Origin: Tetraselmis striata
Lineage: Eukaryota > Chlorophyta > Chlorodendrophyceae > Chlorodendrales > Chlorodendraceae
Direction of reading: 5' to 3'
Assembly: GCA_006384855.1 (NCBI GenBank)
Contig: VCJN01002444.1
Location: forward strand, 1-64,000
Length of the DNA stretch: 64,000 bases
Made by a program: the position numbers and the translations under genes. Below are positions 1-64,000 of this stretch, piece by piece. The first letter of the stretch is position 1, and every line of letters begins with the position of its first letter. The notes beneath the pieces were generated by a model. The model did not search any database. It was not told the origin of the DNA and worked only from the letters and a program-made list of their open reading frames with translations.

Positions 1-3000
1 GGACTGAAGCAGCGTGGCAGGGCTGCCCCGTCGCAATGGCGCCGACGAGCACGGCACACGGCTCCGGGCTGGACGCCAGTCTAAGCGGTGCGCGGGAGCC
101 GCCACTGTGCGGCGCGGCAGCCCGGTGCGCCTGGCTGCCGCTGCTGCCGCTGCCGCTGCCCTCCGCCGGCGGTGTCCAGCCAAACAGGGCGCCGCAGCGC
201 TGCACGTGTCGCCTCTGCTGCTCCGCCGACATCCTGGGGGAGTACTTCCGCCAAAAGGCGTGGAGCGCGTCGTGCTTGGCGACCCCTGCAACCACAGCCG
301 CCGCCGAGGGGAGGTGGGTTACACTGATTGCCGCATTGCCAGGCGGGGTGGGGCTGCTGCTGCTGATGCTGCTGCTGCCGGGCGGCCTGTTGCACCTTCC
401 CGCGCACGCAGTCCTCCCCGCAAACGACATTATTTTCGGCGCGATTATTTTCGAAACATCGCCACCATCGTACGACAACGTCATAATTTCCCTTAGGAAA
501 ACTCGGAGCACCTCAAGACGACCCTTGACCACCTACGTCGGTGGCATGCGAGGCGAGGAGTAGTCCCGGAGGAGCCCAACCCCTGCACGCTAATGTGGGG
601 TGATGAATGTGGGGCGGTCCGAGAGGTGGGGTACGCACACAAATCACTCGCGAAATGCCGCTTCGCATGCGGCTTGTATATGTCGACTTAATTGCGCGCT
701 AACTTTGCGCTGTATCCGTCCGTTGACCGGTTCAAGTATCGAATGCTGTTTCCGTACCGTAAGCTAGGTACCACAGGCCGGGCATCAGAGGATCACTTGG
801 CGGTGTACGTGCACCCCCGAGCAGCGGTGCGACATGTGCACGACACCCGCGCGGCTACACGGAGTCATGTAGTTAGGCGACCAGAGCGACAAGACAAACA
901 ATCAGCACTGACGCGCTCGGCGAATAAACAGCACTGATTACTGGGCCAATACGGGCATGTAGGCAACACCCGCGTTGCTATGTTGGTAGGTGCCACAAGG
1001 GCATAATGTTTATCGCGCACACCCCTTCTGGTGGGCCCTTTGAGCACTAGAAGCTCGCCAGAGTAAATGGATAATATACATAAATACTAAATAAGATAAG
1101 TAATAAACATATGCTGCGCATTGCATATATGAAGTAAGTTGACAGTTGCTGAATCAGCGATGCGTCGATTTTTCAGAAAATTTTAAAAGAACGGGTTCTA
1201 TATCACTGGCCTACAGTTCCATGAATTGCATTGCAACGGAAGTACCAACAGCGAGCGTTTGCTTTGCCAGAGTTTTTTTTTCCCATTACCAGCAGCGAGT
1301 AGCGAGAACCAGTACCAGTACCTCCGAACCGTGAGATCGTAATCGGACGGCTGTGTAATTAAGGACCGTGGGCGGGCGGGTGGATTATAGTACTTAGTAG
1401 TACATGCCAGTAGACAAGCGCTTTAGTAATGCACCTATAGGCCCGATCCGCTGCACTATACGGGTACCCGTACGGCAATAAAGCTCACCGCCGAAAAATC
1501 GACGCTTCGCTGGATTATAGTGTGCGGTTCGTAGCGGAAACATTTAGGGATCGATGGGCGCTGTGGGGGTCATTGTTGACGGCATTATGGCATGGTGGAC
1601 GTCACACGGCATGACGTGTGCCCTGCGATGGGGGTAGACGCCCCAACCTGGCGATGACAAGCGCGGCCGCCCCGCCTCCGCGTAGTGCCGCACAGTGTGG
1701 GAGGAGCCGTAGGCGATGGTGAACCAAGGCAGGTCCAGGAGGCGGATGAGGAGGTCGCGGTCCGTGCCCGCCCGGAGCGCCTCATCAAAGCAGCCGGCGG
1801 CCATGAGGGCATCCAAGCGCACGTACATGTTGCTCCCCTGGGTTGCCCACCAGGAAGTCGGCGGCGGACAGGGACACCGCGCCGCTGCGCAAATCGTCCA
1901 GCGCGGCGGGGCTTGGCTGCAGCTCCTCTCCGCCTTCGCCGTCGAGGCGGCGGAGCCCGCAGACCACCATGTGCACATGCGTGACTCGCGCGTGCTGCCA
2001 GCGCAAGCACACTGTTATTCTTTTGAGGCGAGTCGCTGCACAAACATGCGGAAACATAAAAAGGGGTTTGGGTTTGTTAAAGAGTTTGACAGGGTCTATG
2101 TTTGAGGTTCATAGACCCTAAACCAAGATAGAATAACAAGCCAAGCAGTATGTTAGGTTGGAGGTTGGCCAATTAGAAATAGATTAGAAGTAAAATAAAA
2201 TAGAAAATGCTTTGATAATTTGGTACTTGAAAGAAATGTACTGACAGATCTTCCTCAGTCGCATTGCGAATTGATTTTGGAAAGCACTCAGGACAGTGTT
2301 TGAGTTTGTATTATTGCCCATTTATTCAGAAAAGTATACGTGCATTTTTTGAAATTAGACAGCGATACAAGAAGGCCCACCGATGCGCCGCGATAATGAG
2401 GCCAGTCATTACGGTTAACGACTACGACTGCGATTTTGATAGGTAATCGTCCGCGTCACGTGATCCTTAGTCTGCGGTTTGATTTCACGCATAAAACATG
2501 TTTATGAATACGGTACGGGGAAGGATTCCAGTGACAGTGCGTTGTGTACGGGTAAGAATTACAAACGCCGCGTGTGCTATCAAGTGTACTGGACATGAAG
2601 GATTACGTCAGCCTTATTATTAGCGCGTTTATACAGTATATTACGATGTAACTTTCGCAAATGACAATTATTAGACAGTAGAATAATGCCAGAATGCAGC
2701 ATGATAAAATAGAAAAACGCTAGAAGGATGGCAAATCACGGCCAGGCACCGCAGTTGAAAATTGGTTGCCACGTTTTGGGTTTTAGGGCCCCATCTCCCG
2801 CTAGAACGACTCCTACCTCAGCGCTGCCGCAACGGGAGCCGTGTTGCTGCAGTGCGTCCGCGCATGCTTCCAGGTGGCGATCCTCCCAGGAGTCGTCGTC
2901 GTCCAGGATGGCGACCCAAGCACCTTCAGCCTCTGAGGTAAGGCCCCGGATGACGTGCAGCCCCGCGTTCCACGCCCCGCTGGCGCTGCGCCTGGTGCGC

Positions 3001-6000
3001 GAATTGTTGACAAACGATACGGGCACTACGTGGTCGTCCCGTTTGCTCCCGGCGCCGCCCGGGACACGCCCGAGCTGCCAGGTCCATGTGCCGTCAGCGG
3101 GGTCCCGCTTCACCAGACCCGCAGAGGCGAGACGCTGCTCCAGCTCCTCCCGTCCGACGTCGCAGTCCATCACCACCACCACGTGCCGCGGCGGCTGCGT
3201 CTGCTTCAGCACCGAGGGCAGGCTGCGCCCAAGCAACAGGTCGAGCCGGCCGCACGTGGCGATGAGCGCAAATACCGCGCCCGGCCGGCCCGGCGGAAAC
3301 AGGGGAGAGTCGCCCGCGCGCAATGCGCCGAGCGACGGGCGGAGGAGTGGAAGGAGCGGCGGGAAGTGTCGCGCCACCAGCGCCGTCATCGCACGCTCCG
3401 TGGGGATCCACGCCCGCTTGCCGCCCTGCACCAGCTGCGCGCCCCGGATGGCCACTTTCTCGCCGCCTGGGAAGGCGCAAATGCGGAGGGACTGCAGGAA
3501 GGGGTTGTGCCGCCCCGGTTGCGTGCGAGACTCCTGCGAATCCACCAGGACATTGAGTCTTTTATTGCGATGGGGTTTCTTCTTGCTCAAAGTCACTGAC
3601 CGCTAGGGCAGCCACCGCCTGGCAATCCCAGCCTGGGGTACGCTCCCGGGTGCGGAACCGACATTATTTCCGTTTTATTTTCGAATCACCGCCACCAGCA
3701 TGGTGCGAAAAACTTCGACATATTCCTTCGAGAAACTCGAAGCACCTCGAGACAATCCTTGACCACATCGGTGGCATACGAGGCTTGCCCACCAAGCATT
3801 CCCGGAGAAGCTCGGCGCACACACATAGTGGGGGGATGCATGCTGTGCATGTGGGGTGGTCCGAAACATTCGGTATGCGCACGTGTAACTAGCGAAATGT
3901 TGCTTCGCATGCTTCTCGTAAGATTGGACTTTATCCCACGCTATAACCGTTCGGTTTCTCCGTCCTACGACCGGTTGGTCAAATATCGTCTATCGTTTCC
4001 GTTCGACGAGCTAGGTACCGCAGGCCTCCCATACTACTGAAACTGCCCCAACCTAAAGTCCCCCCCCCCCCCCCCCCCTCCCCTGTCTGTACTACGGCAA
4101 CACTACGCCGGCCCATGCCGCACCCGGATCATAGGCAGAAAGAAGGCCCGCGGCCGCGGCACGTCCTCAAACTCGAGGGCCAGGGTCCATGCCCTTGCTC
4201 CGGCCATCTTGTGATGCAGCTGGTACACGGGCCTCCGATGGCGCGCACAGAACACGCGCGGCAGTGGGACTCTGAAACACCCTGGCGCTACTCCTTCACG
4301 AAGTAGCTGATTCCAACGGCAACATGGCGCACAGCAATGCTGGTGCAGAGCGTTGCAAGGGGATGGCATCCGGTGCCCATGGCATGTGGTCGGAAGCTCA
4401 TGGGCGGCGCAGAAACGACAGTCGATGGTTGACCCGGTCAACGGACGGATATGCCATCAACTTTGCGTGGAATGGAGCCGCAGCAATGGGAAGTGACATT
4501 TCGCAAGTGATTCGTGCGCATACTGTGTGTTTCAGACCCCCCACATGCATCACCCCACATTTTGCGCGCGGACCGGGCTTCTGCGGGAGTCCGGCGGGAA
4601 ATCTCAGCGGCAAGCTTCGAACGCCAACAACGTAGTCAAGGGTCGTCTTGCGGTGTGGCGAGTTTCTCGAAAAGAAAAGTTTTTGCTCAATGAGTTTCGA
4701 AAATGAAGAAAAGGAAATGTCGTTTGCGCGGGGTACTTCGCGGGCGGGAAGGTGCCACAAACCGCATGTGGATGCGGCCGCTTACGGTTTGGTCCCGCCG
4801 GAGCCGTCATCTGGCCTGAGCCGCTCCAGCCGGTAGCTCAGCGAGGAGTGGCGCTGCGCCTCCCCGAGGGATGCCCCTGTGAGTGGAAGGGTATGGAAAT
4901 AGGGCGCGGCATTGCCGACATCCAGGAACATGCGGATGGGCCCGGCGGTGCTGCGGAGGCATGTAGCAGGAGAGTCGTCGCCGGGGCGGGTGGGTGAGTC
5001 CTCAGCCTCATCAGCCCCTGGCATGTTGACTGCGCTGGCCTGGCAGCCGTCGTACCGCAGCATCATTGCAATGTTAGCTCTTAGCGGAATCGATTGGCCG
5101 CATCATCACGGACGCATTATTGGACTCATCAGTCTACTAGAATACTAGACAAGACTAGACTAGACAAGACTAGACTAGACTAGACTAGACTAGACTAGAC
5201 TAGAATAGAATAGAATCGAATGGAATAGAATAGAATAGAATAGAATCGAATCGAATGGAATAGAATAGAATAGAATAGAATAGAATAGAATAGAATAGAA
5301 TAAAAAATGGTTGATGACTTGGCCTTTTCTTGGAAATAAACACACAGATACATCTGCGAATCGATTTCAAATAGCACGAAGTACATTTTTTAGTTTGTAT
5401 TGCCCATTCAGCATGGACTGATTAGCGCTTGTTATCTGCAACTTTCGGTTGCGTACCGCACATTTAATAGCGATTGGATATTTTGACAGATCCTTGTTTA
5501 CGAGTAATATAATGATTCTTGCAGACCAGTACCAATATCCGCACGGGTACCAGTAATCACTAGGTAGCGCAGCAATCATACCAGTAGGTGGTTTTCCGGT
5601 ATACGTACAATCCGCCGTAGCCATGCATGATGTGAAGATCACACAATCCTTAGTACTGCGTTCAAACATTTCGTTATATTGAAACTGTAGCCATAATATT
5701 ATTTAGAACATGAGAATAATGGACTACATGTAAACATAATTGGGAAACGCCTGAAGGGTGGCAAATCAAACACGGCCAGGGTAGGCACCGCTGTTTCGAT
5801 TCGTTGCCACCTACGCGTTAGTATGTATGATATTATCCAAAAACCGCTACGGATCGATGTTGGAATCCCGATGTGCGAGCACAAGCATGTGGCGGAACAT
5901 CTACGCGCGAACTGACGTCGATGTTGCGAGCATACGACGTTGCGACAGCACGTGACAGTTTACACGTGACAGCTCCACTAGAACATGAAATACTGAACCC

Positions 6001-9000
6001 GCGATGTGTACATGTAATAGGTCACACCGCATTCGGCATTTGGTACGAAGCCCACCGCACGATCACGACATTCGATGTTTTACCCAATCAACGGCGGATG
6101 GAGACACCGTAAACCTCGTCGCGCGGAATTATGTTGAATCATCTGAGCGAAGTGCAAAGCAACACTTCGTCAGTTATTTGTGCGCATACCAAATGTTTCG
6201 GACCACCCCACATTCACCACCCCACATTACGCGCACGCTGGGCTTCTCGTCCGGGAGCGCTCTGCGGGTGGACCTCGTATGTCACCGTCGAGGCCAAGCG
6301 TCAGCTCGAGTTTCGGCGAGTTTCTCGAAGGACAACGATGACGTTTTCGCACAATGATGGCGATGTTTCCAAAATATAACGGGAATGTCGTTTGCGCGGC
6401 CTTTTTCGCGCGCGGGAGCGTAACTCAAGCCATGCCATTCAACACAAAGCTTTGCAATGTCGGGATCCCCAGGGTGTCGCGACATGCCTGTTGTTGACCC
6501 GTGAGCACGACTCACCAGGTCCGCAATCACAGCCGCGTGGCAATGATCACCCCCCTGCCCGATCTTGCAGGCGACCAGGTAACAGGTGTAACCCAGCGCC
6601 AACAGCAGCGCCTGCAGGTACACATTCGTCACCGCACACGGCCCTCCAAGCTTGGACTCGACATCCCTGCAGCAACACCATCATCACAACCATTGTCGTT
6701 AGCATCAGCGCCCCCTCTCCCCCCCCCCCCCCCCCCCCCCCCCAACCCCTACTCGCAACCCGTCAACCTCATCACCTATCATCAGCATCGCGAGCAGCAC
6801 AATCAGCATCGTCACTATTGTCATCGACACCCCCAACCGCCTCCCACCAGCGCCATCATTAACATTATCATCATCATCATCATCATCGCCATGTCATGGA
6901 CACCCTCAACCGCCTCTCGCCAGCATCATCAACAGTATCGTCATCAGCATCAGCCTCCCCCCCCCCCCCCTTTCCGCCTACCCGCAACCCGTTATCCTCA
7001 TTCTGAGCAACAACGTGAGCATCGTCATCATTGCCACTATTGTCTTCGACACCCCCAACCGCCTCCCACTAGCGCCATCATCAACACTATTGTTGCCAGC
7101 ATTAGCATCAACCCTCCAGCGCCCTCGTGAATAAGGCCAATCGCCTACGGCAATGAGCGTGCTGTGTTTGCCGCCACACCATTCCAGCGGGCAGGCAACA
7201 TCCGGAGACTGGTATACTGGTGGTAGAACTGACGGCGGTTGTCAAGGCGGCTGTCCGTACCGCTGTATTTCCTCTGGCGTGGGAGGCCTCCGCGGCCGGG
7301 TGAGCATCGTCATATTATGAAACGGCACATGTTCCAGGAACTTGGGGAGTAGTAGATCCAGCCATTGCCGTGTTGGACGCATTGGGCACACGAGGCCCAA
7401 ACTGACAACAAAGGTCTCCGCTTTTGCACGGGTCAGGCGGAGGTCGCGATCGTCACCCGCGTCATCACCGCCGCCCATCGGTCGTTCGGCGCTCTGCGTG
7501 CGGTCTCGGGTGTCTACCGGCGCCAGAGCAAGGGCCTCCCTCACGCGCCGCCGGTCGGCGTTTCTCTGCAGCACAACGCGTGTCTTGGCTGCGCAGCTGC
7601 CCACAGGACTCTGGTCAAAGATGTCCCGAAAGCAGCGCTCCTCATTGCCAGGATGGGTGATCTGAGTGGGAAGTGGATGGCGTAGGCTGGCCGCTGCCTG
7701 CACGCATGCGCGCAGCCCATGGTGCGCGGCATGCTCAGCAAGGGCAGTCAGCCACCGCTGCCCCACACCTTCTGCAAACTGGATCTTGCGGCGGCGCGCG
7801 AGCTCGGGTGGGAGCAGGTGCTGGAAGGCATGGCGCAGGAGCTGTTTCTCCAGCGGAGGGTCCGCCGGGTCCCGCAGGACGGTGAGAGTGTGCGCCTTGA
7901 GCTCTGCGGGAAGGCGCGGGATTCTATGTCAGGCACATCATCAAGGCAAAGGACACTGCCACAGTGCCACTTCATAACTGAATGTACTGGCGATCATTCG
8001 CTTTGGTGTTATTATTTGGTAGTATAATTGCTGGCCTGCGGTGCAAAGCTCACTGCATTATCCCGATATTTGATATTTGGCAGCTTGGTTGTATCACTGA
8101 ACAGATAAACTGCAAAACCAGCGCGAATTTAAGTCTGAAAATCATACGAGGAAAGTGCGAGGTGGCATTTCGCGAGTGATTCGTGCGCATACCGAATGTT
8201 TCGGACCACCCTAAATTTATCACCCCACAATGCACGCGCGCCGGGGTTCTCGGGAAATGCTCGGCAGGCAAGCCTCGTGTGCCACCAACGTTAATGCTTA
8301 TCGACGTGTCGCGAGTTTCCTGAGGGAAAACGGAGAAGCGTTCGCCCAAGATTGGCGATGTTTGGAAAATCAAACGGAAATGTCGTTTGTGCGCCCTTTA
8401 CTCCCGGAGTACCATAGACCTGCTAGTCGCTTCTAACGTAAATGTTTGGTATTATCGACACTGGGAATGGACTTGTCGCAGTGCTCAGTGGAAGAGGGTG
8501 GTGCATCACCTGGATCGATGCTCAGTGCTGCTTGTACGACTTGGGGGTCCATGAACGGCACACGCGCCTCGACCCCAAACGCCATGCAGGCGCGGTCCAC
8601 CCGGAGGAGCTCGCTCCCGTGTAAACCAGTTGTCAAGCGCCAGCACTCCTTGTGCATCGTGGCTGGATCGGTCCCATGGGAACGCTGCGGCCCGAAGCGG
8701 TCGTAGCCGCAGAAGAGCTCGTCGACGCCCTCGCCGACCAGGACCGCCCGCCCACCGCGCTGCCGGACAAAGCGCGCCAGCAGGAACAGCGGGACCGCCG
8801 CCCTGACCACCGGAACATCAAACGTCTCCACATGCCGAATGACATCCTCCAACGCAGCGAGCCCTTCCTCCACCGTGAAGGTGCACTCCAGCAGGTTCAG
8901 CCCCAGGTGCTGTTGCAGCCGGCGCGCCGCTTTCAGGTCCTCGGAGGAAGCATCCCCTGCCACCAATTGTTCGCCCCGGCGGCAGCTCAGCCACCGCTGC

Positions 9001-9587
9001 CAACACATCTGCAACAGGCATGTCCACTGCATCGAAGGCCGTGATGCCTAGCAAGGAAGTGCATTGCCCGTGTGTACTCAGGAATGGCATTTGCCTGCCA
9101 AGGAGACGGTGTATGCCGTGACAGGCGCCGTGCCGTGATGATGGCGTGCCATGATGGCCGCTACAATGGACGAGTCCAGGCCTCCTGAGAGCAGGACGCC
9201 AACCGATCCATTATCCGCCTGCATACGTCGCTACACCGCACCGGATACCTGACAGAAGACTGCCCGGCTTGCGTTCTCCATGTCGGTGTGCTGGAACCGT
9301 GTGTGGGGCAATGGCCATTGCGGAGTCTTGCTGGCGGTCAGTGGGGTGCCCAATGACCAGTACGGTTCAAACTCGAAACCACGCCCGGATGCTGACCCGG
9401 GCGCAGTGGAATGGCTGCGGGTGAGCGGTAGCTCCAAGAAGTGCCCGGGCGGCATCTCTTCAATCCGTGTACAATCCGGAGGGATAGCCCCCAGAGTGCT
9501 GGACACCCAGGTCAGGTGCTTCTGTTCTTGCTCGCCAACATAGATCGGCCTGGTAGTGGCAGTTGGCAACACAGCCTCAGACTCTCG

Positions 9588-9619
<32 letters not shown>

Positions 9620-11583
9620 ACATATATGCCATATATGTATACATATATATATATATATATATATATGAATACATGATCTGTTCTGAGACCATCATAACAC
9701 GGTTCACAGAGTTTAAAGTGATGTATTTACTTGCCACGGTAGCACTAATCTTTCAAAACCGAAATATTATGACGACAGAGAATAACATGGAATATGATAA
9801 CAGTGTACCCGCACAATTGTCACAGATGTGCTGCAAAGTTTGATACCATAATTGTTGTTAGATGTAATATGTTGCCCAAGCCGAAATGAAGGTGGGCAGC
9901 CGGGCAGCGCACTTGACACCCAGCCGGTCGCGGGCCACCAGCAGCATCTGCTGCTCATTGTCCAAAAGCGCGAAAGCAAACTCGCCATCCAAGGCGCTCA
10001 GTAGAGCGCGGGAGTTGCCTCGGTACCCGTCATCCACCCACAGCTTCAAGATGACCTGCAAACGCACGCAATTGCTGCAGGGTCAATCGCACCCTGCTGG
10101 AGTCACGAGACTACTTCAATCCAGGAATCCAGGATGCTCGGCTTGAATCACGAATATGATTAGTAAGACGCAGTCTCCTATGAATTATAAATTGTTAATA
10201 TCTATAAGTCGCTGAGTTGTAATAAGGGTTAACGTAAACTGTAAGGCTGCTTGTAGAAATAGAGCATGCATGGTCGAATACCATCACCGTATACGAATAT
10301 ATCAGACGTCTATGTAATTCCGTTGAATCGGAATCGCGCCCTAACCTGCGAGTCGCTTATGCCAGGTTCTCGTTCGACCGCGTGCTCGGTGCCGTAGAGT
10401 TCTCCGTTGCACACGAGGGCTGCGCCACTCCGGAGAATTGGCTGCTTCCCATGGTCACCATCGCCGACAATGGCCAGTCGAGCATGTGCGAGCAGCGCGC
10501 ATGAATTCGACCATGCGTCTGGGCATCGCCACAAGCCGATCCCGTCGGGGCCCTGCGCAAGCCATCAGCAGTCAATGTGAAAGACCGCCGCTGAAATCCA
10601 AGTTGCTACGATGCATCGATTTGAGCGTGCATCGTAAGCGTTAATATACCCAAGCCAGACAAGATTTAAGTAATAGTAATTCGACCACAGTATTTATTAG
10701 CAAGCAAAAATACTACGACGGCGGGTAATGCGAGTATGCGTGGTACCAGTGTAAGAGTTGCAACGTCGTGCAGAGCGATCGAGATGCTCGTCGATGACAG
10801 TCCTCCGATGTGGCAGTGGATAGGGATGTCAGGGGTATGCGACTACTAAACAATAAACAACTCTCGGAGAGGTTTTAAATCAGTCTCTCATTAAGGACGA
10901 ATTCGATAGTATTAGTTCTGATGCCTGTCGGAACTCGAGGCGGCGGAGTCGAGCGAGATAGTAGCGTATGCTACTCATAGTGAATTAATATGATGCGACG
11001 ACAGATCTCCGGGGGAGGAAATATCCGAGACGACCAGGTGGAATACTGTCAGGGTTGAATGCTCGTCGATAGCTACCGCATTCGTGAATTACTGCGGGGC
11101 TGTTGGACACGGTGGAGTGACGAGAACTGGGCATGTGGCACTGTGGCAAATGTGTTACTTTGGCACTCTGGCACTGGGCCTGTCGCGCCGTGGCAATATT
11201 GACGACCTTTGATGACAGGCTTGACGAAATTCCTAATGAGCATGAATTAAAACATTACATCAAATTTGACGGAGTATAGCGTCATATAACTGAGCTGCAC
11301 GTCACTGCGGCGGAGTGTCAATTTCAGCTAGCAATCGATGGCAGCGACGACGTGTATGTTCCCGCCCGCCGCGGGCGGCGGGGGGGGGGGGGGGGGGGGG
11401 GGGGGGGCTTATCTTGCGGCGATGCTATCGCCCTCTTACCCTGTGCTCAAGTAGACGCAGCCTCTCCTCTATGAAGGCCTCGAGCCGTCTCCGGTCGTTT
11501 GAACACCCGGCAGAATGACTGAGACTGATGTCAGAGCTGCTGTCATCCGTAGCCCAGGCTACCACCGCCAATATACCGCACAT
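1..11583 (-). CDS. Tri-modular asparagine synthetase / arylamine N-acetyltransferase / GT2 glycosyltransferase fusion (3' end outside window)
   Basis: Hand-built model, minus strand: exons 11583-11440, 10552-10346, 10055-9913, 9549-9095, 8956-8510, 7903-7261, 6666-6516, 5039-4786, 4271-4124, 3533-2817, 1994-1648 and 285 to beyond base 1. Codon phase agrees at all eleven junctions, giving about 1,310 residues before the edge. The start is the ATG of MCGILAVVAW, the classic N-terminal nucleophile cysteine of class II amidotransferases. Two modules are joined inside single exons: 7903-7261 carries the synthetase C-terminus and the NAT N-terminus, 3533-2817 carries the NAT C-terminus and the GT2 start, so this is one gene and not three neighbours. 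Intron 4 uses a GC donor. Oddities: an in-frame TAG at 9231-9233 and one excess base near 1835-1838. It could be a decaying gene or contain assembly errors. Biochemical product unknown. Confidence 0.85.
395..775 (-). repeat. Dispersed repeat R1, copy A (in last visible intron of the fusion gene)
   Basis: About 380 bp lying inside intron 286-1647. It shares with four other copies the block around TTTCGCGAGTGATT, the block GGACC(G/A)CCCCACATTC and the end block AATGTCGTTTGCG. Read in the repeat's own direction it runs on the minus strand, the same direction as the gene. The rest of this intron (775-1647) is AT-richer and shows no gene. Confidence 0.75.
2160..2775 (+). repeat. AT-rich dispersed repeat R2, copy 1
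   Basis: Occupies most of intron 1995-2816 of the fusion gene. It shares with 5310-5815 and, in reverse, 34960-35490 the stretches ACTGACAGATC, GTTTGTATT(ATT)GCCCAT and, at the other end, CGCTAGAAGG(A)TGGCAAATCA followed by GGCCAGG(C)ACCGC. The copies are markedly diverged, so the family is old. No coding capacity is visible; class unknown. Confidence 0.6.
3645..4025 (-). repeat. Dispersed repeat R1, copy B
   Basis: Fills most of intron 3534-4123 of the fusion gene. It has the shared R1 blocks, including CGCATACCGAATGTTTCGGA in reverse complement, and extends to a segment containing GGTACCTAGCTCGTCG that copy A also has. A C run of about 20 on the plus strand (about 4059-4079) lies between the copy and exon 4271-4124, so on the gene's strand it is a G run some 45 bases after the 5' splice site. 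Confidence 0.75.
4410..4755 (+). repeat. Dispersed repeat R1, copy C
   Basis: Lies in intron 4272-4785 of the fusion gene, opposite in direction to copies A and B. It ends about 30 bases from exon 5039-4786. Shared blocks: GACATTTCGCAAGTGATTCG, CCACAT...ATCACCCCACAT and GGAAATGTCGTTTGCGCGG. Upstream it also shares GGTCAACGGACGGATA with copy A. Confidence 0.75.
5130..5308 (+). repeat. Pentanucleotide microsatellite (TAGAC)n grading into (TAGAA)n
   Basis: About 175 bp of 5-bp units inside intron 5040-6515 of the fusion gene. The left part is TAGAC-type, the right part TAGAA-type with TCGAA and TGGAA variants, so one array has drifted from one unit to the other. It directly precedes an R2 copy. 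Confidence 0.9.
5310..5815 (+). repeat. AT-rich dispersed repeat R2, copy 2
   Basis: Second R2 copy, in intron 5040-6515. It has the shared TTTGTATTGCCCAT block near its left end and GGGTGGCAAATCA...CGGCCAGGGTAGGCACCGC at its right end. Between them the sequence is AT-rich without an ORF of note. Confidence 0.6.
6060..6420 (+). repeat. Dispersed repeat R1, copy D
   Basis: Lies in the same intron as R2 copy 2 and ends about 95 bases from exon 6666-6516. It carries CAAATGTTTCGGACCACCCC, CACCCCACATTACGCGC, CGAGTTTCTCGAAGG and GGAATGTCGTTTGCGCGG. Confidence 0.75.
6690..7135 (+). repeat. CAT/CAG-rich tandem duplication with poly-C separators
   Basis: Two diverged copies of a unit of about 240 bp, each starting with a poly-C tract (near 6719-6743 and 6958-6970) followed by CGCAACCCGT and a CAT-rich stretch ending in CACCCCCAACCGCCTCCCAC. 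It fills intron 6667-7260 of the fusion gene. The ORFs predicted here are low-complexity His/Pro/Ser strings and are not genes. Confidence 0.7.
8060..8415 (+). repeat. Dispersed repeat R1, copy E
   Basis: Lies in intron 7904-8509 of the fusion gene. It is the cleanest match in the core: GGCATTTCGCGAGTGATTCG, CGCATACCGAATGTTTCGGA and GGAAATGTCGTTTGTGCGCC. It is the fifth copy, and each of five introns of this gene holds exactly one. Confidence 0.8.
9590..9666 (+). repeat. Compound (CT)n/(TA)n microsatellite
   Basis: A (CT)n run followed by (TA)n in intron 9550-9912 of the fusion gene. The rest of that intron (9667-9912) is AT-rich and shows no gene. Confidence 0.9.
10553..11439. other. Intron 1 of the fusion gene, no gene seen
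   Basis: An 887-bp intron without a recognisable gene or repeat family. A G run on the plus strand (about 11381-11407) becomes a C run about 33 bases after the 5' splice site on the gene's strand. Confidence 0.6.
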
Positions 11584-11774
11584 TCTATCAGCTATACCTG
11601 CGAAGATATAAGCAGCAGATATAGATCCAGAAGGTCATTGTGAGTCACAAGCAACTGTATCTTTGAAGCAGCATTGCTCCGACGGCGATACTTTCTACAG
11701 TACCAAGACAAGGTCCGACCAGTACACAGTGACCCCTCGCAGCCTTGAGTGAATATTCTATGTCCAATGGCAGA

Positions 11775-11784
11775 ATATATATAG
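11775..11784 (-). promoter_or_regulatory. TATA-like element between divergent genes
   Basis: The string AATATATATAG lies about 190 bases upstream of the fusion gene's ATG (11583) and about 1.15 kb from the M20 peptidase ATG (12932). It is the best TATA-box candidate for the fusion gene. No transcript evidence; inference only. Confidence 0.3.
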
Positions 11785-11799
11785 CCGGCTCGTACCGTA

Positions 11800-12186
11800 G
11801 TGTGGTGGACACTGTATTGCTGTTGCAAGCTAGTATTAATAGTCTCAGTAGGATTGAGCCCGGCATTGTGTCAGACCATGTCGCGCGAGTGTCTAAAGAT
11901 CGTGTCACAACAAGAGGCGCCGTCGAAAACTGGTGCCTTTCGTCGGATCAGCGTCGCGTTCCAAGGGCCGGATGTAGATAATGCGAAAATACTTGAGGCA
12001 TCGGTCGGCCGTATTGTATTCAGTGCGCGTCAGTGGCTACACTCCCTCTCGGCGGGCTCGGTGTGGACTCTCGCCGTCGAGGCCTACTCGCTGGATATCG
12101 CGTTATACAGTCGCCGGGAGCATTGCTCAGGATTGAAACCATTCAGGCTCCGCGTGGAATGTACTCTGCATGCATGTGCATGTTAA
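11800..12186 (+). CDS. Hypothetical protein, 128 aa, in the divergent intergenic region
   Basis: An uninterrupted frame whose second half reads like ordinary protein (FRRISVAFQGPDVDN, ARQWLHSLSAGSVW). I recognise no family. It may start at the internal Met of MSRECLKIV, or be chance coding in the 1.35-kb gap between the fusion gene and the peptidase. The remainder of the gap (12187-12931) is AT-rich with nothing recognised. Confidence 0.2.
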   Translation: MWWTLYCCCKLVLIVSVGLSPALCQTMSRECLKIVSQQEAPSKTGAFRRISVAFQGPDVDNAKILEASVGRIVFSARQWLHSLSAGSVWTLAVEAYSLDIALYSRREHCSGLKPFRLRVECTLHACAC

Positions 12187-12931
12187 CTGACAGAGGTTGA
12201 GAATGGCGGTCGTGGCAATATCGCATTAATATTATCTGGACTGTATACAATAACATATATATTACTATATTTATATATACACGTAGTATGTATATTCTGA
12301 TGCCAAACTCTAGCAGTATATGAAATGTGTGCTGTTGTGTTCCAATATAATACATGATATACATTGTATTGCGACTCGGGATGCATTGGCCCGTCCGACA
12401 TGTTTAATATTTGACATTACCTAGTACATAGTTGTAACTTGCATTTTATTTCAACGAAGACGCGTCGCACTGTGCTATGAGGCGCTGTGTCCGTCGGTGT
12501 CACGCAATCCTCACGCAAATCCGCCTCCAGCTATTATACACGCGGCGATGGCTCGATACTATCGAAAGCCATGTATTCCGGCCCCTACTTGTAGTCCACC
12601 GCGTCGATGGCAATCCATTGTCCTTGGATGCTAAAGCGATTGTATCATACACGAATATAAAGTACACAGGCCAGACGTCGTCATGATGCGATTCGGGCTA
12701 TCTCGGGCGGGTGCTGACTGGGCTGTTCACTGCTGGGCTCGATGGGCGGGGCAAGTTACGAACATACATATCAGCATTGCGCGAGCGGCAACGGTGTCTC
12801 ACCATTGACGTCATTTGCAATCTTCTTGTCATTGACGGGCTGAGCGCACGCAAATATCCTTCAGCCCACCTTCAGCCATTTCTATTGGAATCAGATCAAG
12901 CTCGGCTTGCCACTCCTGCAGCGCTGCGATC

Positions 12932-14933
12932 ATGGCAGGAACCGCCGATGCATATGCCGACCTTACCCGGCGGGACCAGGAGTGGCTAGCATCCTTCTCT
13001 TCAGCGATCAAGCACAGGTATTCACGTGTCTTTTGCTGCATATATATATATATATATATATATATACGGCCCGTGTTATCGGTTGCGGCGCATCACTTGA
13101 AGCGTCTCCGGCGCGACGGTGTTATCGGTTGCGGCGCATCACTTGAAGCGTCTCCGGCGCGACGGCGCGTGGCTGAACCCTGTGATATTGGCGTCTGGAT
13201 GGTCGCGCGTGCCGTTGACACCGCGCTGTTCACGCGGCTGTGAAGCAAATTGTGCGTGCTCCGACGATCCCAGCAAATGAATAATAATCGCGTTGGAGTA
13301 AACCCAGCCGCGCGACACTATACATTATTATTGATTCAGCTTGACAATCCCGGGCCCGTTGTCGTGCGATACTGAAGCCATGTCGCCGGGATTTCCCTGT
13401 CGTCTCAGAAGGCCCATCTCCAGCAACCCTGAGGGACTTTCGGCCGTCTGGAAGTTGATCCTCGCTGACCTGCGGTCACTTCCAAATTTCACCGTCGAGA
13501 TTTTCCGTGATCCGTTGCATTCTCAACCGGTTCTCGTTGCACAGCGCCCACCAGGTGCGCCTCGGCCTCACAGATGCTGGGACCAATGTCTAAACGTTTC
13601 CCATGCGATGTGTCACGTCCCTTCGCGTTGCCAAGACTGGCATCGAGACTGATGGTGCCCACAAGACCGGCACTCACATAGTCGCATTGGTGTCCGTTTC
13701 GGCATAACATATTATCACTGACGCGATCACTGTGAGAGTAGACGTAGGAAGAGGCCCGTGGGTGGTGATTTCTGGCCACTATGACGTGGAGGAGGCGGAT
13801 GTCGACGAACCACCGCAACAGTATCATGGCACGCGCTGGTCGTCAGATCCCTTTGTGCCCTACATCGCCAACGGCCGGATCACAGCACGAGGTGATCATC
13901 CCATCCTGCACTGCGACCGTAGCAGCATTCGAATAGCAACGGCGTGTCTAAAATTCAACTGTTTGTGGATGTTTCGCCGATGGGGACGTCGACCTACATC
14001 GGCCAGAACTTGTGGTGGAGCAGATCGCACATATTTTATTGGAAGTTCCCAACGACACATGGCAGGTCTGCCAACCTCTCCGGCGTGTTGACACGTTTCA
14101 CTATGCGCATTCCACAGGAGTGGGAGACAATCTAGGCCCTCTTCTCTTGCACATTCAGGCGATATCTGAGGCACTAAGGGGGGAGAGGGATAAGGATGCA
14201 AAGCCCTTACCCGGGCATCTGCTGGGTAATTCATGGTGATGAAGAGGTAAGCATTATCATAGGATTCTACTTTTCATCACCATCATCAGCAGCAGCAGCA
14301 TCAACATCACTAGCACACCGCCAGTGCACTGGCAGTAGGCACGGCCACATTACACGACGAAATAACACATGCCTGCGGGCTCTTATAATGACATCTAATC
14401 TTAGCCTCGTTTGGCGCGTTCAGGTTGGCTCTCCCGCCGCGCATGCCCTGTACCCAACCATTCGGCTGCCTGAGCCAGTGGCGCTGTTTGTGGAGGAAAG
14501 CGGCTACTTCATTGCAGATGCGGAGCCCCCGCAGCAGCGGGTTCTCTACCTGGAGGGAGACTCCGAGCCAGGCGTCATGGCCACTGCACTGGCAGCGGTA
14601 GGTTGAGTTCTTGGCACTTAATGATGCTGTTTGTACCTAGAGCACTCACTCACCTCAGTCACAGCACTCGATCAGCACGCGCACGAGCATCTGATACACC
14701 TGAAGCCATGCACTGAGTGAATTCCCGTGGCTGGGTGTTGCGCGTTCAGGTCGCAGATGTTGCCAGGACGCAGGGCGTGTCAGTCAGGGCTGAGAAGCGC
14801 TTCATGAACAAAGCCAACGGGCCTGATGGCTGCCCCTTCCTCAAGCATCTGGTCCGCGGCGGCCCATACATTGCCGATCGGCCCTAATGACACTGCCACG
14901 ATCATCCACCAGCCCAACGAGTCCATCCCCACA
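12932..14933 (+). CDS. M20-family metallopeptidase (possibly more exons downstream)
   Basis: Model: exons 12932-13017, 13409-13554, 13742-13891, 14118-14246, 14424-14597 and 14750-14933. The zinc-site start WVVISGHYDVEEA and WSSDPFVPYIANGRITARG are in exon 3; GVGDNLGPLLLHIQAIS (family usually DNKGP) in exon 4; CWVIHGDEEVGSP bridges exons 4 and 5; the late IIHQPNESIP matches the family's H.pNE motif. M20 enzymes are two-zinc aminoacylases, carboxypeptidases or dipeptidases. Phase is clean for exons 1-4, but exon 4 has one base too many, best placed in a six-G run at 14178-14183, and exon 6 another near 14855-14865. So this is either a pseudogene or a gene with homopolymer errors. The 3' end was not found. 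It is divergent from the fusion gene. Confidence 0.7.
13074..13165 (+). repeat. 46-bp perfect tandem duplication
   Basis: Two identical 46-bp units (13074-13119 and 13120-13165), beginning TGTTATCGGTTGCGGCGC, in intron 1 of the M20 gene directly after a (TA)n tract (13040-13066). Identity of the copies implies a recent event. Confidence 0.9.
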
Positions 14934-17245
14934 GTGAGAGCCAATGCGACCTCTGATATGCGATGTGCCCGCGTGTCCTGGCTGCATTCCTGCATGGCTG
15001 CTGATGAGCCATGCTAACTAAATGCACAGGTGATCCATGGACAAATAAACCGATGATAACAATGGCTTTTGCGACCGCAGGCATGGTTGGAAGTAAGCCG
15101 TGTGCAGTTCCTTCAACTCCTGAGGAGTGTTGCAGCTCAACAGCCCAAGACGGCGTCGCCTTCTTGAGTCCTCCTGATGAATAGAAGGTCCCAAGACCGG
15201 TGGCACAAGGGACATCAGCAGCCATCTGTTGCTACGCCGATAAGAACTTGGTAGCCATGTAGCAGTGTCATTGCCATCAGCAGATGTCATCTCACTGTAG
15301 TAAGTATAATGGGCTGGCACATGATCCATATCATCGCTTTCCTTGAAGCCCTACCACGGCACACTCGTGCACCCGGGAAAGTGCGACATTCATAAATCAC
15401 AGATCGGCGACCCCCCCCCCCCCCCCTTCCCCCCCCCCCGCCCGGTCCGTCTCCCACCCATCTCACCCCCTTCAGCCGCCATGGCCTGTGGCAGCCGACA
15501 ATGGGATATCCTAGCCGGAGGAACCACCGCACATCCTCTCCCACGCACGAGGACGGGGTGCGGGCGCTTGTTGGCTAAGTCTGTGCCCATCCTATCAAGC
15601 GAGGCCAACTTGCCCGCGTGTCGCCCGTGTCGCTTTTTTACCTAATAAAACCGTGTATAATTTCCCGTTTTCCAGCCCCCCCCCCTCCCCTCTTCACTGC
15701 AGCCGCCTATGTGCACACGTCGGTTCCTACAAATAGCCGCCGCCCACTATTCAGGCTCGGCGTGGTAATAACAAACTGCGAATAACAGGAACCTGCTCTG
15801 CCTGCCAGGGGTCGAACGTGGACGGAATTAGATGGGGAGTACATGCAATGCCCATATAGGTAGCAAGCAAGCTTAATTTGAGGCTCATGATAAGGGTTCC
15901 TATTATACATGCGTCGAACCCCGTGGGCAGAATGCGGGGACAGCGTGTCTAGAGAGTCACATGATCGCAGAATGTGCCACACAGCCTGATCAGGGGAACC
16001 TGCATTGGGGTGAATACGTCACGTCAAGTTGGCATTTCCAGGTGCGGGGGTGGGGGTCAAAGACCGACAATCATTGGCTGACAATCATTCGATAGTAATT
16101 TCCCCAAGGGCAGCTTGGCTTGGACGGCGGAGAGCAGCAAGTCGGTAGCATGCTGTGACATTGAATACACCACGATTAATCCAAGGTGGTTTGAAGTCAC
16201 CGCGCGCCGGGCGGCAGCATTCACATCCAGATGTCACAGAATCGCGGCAGGTCCCACCTGCGAGCAAAGCTCCGCAGCAAGTGTAGACTGCATGCACGGT
16301 TGTTGTGGCATGATGGGTTGAAAGGGTCAGGTTCTCACGATAATCCCGGCAGCAACACTGTTGTCCCTGTAGTCCGTCGAACAACTGCATGCGGCTGATG
16401 TTAAGATATGGATACACCAGATGTCTGTGGCCACTGATTGATACTCTGCATTGGTGGCTACTATGTGATTTTGCATACCGGGCAGCGAAGGTAGATATCA
16501 TCATCAAGCTGACAGCTGCAAAGTAGTGGCAGGTGATGTGCAATCGGAGGGTTGGTATAGAGTGCGTTGCTTTCTATTCGCCGATGTACATACTATACAT
16601 ACAGCGTAGTGTGACCCAAGGTCCGGTAGCTCCGCAGTATTATCTAGGTAATCTGACAAGGACAGCAATGAAGTGACGAGTGCATCCCTGCGGATTAAAA
16701 TATATGCCTTTTAAATAAATTTATATACGTCCTCAGTACATGTCATGGTAGTATCATTTGTGGCGCATGATAATGACAGTATGCAACCTTATACTACCTT
16801 CACTTAAGCTACTCCGTAATACGGGTAAAATTGCCCAATTGGACGTGTGAACATTTAATGAATATCGACCTCAATTAAGGTTCCACCAGGTTTTGCCATA
16901 TTTCAATCGTTGCGTTAGCCTGCGCTTGTTTGCATGCTCGGCGCGTCCCACATTCCTTCCCAATACTAAGTTGAAGTGAATTGTCACAATTGTGCGACGG
17001 TACTAGCGCACGTACGCATCACATCGGATGGGGAACGCTGCCTCGCTGCTAATGTGGCAACAAGGCAGATAGCAAGGCTGCGGCGGCTCCTGCAAAATGG
17101 CACACGGCAATGGGCCACTTGTAGCCCTGTAGTAGGCGCCAGGCAGGACGCTCAACTAATATGCGCATCCTCCGCAAATGGGCTAGCCACCCGCTCAACA
17201 CCTGCCTGCGTTCACGTTTATTTTTTGATGGGGGCACAGTCCGAT
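14934..17245. other. Intergenic stretch between the M20 and USP genes
   Basis: No supported gene. It contains two poly-C/G blocks (about 15411-15439 and 15676-15690) and a 152-aa minus-strand frame at 16085-16543 with a hydrophobic start (YFAAVSLMMISTFAARY) and many cysteines; I do not recognise it and rate it as probably chance. Additional 3' exons of the M20 gene may lie in 15.0-15.3 kb. Confidence 0.5.
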
Positions 17246-20200
17246 TCATCTCGCCATCTCGTAGAACAGCAGCGTGGCGTGGCTGGCCAGTACCTAAACA
17301 TTGCAAGGAGTCAGGGGAAGGGAGGGGAAGGGAAGGGAGGGAGAGGGGAAGAGAGGGGGTATTCAGCTGTCCAAGAGAGAGAGAGGGAGAGAGAGAGTTG
17401 AGGGATTGGGGTGACATGACAGTACTGACGCGCAGATGATGAAGGCGTGCCAACCTCGGTCTCGCTGCTCTCCCACACTTTGGCGTCCGACGCGTGGCAC
17501 CAGCAGCCAGGCGAGTCACCTGGCGGCAGAACAAAACAAGCACGAGATCACCGCCCGTGCAGCACTTTCATATTTTACATGATGTCCTGTAGTGTGCGGC
17601 CACACGTAAAGGCAAGCACGGGTGAAGCATTGGCAAGAATGGAGGTTGCTCGCGGCAGTGGATGATCGGGTGCTTGTACGGGTGGAGCGCCAGTGTGGAA
17701 TAGACTATCAGAGTCGTAAAATCTACTGGAGTGCTGGTACTGTAGAGCGGTACCTTCGGCCTGGCACAACCGAAAGGTGGTGTAGTGGCCCGAGGATGGC
17801 CCGCCATGGTGCACCACGACAGCTTTGAGGCGGTACGTCTCGTGGCGTGAGGGGCTGGTTGGGCCCATGCGGGCGCAGCGTCCGCCGGGTACCTCATCCC
17901 CCTTGTCTGCGGTGGCTGATGCGGGGCTCGCTGCGCTGCTGGGCGCCTCCGCGCTGCTGCTCGGCGGGCGGAGGTTGCTGAGCCCCTGCAGGCGCATGAC
18001 GCACAGCCTATAAATGTAAATTCAGGCAGAGCTGCTTCCAGGGCACATGCCCTCCCGCTGGGTTCGCCAACCCTAAAGGCATTGGCCCATTTCATGAGAT
18101 GACAGCCCACCTAGGGCAGCTGCTAGTCCTACTTGCAAGCACGGACGGCGGCTGTCGTCTGGGGAGAAATCCCACGAGGCTTTGGCATCTTAAAACATAC
18201 ACCCTCGAACGAAGCATGTACGGTATAATAGGGCGCAGACCTGTATCGCATCGGATGAATGCCTGCGTGGTCGCTATTGACGCAAAGGGGTCCCGTCCCA
18301 AACTCACCGAACCGGCATTCGGGCCGCCAATTGAACGGCTTTTATTGACTGCATTCTTCTGTTGGCCATTGGGCAACAACTCATCGGCACTGGCGCGCGC
18401 TTCTAGCAGCAGCATGCCGGAAACAAACATGCGCATCGGACGCCCAATCGAACCAAACGGCCATTCCTGTGCCGTGATACTGCCGGCATGCCGGCTGCAG
18501 CTACAGCTACAGCTGCACACCATTTTCGTATCCATGACATGCCATGCAGGGCGGTCTCCCACACAGCATCCCTCCCGAAGGCAACCGGCAACGAGAATTG
18601 AAGGCTCTGGCTGATGGAATAGCGCCAGCCCGCGTTTACTTGCCTTACTGCAGTAGGGCGCCATGTCCAGGCTCAGCGGGAACGGGACATGGCCGTGCAG
18701 CTTGACCCGGTCCCCCGTGAGCAGGAAGTGCGCGCGCCGGAGCTCCAGGCACAGGACCTAAAAGGAGCGCAGCCGAGGGTGGCCGTCACTGGCTGAAGTG
18801 ACGCTCGCAGGGTATAGGGTACCTGTTGCATCTGGTGCTATTTCCACACAATGCTGTAGCGAGCCAGCGGGCGCAGGGCCAATGCCAGGCGGCGGGGCCA
18901 CTCACTGGCGGCAACCTGGCGAGCATGATGCGCTTGGCGGCGGGCTGCCGAGCACGGCGCCACGCCACTCCGCATTCCGCAGCGTGGCTCGCGCAGTCGC
19001 ACTCGTCAACGCAGCCTGAATGCGCCCAGATGGCAAGCGCACACACACGGTGATGTCAGGAACAGCTACGCTACGAATAAGCGCGACCAGCAGAGTTTAC
19101 GTGTTCACATGCTGCTCCCCCGTCTCAGCCGCATCCCCGCCCTCCCTCCCCAGCGAGAAGATGGGCGTGGTAAGAATAGCCAAGCGCGCCATCTTCTCAA
19201 CAATACAGTCTACCAAGGTGGCAAGCAGACTCTATACCACAGCAAGCAGCCGTCACCATCGTCATGCCCGCACCTCCGCACGCCCGCAGCTTCTCGGCTG
19301 CGTTGTTTACATCCTCACTGCTGTGGCCACAAGCGGCCTCCAGTGCGACAATTGCCGCCCGGTGGCTGCAGGCGCTGCACTCCTGGGCGCTCACAGAGGG
19401 CAGGCAGATGTCGTAGCTCAGGGCAGTGGTGAGGCGGGCACCACAACAGCCGCCCCCCATTCTTCCTGTGCCCTTCTCCGGGCCGGCCTCTACGGCAGAG
19501 AGCCCAATGGCAATTCCTCTGGGCGCGACTTGCTACGCGGGGATGGTGGTGCTTGGTGGCGAGGGCGCTCACCACGCCGCTCAGCATCTCCGGCGCAATG
19601 GCGTCGTCCAGGCAGCGCTGCAGCGTGGCGCCGGGCGCGACTTGGGCGCCATGGCAGGGGAGCGTGAGGCGCAGCACGAGAAAGGGGTGGATCTGCGTCA
19701 CGCTGCGGCGGCCGCAGCCGAGGCAGGTGAGCATCTGCGCCGTGAAGCCCTGCAACCGCGGGCGGCGGCGAGCAGCGGGTCCCCGGGGGTGGATGGGTGC
19801 GGAGCAGACCAGGCAGCGGAATCAGCGCTCGGTGCTGCCGGCTCCCTGCCGTTTCAATCGCTCTGTCAACCTTTCCGACAATTCCGTTTATGCTCTCGAG
19901 CATCAATAGATAGGCCTCGGGGTACAGTAATAGGTGCCGGCGCAGTAACAATAAGAATGCGGACTAGGACCTGCCGAATCTGTTAGACATCAAATGTAGA
20001 CGGAACTATGAGCTCCGCAGGGAACCACACCGGTGTGCACAACTCCCAATTTCGGGCTTGTAGTATGGGTGCCCATAGGCGCGCCCCTGTGGTTCCACAC
20101 CCGTAATACAACTATACACCATTAAGGATCCGCATCAAGGACGATGGGGTAAAGATCAAGAACCATGATACCTGGCGGTGCTACACATCAAGAATCGTGA

Positions 20201-22886
20201 TACCTGGCAGTGATACCTGCCGGCTCCCTGCCGTTTCGATCGCTCTGTCAACCTTTCCGGCAATTCCGTTTATGTTCTCGAGCATCAATAGACAGGCCGA
20301 ACGTACTCGGGGTGCCGGCTCAGTCACAATAACACTGCGGATGAGGACCTACTCAACTTGTTAGACGCCAAATGTAGATGGAGCTTTAAGCTGGTGCATC
20401 ACACCGGTGTGCATAACTCCCAATTTGAGACTTGTAGTATGGGTGCCCATAGGTGCGTCCCTATGCATCCACACCCGTACTACAACTAGACACCATTAAG
20501 GGTCCGCGCAGTTGCTGCAGTGGACGTTTTCTATTTCCTTTTCGGGTGGTTTCCCGATCGCCTCTTGCAGCTAGCTCATGTAATTATACATTAAGGGTCC
20601 GCATCAAGGACGATAGGCTAAAGGTCAAGAACCATGATACCTGGCGGTGCTATACATCAAGAATCGTTATACATGGGTTGCTAACAATCATCAAGTATCA
20701 TGACACGTGGGGTTGCTACACATCAAGTATCATGATAAGTCAGGTCCAAAGCTCGAGCCATCAGGTGGCGAATACAGTAATTTCGCGCGGCGTTGATATT
20801 GCATAGCATGGCACAGAAGGGACCTGGCAGCTTGCGCGCTACTGACGGTGGGCGCTTTGAAAGCTGTGCCATCCTCTTTACCGTCGGATATGCAGTGTCA
20901 ACGACTATGTGTTGCAGACTTCGGGCTACAGCCGAGGCACGCGATGTTGATTCGTGATGATTCTTTATGCATCACGCTGACTTTGATTCGAAATCTACAG
21001 ATGAAGTATCATGATATCTTAACGTGCAATGATCAAGTATCATGATATCTTTACGTACAATGATCAAGTATCATGATATCTTGGCGTGTAATGATAAAGT
21101 ATCATGACAAGTCGTCTTTTGAAAATGAAGATCATGATGCGATCTTGCTTCGTCTGGTGCATCTGATCTTAATCTTTGATCGATACTTGATGCGGACCCT
21201 TAGACACCATCGTAACCTGGCCGAGGTCCAATTACCGGGCCGTAATCTCCGCGTGTCAAATTGTCACTGTAGACACCATCGAATGCGTCGGCTGTGTGAT
21301 GCAGTTGTAGGCAGTGATTGTGCTACTGATTGTTGGAGGTCACCTGCCTTCATGGGCCACCCCGCGCAGCGACGCCATTCCCCCAGCAGCCGCGCCGTCC
21401 CATTGTGGTCCGCCTCATCTCCTAGCACGCATCCGGCGCCGCTGCGCAGCGCCGGCAGAGCCGTGGCGCCAAACCACGCCGCCGCCTGGTCCGCCAGCGC
21501 GTTGCACAGCGCCTCCAGCGCCTCGCCCGCGTCCTGCTGGCTGCCGTCGCGCAGGCCCGAGGCGCCCAAGCAGCGCAGGACCGCCTTGCTGGCACCGCTG
21601 AGGGGCACGCCGCCCGCGGCAGCCTCCTGCGGCGCCAGCTCCATCAGTGCCGCGAGCAGCGCGCCAGCCACGCCGCCCTGCGGCCCTGCGGACGCCCCCG
21701 TGCCGTCGCTGCTGCCATCGTGCAGCGCCTGCAGGTACGCCACGGCGGAGGGGCTGGATGCCAGCGCCTGCGGGGGGCATGGAGGATAGGCAGCAGGGCG
21801 GTGACGAGAAGGGGCCTGCGGCTCGGCTCAGCGCTGTCTAGCAGGGCGCAGGCAGGGGAAGAGGGGGGAGGTGCTGCCCACCTGCAGCACGCTGTTCAGG
21901 AAGCACAGGTTGCCGTTGTTGGCCAGGCCAGCCACGGTGGGCTTAGTGCGTCTGCTTTGGAGACACATGGGGCGGCAGTGAGGCTAGACAACATAGCAAC
22001 AGAGGCGTCAAGAGCGCTTTCGTAAAAAAAAAGCCATGATGCCATCCCGTTCAGCGCGTCGCCCCCCCCCCCCCCCCCCCCTGCGCACGCGGATTCTCCG
22101 CCTATTCAATAAATAAGCAAATTAATAGCGAAGTTGTTGGTGTTGCAAATATCCATGATCTAAATACAATGATGAACAGTCCAACCACCGTGTTTGAATT
22201 GCCGCCTCGAGGTCTTCGACTTCTGCATATTGAGGCAAGCCGGTAGTATAGCTCAACTGTGCCCAATGCCACGCGATATCGATTGTGCGGTATGCGGGTA
22301 TCCACCGTGGGCGGTGCCCCACGAGCGAGGGGTTTGTTCCGTTCCGGGTAAACAGTAACAACACAAGATTTGAACAACAATGAGTATGTTGTTTGTCAGC
22401 CTAGCGGTTTATAAGGATTATCCTTTGTATCAAATGAACGCATTACAGGTTAATCACAAACCTTTCGCTCAATGCGCCCCATCACGCGCTCAGCACCAAC
22501 GCATGCCCCCCCCTCCCCCCCCCCCCCCCCCCCTCCCACACACACCGACTTGTTGCCCTGCTTTGTCTGCCCAATCGGCACACAAAGACACAGACACATA
22601 CACAGACATAGACACACAGACACATGGATACACACGCAGCGCCCAGCAACCTGCACGTTTGGCTCTATCTCACTGGCATTCGCTGAAATTGCACGCACCT
22701 GTCTGGCGCCGGTGGGGCAGCGGGAGAGGATGCGCTGCTCCTGGATGTATAAAGTAGCAAGCAATAGGCTGCAGCGCCTGCCAGCACCGCGGTGCCGAGG
22801 CAGGCCAAGGCGGCGCTGGCGGGAAGGACGCGCTGGTGGGGCGCGCCGACAGCCATCACCGCCCTCAGCGGCGCCGCGATCGGCAT
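17246..22886 (-). CDS. USP30-like membrane-anchored ubiquitin carboxyl-terminal hydrolase
   Basis: Exon evidence on the minus strand: 22886-22699 (Met choice uncertain) encodes a transmembrane stretch ALACLGTAVLAGAAAYCLLL; 21951-21882 the Cys box GLANNGNLCFLNSVLQ; 21767-21344 the GSQQDAGEALEAL block; an exon ending at 19573 the zinc pair CLGCGRRS; an exon from 19382 ECSACSH; then VLCLELRRAHFLLTGDRVK and FPLSLDMAPY near 18.7 kb; the His box AVVVHHGGPSSGHYTTF near 17.8 kb; WCHASDAKVWESSETEV near 17.45 kb; and the last exon 17293-17246 LASHATLLFYEMAR. In the family these cleave ubiquitin isopeptides. An N-terminal membrane anchor plus Ser (not Asn/Asp) in HASDAKV fits USP30, a mitochondrial outer-membrane enzyme with a Cys-His-Ser triad. 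Some middle exon borders are unresolved. Confidence 0.8.
19838..20680 (+). repeat. Diverged tandem duplication of about 370 bp inside a USP intron
   Basis: Copy 1 (about 19838-20200) and copy 2 (about 20212-20670) share CTCTGTCAACCTTTCCG, CACACCGGTGTGCA and TTGTAGTATGGGTGCCCATA. Copy 2 is split near 20505-20585 by about 85 bp of unrelated sequence, after which ATTAAGGGTCCGCATCAAGG repeats. Copy 1 reaches into the USP zinc exon region, so part of a coding exon may have been duplicated into the intron. Confidence 0.7.
20995..21115 (+). repeat. Four tandem units of about 33 bp built on a TATCATGATA palindrome
   Basis: Units of the form ATGATCAAGTATCATGATAT with short variable tails, four in a row in the large USP intron, plus three scattered related units at 20690-20740. 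Each unit carries the perfect 10-bp palindrome TATCATGATA. Confidence 0.8.
22490..22640 (+). repeat. Poly-C tract followed by ACACAGAC-type simple repeat
   Basis: A C-rich homopolymer block (about 22505-22535) followed by CACACAGACACATA-type units, in the first intron of the USP gene as modelled. No gene on either strand. Confidence 0.8.
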
Positions 22887-23234
22887 CAGCGCTGGCACGT
22901 TCGTTTTGACGACCTCGACAACGCGGCACAGAGCTGCGACGCGGAACAGAGCTAGCTTGTTCCAGGTGACAGCATGCGCGTTGCCTTCCGGAAGGTTGTG
23001 GTCGTGCTCAATTACTTGTTCCCTCGGCTGGCCTGCCCGCACTGCGGTACAGCACGCGGTACCGGTACCCGCTGTAGGGACAAGCGACCACAGTTGTTCG
23101 TTCCGCTGCCGCTCACCCGACGATCAACGTCATCGCGTTCCGCTGGCAATGCGTGTTGTACTGGAAGTTGCCGAATGTAGAGCGACGAGGCCGAAGCATC
23201 CGCCGACGATGAGGTTAAAAATAAGCGAAATTAA

Positions 23235-23497
23235 GCACAAAATGTAGTAAAAGTAAAGTTCGCCCCGGGACATCGGCCGAAGCCGCCCCAGCACTTGACC
23301 TCGTGCGCCAACTGCAGTCGTAGGTCTGGCATAGCCCATAGACCATTGCCTCATTCGAACCCCGAAGGGCTAATGCATCAACCGAGTTAACCCGGGACAC
23401 GCCGGGCCGATATTGCCGAAATACGTCGGCCAGGAATCGAACCCGGTACCTCTCGCACACGAGACGACCGCTCTACCGAGCGGACAAGGGATGTACC
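23235..23497 (-). mobile_element. tRNA-derived SINE, copy 1 (fullest)
   Basis: On the minus strand it opens with a tRNA-like head: a box A-like CGCTCGGTAGAGCGG and a box B GGTTCGATTCC at normal tRNA spacing. A body follows, shared with 39605-39672, 56890-57125 and 63465-63690, containing GATGCATTAGCCCTTCGGG, CCAGACCTACGACTGCAGTT and GGCGGCTTCGGCCGATG. It ends in a TTTACTTTTACTA tail. This pattern (RNA polymerase III promoter, unrelated body, short A/T tail) defines a SINE. The head lacks a clean acceptor stem and a convincing anticodon loop, so it is not a functional tRNA gene. Confidence 0.8.
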
Positions 23498-23499
23498 AC

Positions 23500-24575
23500 A
23501 AAATATAGTGTTTGCCAGTGTTCTCCGAGAGTGGCAATAAATGTCGAATGTGTCTGAATTATAATCAAGAAAACGACCACGTAGTCGCTGTTTCTGGCAT
23601 AAAGATCGCTCGAGCTAAATTCAATAGTGACTCAGGCACACCTGGCCCTCACAGGGCTAGCTGCCCGCGACTACGCACTATTCACTTGGACCATCACAAC
23701 TTGATTTGTTGTTTTAGCTGCCTTTTCTCCCTTAGAAAGGAGCGGGGGACCGGGGGCCGGGGGGGGGGGGGGGGGGGGGGACCAGATATCGGCAAAACAA
23801 GATGCCGAATCCCACAGTACTTAATACTGTATTGGAGAAGTCGTAGCGACGCGTACGGCCGCGCCTGTGCCCCATGTTTGCATGCGCGCTATCCTTGCTT
23901 GGCGGCGACACGTCGGTTTAAGAGGCAGCTCCATTCGACACACCGCCCACCGCAAAACCCTGGCCTTGGGCCGCCATTGGGCGTCACAACACCCACTCTC
24001 ACAGCAGCCAACCCCACCAGCAAAACTGACTGATGGCGCTCTGTCACTATGCATTAGCGTCACTATGAGCGTCAGCATCGACAACGTGCAGTTGTTCAAG
24101 CCGTCGTGAAGAAAGGCGACGGACTTCGACCGGACGGCGACATGCTCGGAGGTTAGGTTGGCAGTCATGCGTTGTCTTGCCCCTGCCTCATCCCTCCTAC
24201 CGCTTCACGATGCCGCTGGTGTCGCCATGAGCGTCCCAAAGAACACCGCCGATCACTGCGCAAGATTGCACTGCGTTAAACAACGATACCCTCTCCGACG
24301 CGTTGGAAACGCTTGATGTGGCTTTCCTCAACTTTACGGCTAGTACCCCTCCGGTAGAGGCGCGCTCAACGCCGCTGAACCCTTTGATGCGTATGATGAC
24401 GGTGGCCACATCTAGCAGCCGCCACCTACCCACGCCGGTGACCACGGCGTACCAGTACCGGGGTATCTCGCGCGAACTATTTATGTACGAGAATCCTTTA
24501 CACGGGCAGCGGTCGGCGCGTCGAGCACACAACAAACTCCCTCACCCACCCCGAGCTGCACATAGCGCGCTCGCC
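23500..24575. other. Stretch without a recognised gene
   Basis: It contains a G tract (about 23758-23780) and short frames on both strands with no recognised family. A 115-aa minus-strand frame at 23821-24168 looks partly protein-like but matches nothing I know. Confidence 0.4.
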
Positions 24576-24581
24576 GCCAGT

Positions 24582-26411
24582 GTTGTTGGAATCTGCCCGA
24601 TACCCTAGCACCGGCCGATACCCTAGCACCGGCCGGGCACATGTCTAGCGCGCCTTTGCGCGCGCGTGCCTGTCTCCCGGCCCGCCGGGCGCTCTGCTTT
24701 CACTCTCTTCCTGTCCACAGTCTCCGCAGCTCGAGCCCGGCTCGCTGCTCCCACTGTAAGATGCTCCGAGCACTTCCACTCACCATCACCTCCGCGGTTG
24801 AGCCGTTTAGGTTATGGGCCCTCACACGTCACGTGGGCGCGAGCGGGGTACAGGGAGAAGTCCGTGCGTTCGGCGCACGTCCGGAGTCGTTCGAAAAACG
24901 GCCGAGGCGGCTGCCACAAGGGCGCCGAAAACTAGCCCACAAGGGGCGAGGGATGCACGCTGAGCCTCCGGGGCCAGTACACAACCCTCCCGACACCGTA
25001 TCGAGGTTCCGCCTACCGGCCCGAGAGAGCCAGCCTCCGGGGCTGCGCTCAACATACCGTATCGGGGTTCCGCCTACCGGCCCGAGAGAGCCAGCCTCCG
25101 GGGCTGCGCTAAGCAGACAAGTCCCCGGGATTTTGTCGAACCACTGCTGTACTTAGCTTGAAGACTTAAACCTCAAAAATAGAATTCGAAAACACGCCTT
25201 GCGTCGAGCCAGGCCGTCACACGTCGTGGTTCCACTAGGAATACCGGAGGCATACGGCGAAACGACCGGCGAGCCCGCTGGTGGCTTTTGCTTACTGGAA
25301 GGACCGCCGGACGATCGTCGCGGAGCTGCTGTGCGGACCCTTGGACCCCGGACAGCGATAACACAGTGGCGCGTTTCAGCGGAGGGCGTCCTTTACAAGC
25401 CATCCAAGATCGTCGCAGCGAGAACCACACGCGAACCGCCCAGGCGCCTACCTACCCAGGTCCCGCCTATCACGTCCTGCCTACCACCTTCGACGGAGTG
25501 AACGACCAATGTGGTGCTGCTGTCCACTCGCTGACCGCGCGTATGGGGCTAGCAACTGCGAGGCAGCACTGCTACTGGGTGCCAGCAGCTCAGCTACGAG
25601 CAGCCGCCCGCCCTGTGCTCCCCCGCCTCCGCGTTGGCTACCAGCAGCTCGTGCTCAGCAGCCCCGCCGCTCGCGGAGAGGCTGCCAGAAGCATCTTGCG
25701 CAGCGCATTTCCCGGCATCGCACAGGGCATAAGGATGACGCCCTCGCGGCCTCATCACCAGCCAGCTCCGGCTCACCAGCTCCGCAGTGGGGCGACAGTT
25801 CAGCATGGAGCAGTGCACGCGGAAGCGCGTCTCCCGGAAGCTACCAAGAATGTATAGAGTATTCGCTATTAATTACTGCTGCTATTCAGTACTGTATTAG
25901 CGACAGATTCCGAATATTGTTCCAATTGCACACAGCGGTCAAACAGAGATGACTCCCGTGTACAATTGAGGGGGGCTGTTGGAATCTGCCCGATACCCTA
26001 GCACCGGCCGATACCCTAGCACCGGCCGGGCACATGTCCCGCGCGCCTTTGCGCGCGCGTGCCTGTCTCCCGGCCCGCCGGGCGCTCTGCTTTCACTCTC
26101 TTCCTGTCAACAGTCCCCGCAGCTCGAGCCCGGCTCGCTGCTCCCACTGTAAGATGCTCCGAGCACTTCCAGTTATAGCCTAAACGGCTCAACCGCGGAG
26201 GGGATGGTGAGTGGAAGTGCTCGGAGCATCTTACAGTGGGAGCAGCGAGCCGGGCTCGAGCTGCGGGGACTGTGGACATGAAGAGAGTGAAAGCAGATAG
26301 AGCGCCCGGCGGGCCGGGAGAAAGGCACGCGCGCGCAAAGGCGCGCGGGACATGTGCCCGGCCGGTGCTAGGCTACCGGCCGGTGCTAGGGTATCGGGCA
26401 GATTCCAACAA
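24582..26411 (+). mobile_element. LTR-retrotransposon fossil (Copia-like ends) with a third, inverted LTR
   Basis: A left LTR (about 24582-24825) starts TGTTGGAATCTGCCCG. The same LTR recurs as a direct repeat from 25977 after a purine-rich tract, AATTGAGGGGGGC, which is placed like a polypurine tract. Immediately after it (about 26176-26411) lies the LTR again in reverse complement, ending in ATTCCAACA. The whole block is bracketed by a 5-bp duplication AGTGT, at 24577-24581 and directly after 26411. The internal part is only about 1.15 kb and shows no intact gag or pol domain, so the element is non-autonomous and broken. The LTR copies remain very similar, which suggests a fairly young insertion. 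TGTTGG ends are typical of Ty1/Copia. Confidence 0.75.
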
Positions 26412-26779
26412 GTGTGCGCGGCCATTGTGCGTCACGCCCCCGGACTTGAGCACGAATCGTATCCCCTGGGTACACATAATAACTAGCGGCGGCGACCGGT
26501 CGGGCAGGTGGTGTCCACTGTGGTCAACACCGGCTGCGCACTCGGCCGCACCAGGTACGGATACCGCCCTTTTTTACCCCACTCACTCACTGCAGCCCAC
26601 CCACGCCAAACAGAATCGGAGACATCTCCGCACCGGTCCCACCCGACACGGACCCGATATCGCTAGAGGGAGGGGAGGCTGAGGTCGTTACCGTGACGGA
26701 ATTTTGAGTTTCTTCGATGTTCTCTCGCGTTGTCCGTTGATGCCACATGAGGTAGGAGGCTGAAACCCGTCGCGCCGAC

Positions 26780-27960
26780 GCAACGCCCCAACGGTGTGGC
26801 GCAGCGCGAGAAATGCGTTCGGTTCGTTCTGGCCATTTCGGCCAGCTAGCCCGCCGCCTCCGAATTCTGCCGGCAGTGTGGCAAGTCCACCATAATAGAC
26901 GGACTGGCAGTAGTAGGCGAGGAGGCGCTGGTCTCGGCGGTGACCGAGGCGATGTACGACCGCTTGAGCCGCCACTACATGCAGGGAGGCTTGATGCCCG
27001 CGACGGCCACCTTTCGCGGCGTGCCAGCGGACTTCCTTGTCTCGTTCTGCGAGGCACGACCGGACATGTGGCACAAGGTCCGAGTCACAGCCCGCGGCGG
27101 GAGCAAGAAGGTCAGATACATTACCACATGTTGCAAGGAAGTCAAGTCGGTCGCCGTCTTCCACGACGTGCACGACGGGCCGTTGAAGGCTCGCAATTGC
27201 ATGCGGCATGCGAAGAAGGCACCGGCTGAGGCACGCGCGTGGAGCTGCGCACTTGAAGAAGGGGGCGCACGGTGTGGTCAGGATGACCGACAGGGGGGAC
27301 ATCGTGTCCAAGTTGCACCCTCTGTCCCTAGAAGTGAAGGAGGAGCCATTCCGGGGCTAGGGCAGCAAGCTGAAGGTGGTGAAGGGGACTGTGTACTTTC
27401 ACACCGGAGTGGCAGCGAAGGAGGACGCCGATTTGCAACTGGCAATTGGCTACTCAGTGGACCCAAACGATCCAAATGCATGGCCCTTCCTCACTATCTT
27501 TGATGATCGCAAAGCATACTCAATGCGCGGGCTGCCTGCGCTATTGTGCGAGGCGCCTTTCATGCACATGGTGGGCCCGATGAACGACAGCGATGCTCTG
27601 CGCTATGTGTTGGGCTGGGATTGCAGCGCACCCATCCCGCCACCGCTTCCCGTACAGATGGGTGGCTATGTATTCCGGTGGGAGGAGCCGCCGGGCGAGA
27701 GCGAGGCAGACAAGCTGGAACGGGAGGTGTTCTGGATTGTGCTCTCAAAGCGTGCACGTGAGTGTGTGAGCGCGCTCGGAAGGTGCGCGCTAAGGAGCGG
27801 CAGGAGCTCATGGGGCGAGAGTCAGCGGGCACCTCAGACAGCACCCGCGAATAATGCGAGCATTCAACGCCTAACAACCCACATTGGCGTTGTCCTGAAA
27901 GCTACGACAGCATTGACAGCTGGGATGCGGCAAGCTGCGGGCCAGATCTGAAGAAGTTCT
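26780..27960 (+). pseudogene. Unidentified coding remnant, possibly mobile-element derived
   Basis: Protein-like sequence is spread over more than one frame: one block has CRQCGKSTIIDG, EAMYDRLSRHYMQGG and FRGVPADFLVSFCEARPD; a later block (from about 27376) has GYSVDPNDPNAWPFLTIFDD, RGLPALLCEAPFMHMVGPMN and ALRYVLGWD. I recognise no family. Composition and surroundings (LTR fossil to the left, transposase-like tail to the right) suggest a transposon gene, but this is inference. It does not read as one open frame. Confidence 0.35.
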
Positions 27961-28287
27961 ACATGCAGAGGAGGGCGGAGCGCGAAGCAGTGATGGAGGC
28001 GAAAGGCGAGGCGGGCGGCGGCATCGGTGACGCGGGGCTGAGGGCGGGGGTGAGCCGAGCACCCGTTATTACATGGTTGTCTATGGCAAATCCAGTAAGG
28101 GCGAGAAGGGGGAGGGGAAGCGACACGCTTTCTAGCTGTAATTATTGCATTCACATCTTCCTTCGCTTCGCCGCTTTCTCTGCCATCTCTGCCTTCACGG
28201 CATCTGCCTTCGCCTCGTGTAGGTGGAGCGGTACACGATGGGATGTTTCGTGCATGTCACGGTGGTGCGCCATCGAGGTGCTGCGCT

Positions 28288-28590
28288 TCATGACCTGGCT
28301 AGTCTTGGGAGCGTCATCTTGCCGGACTTGAGTAGGCGCCGGGGCTGGTGGTTGCTGCCCTTGCGGGAGCCCTCCTTGATCTCCCTGTTGCAATGCTCCA
28401 TGCACTGAGCGCTCAGCGCGCCAAGGTTGCCATGCAGTTCCATCCATCGGAGGATGTGCCGCCATGCGACTTCATGCATGTACGGAGTGTTGTCCTTTGC
28501 TGTCGCGATACAACGTCTAGTTTGCTGCATCCACTCGCTCAGACTGAGTTGCTCTTGGAACCTGCTATCTCTAACCACAGTGGGGAACAC
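28288..28590 (-). pseudogene. Transposase-like C-terminal fragment
   Basis: A 100-aa minus-strand frame with SEWMQQTRRCIATAKDN, WRHILRWMELHGNLGALSAQ and CMEHCNREIKEGSRKG. The pattern of an aromatic-rich helix followed by a short E.xN...K motif resembles the tails of large DDE transposases found in algal genomes (KDZ-type), from memory. No catalytic core is visible nearby, so at best it is a relic. Confidence 0.3.
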
Positions 28591-28660
28591 GAAGTGTTAT
28601 CACAACTCAAGGTATCGGCCATCCTCCTATGTTTCCTAGCCCCTCCTCCTTCCAATGGGC
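28545..28660 (+). repeat. Dispersed repeat R3, copy 1
   Basis: Shares ATCTCTAACCA(C/T)AGT(G/A)G, then GGCCATCCTC and CC(C)CTCCTCCTTCC, with copies at 44850-44985 and 45520-45645. All three are on the plus strand. Function and class unknown. Confidence 0.65.
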
Positions 28661-28883
28661 TATAGCTAAGACAACAGCGCCCCCCTGCTATCCCTACCTA
28701 AGTCAGACCCATCATATCCAGAGCTCAGCAGGCACGCTAAGGCAGCCAGAGGCGTCCCGCCTGCTGCTATATTGAGGTGTGATGGGGGAGGGGAGCTAAC
28801 CGGAATAGCTGCATGGTGCTCAGTATTTACGTACCGCTGAGCCGGCTAGCTTGGTGAGATGGGGGCTACAATGCCCTCCATCT

Positions 28884-30929
28884 CTAATATTTTTGGCACA
28901 CCATACTGCGTTTAATGGCATGATGACTTCGTCTCGTGCATGTACCAAGCCTGCGGGTCGGGCGATACACTGTCTGTAATACTTGCGGGGAAAGTGCTGG
29001 TAAAGTCGAAAACATGCATCCGGGCGTATCGGCTAGAAACGTCCGTAGTTCTTGGGTTGAGGCGGTGATAGTCGCGGGCGTGCGTCCGGCTTGGGGTTGG
29101 GTGCCTTGCCGGCGGAGAGTATCTGTAGACGGCCCACCTGCAGCTGCAAGGGGGTCGTCCGGCGCGGGGGGCGACGGGGGCGGCGAGCCTCTGCCGCGAG
29201 CTGGGCCAGGCGGGACGCCTGGGCTGGTGTGCTGGTTGTGGAGGATTGCTCGAGGGGGGCGGTGGCCTCCGAGGTCTCTCCTGTCGCGGTGGGGGCTTGG
29301 GTTGCGGCCGGTGGAGCCGGCTCTGGGTGCGGGGTTGGATCGACGCTTTGTCGCCGGCTGATCGACTTCCGGTGGCGAGTCGTTGCCGTCCATCTCCGTG
29401 TCTTGAGGGGCTGCCGCGGCCGGGGTGTTGGCCGCTTGTAGCTGGCTAGTTGGTGGTGGCGGGAGCTCCGGGGGGGACTGGCCGTGGTGCATCGCCGACT
29501 GGTCGGTTGTAGTCGGCGCCGGTTGGTGAGTAGTCGCCATCCTCTCCCGCCCATGTAGGTGCATGGTACTGGCTGCGACGAGTTTCGCGTCGAATCCCGT
29601 GTTAGTGGCGAGTCCGGCTGTGCTCACCCTTGCCGGAGCGGCGGCATCCGGTATAAGGGCGCGTCGGGTCACCGCCCGGAGGTCGTGAGTTGATGTGTAT
29701 ACCCCGAGCTTGGGGGCCGAGGGTACGGACCGGGTTCAGAAACATACGGCTGCGGCGCAGGTCGACCTCCGTCGCACGGTTGCGGGTCGCTAGATTGCTG
29801 AATAACATGGCGAATTGTGTGGCACAGTCGGTACCAAGGGGAAGATCGATTGGGGGCTGGCGGGACTGGCGGCTCAAAACGCGGAGGAGACGGCGGACAG
29901 CAGGTGGGAGTCGGGTGCCTTTGAATTTTTCGCGGCAATGGTTGTTGGGATCTTGGGGGGTTGGGCTCTGCCGCTGCGCGGCGCATCGATAGTGGCGCCG
30001 ATCGCGGCCTCTTGTTGCTCCTCGGGTATGTTAATGTCCATGTTGGCTGTAGTGATAGTCTCCTGTGGAGCTTGCTCTTCACGCCTCTGTGGGCGCTGGC
30101 CGGCAGTTGGCCTGGGGCGGGCAGCAAGTGGAAGTATGGTGCCTGCGACTTTTTTGCGGCGATGGCTGTTCGGCTCTTGAGAGGTTTGGTCATGCCGTCG
30201 CGCGGCGCATCGATAGGGGCGCCGACCGCGGCCTTCTATTGCTCCTGAGGTATGGTGATGTCCATGATGGTTGTAGTGATGGTCTCCTGTGGAGCCTGCT
30301 CTTCACGCCTCTGTGGGCGCTGGCCGGCAGTTGGCCTGGTGGTGGGTCGTCCGGTCGTCGCGGGCTGTCCACCGTTTCACAGAAGTACACTATCATCACC
30401 AGTAGAGCCGCGCCGGCTCGCCCGGATTTAGTACATACGCAGTACTTCGCCCGGTGTTAAGGGCCGGCGGGTAAGTGAGAAGTGTCGTCGGGCATGGGGT
30501 GCTGCGATAGGTATGCTGCTGGTACCGCGCCACCGCCGTCGCCATGCCGCCGCGTACGCCCACACACTTATTTTCCACCGACCCACACCGCCGCCTCCCG
30601 AGCGCCCCACACGCCGCCTCGCCCGCCCGTGCTGGCTTGGCGCGCATTAACCCGTACATGTCACGTACGAGGTCCACAAGGGTTTGGGGAAGCCTTGAGG
30701 TCGTGTGGTAGCCAAACACCGCTGATAGGTGGTGTGGTGTTACAAGTACGTACAAAAAGCGCGTTCTTCGCGTTTCAGGAATGCCGCGTACTCCGATAGT
30801 TTGTCGAGGAAGAAGAGACACTTCCAACAATATAGTCGCTATATGGTAGACTGGCTTGGGTCTAAGGAAACCGGGTGGACGTCCGATACAACGAAGAAGG
30901 TATAACGCAAATTCATGCCGCATGCGCAC
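28884..30929 (-). CDS. Proline-rich ORF cluster, unidentified
   Basis: Three minus-strand frames in series: 30396-30929 (177 aa), 29669-30193 (174 aa) and 28884-29672 (262 aa). They are rich in Pro, Arg, Ser and Thr; the most protein-like parts are FALYLLRCIGRPPGFL in the first and CHTIRHVIQQSSDPQPCDGG in the second. I recognise no domain. The similar proline-rich ORF at 55544-56515 suggests a repeated, perhaps mobile-element, origin, but I could not show homology by eye. Confidence 0.25.
29915..30352 (+). repeat. Two tandem copies of a unit of about 240 bp
   Basis: Units at about 29930-30115 and 30165-30350 share CGCGGCGCATCGATAG, GGTGATGTCCATG (or its variant), GTCTCCTGTGGAGC and the long GCTCTTCACGCCTCTGTGGG block. 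On the minus strand the duplicated segment reads ASAHRGVKS(R/K)LHRR in both copies, so the duplication kept a frame. Confidence 0.8.
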
Positions 30930-30959
30930 CTCGCAATGTCCATGTGCAACTCACCTGAG

Positions 30960-31780
30960 ATTTACTGAGAATGACAAAAAGAACGGCGGGGTATGATGCC
31001 TCTATGTGTGCTTAATGTGCTGGCACATATCATAAGCCCGGCATTACAGACGAGGCCTTGACCATGTAGTAAAGAATTGTGTTGCATGTCTGCACTGTGT
31101 GCATAGGCAGGGGAGCCATGCGGCTCGTACGGGTGCGCGGCAATGTCGGAGCAGAGAGGCAGGCGTAGCAAAGCAAGGAGGCCATGTGCGCAGAGAGGGC
31201 AGCCACAAGCTCAGCACGCAGCAGTCAGCAACTTACAGGTCAACAACAACCAACAGGCGAGTAGGCGCGGCGCACCAGGGCACCCGTCGCGCGCCACACA
31301 GCTAAGCGCAACGTCAAAGAGCATCTGCGAGATTGACTGAGTCGCATGCATCCATCATTAGACAGCCATAGTATGGTAGGCTTTGGCCGGGAGGGCAAGG
31401 GGTTAACACTTTCAGATTGTAATAATGTGGTTTTTCTTCATAATTATCCTCTTGTGCATGTAATGCCTGAGGCAATAGCTTGCCGGCCAATGTGTGCTTC
31501 CATGACATCACCAACAATGATATAACCGCCCAATTGCATCTTTTGCAGTGCTTTTGACAATACTTTGTAGAACTTGTGGATGCAGCACGAGGGAAAAAAG
31601 GGGCGCTTGAAAAAGGGGGGGAGGGCACCGCCTAAATCGACAAACCAAGTTGTGATGGCCTTAATGGACCCGATGTGCGGGTTCGTACCGCCGGGCCGTA
31701 AGACAGCTGGCCTTTCGAGCATGAGAGACTACTACAGGGAAGCTAGCTCAGTAGCGGGAATATACCGTAGTAAGAAATTT
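30960..31780. other. Stretch without a recognised gene
   Basis: Only short frames without recognisable domains. Near 31820-31855 a short AAATCCAGAAGG direct repeat precedes the tandem array to the right. Confidence 0.4.
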
Positions 31781-31782
31781 GA

Positions 31783-33047
31783 TTACATGAGCTGGACGCA
31801 ACATTCAAAAAATCCACACAGAAATCCAGAAGGAAATCCAGAAGGAAATCCAGCTACGGGCCAACAGAGGCGGGAACCGCCATGGTAGCCTCCGACCAGG
31901 CATCGCCACCAGCCAGCCGCCGCTCCACGCAGTAGGGACGCTCTTCCCAGCACACAATCCCGGGCCACTCCAATAGCGGGACTAGGCCGAATGTAATGTG
32001 AAGGCGCCGATAGGAAAGGAGCTTCGAAGTTGAGGTCTCGCAGCAAGGAGCGGAAGTGGGGGGGGTCCAACCCAGAACGGGGCGCCACGGGCGTGCAACA
32101 GACGCAGGCCACCCAACGCCAGATGCGCCGCCAGCTCGGTCGCGTCCTTTTCCGCCAAACGTAGAACGCCTTCCCCAGCACAACATCCCGGGCCACTCCA
32201 ATAGCGGCACTAGGCCGAATGTAATGTGGAGGCGCCAACAGGACAGGAAGTGAGAAAGTGCTCAACGAGTAGGGAATGCAGAGCCGACCGGGCCAGCAAC
32301 GACGTGAGCGCCGGTGTCCAGCGCGCTTTGTTCCGCCCAGCGCCAGATCCGCCGCCAGCTCGGTCGCGTCCCCTTCCGCCGAACGTAGAACTCCTTTCCC
32401 AGCACAACATCCCGCGCCACTCCAATAGCGGCACTAGGCCGAATGTAATGTGGAGGCGCCGACAGGATAGGAAGGGAGAGGGTGCTCAAAGAACAGCGAA
32501 CATGGACTTGACCGGACCAGCAACGACGTAAGACGCCGGTGTCCAGCGCACGTTGTTCCGCCCAACGCCAGATCCGCTGCCAGCTCGGTCGCGTCCCCTT
32601 CCGCCGAACGTAGAACTCCTTTCCCGGCACAACATCCCGGGCCACTCCAATAGCGGCACTAGGCCGAATGTAATGTGGAGGCGCCGGCAGGATAGGAAGG
32701 GAGAGGGTGCTCAAAGAACAGCGAACAGGGACTTGACCGGACCAGCAACGACGTAAGACGCCGGTGTCCCGCTCACACTGCTCCTCCGCGGCAGTGGCAG
32801 CACGGGCGGGGCCAAGGCTACCAAGACGCCACCCGTGCACTATCCCCGCCCCCATCCCCAGCCGGGGGTGGAGGCGGAGGAAGGGCCCGCGATTCCGAGG
32901 GCCGAGGACGGTCGTCGGGCCCGCCCACGCGGCGGTGGGTGGGTGGACCAAAAAGATAAATTCAGTAGTCAATTTCAGGTAGTAAGAAATTTCAATGTCA
33001 ATTTCAATAAGGCACGGCTGCTCTTGACACGTCACCAAATGTTGCAA
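31783..33047 (-). repeat. In-frame tandem repeats of about 225 bp (75 aa)
   Basis: Four units with the block GCACTAGGCCGAATGTAATG near 31968, 32199, 32424 and 32648. Spacing of the last three is about 225 bp, a multiple of three. The minus strand stays open through the array (32262-33047, 261 aa, continued by 31783-32265), and each unit encodes APPHYIRPSAAIGVARDVV, GKEFYVRRKGTRPSW and RIWRWAEQ. This could be a real repeat protein or a satellite that happens to be open. The unit is not a domain I know. The 5' end of the frame lies over a GAAATT-rich stretch (32955-33010) also seen near 44800 and 45460. Confidence 0.55.
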
Positions 33048-33328
33048 ATCTTATGGACCTGCCGAGGAAGTCGTCCGTGTGTCCGCCAACATCGGGATGG
33101 TCGCGCCGGTTGTTGGCCTATAAAGCGGCAATCGTCTGCGCAGCAACCGCGTCATCAGCAGCAGGGAACGATGAATATACTCGTACGGAACGGGACGGTG
33201 ACGAGACCGCTGCGATGCTCAGTGCCCCCTCCAAGCTCCACGCGGAAGGGTGCCCGCTGAGCCGGTCACCGGCTGCCGTCTGCTGCTGTACACCGCCGAT
33301 AACTCGACTCTGAGCGAGGACGCTTGCC

Positions 33329-34353
33329 ATGTCCTCGTGCGACGTCGGCGGGGCGTTCGATAACCACTTGCCCCAGGGTGCCCCTCCAGGCACTCCGGCG
33401 CATAGCACTGCCGCGGCGGGTATCGGCGACGTGGAAGAGGACAAGAAGCCAGCTGAGCCTGCGGAGAGCGCCGATGACCTGGGGATGGCCTGGTTCTCTG
33501 CGCTCAGCGACGAGCTCAAGACGTCATGCCTTATGAAGATGCCCGTGTCTCAGGTGCGCCCACTTGGGAGCCCCCCCCCCCCCCCCCGCAGCCCGTTCAC
33601 TCGGCGCCCACTTCGAGATGCCCGTGCGCAATCCGCGCCGCTTTTGCCTCTTGCTGCCACGTGCATCCGCGAACAGCATTCATGTACACCGGAATCGTCA
33701 TCGCGGACTGCTTTGAGCGTCGAGCATTCATAAGTCTCTGGGTCGAGACAACAGACAGTCACCCCGATGCCCAATAACTGCTGAATAACTTATCATGGCT
33801 CCTATATCGTCCCGTGTGTCACGACGACGTGCGTTTGACAATGTTTTAATCCCCCCCCCCCCCCCCCCTTCCCCTGCCTGATTGATTCTTGTTGATTTGT
33901 AGAATAGTCCAAGCTGCGCATGATGTGCATGCATGCGGACAGCCTCTCACTGCGCCATGGTGCCACACCTGTGGTCCATAGCCACTCTGGCTGAATGTAT
34001 ACTTCCCGGTGCCCGGTTGCCACCCTGCATGCAGGTGGCATCGTTCGCCCAAGTGTCACGGGCGTGTGAGTCCTTGGTGGCAGAGGATCAGCTGTGGCGT
34101 GGCCTGGTAGCACGCGACTTTGAACCAGCAGCTCATGCACCCTCTGCTGCCCCTATCATGGTGCGCCCCGCCACCCTCCTGCCTGCTGCTTTTGCCCACC
34201 ACTTGCTTCACGCCTCCCCTGATACCTTGTTACTGTCCGATGTCGCCAGTATCCCTGTGCGGCCAACTTCCTAGTAGCCCCCACCCTGGACGGCTCGCAT
34301 CCTAGCTGGTATTCTTAGGGGAACTACAACATGGTTGGAAAACGGGGTAGAAG

Positions 34354-34385
<32 letters not shown>

Positions 34386-37300
34386 AAAAACACACACACA
34401 CACACACTGGGACCCGCTCCCCCAACACACACCTCTCTTGCCCCTCATTCCGCACTCCTGCTCTCGCTTTGCAGGGGCAATCCTGGCGAAAGCAGTATAG
34501 GAGGAAGCATATGCTGCGCGGTCTCCATGCCGTGGAGTGGGAGCCGTTGCCAGCAGGGAGTAGCAAGAGCCGGTAACCCCCTGCCTCCCCCCCCCATTAG
34601 CACGCCCACCTCCTTGCCCAGCAGGACAGCACTGTTACACATAGCCCCCTTGCAATGATATAACGACATGCCAGTGGCCCTGAACATCATCCTGCCCATC
34701 ACCCACCTGAGTATGGACCCTGTCGTTGGCGTGCAGCCCTTGTGCCCGCGAGGGCCACTCCTTTGCACCGCACCGTGGTGGAGCAGTCCTCTTTGGCGGC
34801 TGGGGCGGCGCCATTCGCAACGACGTGTACCGCTTGGACTGCGCAGAGCTTGAGCGCAGCGTGAGACCCCCCCCCCCCCCCTCCCCGACCCGTTTTCCCT
34901 CCTCACTTGTCCTCTTAGTAGCAGATGAACAGTTTTTGTAAGATACCCACTCAATGTGGTGGGAGATCATAGAATGTATGAAGCTTCTGCTCGAAGAATG
35001 ACTGTACGAGCGCGTAGGTGGCAATTTATGAAAAACGGCGGTGCCTGGCCGTGTTTTGCCAACCTTCTAGCGTCTTTTCTATTTCTATCTATTCTGCTAT
35101 TCTTCTACTGTCTTCTCATTACCGATATCAAGTTCCATGGTAATAGACGTTTGATAAGTGATAGTAAGGACTACGTAATTACACAGGTAGTCAATTGCTG
35201 CTACTCGTACTGGTTCCCCGCAGGTGTCATCCCTATCAGGCGTCGAAAAATGGTAGAAGTCGTTGCCATCAGTATGATTAATGTAATCTTATCGCTACTG
35301 TGCATCGGTACATATTCCTGTATCACTATCTATCTCAAACAATGCACATATACTTTTCCTGAATGAATGGGCAATACAAACTCAAAACAGTGCCCTTAGT
35401 GCTTTCCGAAATTTCATCGCAATATGACTGAGACGTATCTGTCAGTTTTCTTTCAAAATCCTCCAAACTATCAACACATCACATATTTCTATTATATTCT
35501 ATTCTTATTGCCCAATTTCTACCCTACTACACTGGTTAGTTATACCCGCCACAGAAACTCCGGCCCGATGCCGGTGATTCTTGCTCTGCAGCTGCAGCCG
35601 GGTTGTGTTTGATGGTTGTCGGCATGCCTGTGCAGGGTGAGGTGATGTGGAGGTCCATCAATGCAAGGCGGGGCGGCGACGTGCCCCACGTGCGCTACGG
35701 GCACAGCCTCACTGCCTGCGGCGACCTGCTGGTGGCGTTTGGCGGCATGATCAGCGGCGGCTACCGCAACGACCTGGACGACGTGGCGGTGCTGCGCCCC
35801 CGGCCTGAGGATGACGAGCTGCAGCCACCTGGCGGCGGGGGCATGCAGTTCTTCCAGCCGGTGTGTGAGGGGCCGGCGCCATGCGCACGTGGATACCACT
35901 CCGCGTGCGCCTCGCCTGACGGCACCAAGGTCCGCCTCCCCGCTGGGCGCCCGCCGCTCAGTTATGGGGATGACATGCTTGCCAATCATATATGTTCACA
36001 CCTTCATTAGGACACCCATATAAGCTTGCATTTCACACCACCCAGGCTTCTACTTTTCTAGCTCACCCTCTTATCTCTCCCCAAGCTGGCACCCTGAACA
36101 TGGCGCGCCCATCGTTCTCGCTGTTCCATGGTACACAAGCAACCCATCTGAGAAAATTCCGGTGCTGCCCCGCTCCTGCGCAGCTCTACATCTTCGGCGG
36201 CATCTCCCACGGCCGAGGCTGCAACGAGCTCGCTGTCCTTGATGTCACCACCTGGACGTGGACGCTGCCTGCCACGCACGGGGAGCTGCCGAGCCCGCGC
36301 TTTGGTTCTGCCATGGCGGTGCGCCACACCTCCGCAACCCCATGCCGACACATTCACATGCACATGCACATGTACAGTACAGCACATATACAATACATAC
36401 AAAACATACAATACATATTGTAACATGTCCCTCACTCTGACCTCGCTGAGAATGTACCGTACAGAAGTAACGGTCCGCGGATGAGAAAATGTTTTTGACC
36501 CCTTGCGAAGAGGGAAAACTAGTAGTCGGAATAGAGCACGAATACAGCAAGCATATTCCGACTCGAAGATGCAAAACAAATTCATTTTTTGTTTGGCCCC
36601 GCGGACCGTACTTAATTGTACAGTATGCTGGTGTATACGCACGGGCGCATATAATGTGAACATGTGGCAGCTTTTGTAGATACGGCAGGAACCATCCTTG
36701 ACCACATGGGTCTACAAGATGCTGAGTATGCGTCACCCTGAGGGGGGGGGGGGTCCTTGAAGAAACCGGCAGCATGAGCAATTTGTTCATACCGTGTGCT
36801 GCTGCCCACCAGGTTTACAACAACCAGCTTTGGGTGGTTGGCGGCGGGCGGGGTGGCGACTTGCTGCGCAGTGGACCAGACGTGCACGATGTGCATTGCC
36901 TGGACCTGGCATCTCTCACGTGGAGCAAGCCCGCATTGCAAGGGGCGCCGCCCTCACCGGAATGCACAGGTGTGGTCCAGGAGGGTACTGAGCAGCATGC
37001 GCCTTCGCCCTCGCCCTCACGCCAGCCGCGGCGCCCACGCTGAGCACAGCCGCTGCTGTTTTTTGTGTATATTGGCAGGCAGAGAATGCGGATTTGTGCT
37101 CGTCGGCAGCAAACTGCTCCTGTTTGGCGGCTCCCTCGACTTTCACAACAAGCTGAGCTACATAGACCTGGAGGAGCGCAGGCATGTCACCCCCCCACGG
37201 CGCATCTCCCCTTGGGCCAAACAATCATATTTGTGACTGTCCTTCCTGTGTGACAACTCATCATGGTGACAGGCTGTATGATCTGGGACACTCTATGCAC

Positions 37301-38665
37301 ATGCCTGTTGCTGCTTGGCCATGGATGGGAAATTTGATTGGATGAAATCGCCGCGTGCGCGCAACGCCTCTGGTATGGCAGCTTGTTGAGTCCTGGCCCC
37401 GGTCGTGGGCTGCAGGTGGGGCGCGCCGCGCTTGCTCAGCCGCCCCCCAAGTGGCCGCATCACAGGCCGCATGGCGCTGGTGGGTGACAGCGTGTATATG
37501 TTCGGCGGTTGGGACCCGGTGCGCGGAGAGCTTGGGGACCTTTACCGGCTGCACCTTGTGGCATCGGACGAGGCTCTTGACAGAGCTGCAAAGGCGCAGG
37601 TCAGCCCCCCCCCCCCCCCCCCCCCACACACCACCACCACCCCACACACCTGCCACGTTTACTCAGGCTGTTCATAAAGGCACTAAGCTCACTCTGTTTT
37701 TGATGTGTTGCTCTTGGCCAGCAGAATCAGAGCCCCATGATGGCAGATGAGGAAGAGGATGAGGAACTGAGGCTGCGGAGCATGAAGCGGGAGTACCAAC
37801 GGTACACACTGACTAGAGCCCCCCTCCGCTTGAGGTTATTCCACCAGGCAGCAGTGCCGCGAGGAGGCCTCACCTCAACTTGTGAAACATACCACCCTCC
37901 CTGCCATTTTGCTGGGATGGGCTGCCGACCATTGCGCGTTCCTGTGCCGGTGAATGCTGCTTCACCCCATCGCCGCTGCTTTGCAACAGAATCGTACAGC
38001 AATTGGTGTTTGCGCTTATGACTGGCTCCCGGGAGCACGTGGATGAGCTTCAGGAGCAGTTGGAACAAACCAGTGAAGCCATACGAGTAAATACCCCACC
38101 CCCCCCGCCCCTACTTCCACCCGGCACTCAAACAGGGAGCGTCCACACAGTGTGCTTCTGCCAGCAACATGGCAGCAATATTTGCTGAGGATGTTGTCTC
38201 TTGTGCCTAGGTGCTCGTGCTGAAGTTGGGTGTGGGTGCATCAGACTCTGATGGAGAGGCGGGCTCCGCTGAGGACGGCAGCGACTGGGAGCCCACCGAC
38301 GACGACAGCGAGGACGGCGGAGAAGGTGCAGTGGGCGATGACAGCTCCAGTGAGGCTGGTGACCTCAGCGGTGGCGATGACAGTGCGAGCGCCGGTGGCG
38401 CTGATGCTGTGGATGATCCGGTGAGTCTGACAACACCATGGAAGCTTTTTCATTGTCGCCATCACACTCACACACACCCACTCGCTCTTTCAAGCATGTC
38501 TATTCACACGCAAGCACTCGCAGCCGGGATGGTTTACCAGAGCACCTTTTCCCATGCATAAAGTACAGGCATGTACTAGCATGATGGGCTGACACCCCAC
38601 CTGCCTATTGAAACCCCGGTCAACAGGATAGCGAGGACAATTCTGCGCCCGAAAACATGGGCTGA
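33329..38665 (+). CDS. F-box/kelch-repeat protein with acidic tail, 622 aa
   Basis: Thirteen exons: 33329-33553, 34035-34160, 34475-34572, 34737-34860, 35636-35929, 36184-36318, 36813-36969, 37079-37181, 37416-37599, 37725-37801, 37990-38086, 38211-38420, 38627-38665; phase is consistent throughout. An F-box runs from WFSALSDELKTSCLMKMP (exon 1) into SFAQVSRACESLVAEDQLW (exon 2). Kelch blades follow: HRGGAVLFGGWGG, LLVAFGGMISGGYRNDL, LYIFGGISHGRGCNEL, LWVVGGGRGGDLL, KLLLFGGSLDFHNKL, PSGRITGRM and VYMFGGWDPVRGELGDLY. A helical stretch (HVDELQEQLEQTSEAIR) and a Asp/Glu/Ser-rich tail end the protein. Such proteins are SCF ubiquitin-ligase substrate adaptors; the partner is unknown, and no LOV domain is present. 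Intron 8 has a GC donor. A TGTAA lies at 38998-39002. Confidence 0.9.
34350..34412 (+). repeat. (C)n(A)n(CA)n compound simple repeat
   Basis: About 21 C, then about 18 A, then CA repeats, in kelch intron 2 (34161-34474). It has no coding value, although Pro/Lys/Thr-rich frames are predicted across it. Confidence 0.9.
34960..35490 (-). repeat. AT-rich dispersed repeat R2, copy 3
   Basis: Third R2 copy, reversed, in kelch intron 4 (34861-35635). GGTGCCTGGCCGTG...CCAACCTTCTAGCG and ATGGGCAATACAAACTCAAA are the reverse complements of the ends seen at 2160-2775. Its AT-richness contrasts sharply with the flanking exons. Confidence 0.6.
36460..36624 (+). mobile_element. MITE-like element in kelch intron 6
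   Basis: Perfect 10-bp inverted repeats CGGTCCGCGG (36471-36480) and CCGCGGACCG (36599-36608), with imperfect extension outward (GTACAGAAGTAA against GTACAATTAAGTA in reverse complement), enclose about 118 bp of AT-rich sequence with no ORF. Target duplication is unclear. The superfamily cannot be assigned. Confidence 0.5.
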
Positions 38666-40270
38666 TTGACGTCGGCCTTGACAGAATGACTGCTGCACAG
38701 CTATCTAGACAGTACTCAATCACAGACAATCACTGCGCTGTGGCTGGATAAAAAAATCATCTGCCAACCATTTCCATGTGCATACTGGTAAGGTGGCTTC
38801 TTCGCTTGTCATCGGGTGCTGGGCGCCCACACGCACCTACTGGATGATGGCTGGGCGACAGGGTGAGGGCATGCTGGAGAACCAACATACCAGAAATGCA
38901 TTGGCATTCTCGCGCACCGCACATGCTCTATTCCGTCAACTGCAAACGATGCTGCGTGGTGCTGTGCCTGTGCTGCACTTTTTCTGCAGCAAAGAGGTGT
39001 AAACAAAACTACAGAGCCAGCACTGAACTACGAAAATATTGCCATCATGACAGAAGAAAGCTTTGCCGTGCTTTGCTCTCAATGATGCGTTGTCGGCTTG
39101 TTGCGTTCCACAGTTGGGAAATACTGCTTATGCGTCGAATGATGTGTCAGGCACAACAAGCGTACAAAAAGCAGAACCGGGAAGCACTATATGTACTGAT
39201 GATAATCCCTATTTATATTTCCCACCAGGCCACAAAAGAAGCCTGGTGGCGCGTTTAATTGCTTTCCTTAATTACTATTTCGTAATGGTACCTAGCTTGG
39301 CTGACGATTTATCAGCACTCTCGACTACAGCTTTTCCAACTACGGATGATAGAGCGACATCGCGACACCACGGAATCGCGATTTAGCGACACATAGACAA
39401 AGGTCAAAAGAATCGCCATTTCGCGACACATCGACGAAGGTCAACCAGCAGTCGATAGATGCCCGTCTGCTTGATGCTTTACAAACGATGCTGCTGCCGA
39501 GTCGCGGAGCCGAGCCACAGACTACTGTCGTTCGAGAGCTTCTCTCCCTCTGACGCTAGGAGTAAGGATTACAAGAAGTATTCCGGCTGCGGGTAGGATA
39601 TTACGATTTCGGTGCTGGGGCGGCTTCGGCCGATGTCCCGGCGCAAACTTTACTTTACTTTACTTTATTACGATTTCGGCGGTATATCCGGTGCCGCACG
39701 GTACCCGTACGGTTAGGTACCCGTAAATATCACACTGGGAATAAATCGTCATCCGCCATTCGCGCGCGATGCAAGGTCCGGAATCCGACGTGCCCAGCTA
39801 GCTCGTGTGCGCAGATTTAATTCCATTGAGTCGATCTTGCCCGCGCGATGAACACTTGTATTGTGGATAATGACCGTCGATCAGATCCCTCCTCGCTTTT
39901 TGTCGAACAGAAAGCCGTACCGGGACAATCCATAGCTGCCACGTTGGCGACTGCTAGCGTTATCATTGGCGGGTTTCTTATCTCGATCTATTCGATCTGG
40001 CATTGCACTTCTTCCCGGTGATGCGAAATTTCGCCCCACAAAGGGAATCGAGGTTTACAGACACGGAATATATACGGAAACATATAATATTCATATGAAG
40101 GGATACCGAGATTTAGACACTTCCAACCTCGTTCGGACACCAGGCACCTAGACTGCGACCTCCCAGGTTTAGCCAAGGAGGCCACTGGAGAGCACGCCTG
40201 ACATCACACCGTTGCGAACGTTCCCTTGTCTCCCCAGCTACCGCTTCAACCCTCCACCCTCACCATTCCA
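38666..40270. other. Intergenic stretch upstream of psbQ
   Basis: No supported gene. It holds the kelch poly(A) candidate (38998-39002), a partial duplication around GCGACAC...CGCGATTT (39355-39435), a SINE fragment (39605-39672) and an AT-rich stretch (40060-40095) with ATATATACGG that could belong to the psbQ promoter, about 200 bases before the ATG. Confidence 0.5.
39605..39672 (+). mobile_element. tRNA-derived SINE, copy 2 (3' fragment)
   Basis: GTGCTGGGGCGGCTTCGGCC, then GATGTCCCGGCGC and a TTTACTTTACTTTACTTTA tail match the 3' end of the SINE at 23235-23497. The 5' part is absent, as expected of a truncated retroposed copy. Confidence 0.7.
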
Positions 40271-41453
40271 ATGGCTGCCATGACCATGCAGATGTCTGCC
40301 CAGAGGTGCGTATGCAGAGACGTCCTGCCCGTCCGTCCGTCCTTTCCAGTGAGCTGGTGTCGGGTGTTACGGGGCGGCGAGGTTGCCAATCAAGCTAAAC
40401 TTCCCCGGTACCAGTTGCCGGGGGACGGGCGCGGTGGATGGAGTCTGGCGCCTCAACCACCGTGCAGCCTCTTACCAACAGTCTCCTTGCCCAAAGACTC
40501 GGGTTTGGAATTGCACCCCAGCAGGTCACTGTTGTTCTGTGATATTGTCTGCGACGGCTCGCGTCACCCCCTGCATTTCCTCCACGGGATGTGCACCGAT
40601 ATCAAGCCGCCGCCAGCGGGAGTCAGTGCGAGTTCTTGGCGCTCAAAGAGCGCCAGCGCCTGCGCCGTCGAGCACCATATAACCTTATTACGTCGGGTTT
40701 CGGTCGATGCCTCTGCGCTTATCCGGCCGAAGGCGGCGGGAACAGCACGGGCGCTCCCTGACGCTAGCGGGCTCCCTGACGCGGTACTGGGCTCCTCTAC
40801 AACCCGCCTCCCGGACTCGTCTGCTCACTGTTTCTGTGTTTCTTCCTTGCAGGGTTGGCTCCGTGCGCCCCAATGCCGTGCGCAGCACTCGCGCCGCTGT
40901 CCCTGTGGCCCGCCGCTCCGTGGTAGTGAGCGCCTCCGCCGAGGACTCCCGCCGCGCTGTGCTGTCCGGCCTGTTCGCCGGTGTCGCCGCGCTGTCGGTG
41001 GGCCAGGCCCAGGCCGTCACCCCCGTCGACCTGATCGACGACCGCGCCGCCATCACGAAGGGCTTCGACATCATCTACGAGGCCCGCGACCTGGACCTCT
41101 CCCAGGCCCAGCGCGACGGCCTGAACGAGGCCCGCGGCAGCCTTGAGGCCACCAAGGCCCGCATCGCTGAGGCGTCTAGCCGCATCAAGACCACCGTCGC
41201 CAGCGACATCAAGAAGGCCTACTGGACTGAGGCCAAGGAGGAGCTGCGCCGCCAGGTCGGCACCCTGCGCTTCGACCTGAACACCGTCGCCTCCACCGCT
41301 GGTGACAAGTCTGCCAAGAAGATGGCCATTGCTGGCAACCGCGAGCTGATCAAGAAGATTGAGGACCTTGACTACTCCGTCCGCTCCAAGGATCAGGAGG
41401 CCGCTCTCGCCAAGCTGGACGTGGTTGTGTCTGCCCTGGACGCCCTGGCCTAA
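40271..41453 (+). CDS. psbQ: PsbQ, oxygen-evolving enhancer protein 3 of photosystem II, 211 aa
   Basis: Exons 40271-40305 and 40853-41453; the junction CAGAG/GTGCGT...TTGCAG/GGTTGG restores SAQR-VGSVRP in frame. The first 80 or so residues form a bipartite transit peptide: an Arg/Ser/Ala-rich stromal part, then the twin-arginine signal SRRAVLSGLFAG, a hydrophobic stretch and QAQA before the mature start VTPVDLIDDRAA. The mature part (GFDIIYEARDLDLSQAQRDG, YWTEAKEELRRQVGTLRFDL, LDYSVRSKDQEA) is a four-helix PsbQ bundle of green-algal type. It binds the lumenal face of photosystem II and helps retain calcium and chloride for water oxidation. Codon use is strongly C-ending, as in highly expressed nuclear genes. 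It converges with the YbaK-like gene 308 bases downstream. Confidence 0.97.
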
Positions 41454-41734
41454 ACGCCTGCATCATAGACAACCTGTCATATAATATCCGCAGCCAGCCG
41501 CCAGATCATTGACAGGGCGGCGTCGATCGCGTCAGTCTCCGAGCCCCAGATAAATGGGGCCCGGCGCTGCCTCCCGCTACAATATCCCGGGCACCTGCTC
41601 TTGGGATGCCCGGCCTAGCCATAAACAGATGTTACAATACAAGAGAAAACCTCCCAAATGACCGCGTCCTGGCATCCACTGTTGCACCCAGAGCACTGAT
41701 GTGTCTGTGGGGTACTTGCAGCTAAGATCAACGG

Positions 41735-41739
41735 ATTAC
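41735..41739 (-). terminator. TGTAA poly(A) signal of the YbaK-like gene
   Basis: TTACA on the plus strand, that is TGTAA on the gene's strand, lies about 23 bases past the stop codon. TGTAA is the usual polyadenylation signal of core chlorophytes. Confidence 0.5.
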
Positions 41740-41761
41740 ACTGCATTGCATTGCGATCACA

Positions 41762-43427
41762 TCAGTCATATGTGCAGTCAACCACGAAGGGCTGGTACAC
41801 TGCATTAAAATCAGACCAGTTGAATCCGAGCTTGAGGTCCACTTCCCCGCCGCCCAGCCAAAAGAACTCTGGATCAAGGCTGGCAATCTTGTGCGACACA
41901 ATCATCGGAATCTTCACCGCGCACCCAACAGGCGCCACAGCATTGTGCGTAAAGCCTGTCAGCTCGGTGTTGACGTCCTCCGGCACCAGCCGCATGTTGA
42001 CTTGCTTCTTGGACAGGGTATGTCCTGACTTTGCCGCCAGGGTACGGATGAAGCTGTGCAGCTTCTCAGCGTGAAGCTTGGCGGTATACTGAAGGGCGGC
42101 GGGTGCAAGGAAGGGGGTCTAAATTCACCTCCTGTACTGGTATTCATAGCCTGATATAAATGTTAATTCTACGTGAGTGTTAATTATTGGTAGTTCAACG
42201 TGAATGTTGAGTGCAACAGCAGTCAATGTGTTGATGCCATGAAAAAGGGGGTAAGGCAATTTTGATTCGTGAGAACGCGCCTGCACAAACACCATGTAGT
42301 ACTTGGAGTAGTTTGGGTCTGAGCAGTCCTGGCGGACGTCCTCGGGGGCTTGGATTCATGCCAGATTGGGAAGGGGGGGGGGGGGGGCAGGAGGAGACAA
42401 ATGAGCAGGAGGCATGAGCAGACACACCCCTGAGGGACTGGATAGCTGGCAGATGTTACACAAACGTCATGATTCAGGGGAAGGGTGTGGGGGGGGGGGG
42501 GGGGGGAGTACCACGGGTGTTTTGCATGACGATACTCTTACAGAGGTGGTGAATGCTTGCTGCCCCGAGGATCCCCATCCGGTACTCGAGCGGCTAGCAG
42601 GAAGATTTGCATTCGCTTTTTCAATACACGCAGCAAAGAGCAGTGTACACAGGCAGTCATGCAAGGTTGGTGGACGCAGAGGGGTGGTAAGTACCTGATC
42701 GTAGTACCCTCGGGGAGCTCTGATGAATTTGAAGGAGCTAAGGCCGTCTCGCAGCATGATGCCGGTGAGGCGCGCCTGCACCGGAGACACGCCCTCGCCT
42801 GCAGGCTGTGTACTACCCACTGAGCAGGGCTGCGCCTGCGGGAACGGCGACCTCTGGGCTTAGCTCATGCCCACCGTTTCGCAGATTCAGCCAGCTCCCG
42901 GGTACATGGTTTGAGCAAGTGCCGTGGGCATCACCTTCACCGATAGGCCCTCCATGCCCAGCTGCACCTCGAGAGCCGCCAGACGCTCCAAGATTTCCAG
43001 TTGCCGATCTTTGAGCGCCTGATCCCTGCTGTCTGACAGACCGAGCTCCAGCGCCGCCAGCCGGGTGAGCAGCCGCTCCTGCTTTGCAGCGAGTTCGGCC
43101 CACCTGGCAGGAACCAAACACCAAGCCGTGCACCTGCTTAGCGATCCGGGCTTTTAGATCGCGACTAACATCATTCACAGCGTCAGGGTGCCAGGCTCTC
43201 CACCTCTCCTCGGCTGGGACAGGCACCATAGTGTGCGTTGTGCTTGTGCTAGCCGCGCTGATGATGGGCTGCTCAGAGGCGACTTCCTCTGCGCCTGCCT
43301 GCGGCACGCAAAACTGCATAATCAGGCAGGATCCTAGACATGCACATGTTTGGCTAAAATATTGCCTGGGACAGCCACTTGTGGCAATACAGCGCAGGCA
43401 CCCCACTTTGGCACGTATCTTACAAAA

Positions 43428-43459
<32 letters not shown>

Positions 43460-43600
43460 GCAAGATGCCTGGGGTTGCTGGGGTTCTTCAGACTGCGATC
43501 GAGGGAGCGCAAGGTAGCAAAAACCCGCGGTGGCAGCCGCAGCTCCGACCACTGCGCAGGGGAGCAGCAGGCTGGTGTAGCCAGCTCCGCCAATTGGCAT
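41762..43600 (-). CDS. Membrane-anchored YbaK/ProX-type aminoacyl-tRNA deacylase-like protein, 323 aa
   Basis: Seven exons: 43600-43469, 43298-43204, 43103-42935, 42793-42695, 42593-42512, 42348-42281, 42088-41762; all phases agree. Residues 1-44 hold a hydrophobic helix (LLLPCAVVGAAAATAGFCYL); then a coiled coil (WAELAAKQERLLTRLAALEL, RQLEILERLAALEVQL); then the YbaK fold: PLEYRMGILGAASIHHLCKS, YSKYYMVFVQYTAKLHAEKL, NTELTGFTHNAVAPVGC and FFWLGGGEVDLKLGFNWSDF. YbaK/ProX proteins hydrolyse mischarged tRNA; plant relatives of this longer type are uncharacterised. The anchor suggests an organelle or ER membrane location. Introns 1 and 6 have GC donors (CAG/GCATCT, CAG/GCGCGT). C runs follow the 5' splice sites of introns 1 and 5. 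Confidence 0.88.
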
Positions 43601-44190
43601 AATTCGTAAACCACACGTGTGCGCTCAGCCAGGTACCTGTACGCGTTCGAGTATGAGCAGAGGAGCAAGTACTGGTACCCCGTACGCGATGGTGAGCTAC
43701 GTCGGGTATCGCCTGGCGACAGTTAGCAGCACGACATTAAAAAAATGCTAGGAAACTCTGGTGCTGAAGGAGTTGGTGTGCCTCGTATGTCGATGATGCT
43801 CCTGTGGTCGTCACTGAGTGATAACAGCGGGGTTTGTTTTGTTTGATTGCCCGTGAGGTCTCGGCGATCAGCATCACCGACTACCGCAGCGGGGACAGCC
43901 TCAGCGGGTGCGCACTCGTGCCTTCGCAGGAACTATTCGTATTCATAGATTGCGACTATATCACGCATATGAATCGAATATAAAACGACTACAGCACGAG
44001 GACCGAGATCATCGTTCCTGCGCAGTAGTAGCAGCAGGGGTAAGCAGTGTATTACCCCTGGCCTGGTAGCAGGTCATAGCAGTGCCTGTACGCGCTGTCG
44101 TACGGGTAACGACCGGATGAAAGGCTCGTATATGTAATACGACCCACCAATGGGGGCACAACCGCACTGTATATACCACCGTATGGACCA
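43601..44190. other. Stretch without a recognised gene
   Basis: Upstream region of the YbaK-like gene. It contains several GTACCxGTA-type short palindromes and no ORF of note. Confidence 0.4.
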
Positions 44191-44194
44191 GGGT

Positions 44195-44515
44195 TGGGAT
44201 GCAGTATCTACTGCACTATAGACTGCAGAAACTGCAGCATGCAGTTAAGCTACTGCACTTCCCGAAAAGGGGCTTCAGTGCAGGTACCCAAAGTGCCCCA
44301 AATATATGCCCTTCACTGTCCCGCCCTTCCCTATAATCAACAGTTTCAGTGCTACTACAGCCTGCACTGCAGCTTGCAGTACTATTGCAGCCAAATGACT
44401 GCAGCCTGCACTGCAACATTCATGCAGCATGCAGTACTGCAGCCTGCTTGCAGCCCGCAGTTCTGCACTGCAGCCTGCAATCCTGGAAAGTGGATTGCAG
44501 CCCAACCCTGGTATA
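44195..44515 (+). repeat. CTGCAG-rich low-complexity, palindrome-dense region
   Basis: About 320 bp in which CTGCAG, CTGCA, GCATGCAG and related words recur roughly twenty times. It encodes Cys/Gln/Ala strings on both strands. The words are self-complementary, so the region can fold into many short hairpins. Confidence 0.8.
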
Positions 44516-44799
44516 TATAGTTATAGACCTTCCGCAAATTTGTTGGGGCGGTGGTCGACGTTCTACATTCGTGTATAATCCGTGAAAACGACCCACCCCG
44601 AGCTTGTTGACCTTCGTGTCGTCGTCGCCGTCGTTTTAGTCATATTGTTCAGTACTTGACTGAAATTGAAATGATTGCAAATTTACTACGTGCTAGTGCC
44701 TCGGGCATTATTGTATATGTAACAAAATGTTGTATATATACTAACATACAACAGAAAGTATGGGCCCATTACTATGGGCAAAACTGGCATGATGACCAA

Positions 44800-45645
44800 A
44801 TTGAAATTGAAATTGAATTACATCGACTAATCCGTTGCTCTCCGCCGCCCGGATCGTGTTGTTCTCGAGGCCTGCCATCTCTAACCATAGTAGAGACACA
44901 TATGTGTATTACAGCTCCGGCTACCGGCCTTCCTCTTCCGTTTCCATCCCTGCCTCCTTCCGTTGCAGCCTTCGGCTGCCCCGCATGTGTGCTATCACCG
45001 GCTTCGCGGCTCCTCCGTTTTCCGCGCCCAGTTCGGCATAGAGCCCCAAGCAGTCCGCCGGTTGTTGGTCCGCTAGTCGCAGCATATGGACCCGCTGCTC
45101 AGGTAGGCGTCGGGCTAGGGCGGTGCCATGTTACCGTCCACTCCGACTAAAATAAGGTATGAGTGGCCCGCAGAGGAGACCTAGTCGGACTAAGGCAGCC
45201 GGAGCGTCCCGCCCGCTCTAGGTATCGTGCGGGGGGCCCCATCCCGAGGCGGGCGCCATCGTGGCCGTTGCTAGATGGGGGAGTTGTTGGTGCTGGGAGT
45301 GCCGTCTGAGCTTGTGTCGGTGAGCAAGGGGCACATGGTGCTCGCCGAGTGGTGGTTGTTGATGGAGGTGAGCGGCATGTTCGTGGGCGCCGGGGGTGCC
45401 CGACTAGTGGTGATCGTTGATGAGGGTATGCGGCTTGTTGGTGGGCGCCGCCGCGCAATTGAAATCGAAATTGAAATTGATTACAACATGCTAGTCTACT
45501 GCTCTTCACCGCCGCCCTGACTGAGTTAGTTGCTCTTAGGGCATGCCATCTCTAACCATAGTAGGGAACACATATAGCGTAATTACAGCTCAAGCTTCCG
45601 GCCATCCTCTTTCGTTTCCAAGCCCCGCCTCCTTCCATCACGTGA
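44800..45645 (+). repeat. Pair of R3 repeats (copies 2 and 3), each preceded by a GAAATT tract
   Basis: R3 copy 2 (about 44850-44985) and copy 3 (about 45520-45645) are direct repeats some 665 bp apart. Each is preceded by an ATTGAAATTGAAATTGA-type tract (44800-44822 and 45458-45482). The 500 bp between them show no recognisable ORF. The arrangement could be two insertions of one small element or a short element with terminal direct repeats. Confidence 0.55.
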
Positions 45646-46043
45646 TCAGTAGTTGTGTTACTTTCGGATAACTGCGGGTAGTCGCCAATACGAGCGACTA
45701 CCGATAATGGGCAGTACGGGGATTACGAATGCAGTACTCACCCCACCCCCGAAATGGTTTTCCTGTACATTGGCAATGCACCGGCACCGCGCAATCTTCG
45801 GTCGTCGCGCGTCTTGGCTCCACCTGCCGCCATCGCTGAAACAATCCCGCAGGTCGCGGCGCTGATCGCCCTACCACGCCGGCTGTGGCGGTCCGCCGGC
45901 CTCGGCCGCTGTCCGCCGATGCTGCCTCCATCTCGCCCGCCTAAGCTCTTGCGGTAAGATCCCAAGGGGGTCTGGAGGGGGAAAGGCGAGCACCAACCCC
46001 CCCCCCCCCCCTCCCCGTCCGCGTGTCGTCGCTCCGTGGTCGG
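45646..46043. other. Stretch left of the CACTA-type element
   Basis: No recognised gene. A Gly/Arg-rich minus-strand frame (45698-45931) contains GIVSAMAAGGAKTRDDRRLR; it has no family match I know. A C run lies at about 45999-46012. Confidence 0.4.
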
Positions 46044-46046
46044 CAG

Positions 46047-46068
46047 CACTGTGAGATTCAGATGTGAC
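46047..46068 (+). repeat. Left terminal inverted repeat of the CACTA-type element
   Basis: 22 bp starting CACTGTGAG, an exact match in reverse complement to 54571-54592. Followed by a GACG-rich subterminal region. Confidence 0.9.
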
Positions 46069-46653
46069 GTAAATGTGCCCTACTGGTGACGAACGACGAC
46101 ATACGGGGACGATACGGGACGGACGAGGGACGTGGATTTCATACCCAGTAGCGACGACTATCGCGCGCGACCTGTAAAGTACTATATGAATTTCTCGTTT
46201 CCATAATTTCATCAAATTGATATGCGCACGCGGGCTCGCGTGTCGCCCGCCGACGCGGAGCACCCGGGCTAAGTACAGGCGGATGTACGCACTCATTGCA
46301 CATCGCCGCACATCGCTGACCGCACATCGCTGACCGCTGACCCCGCGGTGTGCCGCGATGTGCGGCACGACGGGCGGAGGTGTGGGCGGATGTAGGTGGT
46401 ACGGTAGGTGGTAGGCGGTAGGTGGTGTTCGTAGGTGCGCGTTTTAATGCAGCCGCCCTAACTGCTGATGATTGTGTAACGCCCCAGCACGCGCATGAAG
46501 TATGGGGTCGCCTCACGGTCACCGCCGCTCACCGTTGAATCAAGCGCGGACAGCCGCGCACTCGCATCTGTGTTGCCTGCCGGTGGTGGGTTACATCCAC
46601 CCCAACTCTCAACCCCCCCCCCCCCCCCCCCGCCCTCGCGCGCGGCAGCAGGC

Positions 46654-48165
46654 ATGCCGGGAAAGGGATGGATAGCGAGTGTGTCGAAGGATGGCGTGTA
46701 CTCATGCAAGCACTGCCGGGGCAACGTGACGGGCACTTGTGATAAGATGGCGCGAGAGCGGCACTTCCTAAAATTCCCGAACTGTAGCCACTCGTTGAAG
46801 CGTGCGGCTAAGTTGCGCCGCAAGGCCGCCTTATCACAAGCAGCAGCAGCAGGGGCGGCAGCAGCAGCAGCAACAACAACAGGGGCGGCAGCAGGAGTAG
46901 CTGCAGCCGTCGGAAACGGCCCGCCTGCGCCGGTCTCGGACGACGGCGGCTCGAAGGTGGACGATGTGATGGGCGTGGGGGAGGACCCCGTTGGCGAAGA
47001 CGGTATGGACATCGACGCGCCTGCGTGGCCGCCGGCGGGCGTGGAACCCGCGATGAGGGCGTGATATGGAAAGGCGATTCCGGCGACTTCTACATGAAGG
47101 TCATCGCCAAGAAGTTCCGGGGGGTATGGCACTACGGCGTGATAACCGGCGTCGTTACCGAGTGGGTGTTGGAGGACTACGGCGGGGCGACCCAGTGGCG
47201 CGCTGTTTTCGAGGACGGGGGCATTGTGGGCCTTCTGCGTTCAGAGGTGAGTGGGCCCGGCCTGCGTGCTGGTGGCACCACTCAACTGCGGTTGTATGGA
47301 ATCACACGCACCCGCCCGGTCGGCGTGGCAGGTTGTGGAGGCTATGGCGGCTGCCCAGGAGCACCCCCCTGTGGATGCGGACGGGGAGGCTCGCTTGGTA
47401 ACCGTCCATGAAGGCGATGACTTGTCCAGTGAATCACGCACCTTGCCCGGCGTGCGGTCAACACAACCCGGCTGGCGGAGGCCAAGCAGAACACTGGCTG
47501 CCATGGCGTGTGCCATGTGCATGTGGTCCGGGGCTATGTCAGCATGGTCAACCTCTTCCCCCTCGCGCCGTTCCACCTGTTTTTTTTTGGCTTGGGAAGG
47601 GACTTCTGGAGGAAATTTGTCACCGTGCAGGGCCACATTGGATTCCGAGCTATGAAGCAGGAAGACCGGCGCCAGGCTTTAGTCCCGATACCCAGCAACT
47701 TTGAACGCGGGTTGCGCCCTTCGTTTGCAGTGTCCAAGAATCGAAAGGTAAACCCCTCCCCCCCCCCCCCCCCCGGGCGTGGGCGTGGGCGTGGGCGTGA
47801 CGGCATTCCCCTCCATGACTGCAGGGTCAGGCAAGGTGACGGTGCAGCCCGGCTGGGTCATGGAGGACTGCTTGCACCACATGGAAACGTTTTCCATTCT
47901 TAACGCCGGTCCGCTGCTCGAGGAGGCCCGGGTGAAGGCGATCATGCCCGAGAAGGAGCTCGCGTCCCCAGCGGTGGTGCGTTCGGTGTCACGACTGGCG
48001 GTGCTTGGGCACATGTACAAGCGCCTGCAAGGAGCTGCGTGGTTCGTCACGCGGTGGGGGTTGCAGAATGTGGTGACAGAGGAGGACGGCCCCGAGCGCA
48101 AGGCGCAGGTGGACGCGCTCACTAGGGAGGGGAGGACTCGATACCCAGCGCGGCGCCAAGGCGCG
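46654..48165 (+). CDS. Transposon-borne gene with Cys/His N-terminal domain, unidentified (tail continues into the minisatellite)
   Basis: It starts at MPGKGWIASVSKDGVYSCKH. The first 45 residues have C..C...C..H/C spacing (CKHCRGN, TCDKMARERHFLKFPNCSHS) like a BED-type DNA-binding zinc finger. A poly-Ala/Thr linker and an acidic stretch follow. Further blocks lie in later frames: FYMKVIAKKFRGVWHYGVIT with WVLEDYGGATQWRAVFEDGG (47087-47245), VVEAMAAAQEHPPVDADGEA (from 47330), WRKFVTVQGHIGFRAMKQED (from 47600) and TVQPGWVMEDCLHHMETFSI to LAVLGHMYKRLQGAAWFVTR (47840-48050). A donor AAAG/GTAAACC followed by a C run ends one block, and GAG/GTGAGT another, so this is probably one spliced gene. The frame changes near 47045 without an obvious intron. 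It is probably the element's transposition-related protein, by position only. Confidence 0.45.
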
Positions 48166-49128
48166 GCGGCCGGGGCAGCGCGGCGCCAAGGCGCGGCGGC
48201 CGGGGCAGCGCGGCGCCAAGGCGCGGCGGCCGGGGCAGCGCGGCGCCAACGCGCGGCGGCCGGGGCAGCGCGGCGCCAAGGCGCGGCGGCCGGGGCAGCG
48301 CGGCGCCAAGGCGCGGCGGCCGGGGCAGCGCGGCGCCAACGCGAGTGGGATGGGCGGGGCAGCGCGGCGCCAAGGCGCGGCGGCCGGGGCAGCGCGGCGC
48401 CAAGGCGCGGCGGCCGGGGCAGCGCGGCGCCAAGGCGCGGCGGCCGGGGCAGCGCGGCGCCAAGGCGCGGCGGCCGGGGCAGCGCGGCGCCAAGGCGCGG
48501 CGGCCGGGGCAGCGCGGCGCCAAGGCGCGGCGGCCGGGGCAGCGCGGCGCCAAGGCGCGGCGGCCGGGGCAGCGCGGCGCCAAGGCGCGGCGGCCGGGGC
48601 AGCGCGGCGCCAAGGCGCGGCGGCCGGGGCAGCGCGGCGCCAAGGCGCGGCGGCCGGGGCAGCGCGGCGCCAAGGCGCGGCGGCCGGGGCAGCGCGGCGC
48701 CAAGGCGCGGCGGCCGGGGCAGCGCGGCGCCAAGGCGCGGCGGCCGGGGCAGCGCGGCGCCAAGGCGCGGCGGCCGGGGCAGCGCGGCGCCAAGGCGCGG
48801 CGGCCGGGGCAGCGCGGCGCCAAGGCGCGGCGGCCGGGGCAGCGCGGCGCCAAGGCGCGGCGGCCGGGGCAGCGCGGCGCCAAGGCGCGGCGGCCGGGGC
48901 AGCGCGGCGCCAAGGCGCGGCGGCCGGGGCAGCGCGGCGCCAAGGCGCGGCGGCCGGGGCAGCGCGGCGCCAAGGCGCGGCGGCCGGGGCAGCGCGGCGC
49001 CAAGGCGCGGCGGCCGGGGCAGCGCGGCGCCAAGGCGCGGCGGCCGGGGCAGCGCGGCGCCAAGGCGCGGCGGCCGGGGCAGCACGGCGCCAAGGCGCGG
49101 CGGCCGGGGCAGCGCGGCGCCAAGGCAA
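48149..49128 (+). repeat. 30-bp minisatellite, about 32 copies, nearly identical
   Basis: The unit is GGCGCCAAGGCGCGGCGGCC plus GGGGCAGCGC. Copies from 48357 to about 49080 are essentially perfect. One variant junction (48341-48360) contains GAGTGGGATGGGCGGGGCAG, the same string found at 49720-49740. Because 30 is a multiple of three and the unit has few stop-like words, several frames stay open on both strands for 280-500 codons; none of these is evidence of a gene on its own. In the frame of the upstream gene it would encode an (ARRQGAAAGA)n tail. Confidence 0.95.
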
Positions 49129-49716
49129 CGCATACAGCGGAATCGGCGGAAAGGGATGCATTACAAGTTGTGGACGGCAGGCGCTGAAAACTATGCGGTC
49201 ATGCCGCAACAACCCCAGCACTGGCTTCTGGATACCTCTGATCTGGCTGGCGGCGGCGGGCTGCGGGATGCAAGGCCGCATGACTGAGGTGGCGGTGCTG
49301 GTGAGCCCGCAGAGTCTGCATGCGGCGGAGGCGGCGCAGCCGCATAGGCACTAGACAATGCTCTGAAGTGAGCCCCAATTGTCTGCTCAGCGCCTGCCCC
49401 AATGTAACGCACCAGCTTGGCAGCAATTGGCAGCTCTTTTGCCCCCCCCTCCACCCCACAGACACACTACCAATACCAGTTTCTCATCCCGGCGGGCAGT
49501 TGATGCGTATACCCAGGCTTGTGCGTACGCGGTGCGGGGGGGGGGGGGGGGGGGGGGGATCACTATAGCTAAGCTAGTGATGTGAGATATGAGTGCAGCA
49601 ACAGATATTGTGCAAGATATAATACGATGGCATGCAAGCGGGTCCCCGCTCTTCCACAATCATTGGCCCTGCTCCCTCTTGCCCCGCCCCCGGTGCCCTT
49701 TAGCTGCTCTCAGCAT

Positions 49717-49872
49717 CCCGAGTGGGATGGGCGGGGCAGCGGTTGCTACCGAGTGAGGCGTAGCATCGTTTGCAGTAGCAACGCAGCCTTTCCGGTGTGA
49801 CGCCGCCTGGATGTAACCCAGCAGTACGCGCAAAGTGCAAGTGCAAGCTGCTGATGGCGGGGATCCCGCGCG

Positions 49873-49916
<44 letters not shown>

Positions 49917-50052
49917 CGGCTGTGGGATAGGCGGGGCAGCGGTTGCTACCGAGTGAGGCGTAGCATCGTTTGCAGTAGCAACGCAGCCTTTCCGGTTGCA
50001 TAGTGTGACACCGCTTGGATGTAACCCAGCAGTACGCGCAAAGTGCAAGTGT
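49717..50052 (+). repeat. Direct duplication of about 125 bp flanking a run of about 40 G
   Basis: Copies 49723-49852 and 49926-50052 share GCGGGGCAGCGGTTGCTACC, GAGGCGTAGCATCGTTTGC and CCCAGCAGTACGCGCAAAGT. Between them is an uninterrupted G run from about 49875 to 49913. The right copy has an 8-bp extra TTGCATAG. Confidence 0.85.
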
Positions 50053-50093
50053 TACACGTCCGTGTGCCCCACCCAATGACATTGCGCCCGACC

Positions 50094-50900
50094 TCACTGA
50101 CGGCATGTCTCGCTCTCCTTCAGCTCCTGGGCCGTCCGCCGCCTCACCCTGCGCACCCTACCAGCCGCGCGTGCCTTCTCGGAAGCCTCACACACGGCGG
50201 CGCGAGTCGCGTCGTGGAACGCGTCCCTGACATGGCGGAACTCCGCCCTCACCGTGGCCGTGGTCGGGCAGAGGACTGCCCGCTGATGGGTCGCCATGCA
50301 TGGGTACTTGGGGCCGCACAAAGCCGGGGTGCCGTCGCAGCAACACTCCCAGTCCGTCCGTTGGCCGCATTCCACGCATGACGGGCGTCCGGCCAGGACA
50401 CGCACATGATAGTGCATGTGGCCGCCTCCCGCCACTGCTCGTAGTGCTCCGGTCAACATGGCGACGAGCAAGTCGGCATGTCCCGCAGGTGGCTGCGGGG
50501 CGGGTGGCGCGAGCGCAGCCTCGCTCGCCTCGACAACCCCCTCAGCCCGATCAGTCGCCTCGACCACGACCTCCTCCGCCTCCTGACGCGGCGCACCAGG
50601 CGCATCATCGTCGCCTGGCAGGGCGTCCCCCCCCGCAACGGCGCCGTCGGCGGTGGCCGACGCCGTCGTGGCGGGGTGTTGTGAGGAGGTGGCCCTAGAC
50701 ATAGGTGGGGCCGGCACCGCCATGTGTTGCTCCACATGCGGTGCGGTTCCTGACGCGACAGCTCCGTCGCACCAGTACCGGCGCCGGCACCCCACGCCTG
50801 CTGGGATTACCACCAACCGGCATGTTTCCTTTGGGAGGCGGTTCATCCGCGTCGGAGGTGAGCGGCGGTGCCTGTGTGGGTGTGAATACTGCCCGGCCAT
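50094..50900 (-). CDS. Transposon-borne protein with a C-terminal Cys/His cluster, 268 aa
   Basis: A single open frame. The N-terminal half is low in order (Ala/Pro/Glu-rich). The C-terminal half reads LLVAMLTGALRAVAGGGHMH, then RPSCVECGQRTDWECC, ALCGPKYPCMATHQRAV and a basic helix REFRHVRDAFHDA...RAAGRVRRVRRRTAQ. The spacing CxxC, ECC(C), LC, PC and H is like the zinc-binding tail of piggyBac-type transposases, but no DDE core precedes it and the host element has CACTA-type ends. It may be a captured or stand-alone DNA-binding protein. No introns are needed. Confidence 0.5.
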   Translation of the reverse strand: MAGQYSHPHRHRRSPPTRMNRLPKETCRLVVIPAGVGCRRRYWCDGAVASGTAPHVEQHMAVPAPPMSRATSSQHPATTASATADGAVAGGDALPGDDDAPGAPRQEAEEVVVEATDRAEGVVEASEAALAPPAPQPPAGHADLLVAMLTGALRAVAGGGHMHYHVRVLAGRPSCVECGQRTDWECCCDGTPALCGPKYPCMATHQRAVLCPTTATVRAEFRHVRDAFHDATRAAVCEASEKARAAGRVRRVRRRTAQELKESETCRQ

Positions 50901-51734
50901 TAGGGCTCCCGCCGCCTGCCGCTCCGCCGACCCAAGCCGCGGCGTGTGCTGCGCCCCGCATAGTCGCCTCGAATATAATATACATGACGCGGGGACGGGG
51001 GGGGGGGGGGGGGATTCGTGCGTTTCGTATGTCGGCGGAAAGGCGTGCGAAGCTGCGGCTGGCGAAGGTGGTGGAAATAAGCGTGGCGGCGTCGGCGGCG
51101 TATTACCGTGCGTGCATGCGTGCGCAACCCCGCGGCAGCAAGCGCCGGACTCGGCGTGTGCCGGCGGCAGAGCTGCGAAGCCATGGACACGGTACGGGAT
51201 GCCAAGTTTGGCTAAGCAACTGCCGAGGCTGGCGGCTTAACCCCCATGTCCGGCGGTTAAGGGACGGAAAGTGCGTAGAAGTTGATCGGCAAAGCGGGCA
51301 TATAAGCCTGGCTGTGCTAGGTTCCTATTAAGTAATGGCGGTTTGTGCTAAGTAATTCGTAGGGGTGGACCATGCAGCGCAGGTAGGGGGCGGTATAAAT
51401 GAGGCCGGGCACATATACTGCTCCACGAAACGACACTGTCGCACGTGTAGTTGAATAGACGCCCCCCCCCCCCCCCCCCCCCCCGCCGGGTCGGCCCGCC
51501 GGGTCGGCCCGCCGACCCGCCACGGCATGTAATATCTGTCATGCATCGCCGGGGTATGTGTGAGTGGATGCCCCGCCGCCACACACCCCCCCCCACCCCC
51601 CCCCCCCCCCATTTACACTTGTGCACTCATTAAGTTTGGGCTGGTTTCGGAGCAGTACATGTACGTATGTATATACATACAATGGAACGTAGGACCTGCG
51701 CGGAAAGAGGCGGGGCTGGCGGAGTGCGTTGGGG

Positions 51735-52862
51735 GTGCGTAGAGTAGCGTGTTGGTGAGATTCGGGGTGCATCGGACGCCGGATGCCCATCCACCCAGCG
51801 TAAAAGACGCGTACGTAATATTCACACTATATATATTCACACGCAAATGTGTGAAAACCGGACATACCGTGCCGGATGGGTGGGAATACGGCGTCCGATG
51901 CAGCCAAAACCCCAGGGACACGCTATTCTATGCACCGCCAATGCACTCCGCCAGCACCGCCTCATTCTCTGTCGATTTCGAAAACGCCTTCACATTATCC
52001 ACCGCTAATTGCAATTGCCACCGTGTAATGTTGTCACGATGTGCGCACACAACAACACTTACTACCGGTTCCGACGCGGATGGAGGCGAGGCTTGCGGAG
52101 TGCGTTGGGGGTGCGTAGAGTAGCGTGCTGCAAATAATTGGGGTGCATCGGACGCCGGATGCCCATCCACCCGGCGTAAAAGACGCGTAATATTCACACT
52201 TTATTAACACACAAATGTGTGAAAACCGGACATTCCGTGCCGGATGGGTGGGAATACGGCGTCCGATGCAGCCAAAACCCCAGCACCACGCTATTCTATG
52301 CACCGCCAATGCACTCCGCCAGCACCGCCTCATTCTCTGTCGATTTCGAAAACGCCTTCACATTATCCACCGCTAATTGCAATTGCCACCGTGTAATATG
52401 TTGTCACGATGTGCGCACACAACAACACTTACTACCGGTTCCGACGCGGATGGAGGCGAGGCTTGCGGAGTGCGTTGGGGGTGCGTAGAGTAGCGTGCTG
52501 CAAATAATTGGGGTGCATCGGACGCCGGATGCCCATCCACCCGGCGTAAAAGACGCGTAATATTCACACTTTATTAACACACAAATGTGTAAAAACCGGA
52601 CATTCCGTGCCGGATGGGTGGGAATACGGCGTCCGATGCAGCCAAAACCCCAGGGACACGCTATTCTATGCACCGCCAATGCACTCCGCCAGCACCGCCT
52701 CATTCTTTGTCGATTTCGAAAACGCCTTCACATTATCCACCGCTAATAATTGCAATTGCCACCGTGTAATGTTGTCACGATGTGCGCACACAACAACACT
52801 TACTACCGGTTCCGACGCGGATGGAGGCGAGGCTTGCGGAGTGCACTGGCGGTGCACAGACT
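51735..52862 (+). repeat. Three tandem satellite units of about 373 bp, each with inverted arms
   Basis: Units start at GTGCGTAGAG near 51735, 52111 and 52481. In each, GGTGCATCGGACGCCGGATG and, about 110 bp on, its near reverse complement ending CGGCGTCCGATGCAGCC form arms of about 30 bp around a centre with CACAAATGTGTG. Copies 2 and 3 are nearly identical. A shared segment on the plus strand encodes MHSASTASFSVDFENAFTLS in all three, but the frame is short and is probably not a gene. Confidence 0.9.
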
Positions 52863-52962
52863 AGCGGGAGACTAGATCCATTGTCGCTTATTTACAAGCA
52901 CGGGCGGTGCTGCCAGACCTGATCGTCTACGGCCGATATAATATTCACACTAAATTAACATC

Positions 52963-53012
52963 GGTGCACACCGCCGCACACCGCCGCACACCGCCGCACA
53001 CCGCTGCGCGCG
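52963..53012 (+). repeat. 10-bp tandem repeat (CACACCGCCG)n
   Basis: Four to five units inside the CACTA-type element, to the right of the satellite. Confidence 0.85.
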
Positions 53013-53678
53013 CACATTCGTCGCACACATTATCCCGGATTCACTCGCCGTATCCATTACGCCGTGCTACTTCAACAATTGCGAAATTACACCGACACAA
53101 TGCCGCACCGACTAGCTCTTGACAATACGTGCATATAAATAGTAGTGGCGCGCTGCTCCTCGCCTCCGATGTGTCGTTGACTGCTGCGGAAGGCGGTCGT
53201 CGACTGGGTGTTAGTTTCTCCACCTCGGCCGCCCCCCCCCCCCCCCCCCCGCCCCCCCCCCCACCTTCACCGCTCACAGCGCCATGGCCGACCTCACCCC
53301 CCCGGGCAAACGTGGGCGGCGAGCCTTGTTGTCTCGCGTGTCCGCGCCGCCGGCATCGAGGAGGACGAGAAAGACATGAGGAAACGCGTGACAAGGTGGG
53401 CGCGCAACAAAACACTCCATCCTCCACATTAGCACGCACCCACTCGTGGCTAACTTGTGCCGCGCGCAGGTTCGTCCGGGAGCGCCGTTAAGGCCCACCT
53501 CAACGCCAAGGCTTCCACAGTGCCAGCGGCGCAACTCGTGGTGGCCGAGGAGGCCGCATCCTCAGCCGCTTAAAGGCGAAACGATTGTGGCTTGTTGTGG
53601 GTGTCTGGGCACAGGGGGCGTCCCGACGCGAAGGTAAGGAAGCTCATGGCGGCGTCGTCGACGGCATAGCCTCCCGGG

Positions 53679-53885
53679 GTGGTGAAGACACTGACGGATG
53701 ACAAGAAGCGGAAGAGGCCAGTGAAGAAACGCCGAGGTAAGAAACTGACGGTCGCGGAGTCGGAGGCGGAGTCGGAGGCGCAGGCGGAGGCGGAGGCGGA
53801 GGCGGAGGCGGAGGCGGAGGCGGAGGCAGCGAGATCGTCGAAGCGGAGGGTCCCGCGGGCACGCAAGAACAAGAACAAGCAGTAG
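53679..53885 (+). CDS. Small Lys-rich ORF with (EA)n core, 68 aa
   Basis: Begins MVKTLTDDKKRKRPVKKRRG, then an alternating Glu/Ala stretch encoded by a GGCGGA hexanucleotide repeat (53752-53828), then SSKRRVPRARKNKNK before a TAG. Upstream exons may exist (53284-53640 contains short basic frames, such as MADLTPPGKRGRRALLSRV). It would be a charged nuclear-type protein if expressed, but the core is a microsatellite. Confidence 0.3.
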   Translation: MVKTLTDDKKRKRPVKKRRGKKLTVAESEAESEAQAEAEAEAEAEAEAEAARSSKRRVPRARKNKNKQ

Positions 53886-54570
53886 CCCCCGCCCCCTTAC
53901 CCCCCCCCCCCCCCCAGGCGGGAGCGGCTGGCGGCGAGGGGGGGCGGGGGGGGGCGGGGCGGGCGTGGTCCCCCCGCCCCCCCCCCCCCCCCGGGGCCAC
54001 ATCCCCCGATGGCAGCTGTCGCGAATATTGTAATTCAAACATTCTTCGGCAAACCGCTGCCTGCCCCCGCCCTCCCCCTCGCGAATATTTATGTAACGTG
54101 AGCACTCTTTGGCAAAACATGGCAGCCAAACCGCCCATCTGATGACCTTTGATCGGACGGCTGGCAGGCCCGTTCAGCAGTACTAGCTATAATGTACACA
54201 AAAATCCCCACTTTGGCCGAATAGTACGGCTGAGATTTGCGCTCCCATGTACTAATAGTCGTAGTTATCCACAGGACCACTCTCCATCGTGCCCGGGTAC
54301 CGGGTACCGGGTACTCGATACCCGGTACCGGCGTAATAAATATATCGCGTACTACCCGGTACTACACGGACAACCTTGTACCTTGTACGTCAGTGCCATG
54401 TAACGCTCCACCGGGCTGGTACGACTTCCTCAATGATGACAAAAAGGATTTATCGCCCGCCGGCAATAACGCCGGATGTACTCGCACGTAACTGGATGGA
54501 CGTGCCGCCACCAGCAGCAGCCTTCACGGATAAATAATAGTCGCTAGTAGTAGTGCTTCGTCACCTGTAT

Positions 54571-54592
54571 GTCACATCTGAATCTCACAGTG
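54571..54592 (-). repeat. Right terminal inverted repeat of the CACTA-type element
   Basis: 22 bp ending TCTCACAGTG, the exact reverse complement of the left end; the flanking CAG duplicates the left flank. Confidence 0.9.
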
Positions 54593-54595
54593 CAG

Positions 54596-55540
54596 GCTGG
54601 TCATGCTCGCCCGCGCGCCGCTCGCCTCCGCAGCGCGCGCGCCTCGTCGCTGTAGCCGCCCGTCCAGGGTCAGACCGAGATAACCGCCAGCTGACTCCTC
54701 CCGCTGCGTGGCTGCGACTCCCGCAGGGCACTCCGGCTCTTGTCTCCTGGCCCCGGAGTCGCTGCCATGCCCAGCCTCTCCGCCCGCGAACGCCCGCCCC
54801 GGCTTCAAGTGCCGGGCTCCCGTCTCCTCGCGCTCGCCGCCCTCGCCCGTTCTCACGGGACGGCTGAGGGTTTCCCGGGTGTTCCGAACGGGTCGGCCGC
54901 AGGGCGCCGCCGAACACTCCGCTGTACTAGGCCGGGATTCGAGTGATTCACAGGTGGAACATATACGGGTGGCGGGTACGCCAGATCTTCTGCATGTCGG
55001 TCGCGGGTCGTACCGTATGAGCATACGATTTTATTTCGGACAGCCCTCGCGAGTAGGCTGCCCCCGTCAGAGTCGTACAGACCCCCTCCCCACCCGTAGG
55101 CGGATCTCGGAGAGGCCGACGCAAGGCCGAGGTCGTACATGAATTATTTTAGCAGCCCCCCGTACAAGGCTGCTGCACGGCGGCGCCAGCAGGCGCTACC
55201 ATGACTACGAGCAATATTTAAAACCCCCCCTAGGGCTCCCCGGTCTTCGCAGGATCCAAGGACCCACGACAACCGGCCACCCCGCTCAGCCCCCCGCCGC
55301 ACCCAGCCGGATACGGGTCTTAGGGGTTACCAGCGCCCACCATGTGGAGGTGGGGGTGGTGCCGCCGGGCCTGCCGCACCCAGGATCCTCCGCGCTTGGT
55401 GGGCCGCTGCCTAGCGGCGGGCGCCCAGCCGCGCAGGGGGTTCGTGTGGGTGGGTTTGGCGGTGTTACGGGGGTCGGACGGTGGCCAGTCGGTATGGTAG
55501 GTGGTAGGGGAGAGGTAGACTGGGGTAAGGCGTGGCGGTG
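54596..55540. other. Stretch right of the CACTA-type element
   Basis: GC-rich and Pro/Arg-coding in several frames; no recognised domain. Short palindromic GGTACCGGGTACC-type strings occur just inside the element end (54294-54330). Confidence 0.4.
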
Positions 55541-55543
55541 GAG

Positions 55544-56515
55544 TTAGAGCCTTTCGTCGTTGTCCATGGATTCGTTCCCAGTGTCGTCTTCCGCTTCTAC
55601 TTGGTCGGAGTATTCCTCGTCCTCAGAGGGGGGTTGGTCGTCTGCCATATGTTCGTCCTCCGCGGGGGGGTCCGGTGAGGGGGTGCGTGTGATGGGGTGC
55701 AGTGGGCCGCCCGCGCCCAAGGCCGCGATCCTGGCGGTGAGGCGGCGGTGCGTGCGGGGGGAGCGTCGGGCGAGTAAGGTGGCAGCCTCCGAGATGAGGT
55801 ATTTGCGGAGGTCGGCTTCGGGGGAGTTGTCTCGGCCTGGGAGGTCCACATGGGCTCGGGTACGGGCCGGGAGAGAAGACGTCGGTATGGGGTTTTTTGC
55901 TGATGAGGGTGATTGGCAAGCGGCCGGTGGGCGTTTGTGGGCCATTCGCTTTTGGCGAGGAGCGGCGCTACGGCCTCGGTGCGGCGGGTCGGCGTCATGA
56001 GGCTGTTTTGCCGCCGCGGGTGGGCGCTGTGGTTGGGCGGGGATGCGGGCCGTCGGGTCCGTGAGAGGGTAAGGCGGTGGCTCGGGGCTGTGTCGAGCGG
56101 TGGACTCGGAAGGCCGGGCCGTTAGTGTGGGGGAGCTGCGGCCCGCACTGTGGCTTCGACCGCGGCTGGTGATGTGGCGTTGGCCACCGCCGAGGCCGCG
56201 GCCCTGGCCTCGGCCGCCGAGAGGCGGCGGGCGGTGCTCGCCTTGGGTGCGCCTGTTGTGGGCACTGGGCAGAGGGCTTCGCTTTTTTTGCGGTGCGGCT
56301 TGAGGCGGTGTCGATCCAGCCCGTGATCTGTGCCATGGCCGCTCGGAAAAGAGGGCACGTTCGGTGTCTGTGATGTCTGGGCGGGTGAACGTTTGGAGGG
56401 TGCAGCCGCCGTGCGCGTCCATGGAGACGTCGAGGAAGCGGAGTCCGACTCCGCGGGTAGCGAGTGCGCCGAGGAGCCATGCCAGCCTGCGGGACGGTTG
56501 ACCACTCGCCGTCAT
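55544..56515 (-). CDS. Proline/arginine-rich protein, 323 aa, unidentified
   Basis: A single open minus-strand frame. The N-terminus is ordered (RRLAWLLGALATRGVGLRFL, DVSMDAHGGCTLQTF); the middle is a Pro/Arg/Ser-rich low-complexity stretch; near the C-terminus ADLRKYLISEAATLLARRSP and RRLTARIAALGAGG form helices before an acidic tail (EDEEYSDQVEAEDDTGNESM). No family recognised. The layout (short fold, long disordered linker, acidic end) is compatible with a mobile-element ORF1-like protein or a regulatory protein; I cannot choose. Confidence 0.35.
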   Translation of the reverse strand: MTASGQPSRRLAWLLGALATRGVGLRFLDVSMDAHGGCTLQTFTRPDITDTERALFSERPWHRSRAGSTPPQAAPQKKRSPLPSAHNRRTQGEHRPPPLGGRGQGRGLGGGQRHITSRGRSHSAGRSSPTLTARPSESTARHSPEPPPYPLTDPTARIPAQPQRPPAAAKQPHDADPPHRGRSAAPRQKRMAHKRPPAACQSPSSAKNPIPTSSLPARTRAHVDLPGRDNSPEADLRKYLISEAATLLARRSPRTHRRLTARIAALGAGGPLHPITRTPSPDPPAEDEHMADDQPPSEDEEYSDQVEAEDDTGNESMDNDERL

Positions 56516-56889
56516 AGGCGGGGGGGGGGGGGGGGCATACGGTAGGCGTTTGGGTTCTCGGGGTCATCTTCGATGGTGAGGTGTAGGCTGCGGGTCTGCG
56601 TCGCAAAGATCACAGCTAGTGGGAAGGTGACCGATATGGCGACCTTCTATATAACTAACTTTTGCTAGTTCCGAAACAAGGCATAAAGTGGCACCTTGTA
56701 CTCGACATGCGCTAATTCAACCTTTATTGCGCGGTCTAGTACAACATGCGGTTCGAGACACTCCAGCCAGCGCTCGAGATACCTAGCGACTAGTTGGGCG
56801 TTCTCGTTCGACCTCAAGGACGGCAACTGCTTTCCTTGGGGCTGAGATAGACGCCCGAGACTACTTCACGATCAACGTTAGTTCGCGGC

Positions 56890-57125
56890 ACCCTATGCCT
56901 CGTATGCGAGAAATCCCGCGTTCGATCTATGGTCGATGTAATTCGGCAATATCGGCCCGGCGTGTGCCGGGTTTATACCCGGTTGATGCATTAGCCCTAC
57001 TCGGGGTTCAAATGAGGCCATGGTCGAGTAAGGGCGATGCCAGACCTACGAATGCAGTTTGCGCAAGAGGTCAAGTGCTTTGGCGGCTTCGGCAGATGTG
57101 CCGGGGCGAACTATTTACTTTTTGG
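56890..57125 (+). mobile_element. tRNA-derived SINE, copy 3
   Basis: Contains the box B-like GCGTTCGATCT, TTCGGCAATATCGGCCCGGC, GTTGATGCATTAGCCCT, CAGACCTACGAATGCAGTTT and GGCGGCTTCGGCAGATG, ending in a TTTACTTTTTGG tail. It is diverged from the copy at 23235-23497 and its tRNA head is degraded. Confidence 0.75.
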
Positions 57126-57129
57126 AGTC

Positions 57130-58510
57130 TGGATACGAGTAGACGGGCGCTCGAACTGCTGACAACACGCGCGCGCACGAATATATATACCCTAATCCCT
57201 AAACCCGTAAGCTATATATATTTATAAGTATAAACGTTATATCTCCGGTATTTAAACGTTCAATATCATCAGGTACTTTTCGATGCTGTCGCCCAGCACG
57301 CGGTGTACATACATGCATGACGACTTGCTGCTGCTGGATGGACGACGACGATATTCACGCGCAGCAACATCCGGTAGCTTGGCATCCGCCACCAGCGACG
57401 CTTGCGCTGCATTTCGGTCATGTGCCCAAACAATTGACCCCCCTGAAGAGTATCGAGCCGGTAGTTCATACAGACTGTACCTCAGCTATCGACGGTGCGG
57501 ATAGACAGCAGATATACTCCGATTGTTGGACTGTCGTATCGTCTGGGGTGAACTGATCACAATAATCTGCCGCAACGGGTCAGGCAGAAACGACGAAAGC
57601 GCGGGGCTGCGAGCCTGTCTTTTTACACTCAACAGAGACGGCGCCGGCCCAGTTCATCCTTCCCGAGATGACGAGCCCAGTGGCTACCCTGCAACGTGGC
57701 GTGTGCGGAATGCCTGGCCATTCTGAGCTCATGAGAAGGCGTATCGATTGGTCGGCTGAAGCAGGTCGGACCCAAGTGCGACGAGGGTTTTTTCGGTGGA
57801 CGATGGGCTGCGCGACGAGGCCGACAAGCCGGCTGACGCCGGTATGTTCTCGCCTCGTAGTAAATTAGCACGCTAAAAATCAAACGATCGGGTGGATTAT
57901 CAGCGGTGGGGGTCGCTTTGTACAGCAACGGGCCCTCAAGTTGTCTTGGCCCCGCGCCACGCAGGAAGAGCGTCGTAGGTAGAGACGTCGCGCCTTTGCA
58001 GGGGCGAGGCAAGGGTATTCTGTCGGTAAATGGTAGTGTGACCACGAGGCCCCTGGCGCTTGTTCCGACGTTGTCGATTGGCGTCGCCGCGCCGATCCGG
58101 CGCCAGGCTGTCAACCGCGTTTTTAACATTGGATCGTCGTCTCCGGGTTCCGGCCCTCGCTCGTTCTGCAGTCTCGGTGATTAGACTGCGTGTAAGGGCT
58201 GGGTCCGTACTGCTGTGGCACGTAGCAAGGGTCGACGGGCATGTTGTTGCTTACCACGGTACTACGGCAGTACCAACCACGACACGAAACGATGCTTACC
58301 GCAACTCCCCCAGGCGCTCGCAGAGGGGCGACGACCGGGAAATCGAACATTTAGCGCCCATGCACGTAACATTCGGGGTGAAGGGGGAGGGGTCGCTGTA
58401 AGAGTATAAAAGCGCACCGCCGGCGGAAGCTGGTACCAAACCAGCCTTGAAATGCGACCCGTCGAGACAACCGCCCCCCCCCCCCCCCCCCCCCCCCGCG
58501 GCAAGCAGCA
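57130..58510. other. Stretch without a recognised gene
   Basis: Only short frames. A C run (about 58471-58497) lies some 390 bases before the UspA gene start as modelled. A first exon for that gene may lie at 58541-58724 (frame starting MPPSASAEYDYVVVVNAAQA) but I could not link it. Confidence 0.4.
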
Positions 58511-58885
58511 CTTTTTGTGGAACTTGTTGCCCAGCCCGCTATGCCACCCAGTGCATCGGCTGAATATGATTATGTTGTTGTTGTGAACGCTGCACAGGCT
58601 GCATTCATACCTGTAGCTAACACCAGGCCTACGCAAGCAAGCCTTCGGCATCTGAAGAGCAGCACCCCTGGTGCAGTGTCACCGGGCTGCGATCCAACAG
58701 CGGCAGAGAAAACATTCTTAAAGGTGTGTGCAGGCAGCCCCCATGAATATGACGGCAGCGCTGGCACAGTGGCTTTCCTACGCTGTCTCGCAATGCTAGC
58801 ATGAGCGTCTCGGATGCGGTGTCGTGAGGTCCCTCAGCACATTGTTGGTGTGGAGACATGGCACGCTGCCTGGCCTCAAAATCCG

Positions 58886-60923
58886 ATGACATTTACTTCA
58901 ATTGTGCAGTCAGACAAGCCTGGGCGGAGGATTGTACTAGCAGTGGATGACTGCGACCTGTCAGAGCAGGCCCTGAAATGGGTTCTGGACAACCTTGCGT
59001 GCCCGGAGGCTGATGAGATCTACCTTGTTCATGTTGTAGCTGGCCAGAGGTACTGCACTGTGCACGAAATTGATCAATATGATTGCTAGTAGCTTGGAAA
59101 TGACAACTCGCACACAATGCACACCGATACAACAACTGGAGGAGCCAGTTCAACATAGATAGACAGTAACGTATCTGCGGGAATCTCGCCATTGATGTGC
59201 TGAATCATTTCCGAAATGGCTTCGCAGGACTGAGGAGGCCATGTCGACAATCTGCTCCCATTCCTCAGGCAAGGCCTCTCAAATTGCCTGAGAACGGGTC
59301 ACTTATCTGAGAGGTTGGAATGCGACAGGGGCGATATAGAACGATTCGCCTAGCCATCAAGACTGCGGAAAGGGCGGGGTGAATTGGGAGGGGGGGGGGG
59401 GGGGGAGGGCACTCTGACCCTGTAGATCCACAAGTTAGTATAGTATGGAAGGCTGCCATTCACACGGAGCAAACTGATTGAAAGACATGTCTCGGGCCAC
59501 GGCAGACAACATAGCTGGCAGCGTCACTGGATCCGAAGAGGAGGATGTGGAGGTGCCACAACCCCCTACCGTGGAAGCATGCTTGTTCTGCCCATGCTGA
59601 AACTGCACCAGCAGCAACGTACTCAACAGCTTGATGCTTGGCCGCCTGCTCTGCATCAGGTGGTGCCGCTGCCAGCAGCGGCGCTGAAGGAGGCCTGGGC
59701 TGAGCAGGCCCACTCATATCTGAAGAGTCGCTTCATGGTGCATCTCGACAACTCTGGCTTCCGTTACGAGGTGTGACTGACACTGTTTGCATACATGGAG
59801 GCAATGCAAACCAGCCACCGGGTGCCGCGTCTGATCAGTTGGGGTACTCGTCGTAGGTTGAGCTCATAAAGGAGTACGCCCAGAAGTCGCCGGCCGCCAT
59901 TGGGCATTGCATCTGTGACGCCGCGGAGGGGCTCCGTGCCGACGTTGTGGTGGTTGCGCATGGCCCTGCGCGCAATGGCAAGAGCGATGAGTGCAAGTCA
60001 ACAGCCAACTTTGTGGCGCACTACTGCCACCGCCCTGTGGTCATGCTCAGCCAGCCTTGCCTCGACTCGTATCTAGCCCGGAGCAAGTCATCCCAAGACG
60101 GAAGCGCAGGAGGGTGGCAGGCCCAGATGCAGTGGACGTCTTCCCTGACTGTGAGGCGCCTGCATTCTCTCTGAATTGTGTATTCCATTGTATCGCTTGG
60201 GCAGCTGAACATCACACATTCACGCGGTGCCATGCGTTTTACAGAGAGCACGCTACCCTTCCGTGACAGAGCTCATGGGCTATGAGGCAAGCCGGGTCCT
60301 TCTGTTCGGCATTGACCATAGCCTCAAGGCATCATGGGCAGTCCACTGGGCGCTGGAGACCATGTACCGCCCCGGTGATGAGGTTCATTTGGTATATGTT
60401 GCTACGGAGCCGGGGAGTGAGGCTCCCAAGTAAGGCCTGCCTTTTGTCGCACTGGCATTGAGAACCACACATGGCGTCCTGGCATGGCGGTGGCTAATTC
60501 CTGATGGGAAAACACCAGGGAACTCCCGGATCTCGAGTCCAGCTTCAGGGACAATGGTGTCCCGGCGCACGTGCATAGTATTGCAGCCGACAGTAGGGTG
60601 AGGGCTGCCATACATAATTTCATGGATGTGCACACTGGGAGTCACAGGGATAGGCTGAAGATGGTTTTGACACTGGGACTGCCTTATGTACTCAGGTGTC
60701 TGGTGCCACGCACATGCGAGTCGGCGATGCACTCATCCGCCTGGGCAAGGAGCTTGACGCCCGCATGCTGTTCCTGGTGAACAACAGCCAGGACAACCTG
60801 GAAGACTTCCTACACAATTCCGTCACTGGCCGCTGCACCCAGCAGGGCTCGTGCGCCACGGTGGTACTTCATCCGCCATCTGAGAGGAGCATGTATGGCG
60901 TGGAGGCTTTGAACGCCCCATGA
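58886..60923 (+). CDS. Double universal-stress-protein (UspA) domain protein
   Basis: Domain 1 opens with GRRIVLAVDDCDLSEQALKW and EADEIYLVHVVAGQR (exon ending 59049), continues through AHSYLKSRFMVHLDNSGFRY (exon ending about 59771) and closes with VELIKEYAQKSPAAIGHCIC and LRADVVVVAHG. Domain 2 opens with SRVLLFGIDHSLKASWAVHW and GDEVHLVYVATEPGSEAPK, continues with ELPDLESSF and HVHSIAADSR, and ends THMRVGDALIRLGKELDARM before the TGA at 60921-60923. The start is a guess: the Met of MTFTSIVQSDKPG. Neither domain shows the usual G..G.........G(S/T) ATP loop at its end, so nucleotide binding is doubtful. One exon boundary near 59.5-59.7 kb is unresolved. Family role: stress signalling, largely undefined. 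A G run (59391-59405) lies in the first intron. Confidence 0.8.
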
Positions 60924-61257
60924 TGATTGCACAATGCCCCAATCTTTCCCGGCCTAATGATTGCCCCCAACTTGAGAAAAGGACAGCCCGTTGTAGTTAC
61001 GAACTGCACATGTATTTAGGGTAGATGCACTGTACATATGAGAATCGAAGCCTTACTCATGCCCATGAAGGCGTGTCAAAGGATGGCCCCTAGTAGACGG
61101 AAACTGCATGTGCCACTGGGTCAACTAGCAAGTGTAGACGAAAAACAGCTATGTGTGCACAGGAGTGCCGGAAACCTGTCGGGGAGTGCCGCTATGATTT
61201 CACTGTGGCAATGATCAAACAGCTGATCTGGCAAGAGGTATGAGAGCCAAGTGCATA

Positions 61258-61262
61258 TTACA
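61258..61262 (-). terminator. TGTAA poly(A) signal candidate of the HMG-box gene
   Basis: TGTAA on the minus strand 113 bases past the stop codon of the HMG-box gene. Confidence 0.4.
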
Positions 61263-61374
61263 AGTTGTTTCTCTAGCCGCTGAGGGGAAGTTTAATACAA
61301 GTATAAGTATGAAACGTCAGGGCACCGGAGACCTTGGCGACCTGACGTCGACGGCGCCGCTGAGCGGCAAGTAC

Positions 61375-63014
61375 CTACGAGTTGTACGTGGACATCTCCT
61401 TCTCGTACCTAACCTTGTCGGCGTCGGCCATTGCGCGGAACTTCTCCTTTTCCTTGTCTGTCATGGCCCTCCACTGCTCACCGAGCGCCTTGCCGACCTG
61501 CGCCACCGACAGACCGGGGTTGTCCGCCACAACCTTTCCGCGCTTCTCCTTGCAGAACATCATGTACATACCCTGCACGGAAGCATATCGGTTAGTACCC
61601 GCAAGGTGCCTGTCAACAGTGTCACTGACGATACAGCAGTCGCGGCGGCGGGCTCCAGGTCCACAGAAGCGATACATGGACGATAGCCGGCGGTGGGCGG
61701 GCAAGTTCCGGGGTACGTTCAGACGGGCGAGCGAGCTCATCGAGACGAACCTCTCGCTGACGGGCAGACCGAACAAGAGTGGCCAGGCCAGGCACAGATA
61801 AAACCACCAGCACTACGCTGAATGGGGGTTGAAATTCGTTGGGAGAAAGGCGAGGGGGGTGGTCGGGGGGAAAAGAAGACTGGTCGTGGTGTGGTGGAGA
61901 GTCGTTCACAACTCGACGGCTGCGTCAGCACCAAGCCAGCAACAACGCGCTACGGACGTGTGCTGCGTGCGTACTATTGCCGAAGCGAGGAGTCGCGGTG
62001 GGCGAGAGCTCGAGGCTGCGAAGAGGAGCGGCGCGGGCGGCGGGGCGGTGCGAGCGGAGCTGAGTGCGTACAACATCCGGTAATATGTCGTTCGCTTTTG
62101 GGCCGGGAGCGAAGCGGATGATGCCGCGGGGGAGTCGACTCGAGGCAGGCCTGCCAGCTGGTAAACAACGCGTGACGTGACAGGCCCGCCTGCCAGCACG
62201 TCGGCCGCGTCGGATATCTCACAAGCCGGCCGGGCGAAGGGGTGGGAGGGCGCCGTGACTGTGGGGGCTGCCGGCCGGCGCGGGCTATTTCGACCCTGTG
62301 TTAAGCGAAACACCGGGGCGGGCCCGGGCCTGGGCGCTGGGCCCGGCCCTACAGACAGGGGCGCCTGTGTTTGCCCAGTGGGGGAAACGCCCACACTGCG
62401 CGCGCTACGCCCACGGGGCGGGTTTGCCCACACTGTGGCCCCGCACTGTGTATGATGTACGGGTCAACCCGTAGCGGCTGGATGTGCTAGTCTCGACCGC
62501 AGAGCCTCGCCGAGCACTGGGCGAGCCATACAGTTGATGCAGACCGCGGCTTTGCGGTGGGATATTGTAGACATCGGGACGCGGGTCGAGCCGTGCTGCT
62601 TGCAGAGCAGTGGAGGAGAGCAGGCCACCGCATATCTCGCTTTCGTTTAAACAGAGGATACTTACTGCCGCGAGAACGGAGACGCAGGGTACCACCGATA
62701 GCACCGTAAGGTACTACGCGACGTACTGGAGCGAAATACGAGTTGCAGACCAGCAGAAGTGATGTAATCAGGCTGTGCCGAGACAGTGACTCGGGCGGTG
62801 GGAGAGTCGACGCCACAGGCACGGGTGTCCCAACGTCTGGAACTGCAGGCAAGTCAGACGCGGAGGCCGACGACACTCCGTGAGCTGGTTTTCGAAACAC
62901 AGCTGCTGCTAGGGCGGGGAGGGGCGAGCCGGCGCGCACCAAGGGCCTCTTGGGCGCGTTGGGGTCCTTCTTCGCGCGCTTCTTGCGGCCCCCATCCTCC
63001 TTGACCTTCGGCAT
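61375..63014 (-). CDS. Small HMG-box chromatin protein (Nhp6/HMGB type), 90 aa
   Basis: Exons 63014-62940 (MPKVKEDGGRKKRAKKDPNA then PKRPL) and 61572-61375 (GMYMMFCKEKRGKVVADNPG to the stop after STYNS), joined in phase across an intron of 1,367 bases (donor TTG/GTGCGC, acceptor GTGCAG/GGTATG). A short basic N-terminus precedes one HMG box with the expected DPNAPKRPL start, SVAQVGKALGEQWRAM and EKEKFRAMADADKVRYEKEM. Such proteins bend DNA without sequence preference and act with FACT and other chromatin factors. The length matches yeast Nhp6 and plant single-box HMGB proteins. It converges with the UspA gene. Confidence 0.93.
61573..62939. other. Intron of the HMG-box gene, no embedded gene seen
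   Basis: GC-rich with purine-rich segments on the plus strand (61850-61900). Arg-rich frames occur on both strands but none has a recognisable domain. The intron is over six times the length of the coding sequence around it. Confidence 0.6.
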
Positions 63015-63464
63015 GTTGGCGGCGTGAGGCTGTAGGGCTTTTGACGATCAGCTGCGGTTCGTGGTGGTAGCAGAAGGTGCTCGTTGAGGGTGTGGTGGGA
63101 CTGATAACGGGCTGGTTTCACGGAGACGGATGTCAACTTCTTCGCTGCTGTAGTGCGTTGGGCGGGCGAGTGCCGGTCAGCAGACTGGCCATGGGCACAT
63201 GTGGGTGAGTGACACAGATACATCCCGCCAAATAAACGTAATAACCACGATATATTTGTTACAACAAATCACATGATGATAAGGATGAAACGGATGATGA
63301 CGCCCCGCGCAGGCGTTTGTACCCAGGTACTCGTGTCATTCAGCTGCGTCCACCCCATCGTCATCAAAATCGAGAGCTCGTCGCGCCGCAGAGCGCACAT
63401 GCATAAATATAGCGACTACTGTACCCGTACAAATCGTTATGGTCGCCACATTAATAAGTATACT

Positions 63465-63690
63465 TACTGTAGCAATATCCGCCCGGCGTGTCCCGGGGCG
63501 GGTATGTGCATTAGCCCTTCGGGGTTCGAATGAGGCAATATTTATTACATAAATAAGGGTTTCCACAAAAGCGCACTACAAACAGAACCAGCAGCAACTA
63601 TGAAATGGGGCAATGGTCTACGGGCAATGCCAGACCTACGACTGCAGTTGGCGCACGAGGTCAAGTGCTGGCACATGGGGCGGCTTATGT
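63465..63690 (+). mobile_element. tRNA-derived SINE, copy 4, interrupted
   Basis: GCAATATCCGCCCGGCGTGT, TGCATTAGCCCTTCGGGGTT and GAATGAGGCAAT (to 63541), then about 70 bp of unrelated AT-rich sequence, then GGGGCAATGGTCTACGGGCA and CCAGACCTACGACTGCAGTT. The repeated GAGGCAAT/GGGGCAAT on either side of the extra DNA suggests a later insertion with a short duplication. Confidence 0.7.
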
Positions 63691-64000
63691 ATTGATGATT
63701 TGGTACTGGACTACTGGTACCGGTGATGATAATAGTTCCATCAGTACTGTTTCTGTCGCTGTGACTCATCAGCAGGTAGGCTGTAGTAATGAGTAATGAC
63801 CAGCGATGATCGTACGTACTGTATGTAATCCTTAGTACCGCAGCGAGTAGAACTGTGAGGATATATCCTATACCCTCACTAACCCTAATCAACCATAGCA
63901 CACATTAAGGCGCGTAGCGCGCGCGCCACTTGTAGTGGCTGCGCCTGCGCCCTGTCGTCCGCACTGCGCCCGCTGATATATCAGCGCGGCGCCCTGCCGG
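63691..64000. other. Right edge, no recognised feature
   Basis: No ORF or repeat recognised. The last 100 bases are GC-rich with short palindromes (GCGCGTAGCGCGCGCGCC). Confidence 0.4.

Follow-up and report, generated by a model that had tools for sequence, protein, structure and literature searches.

A prokaryotic biosynthetic gene cluster probably fused into one nuclear gene of the green alga Tetraselmis striata

RESULTS

A probable single gene over two contigs

Here, we describe what is probably a single nuclear gene of about 22 kb in Tetraselmis striata, which would run from 11583 to 1 of the window (the whole 64,000-nucleotide stretch analysed, the first 64 kb of contig C1967 in a genome of 224 Mb and 2903 contigs) and then from 5467 to 15977 of contig C1098. 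The predicted chain has the order AsnB-NAT-GT2a-GT2b-kinase-like-GT3-GT4-LOG. In our reading, to which we assign a probability of roughly 0.68, a biosynthetic gene cluster of prokaryotes has here taken on a fused, eukaryotic form; the figure covers the architecture only, and the chemistry is graded apart and far lower.

The fusion of AsnB, NAT and GT2 is real at the DNA level: the module order and the open joining exons AsnB/NAT, NAT/GT2a and GT2a/GT2b are read directly from the sequence. The window holds the gene's beginning only, as the gene exits at base 1 and resumes on C1098. A first-pass annotation, made from the window's letters, had proposed a three-module enzyme. Instead, its GT2 opens a GT-GT-kinase-like-GT-GT chain that is followed by LOG, and the algal modules are colinear with bacterial single-chain and gene-cluster relatives, which places them in the GT/AsnB/NAT cluster. 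The features modelled in the window are:

Exon 1, 11440..11583, minus strand: start codon and N-terminal Cys of AsnB (MCGIL...LLEHR); splice model, phase 0.
Exon 2, 10346..10552, minus strand: glutaminase domain (GPDG...NGELYG); ASN profile match 10516-10382, 3.7e-6.
Exon 3, 9913..10055, minus strand: glutaminase domain (DGEFAFALLD...RDRLGVK); ASN profile match 10022-9912, 4e-4.
Exon 4, 9249..9549, minus strand: end of the glutaminase domain; PRK09431 match on ORF 9231-9617, 3.3e-4.
18-nt stretch, 9231..9248, minus strand: in-frame TAG (9231-9233) inside AsnB; either an extremely short intron or coding sequence that carries a nonsense codon or an error of sequencing.
Exon 5, 9095..9230, minus strand: PP-loop SGGLDSS; ASN profile match 9230-9132, 4.7e-9; a GC-AG intron follows.
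Exon 6, 8510..8956, minus strand: synthase domain (GEGVDELFCGY); PF00733, 1.6e-31; ASN profile match 8960-8523, 6.8e-22.
Exon 7, 7261..7903, minus strand: the C-terminus of AsnB runs into the N-terminus of NAT without a break in the frame; ASN match 7850-7755, NAT match 7361-7296, L032 NAT match 7391-7266.
Exon 8, 6516..6666, minus strand: core of NAT, holding the catalytic residues Cys (GGPC) and His; L032 NAT match 6665-6516 and alignment.
Exon 9, 4786..5006, minus strand: NAT catalytic Asp (FLDVGN), 5' end uncertain; from a chance-level match at 4934-4878 (iE 6.7), alignment and phase.
Exon 10, 4124..4271, minus strand: C-terminal half of NAT; residues 199-267 of the algal NAT model, which span exons 10-11, align with the L032 NAT at 9.6e-7.
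Exon 11, 2817..3533, minus strand: NAT C-terminus and first GT2 (LDDDD); L032 NAT match 3515-3429, giant-GT profile match 3281-2844 (1.4e-27), PF00535.
Exon 12, 1640..1994, minus strand: end of the first GT2; 8-nt deletion near 1841 relative to the other haplotype.
Start of exon 13, 1..285, minus strand: tail of GT2 (HDALHAFWRKY) ahead of the second GT-like domain; the frame is shifted by a difference of 1 nt at about 29; leaves the contig and continues at L008:5183-5753.

The AsnB module

Since the Cys nucleophile of the AsnB family must come directly after the initiator Met, exon 1 is fixed as the start of the gene. On unspliced frames, Pfam model PF00733 matched at 8433-9047 (1.6e-31) and 7242-7928 (3.8e-7), and the spliced model exceeded the cut-offs of both Asn_synthase (1.4e-58; 199.7 bits vs 21) and GATase_7 (6.6e-20; 71.8 bits vs 25). 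The key residues that had been noted from the letters (Cys2 and SGGLDS) are present in the translation, in the MCGIL start and in LLSGGLDSS, and GEGVDE is there as well. Because the algal branch in the AsnB tree is very long (5.91), this tree was left unused.

How should the 18-nt stretch with its TAG be read? The read-through SGAV*RRM fits the AsnB family by eye, which suggests that 9231-9248 is coding, and we prefer to read the stretch (9248-9231) as coding, with either an error or a nonsense codon, rather than as an intron. Coverage by C1098 stops short of this site and the TAG is read from the window copy alone. A reassignment of TAG was considered and rejected: 54 of the 58 HSP70 matches in the genome are free of stops and the other four are short (two with TAG, two with TGA), so the genome apparently uses the standard code.

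The NAT module

For the middle module, the first-pass annotation had named the NAT profile as the check. In the literal sense this check fails, since PF00797 scores the spliced model at 17.6 bits, below its cut-off of 22.8; NATs of the bacterial clusters nevertheless match the region exon by exon. A profile of 16 cluster NATs was run on the unspliced frames (at least 15 aa) of the window and of C1098:1-20000, and its three best window matches are colinear on the minus strand, at 3548-3429 (iE 0.017), 6659-6522 (0.13) and 7361-7296 (0.29). A fourth colinear match at 4934-4878 is at chance level (iE 6.7) and is outranked by a match at 63040. With a single query, the NAT of a Poribacteria MAG (L032), which itself reaches 63.1 bits with PF00797, we found only 7391-7266 (E 0.0004), 6665-6516 (0.01) and 3515-3429 (0.012) together with the copy on the other haplotype; in the reversed window the same query gave nothing better than E 2.5. 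The match at 6665-6516 agrees with the modelled exon 8 to one base, and the spliced algal NAT matches the L032 NAT at 3e-21. Indeed, the proposed Cys-His-Asp triad is in place: an alignment of 17 sequences shows conservation of Cys (GGPC), His (DHCH) and Asp (LDVG). The exon matches are individually weak, and we accept this predicted NAT module nonetheless, on account of their colinearity, the clean reversed control, the score of the spliced model and the aligned triad; we do not class it as a confirmed member of PF00797.

Joins between the modules

From 11583 to 2817 the splice model has ten introns, nine of them GT-AG (including the 18-nt one) and one GC-AG. Phase is kept throughout this part, as the first-pass annotation had stated for its own model; the 18-nt intron is the stretch with the TAG. 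The AsnB C-terminus and the NAT N-terminus share ORF 7928-7242, the NAT C-terminus and GT2 share ORF 3602-2736, and the GT2a tail and the start of GT2b lie in one exon (L008:5183-5753). The first-pass proposal that two exons (7903-7261 and 3533-2817) physically join the three modules is borne out, as both are open and the module names hold.

An unlikely alternative is that AsnB, NAT and the GT chain are two or more adjacent genes with separate transcripts, lying close together after transfer of a bacterial cluster. Such genes are mostly separate neighbours in the bacterial relatives, and several introns of 0.5-1.5 kb might conceal promoters. Also on its side, the joining stretches between the profile matches, 121 and 49 codons long, are open in 4% and 57% of mononucleotide shuffles; against it, exons 7 and 11 as a whole are open in 0.5% and 1.0%. 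The sharing of open exons at all three joins argues for one chain, as does a bacterial AsnB-NAT fusion (L025).

Continuation on the second contig

GT2a exceeds the Pfam cut-off of PF00535 (32 bits vs 23.3, ORF 2736-3602), and the acidic motif ascribed to it is present as LDDDD. Past window base 1, C1098 carries GT2b, kinase-like, GT3, GT4 and LOG modules colinear with single bacterial chains, and this part closes with a stop at L009:5977. A giant-GT profile of 16 proteins, of which genome contigs supplied 15 and a viral-collection contig the remaining one, gave ten colinear plus-strand matches on C1098, from positions 32 to 1643 of its 1766. For GT2b, GT3 and the kinase-like domain no Pfam model exceeded its cut-off in either the alga or P0001, and the algal GT4 lies under its cut-off (E 0.045; 14.1 bits vs 23.3); we take the names kinase-like, GT2b, GT3 and GT4 from presumed motifs (DxD-like for the GTs) and from homology to the giant chains. 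In the kinase-like domain an Asn replaces the catalytic Asp of the HRD-type motif in all 17 giant-type sequences aligned and all 6 form I sequences matched, and the algal GT4 has DLRE where its relatives have DxDD.

The LOG module is recognized by PF18306 (LOG/SLOG cluster 4; 103.4 bits vs a cut-off of 26.3, L009:4049-5977) and by a cluster-LOG profile (4.8e-51), and it keeps what we take to be the glycine-rich motifs of the family. GT4 and LOG lie in different open frames on C1098, so the GT4-LOG join is the least certain of the chain.

Two haplotypes and the integrity of the window copy

In reverse orientation, C1098 matches window positions 5844 to 1 at roughly 96%, interrupted by a gap of 383 nt, and is taken as the other haplotype. 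Leaving out the 383-nt stretch that is missing from C1098, the haplotypes differ at 15 of 1725 exon sites and at 121 of 3694 sites elsewhere. The codon changes are 10 nonsynonymous and 5 synonymous, which is not clearly below neutral. In exon 11, indels of 2 and 1 nt between the haplotypes change the reading of the NAT-GT2a linker and leave the frame open.

Is the window copy a decaying allele, or a pseudogene of a gene that is functional now or was so earlier? We regard this as a minority possibility. The window copy contains the in-frame TAG, has 8 nt fewer near 1841 and is shifted by 1 nt at about 29, and the 10 nonsynonymous to 5 synonymous changes point the same way. Against decay, C1098 is open at both 1841 and 29 where the window is broken, contig ends are error-prone, the exons diverge about one quarter as much as the other sites, and AsnB, NAT and GT2a retain their catalytic residues.

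Origin of the sequence

Bacterial contamination of the assembly is very improbable. The relatives found are bacterial and archaeal, from searches of prokaryotic, plasmid and viral collections, as contamination would predict. However, the homologous segments are broken by introns at splice-like boundaries, these introns hold a repeat that is also present on other contigs of the genome, two similar contigs (C1967 and C1098) carry the region, and the genome contains many chlorophyll a/b-binding protein genes (63 family matches). One LHC protein strongly matches chlorophyll a-b binding proteins in the PDB, with 9vfj_2 'LHCI-2' as the best chain, in line with a chlorophyll a/b alga.

Other AsnB-type matches occur elsewhere in the genome, the best on C145, and a separate NAT match lies on C1846; the AsnB and NAT modules of the fusion are thus extra copies. 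The algal branches are long in the trees of all four modules treed. The LOG tree gives the alga no firm placement. A transfer from Poribacteria was considered, as the closest NAT lies in the Poribacteria MAG L032, and was rejected: this NAT occurs in 1 of 84 genomes of the phylum, its own; in the GT2b tree, by contrast, the alga groups with Planctomycetota (96/93) and has a very long branch.

Repeats in the gene

A family of repeats about 350 bp long, lying in either orientation and 65-81% alike, occupies five modelled window introns and two gaps of the gene on C1098:

About 350-bp repeat: window 398-745, 3652-3909, 4496-4749, 6065-6417 and 8121-8399; L008 about 9231-9401; L009 about 1714-1863.

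The repeat was found in at least 22 places genome-wide (224 Mb); C1967 and C1098 hold at least 9 of these places, some of which are allelic. Its boundaries differ from the splice sites, and it possibly spread locally inside a transferred gene. A second repeat family occurs at 35034-35541 of the window and in non-coding stretches of C1098 (L008 3082-3202, 3454-3708, 7905-8144 and 8514-8619).

Bacterial and archaeal relatives

Is the order of modules also found outside the alga? Among plasmids, the second GT exon matched one record by tblastn, from Pseudoalteromonas donghaensis, where the gene adjoins GCHII-NADAR, AsnB and NAT genes. We examined 110 loci (L010-L119): the best 80 of 293 confirmed relatives from genome contigs, among at least 591 pattern matches, together with 29 relatives from viral contigs and the plasmid locus. 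The first-pass suggestion that the modules may be neighbours in bacteria proved right, as AsnB, NAT and GT are adjacent genes in bacteria and in archaea. Among these 110 loci, 44 contain a GT2b-type domain, three (L025, L028, L057) have the gene order AsnB-NAT-GT, and in L025, a Tenacibaculum MAG, AsnB and NAT share one ORF of 705 aa. Single chains X-GT2b-kinase-GT3-GT4 in the algal order occur in seven of the 110 (L026, L027, L033, L034, L035, L036, L091), and LOG adjoins five of these seven; it is fused to the chain in L047 (by Pfam), L050 and L092. The distribution of the system is patchy, with the GT2b domain in 4 of the 121 genomes of the class of L038, its own included.

An ORF family resembling M20 hydrolases is common to L032, L057, L061, L063 and L070; Pfam confirms the L057 member, the one that was run. 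L091 and L092, listed as viral in IMG/VR, carry a giant GT with LOG and branch beside the bacterial L036 and, for LOG, L047; they are perhaps bacterial DNA filed as viral.

Two partners not found together

At a family cut-off of E 1e-8, GCHII plus NADAR was found in 16 of the 44 GT2b loci (110 examined), LOG in 23, both in none and neither in 5, several of the latter on short or cut contigs. This exclusion gives a Fisher p of 5e-8, a value that ignores shared ancestry. The companions differ as well, with AsnB in 16/16 GCHII loci vs 1/23 LOG loci and NAT in 14/16 vs 2/23. For the GCHII/NADAR partner (form I), P0002 gave no significant match in the window or C1098:1-20000, where LOG is found instead.

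The NADAR half of P0002 exceeds the cut-off of TIGR02464, a riboflavin-intermediate N-glycosidase model (117.2 bits vs 73.7), while the bacterial LOGs reach the cut-off of TIGR00725 and match weakly to NF058542, a cytokinin phosphoribohydrolase model. A RibA fusion domain of such kind is described as cleaving N-glycosidic bonds of early riboflavin intermediates (PMC5312566).

DISCUSSION

What could such a chain make? The either-or occurrence of GCHII-NADAR and LOG suggests one shared function, the release of an aromatic amine from a ribosyl phosphate. Aromatic amines are acylated by NAT enzymes, and AsnB makes amides. We tentatively propose that a nucleotide-derived aromatic amine is freed and is then acylated, amidated and glycosylated. 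In this scheme LOG, like GCHII-NADAR of the other cluster type, would release the aromatic amine from an intermediate with a ribosyl-5-phosphate, which may be a pyrimidine of the riboflavin pathway; an amine would be acylated by NAT, AsnB would form an amide using ATP and glutamine, and the GT domains would attach sugars, with one chain holding the intermediates together. The product would probably be a sugar-decorated small molecule. Equally tentative is the wider picture, in which the alga may have captured a complete and so far undescribed pathway, distributed among bacteria and archaea, and compressed it into a nuclear gene of eight modules. An aromatic amine, derived from a purine or riboflavin intermediate by ring opening and deribosylation, would be converted into an amidated and acylated glycoside, and NADAR and LOG would be interchangeable in the deribosylation.

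The first-pass annotation had also considered that the enzyme modifies wall material. A role in wall or extracellular polysaccharide would suit the GT2 domains and their matches to exopolysaccharide GT models, all of which are under cut-off. We consider it improbable, since the bacterial relatives sit with GCHII-NADAR or LOG, AsnB, NAT and in some cases an M20-type hydrolase, a context that would fit small-molecule chemistry and from which we infer a nucleotide-derived product.

If the gene is expressed, a bacterial gene cluster would have been rebuilt as one eukaryotic chain. In the open-licence papers searched we found no account of the cluster or the fusion, and the gene links two cluster types, with GCHII-NADAR and with LOG, that this literature does not connect. 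The exclusivity of the two partners (0/44 with both, among the 110 loci examined) yields a testable claim on which metabolite the pathway starts from, and laboratory strains make the bacterial clusters experimentally tractable.

Comparison with known systems

Like asparagine synthase B (PRK09431/TIGR01536), the algal AsnB has the Cys nucleophile, the PP-loop and the domain order; it differs by its C-terminal fusion, and its exons, scored singly, stay below the equivalog cut-off. With arylamine N-acetyltransferases (PF00797) the algal NAT shares the Cys-His-Asp triad, and it can be aligned with the cluster NATs, whereas it is embedded in a fusion and lies below the Pfam cut-off.

Among whole systems, the GT-GCHII/NADAR-AsnB-NAT cluster (L010-L016, L018-L024; hosts e.g. 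Pseudoalteromonas, Psychrobacter, Shewanella, Vibrio, a Planctomycetota MAG and a Poseidoniales genome) has homologous AsnB, NAT and GT2a-GT2b as adjacent genes; NAT was not seen in L018 and L023. Unlike the alga, this cluster has separate genes with the GT gene first, GCHII-NADAR in the place of LOG, and no match to GT3/GT4. The giant GT with LOG (L026, L027, L035, L038, L040, L047; e.g. Planctomycetota, Roseovarius, Bacilli) shows in its best members the algal order GT2a-X-GT2b-kinase-like-GT3-GT4 plus LOG. Neither AsnB nor NAT was found in the fetched flanks of these six loci, and the bacterial chains of L026 (residues 993-1175) and L040 (1008-1176) carry, ahead of GT3, a methyltransferase domain for which no counterpart was seen in the alga. 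Finally, Thalassolituus L057 and Tenacibaculum L025 have AsnB, then NAT, then GT, as in the alga, spread over several genes: L057 resembles it further by a LOG upstream and differs by an extra M20-type hydrolase, whereas L025 shares the fused AsnB-NAT and differs by its GCHII-NADAR.
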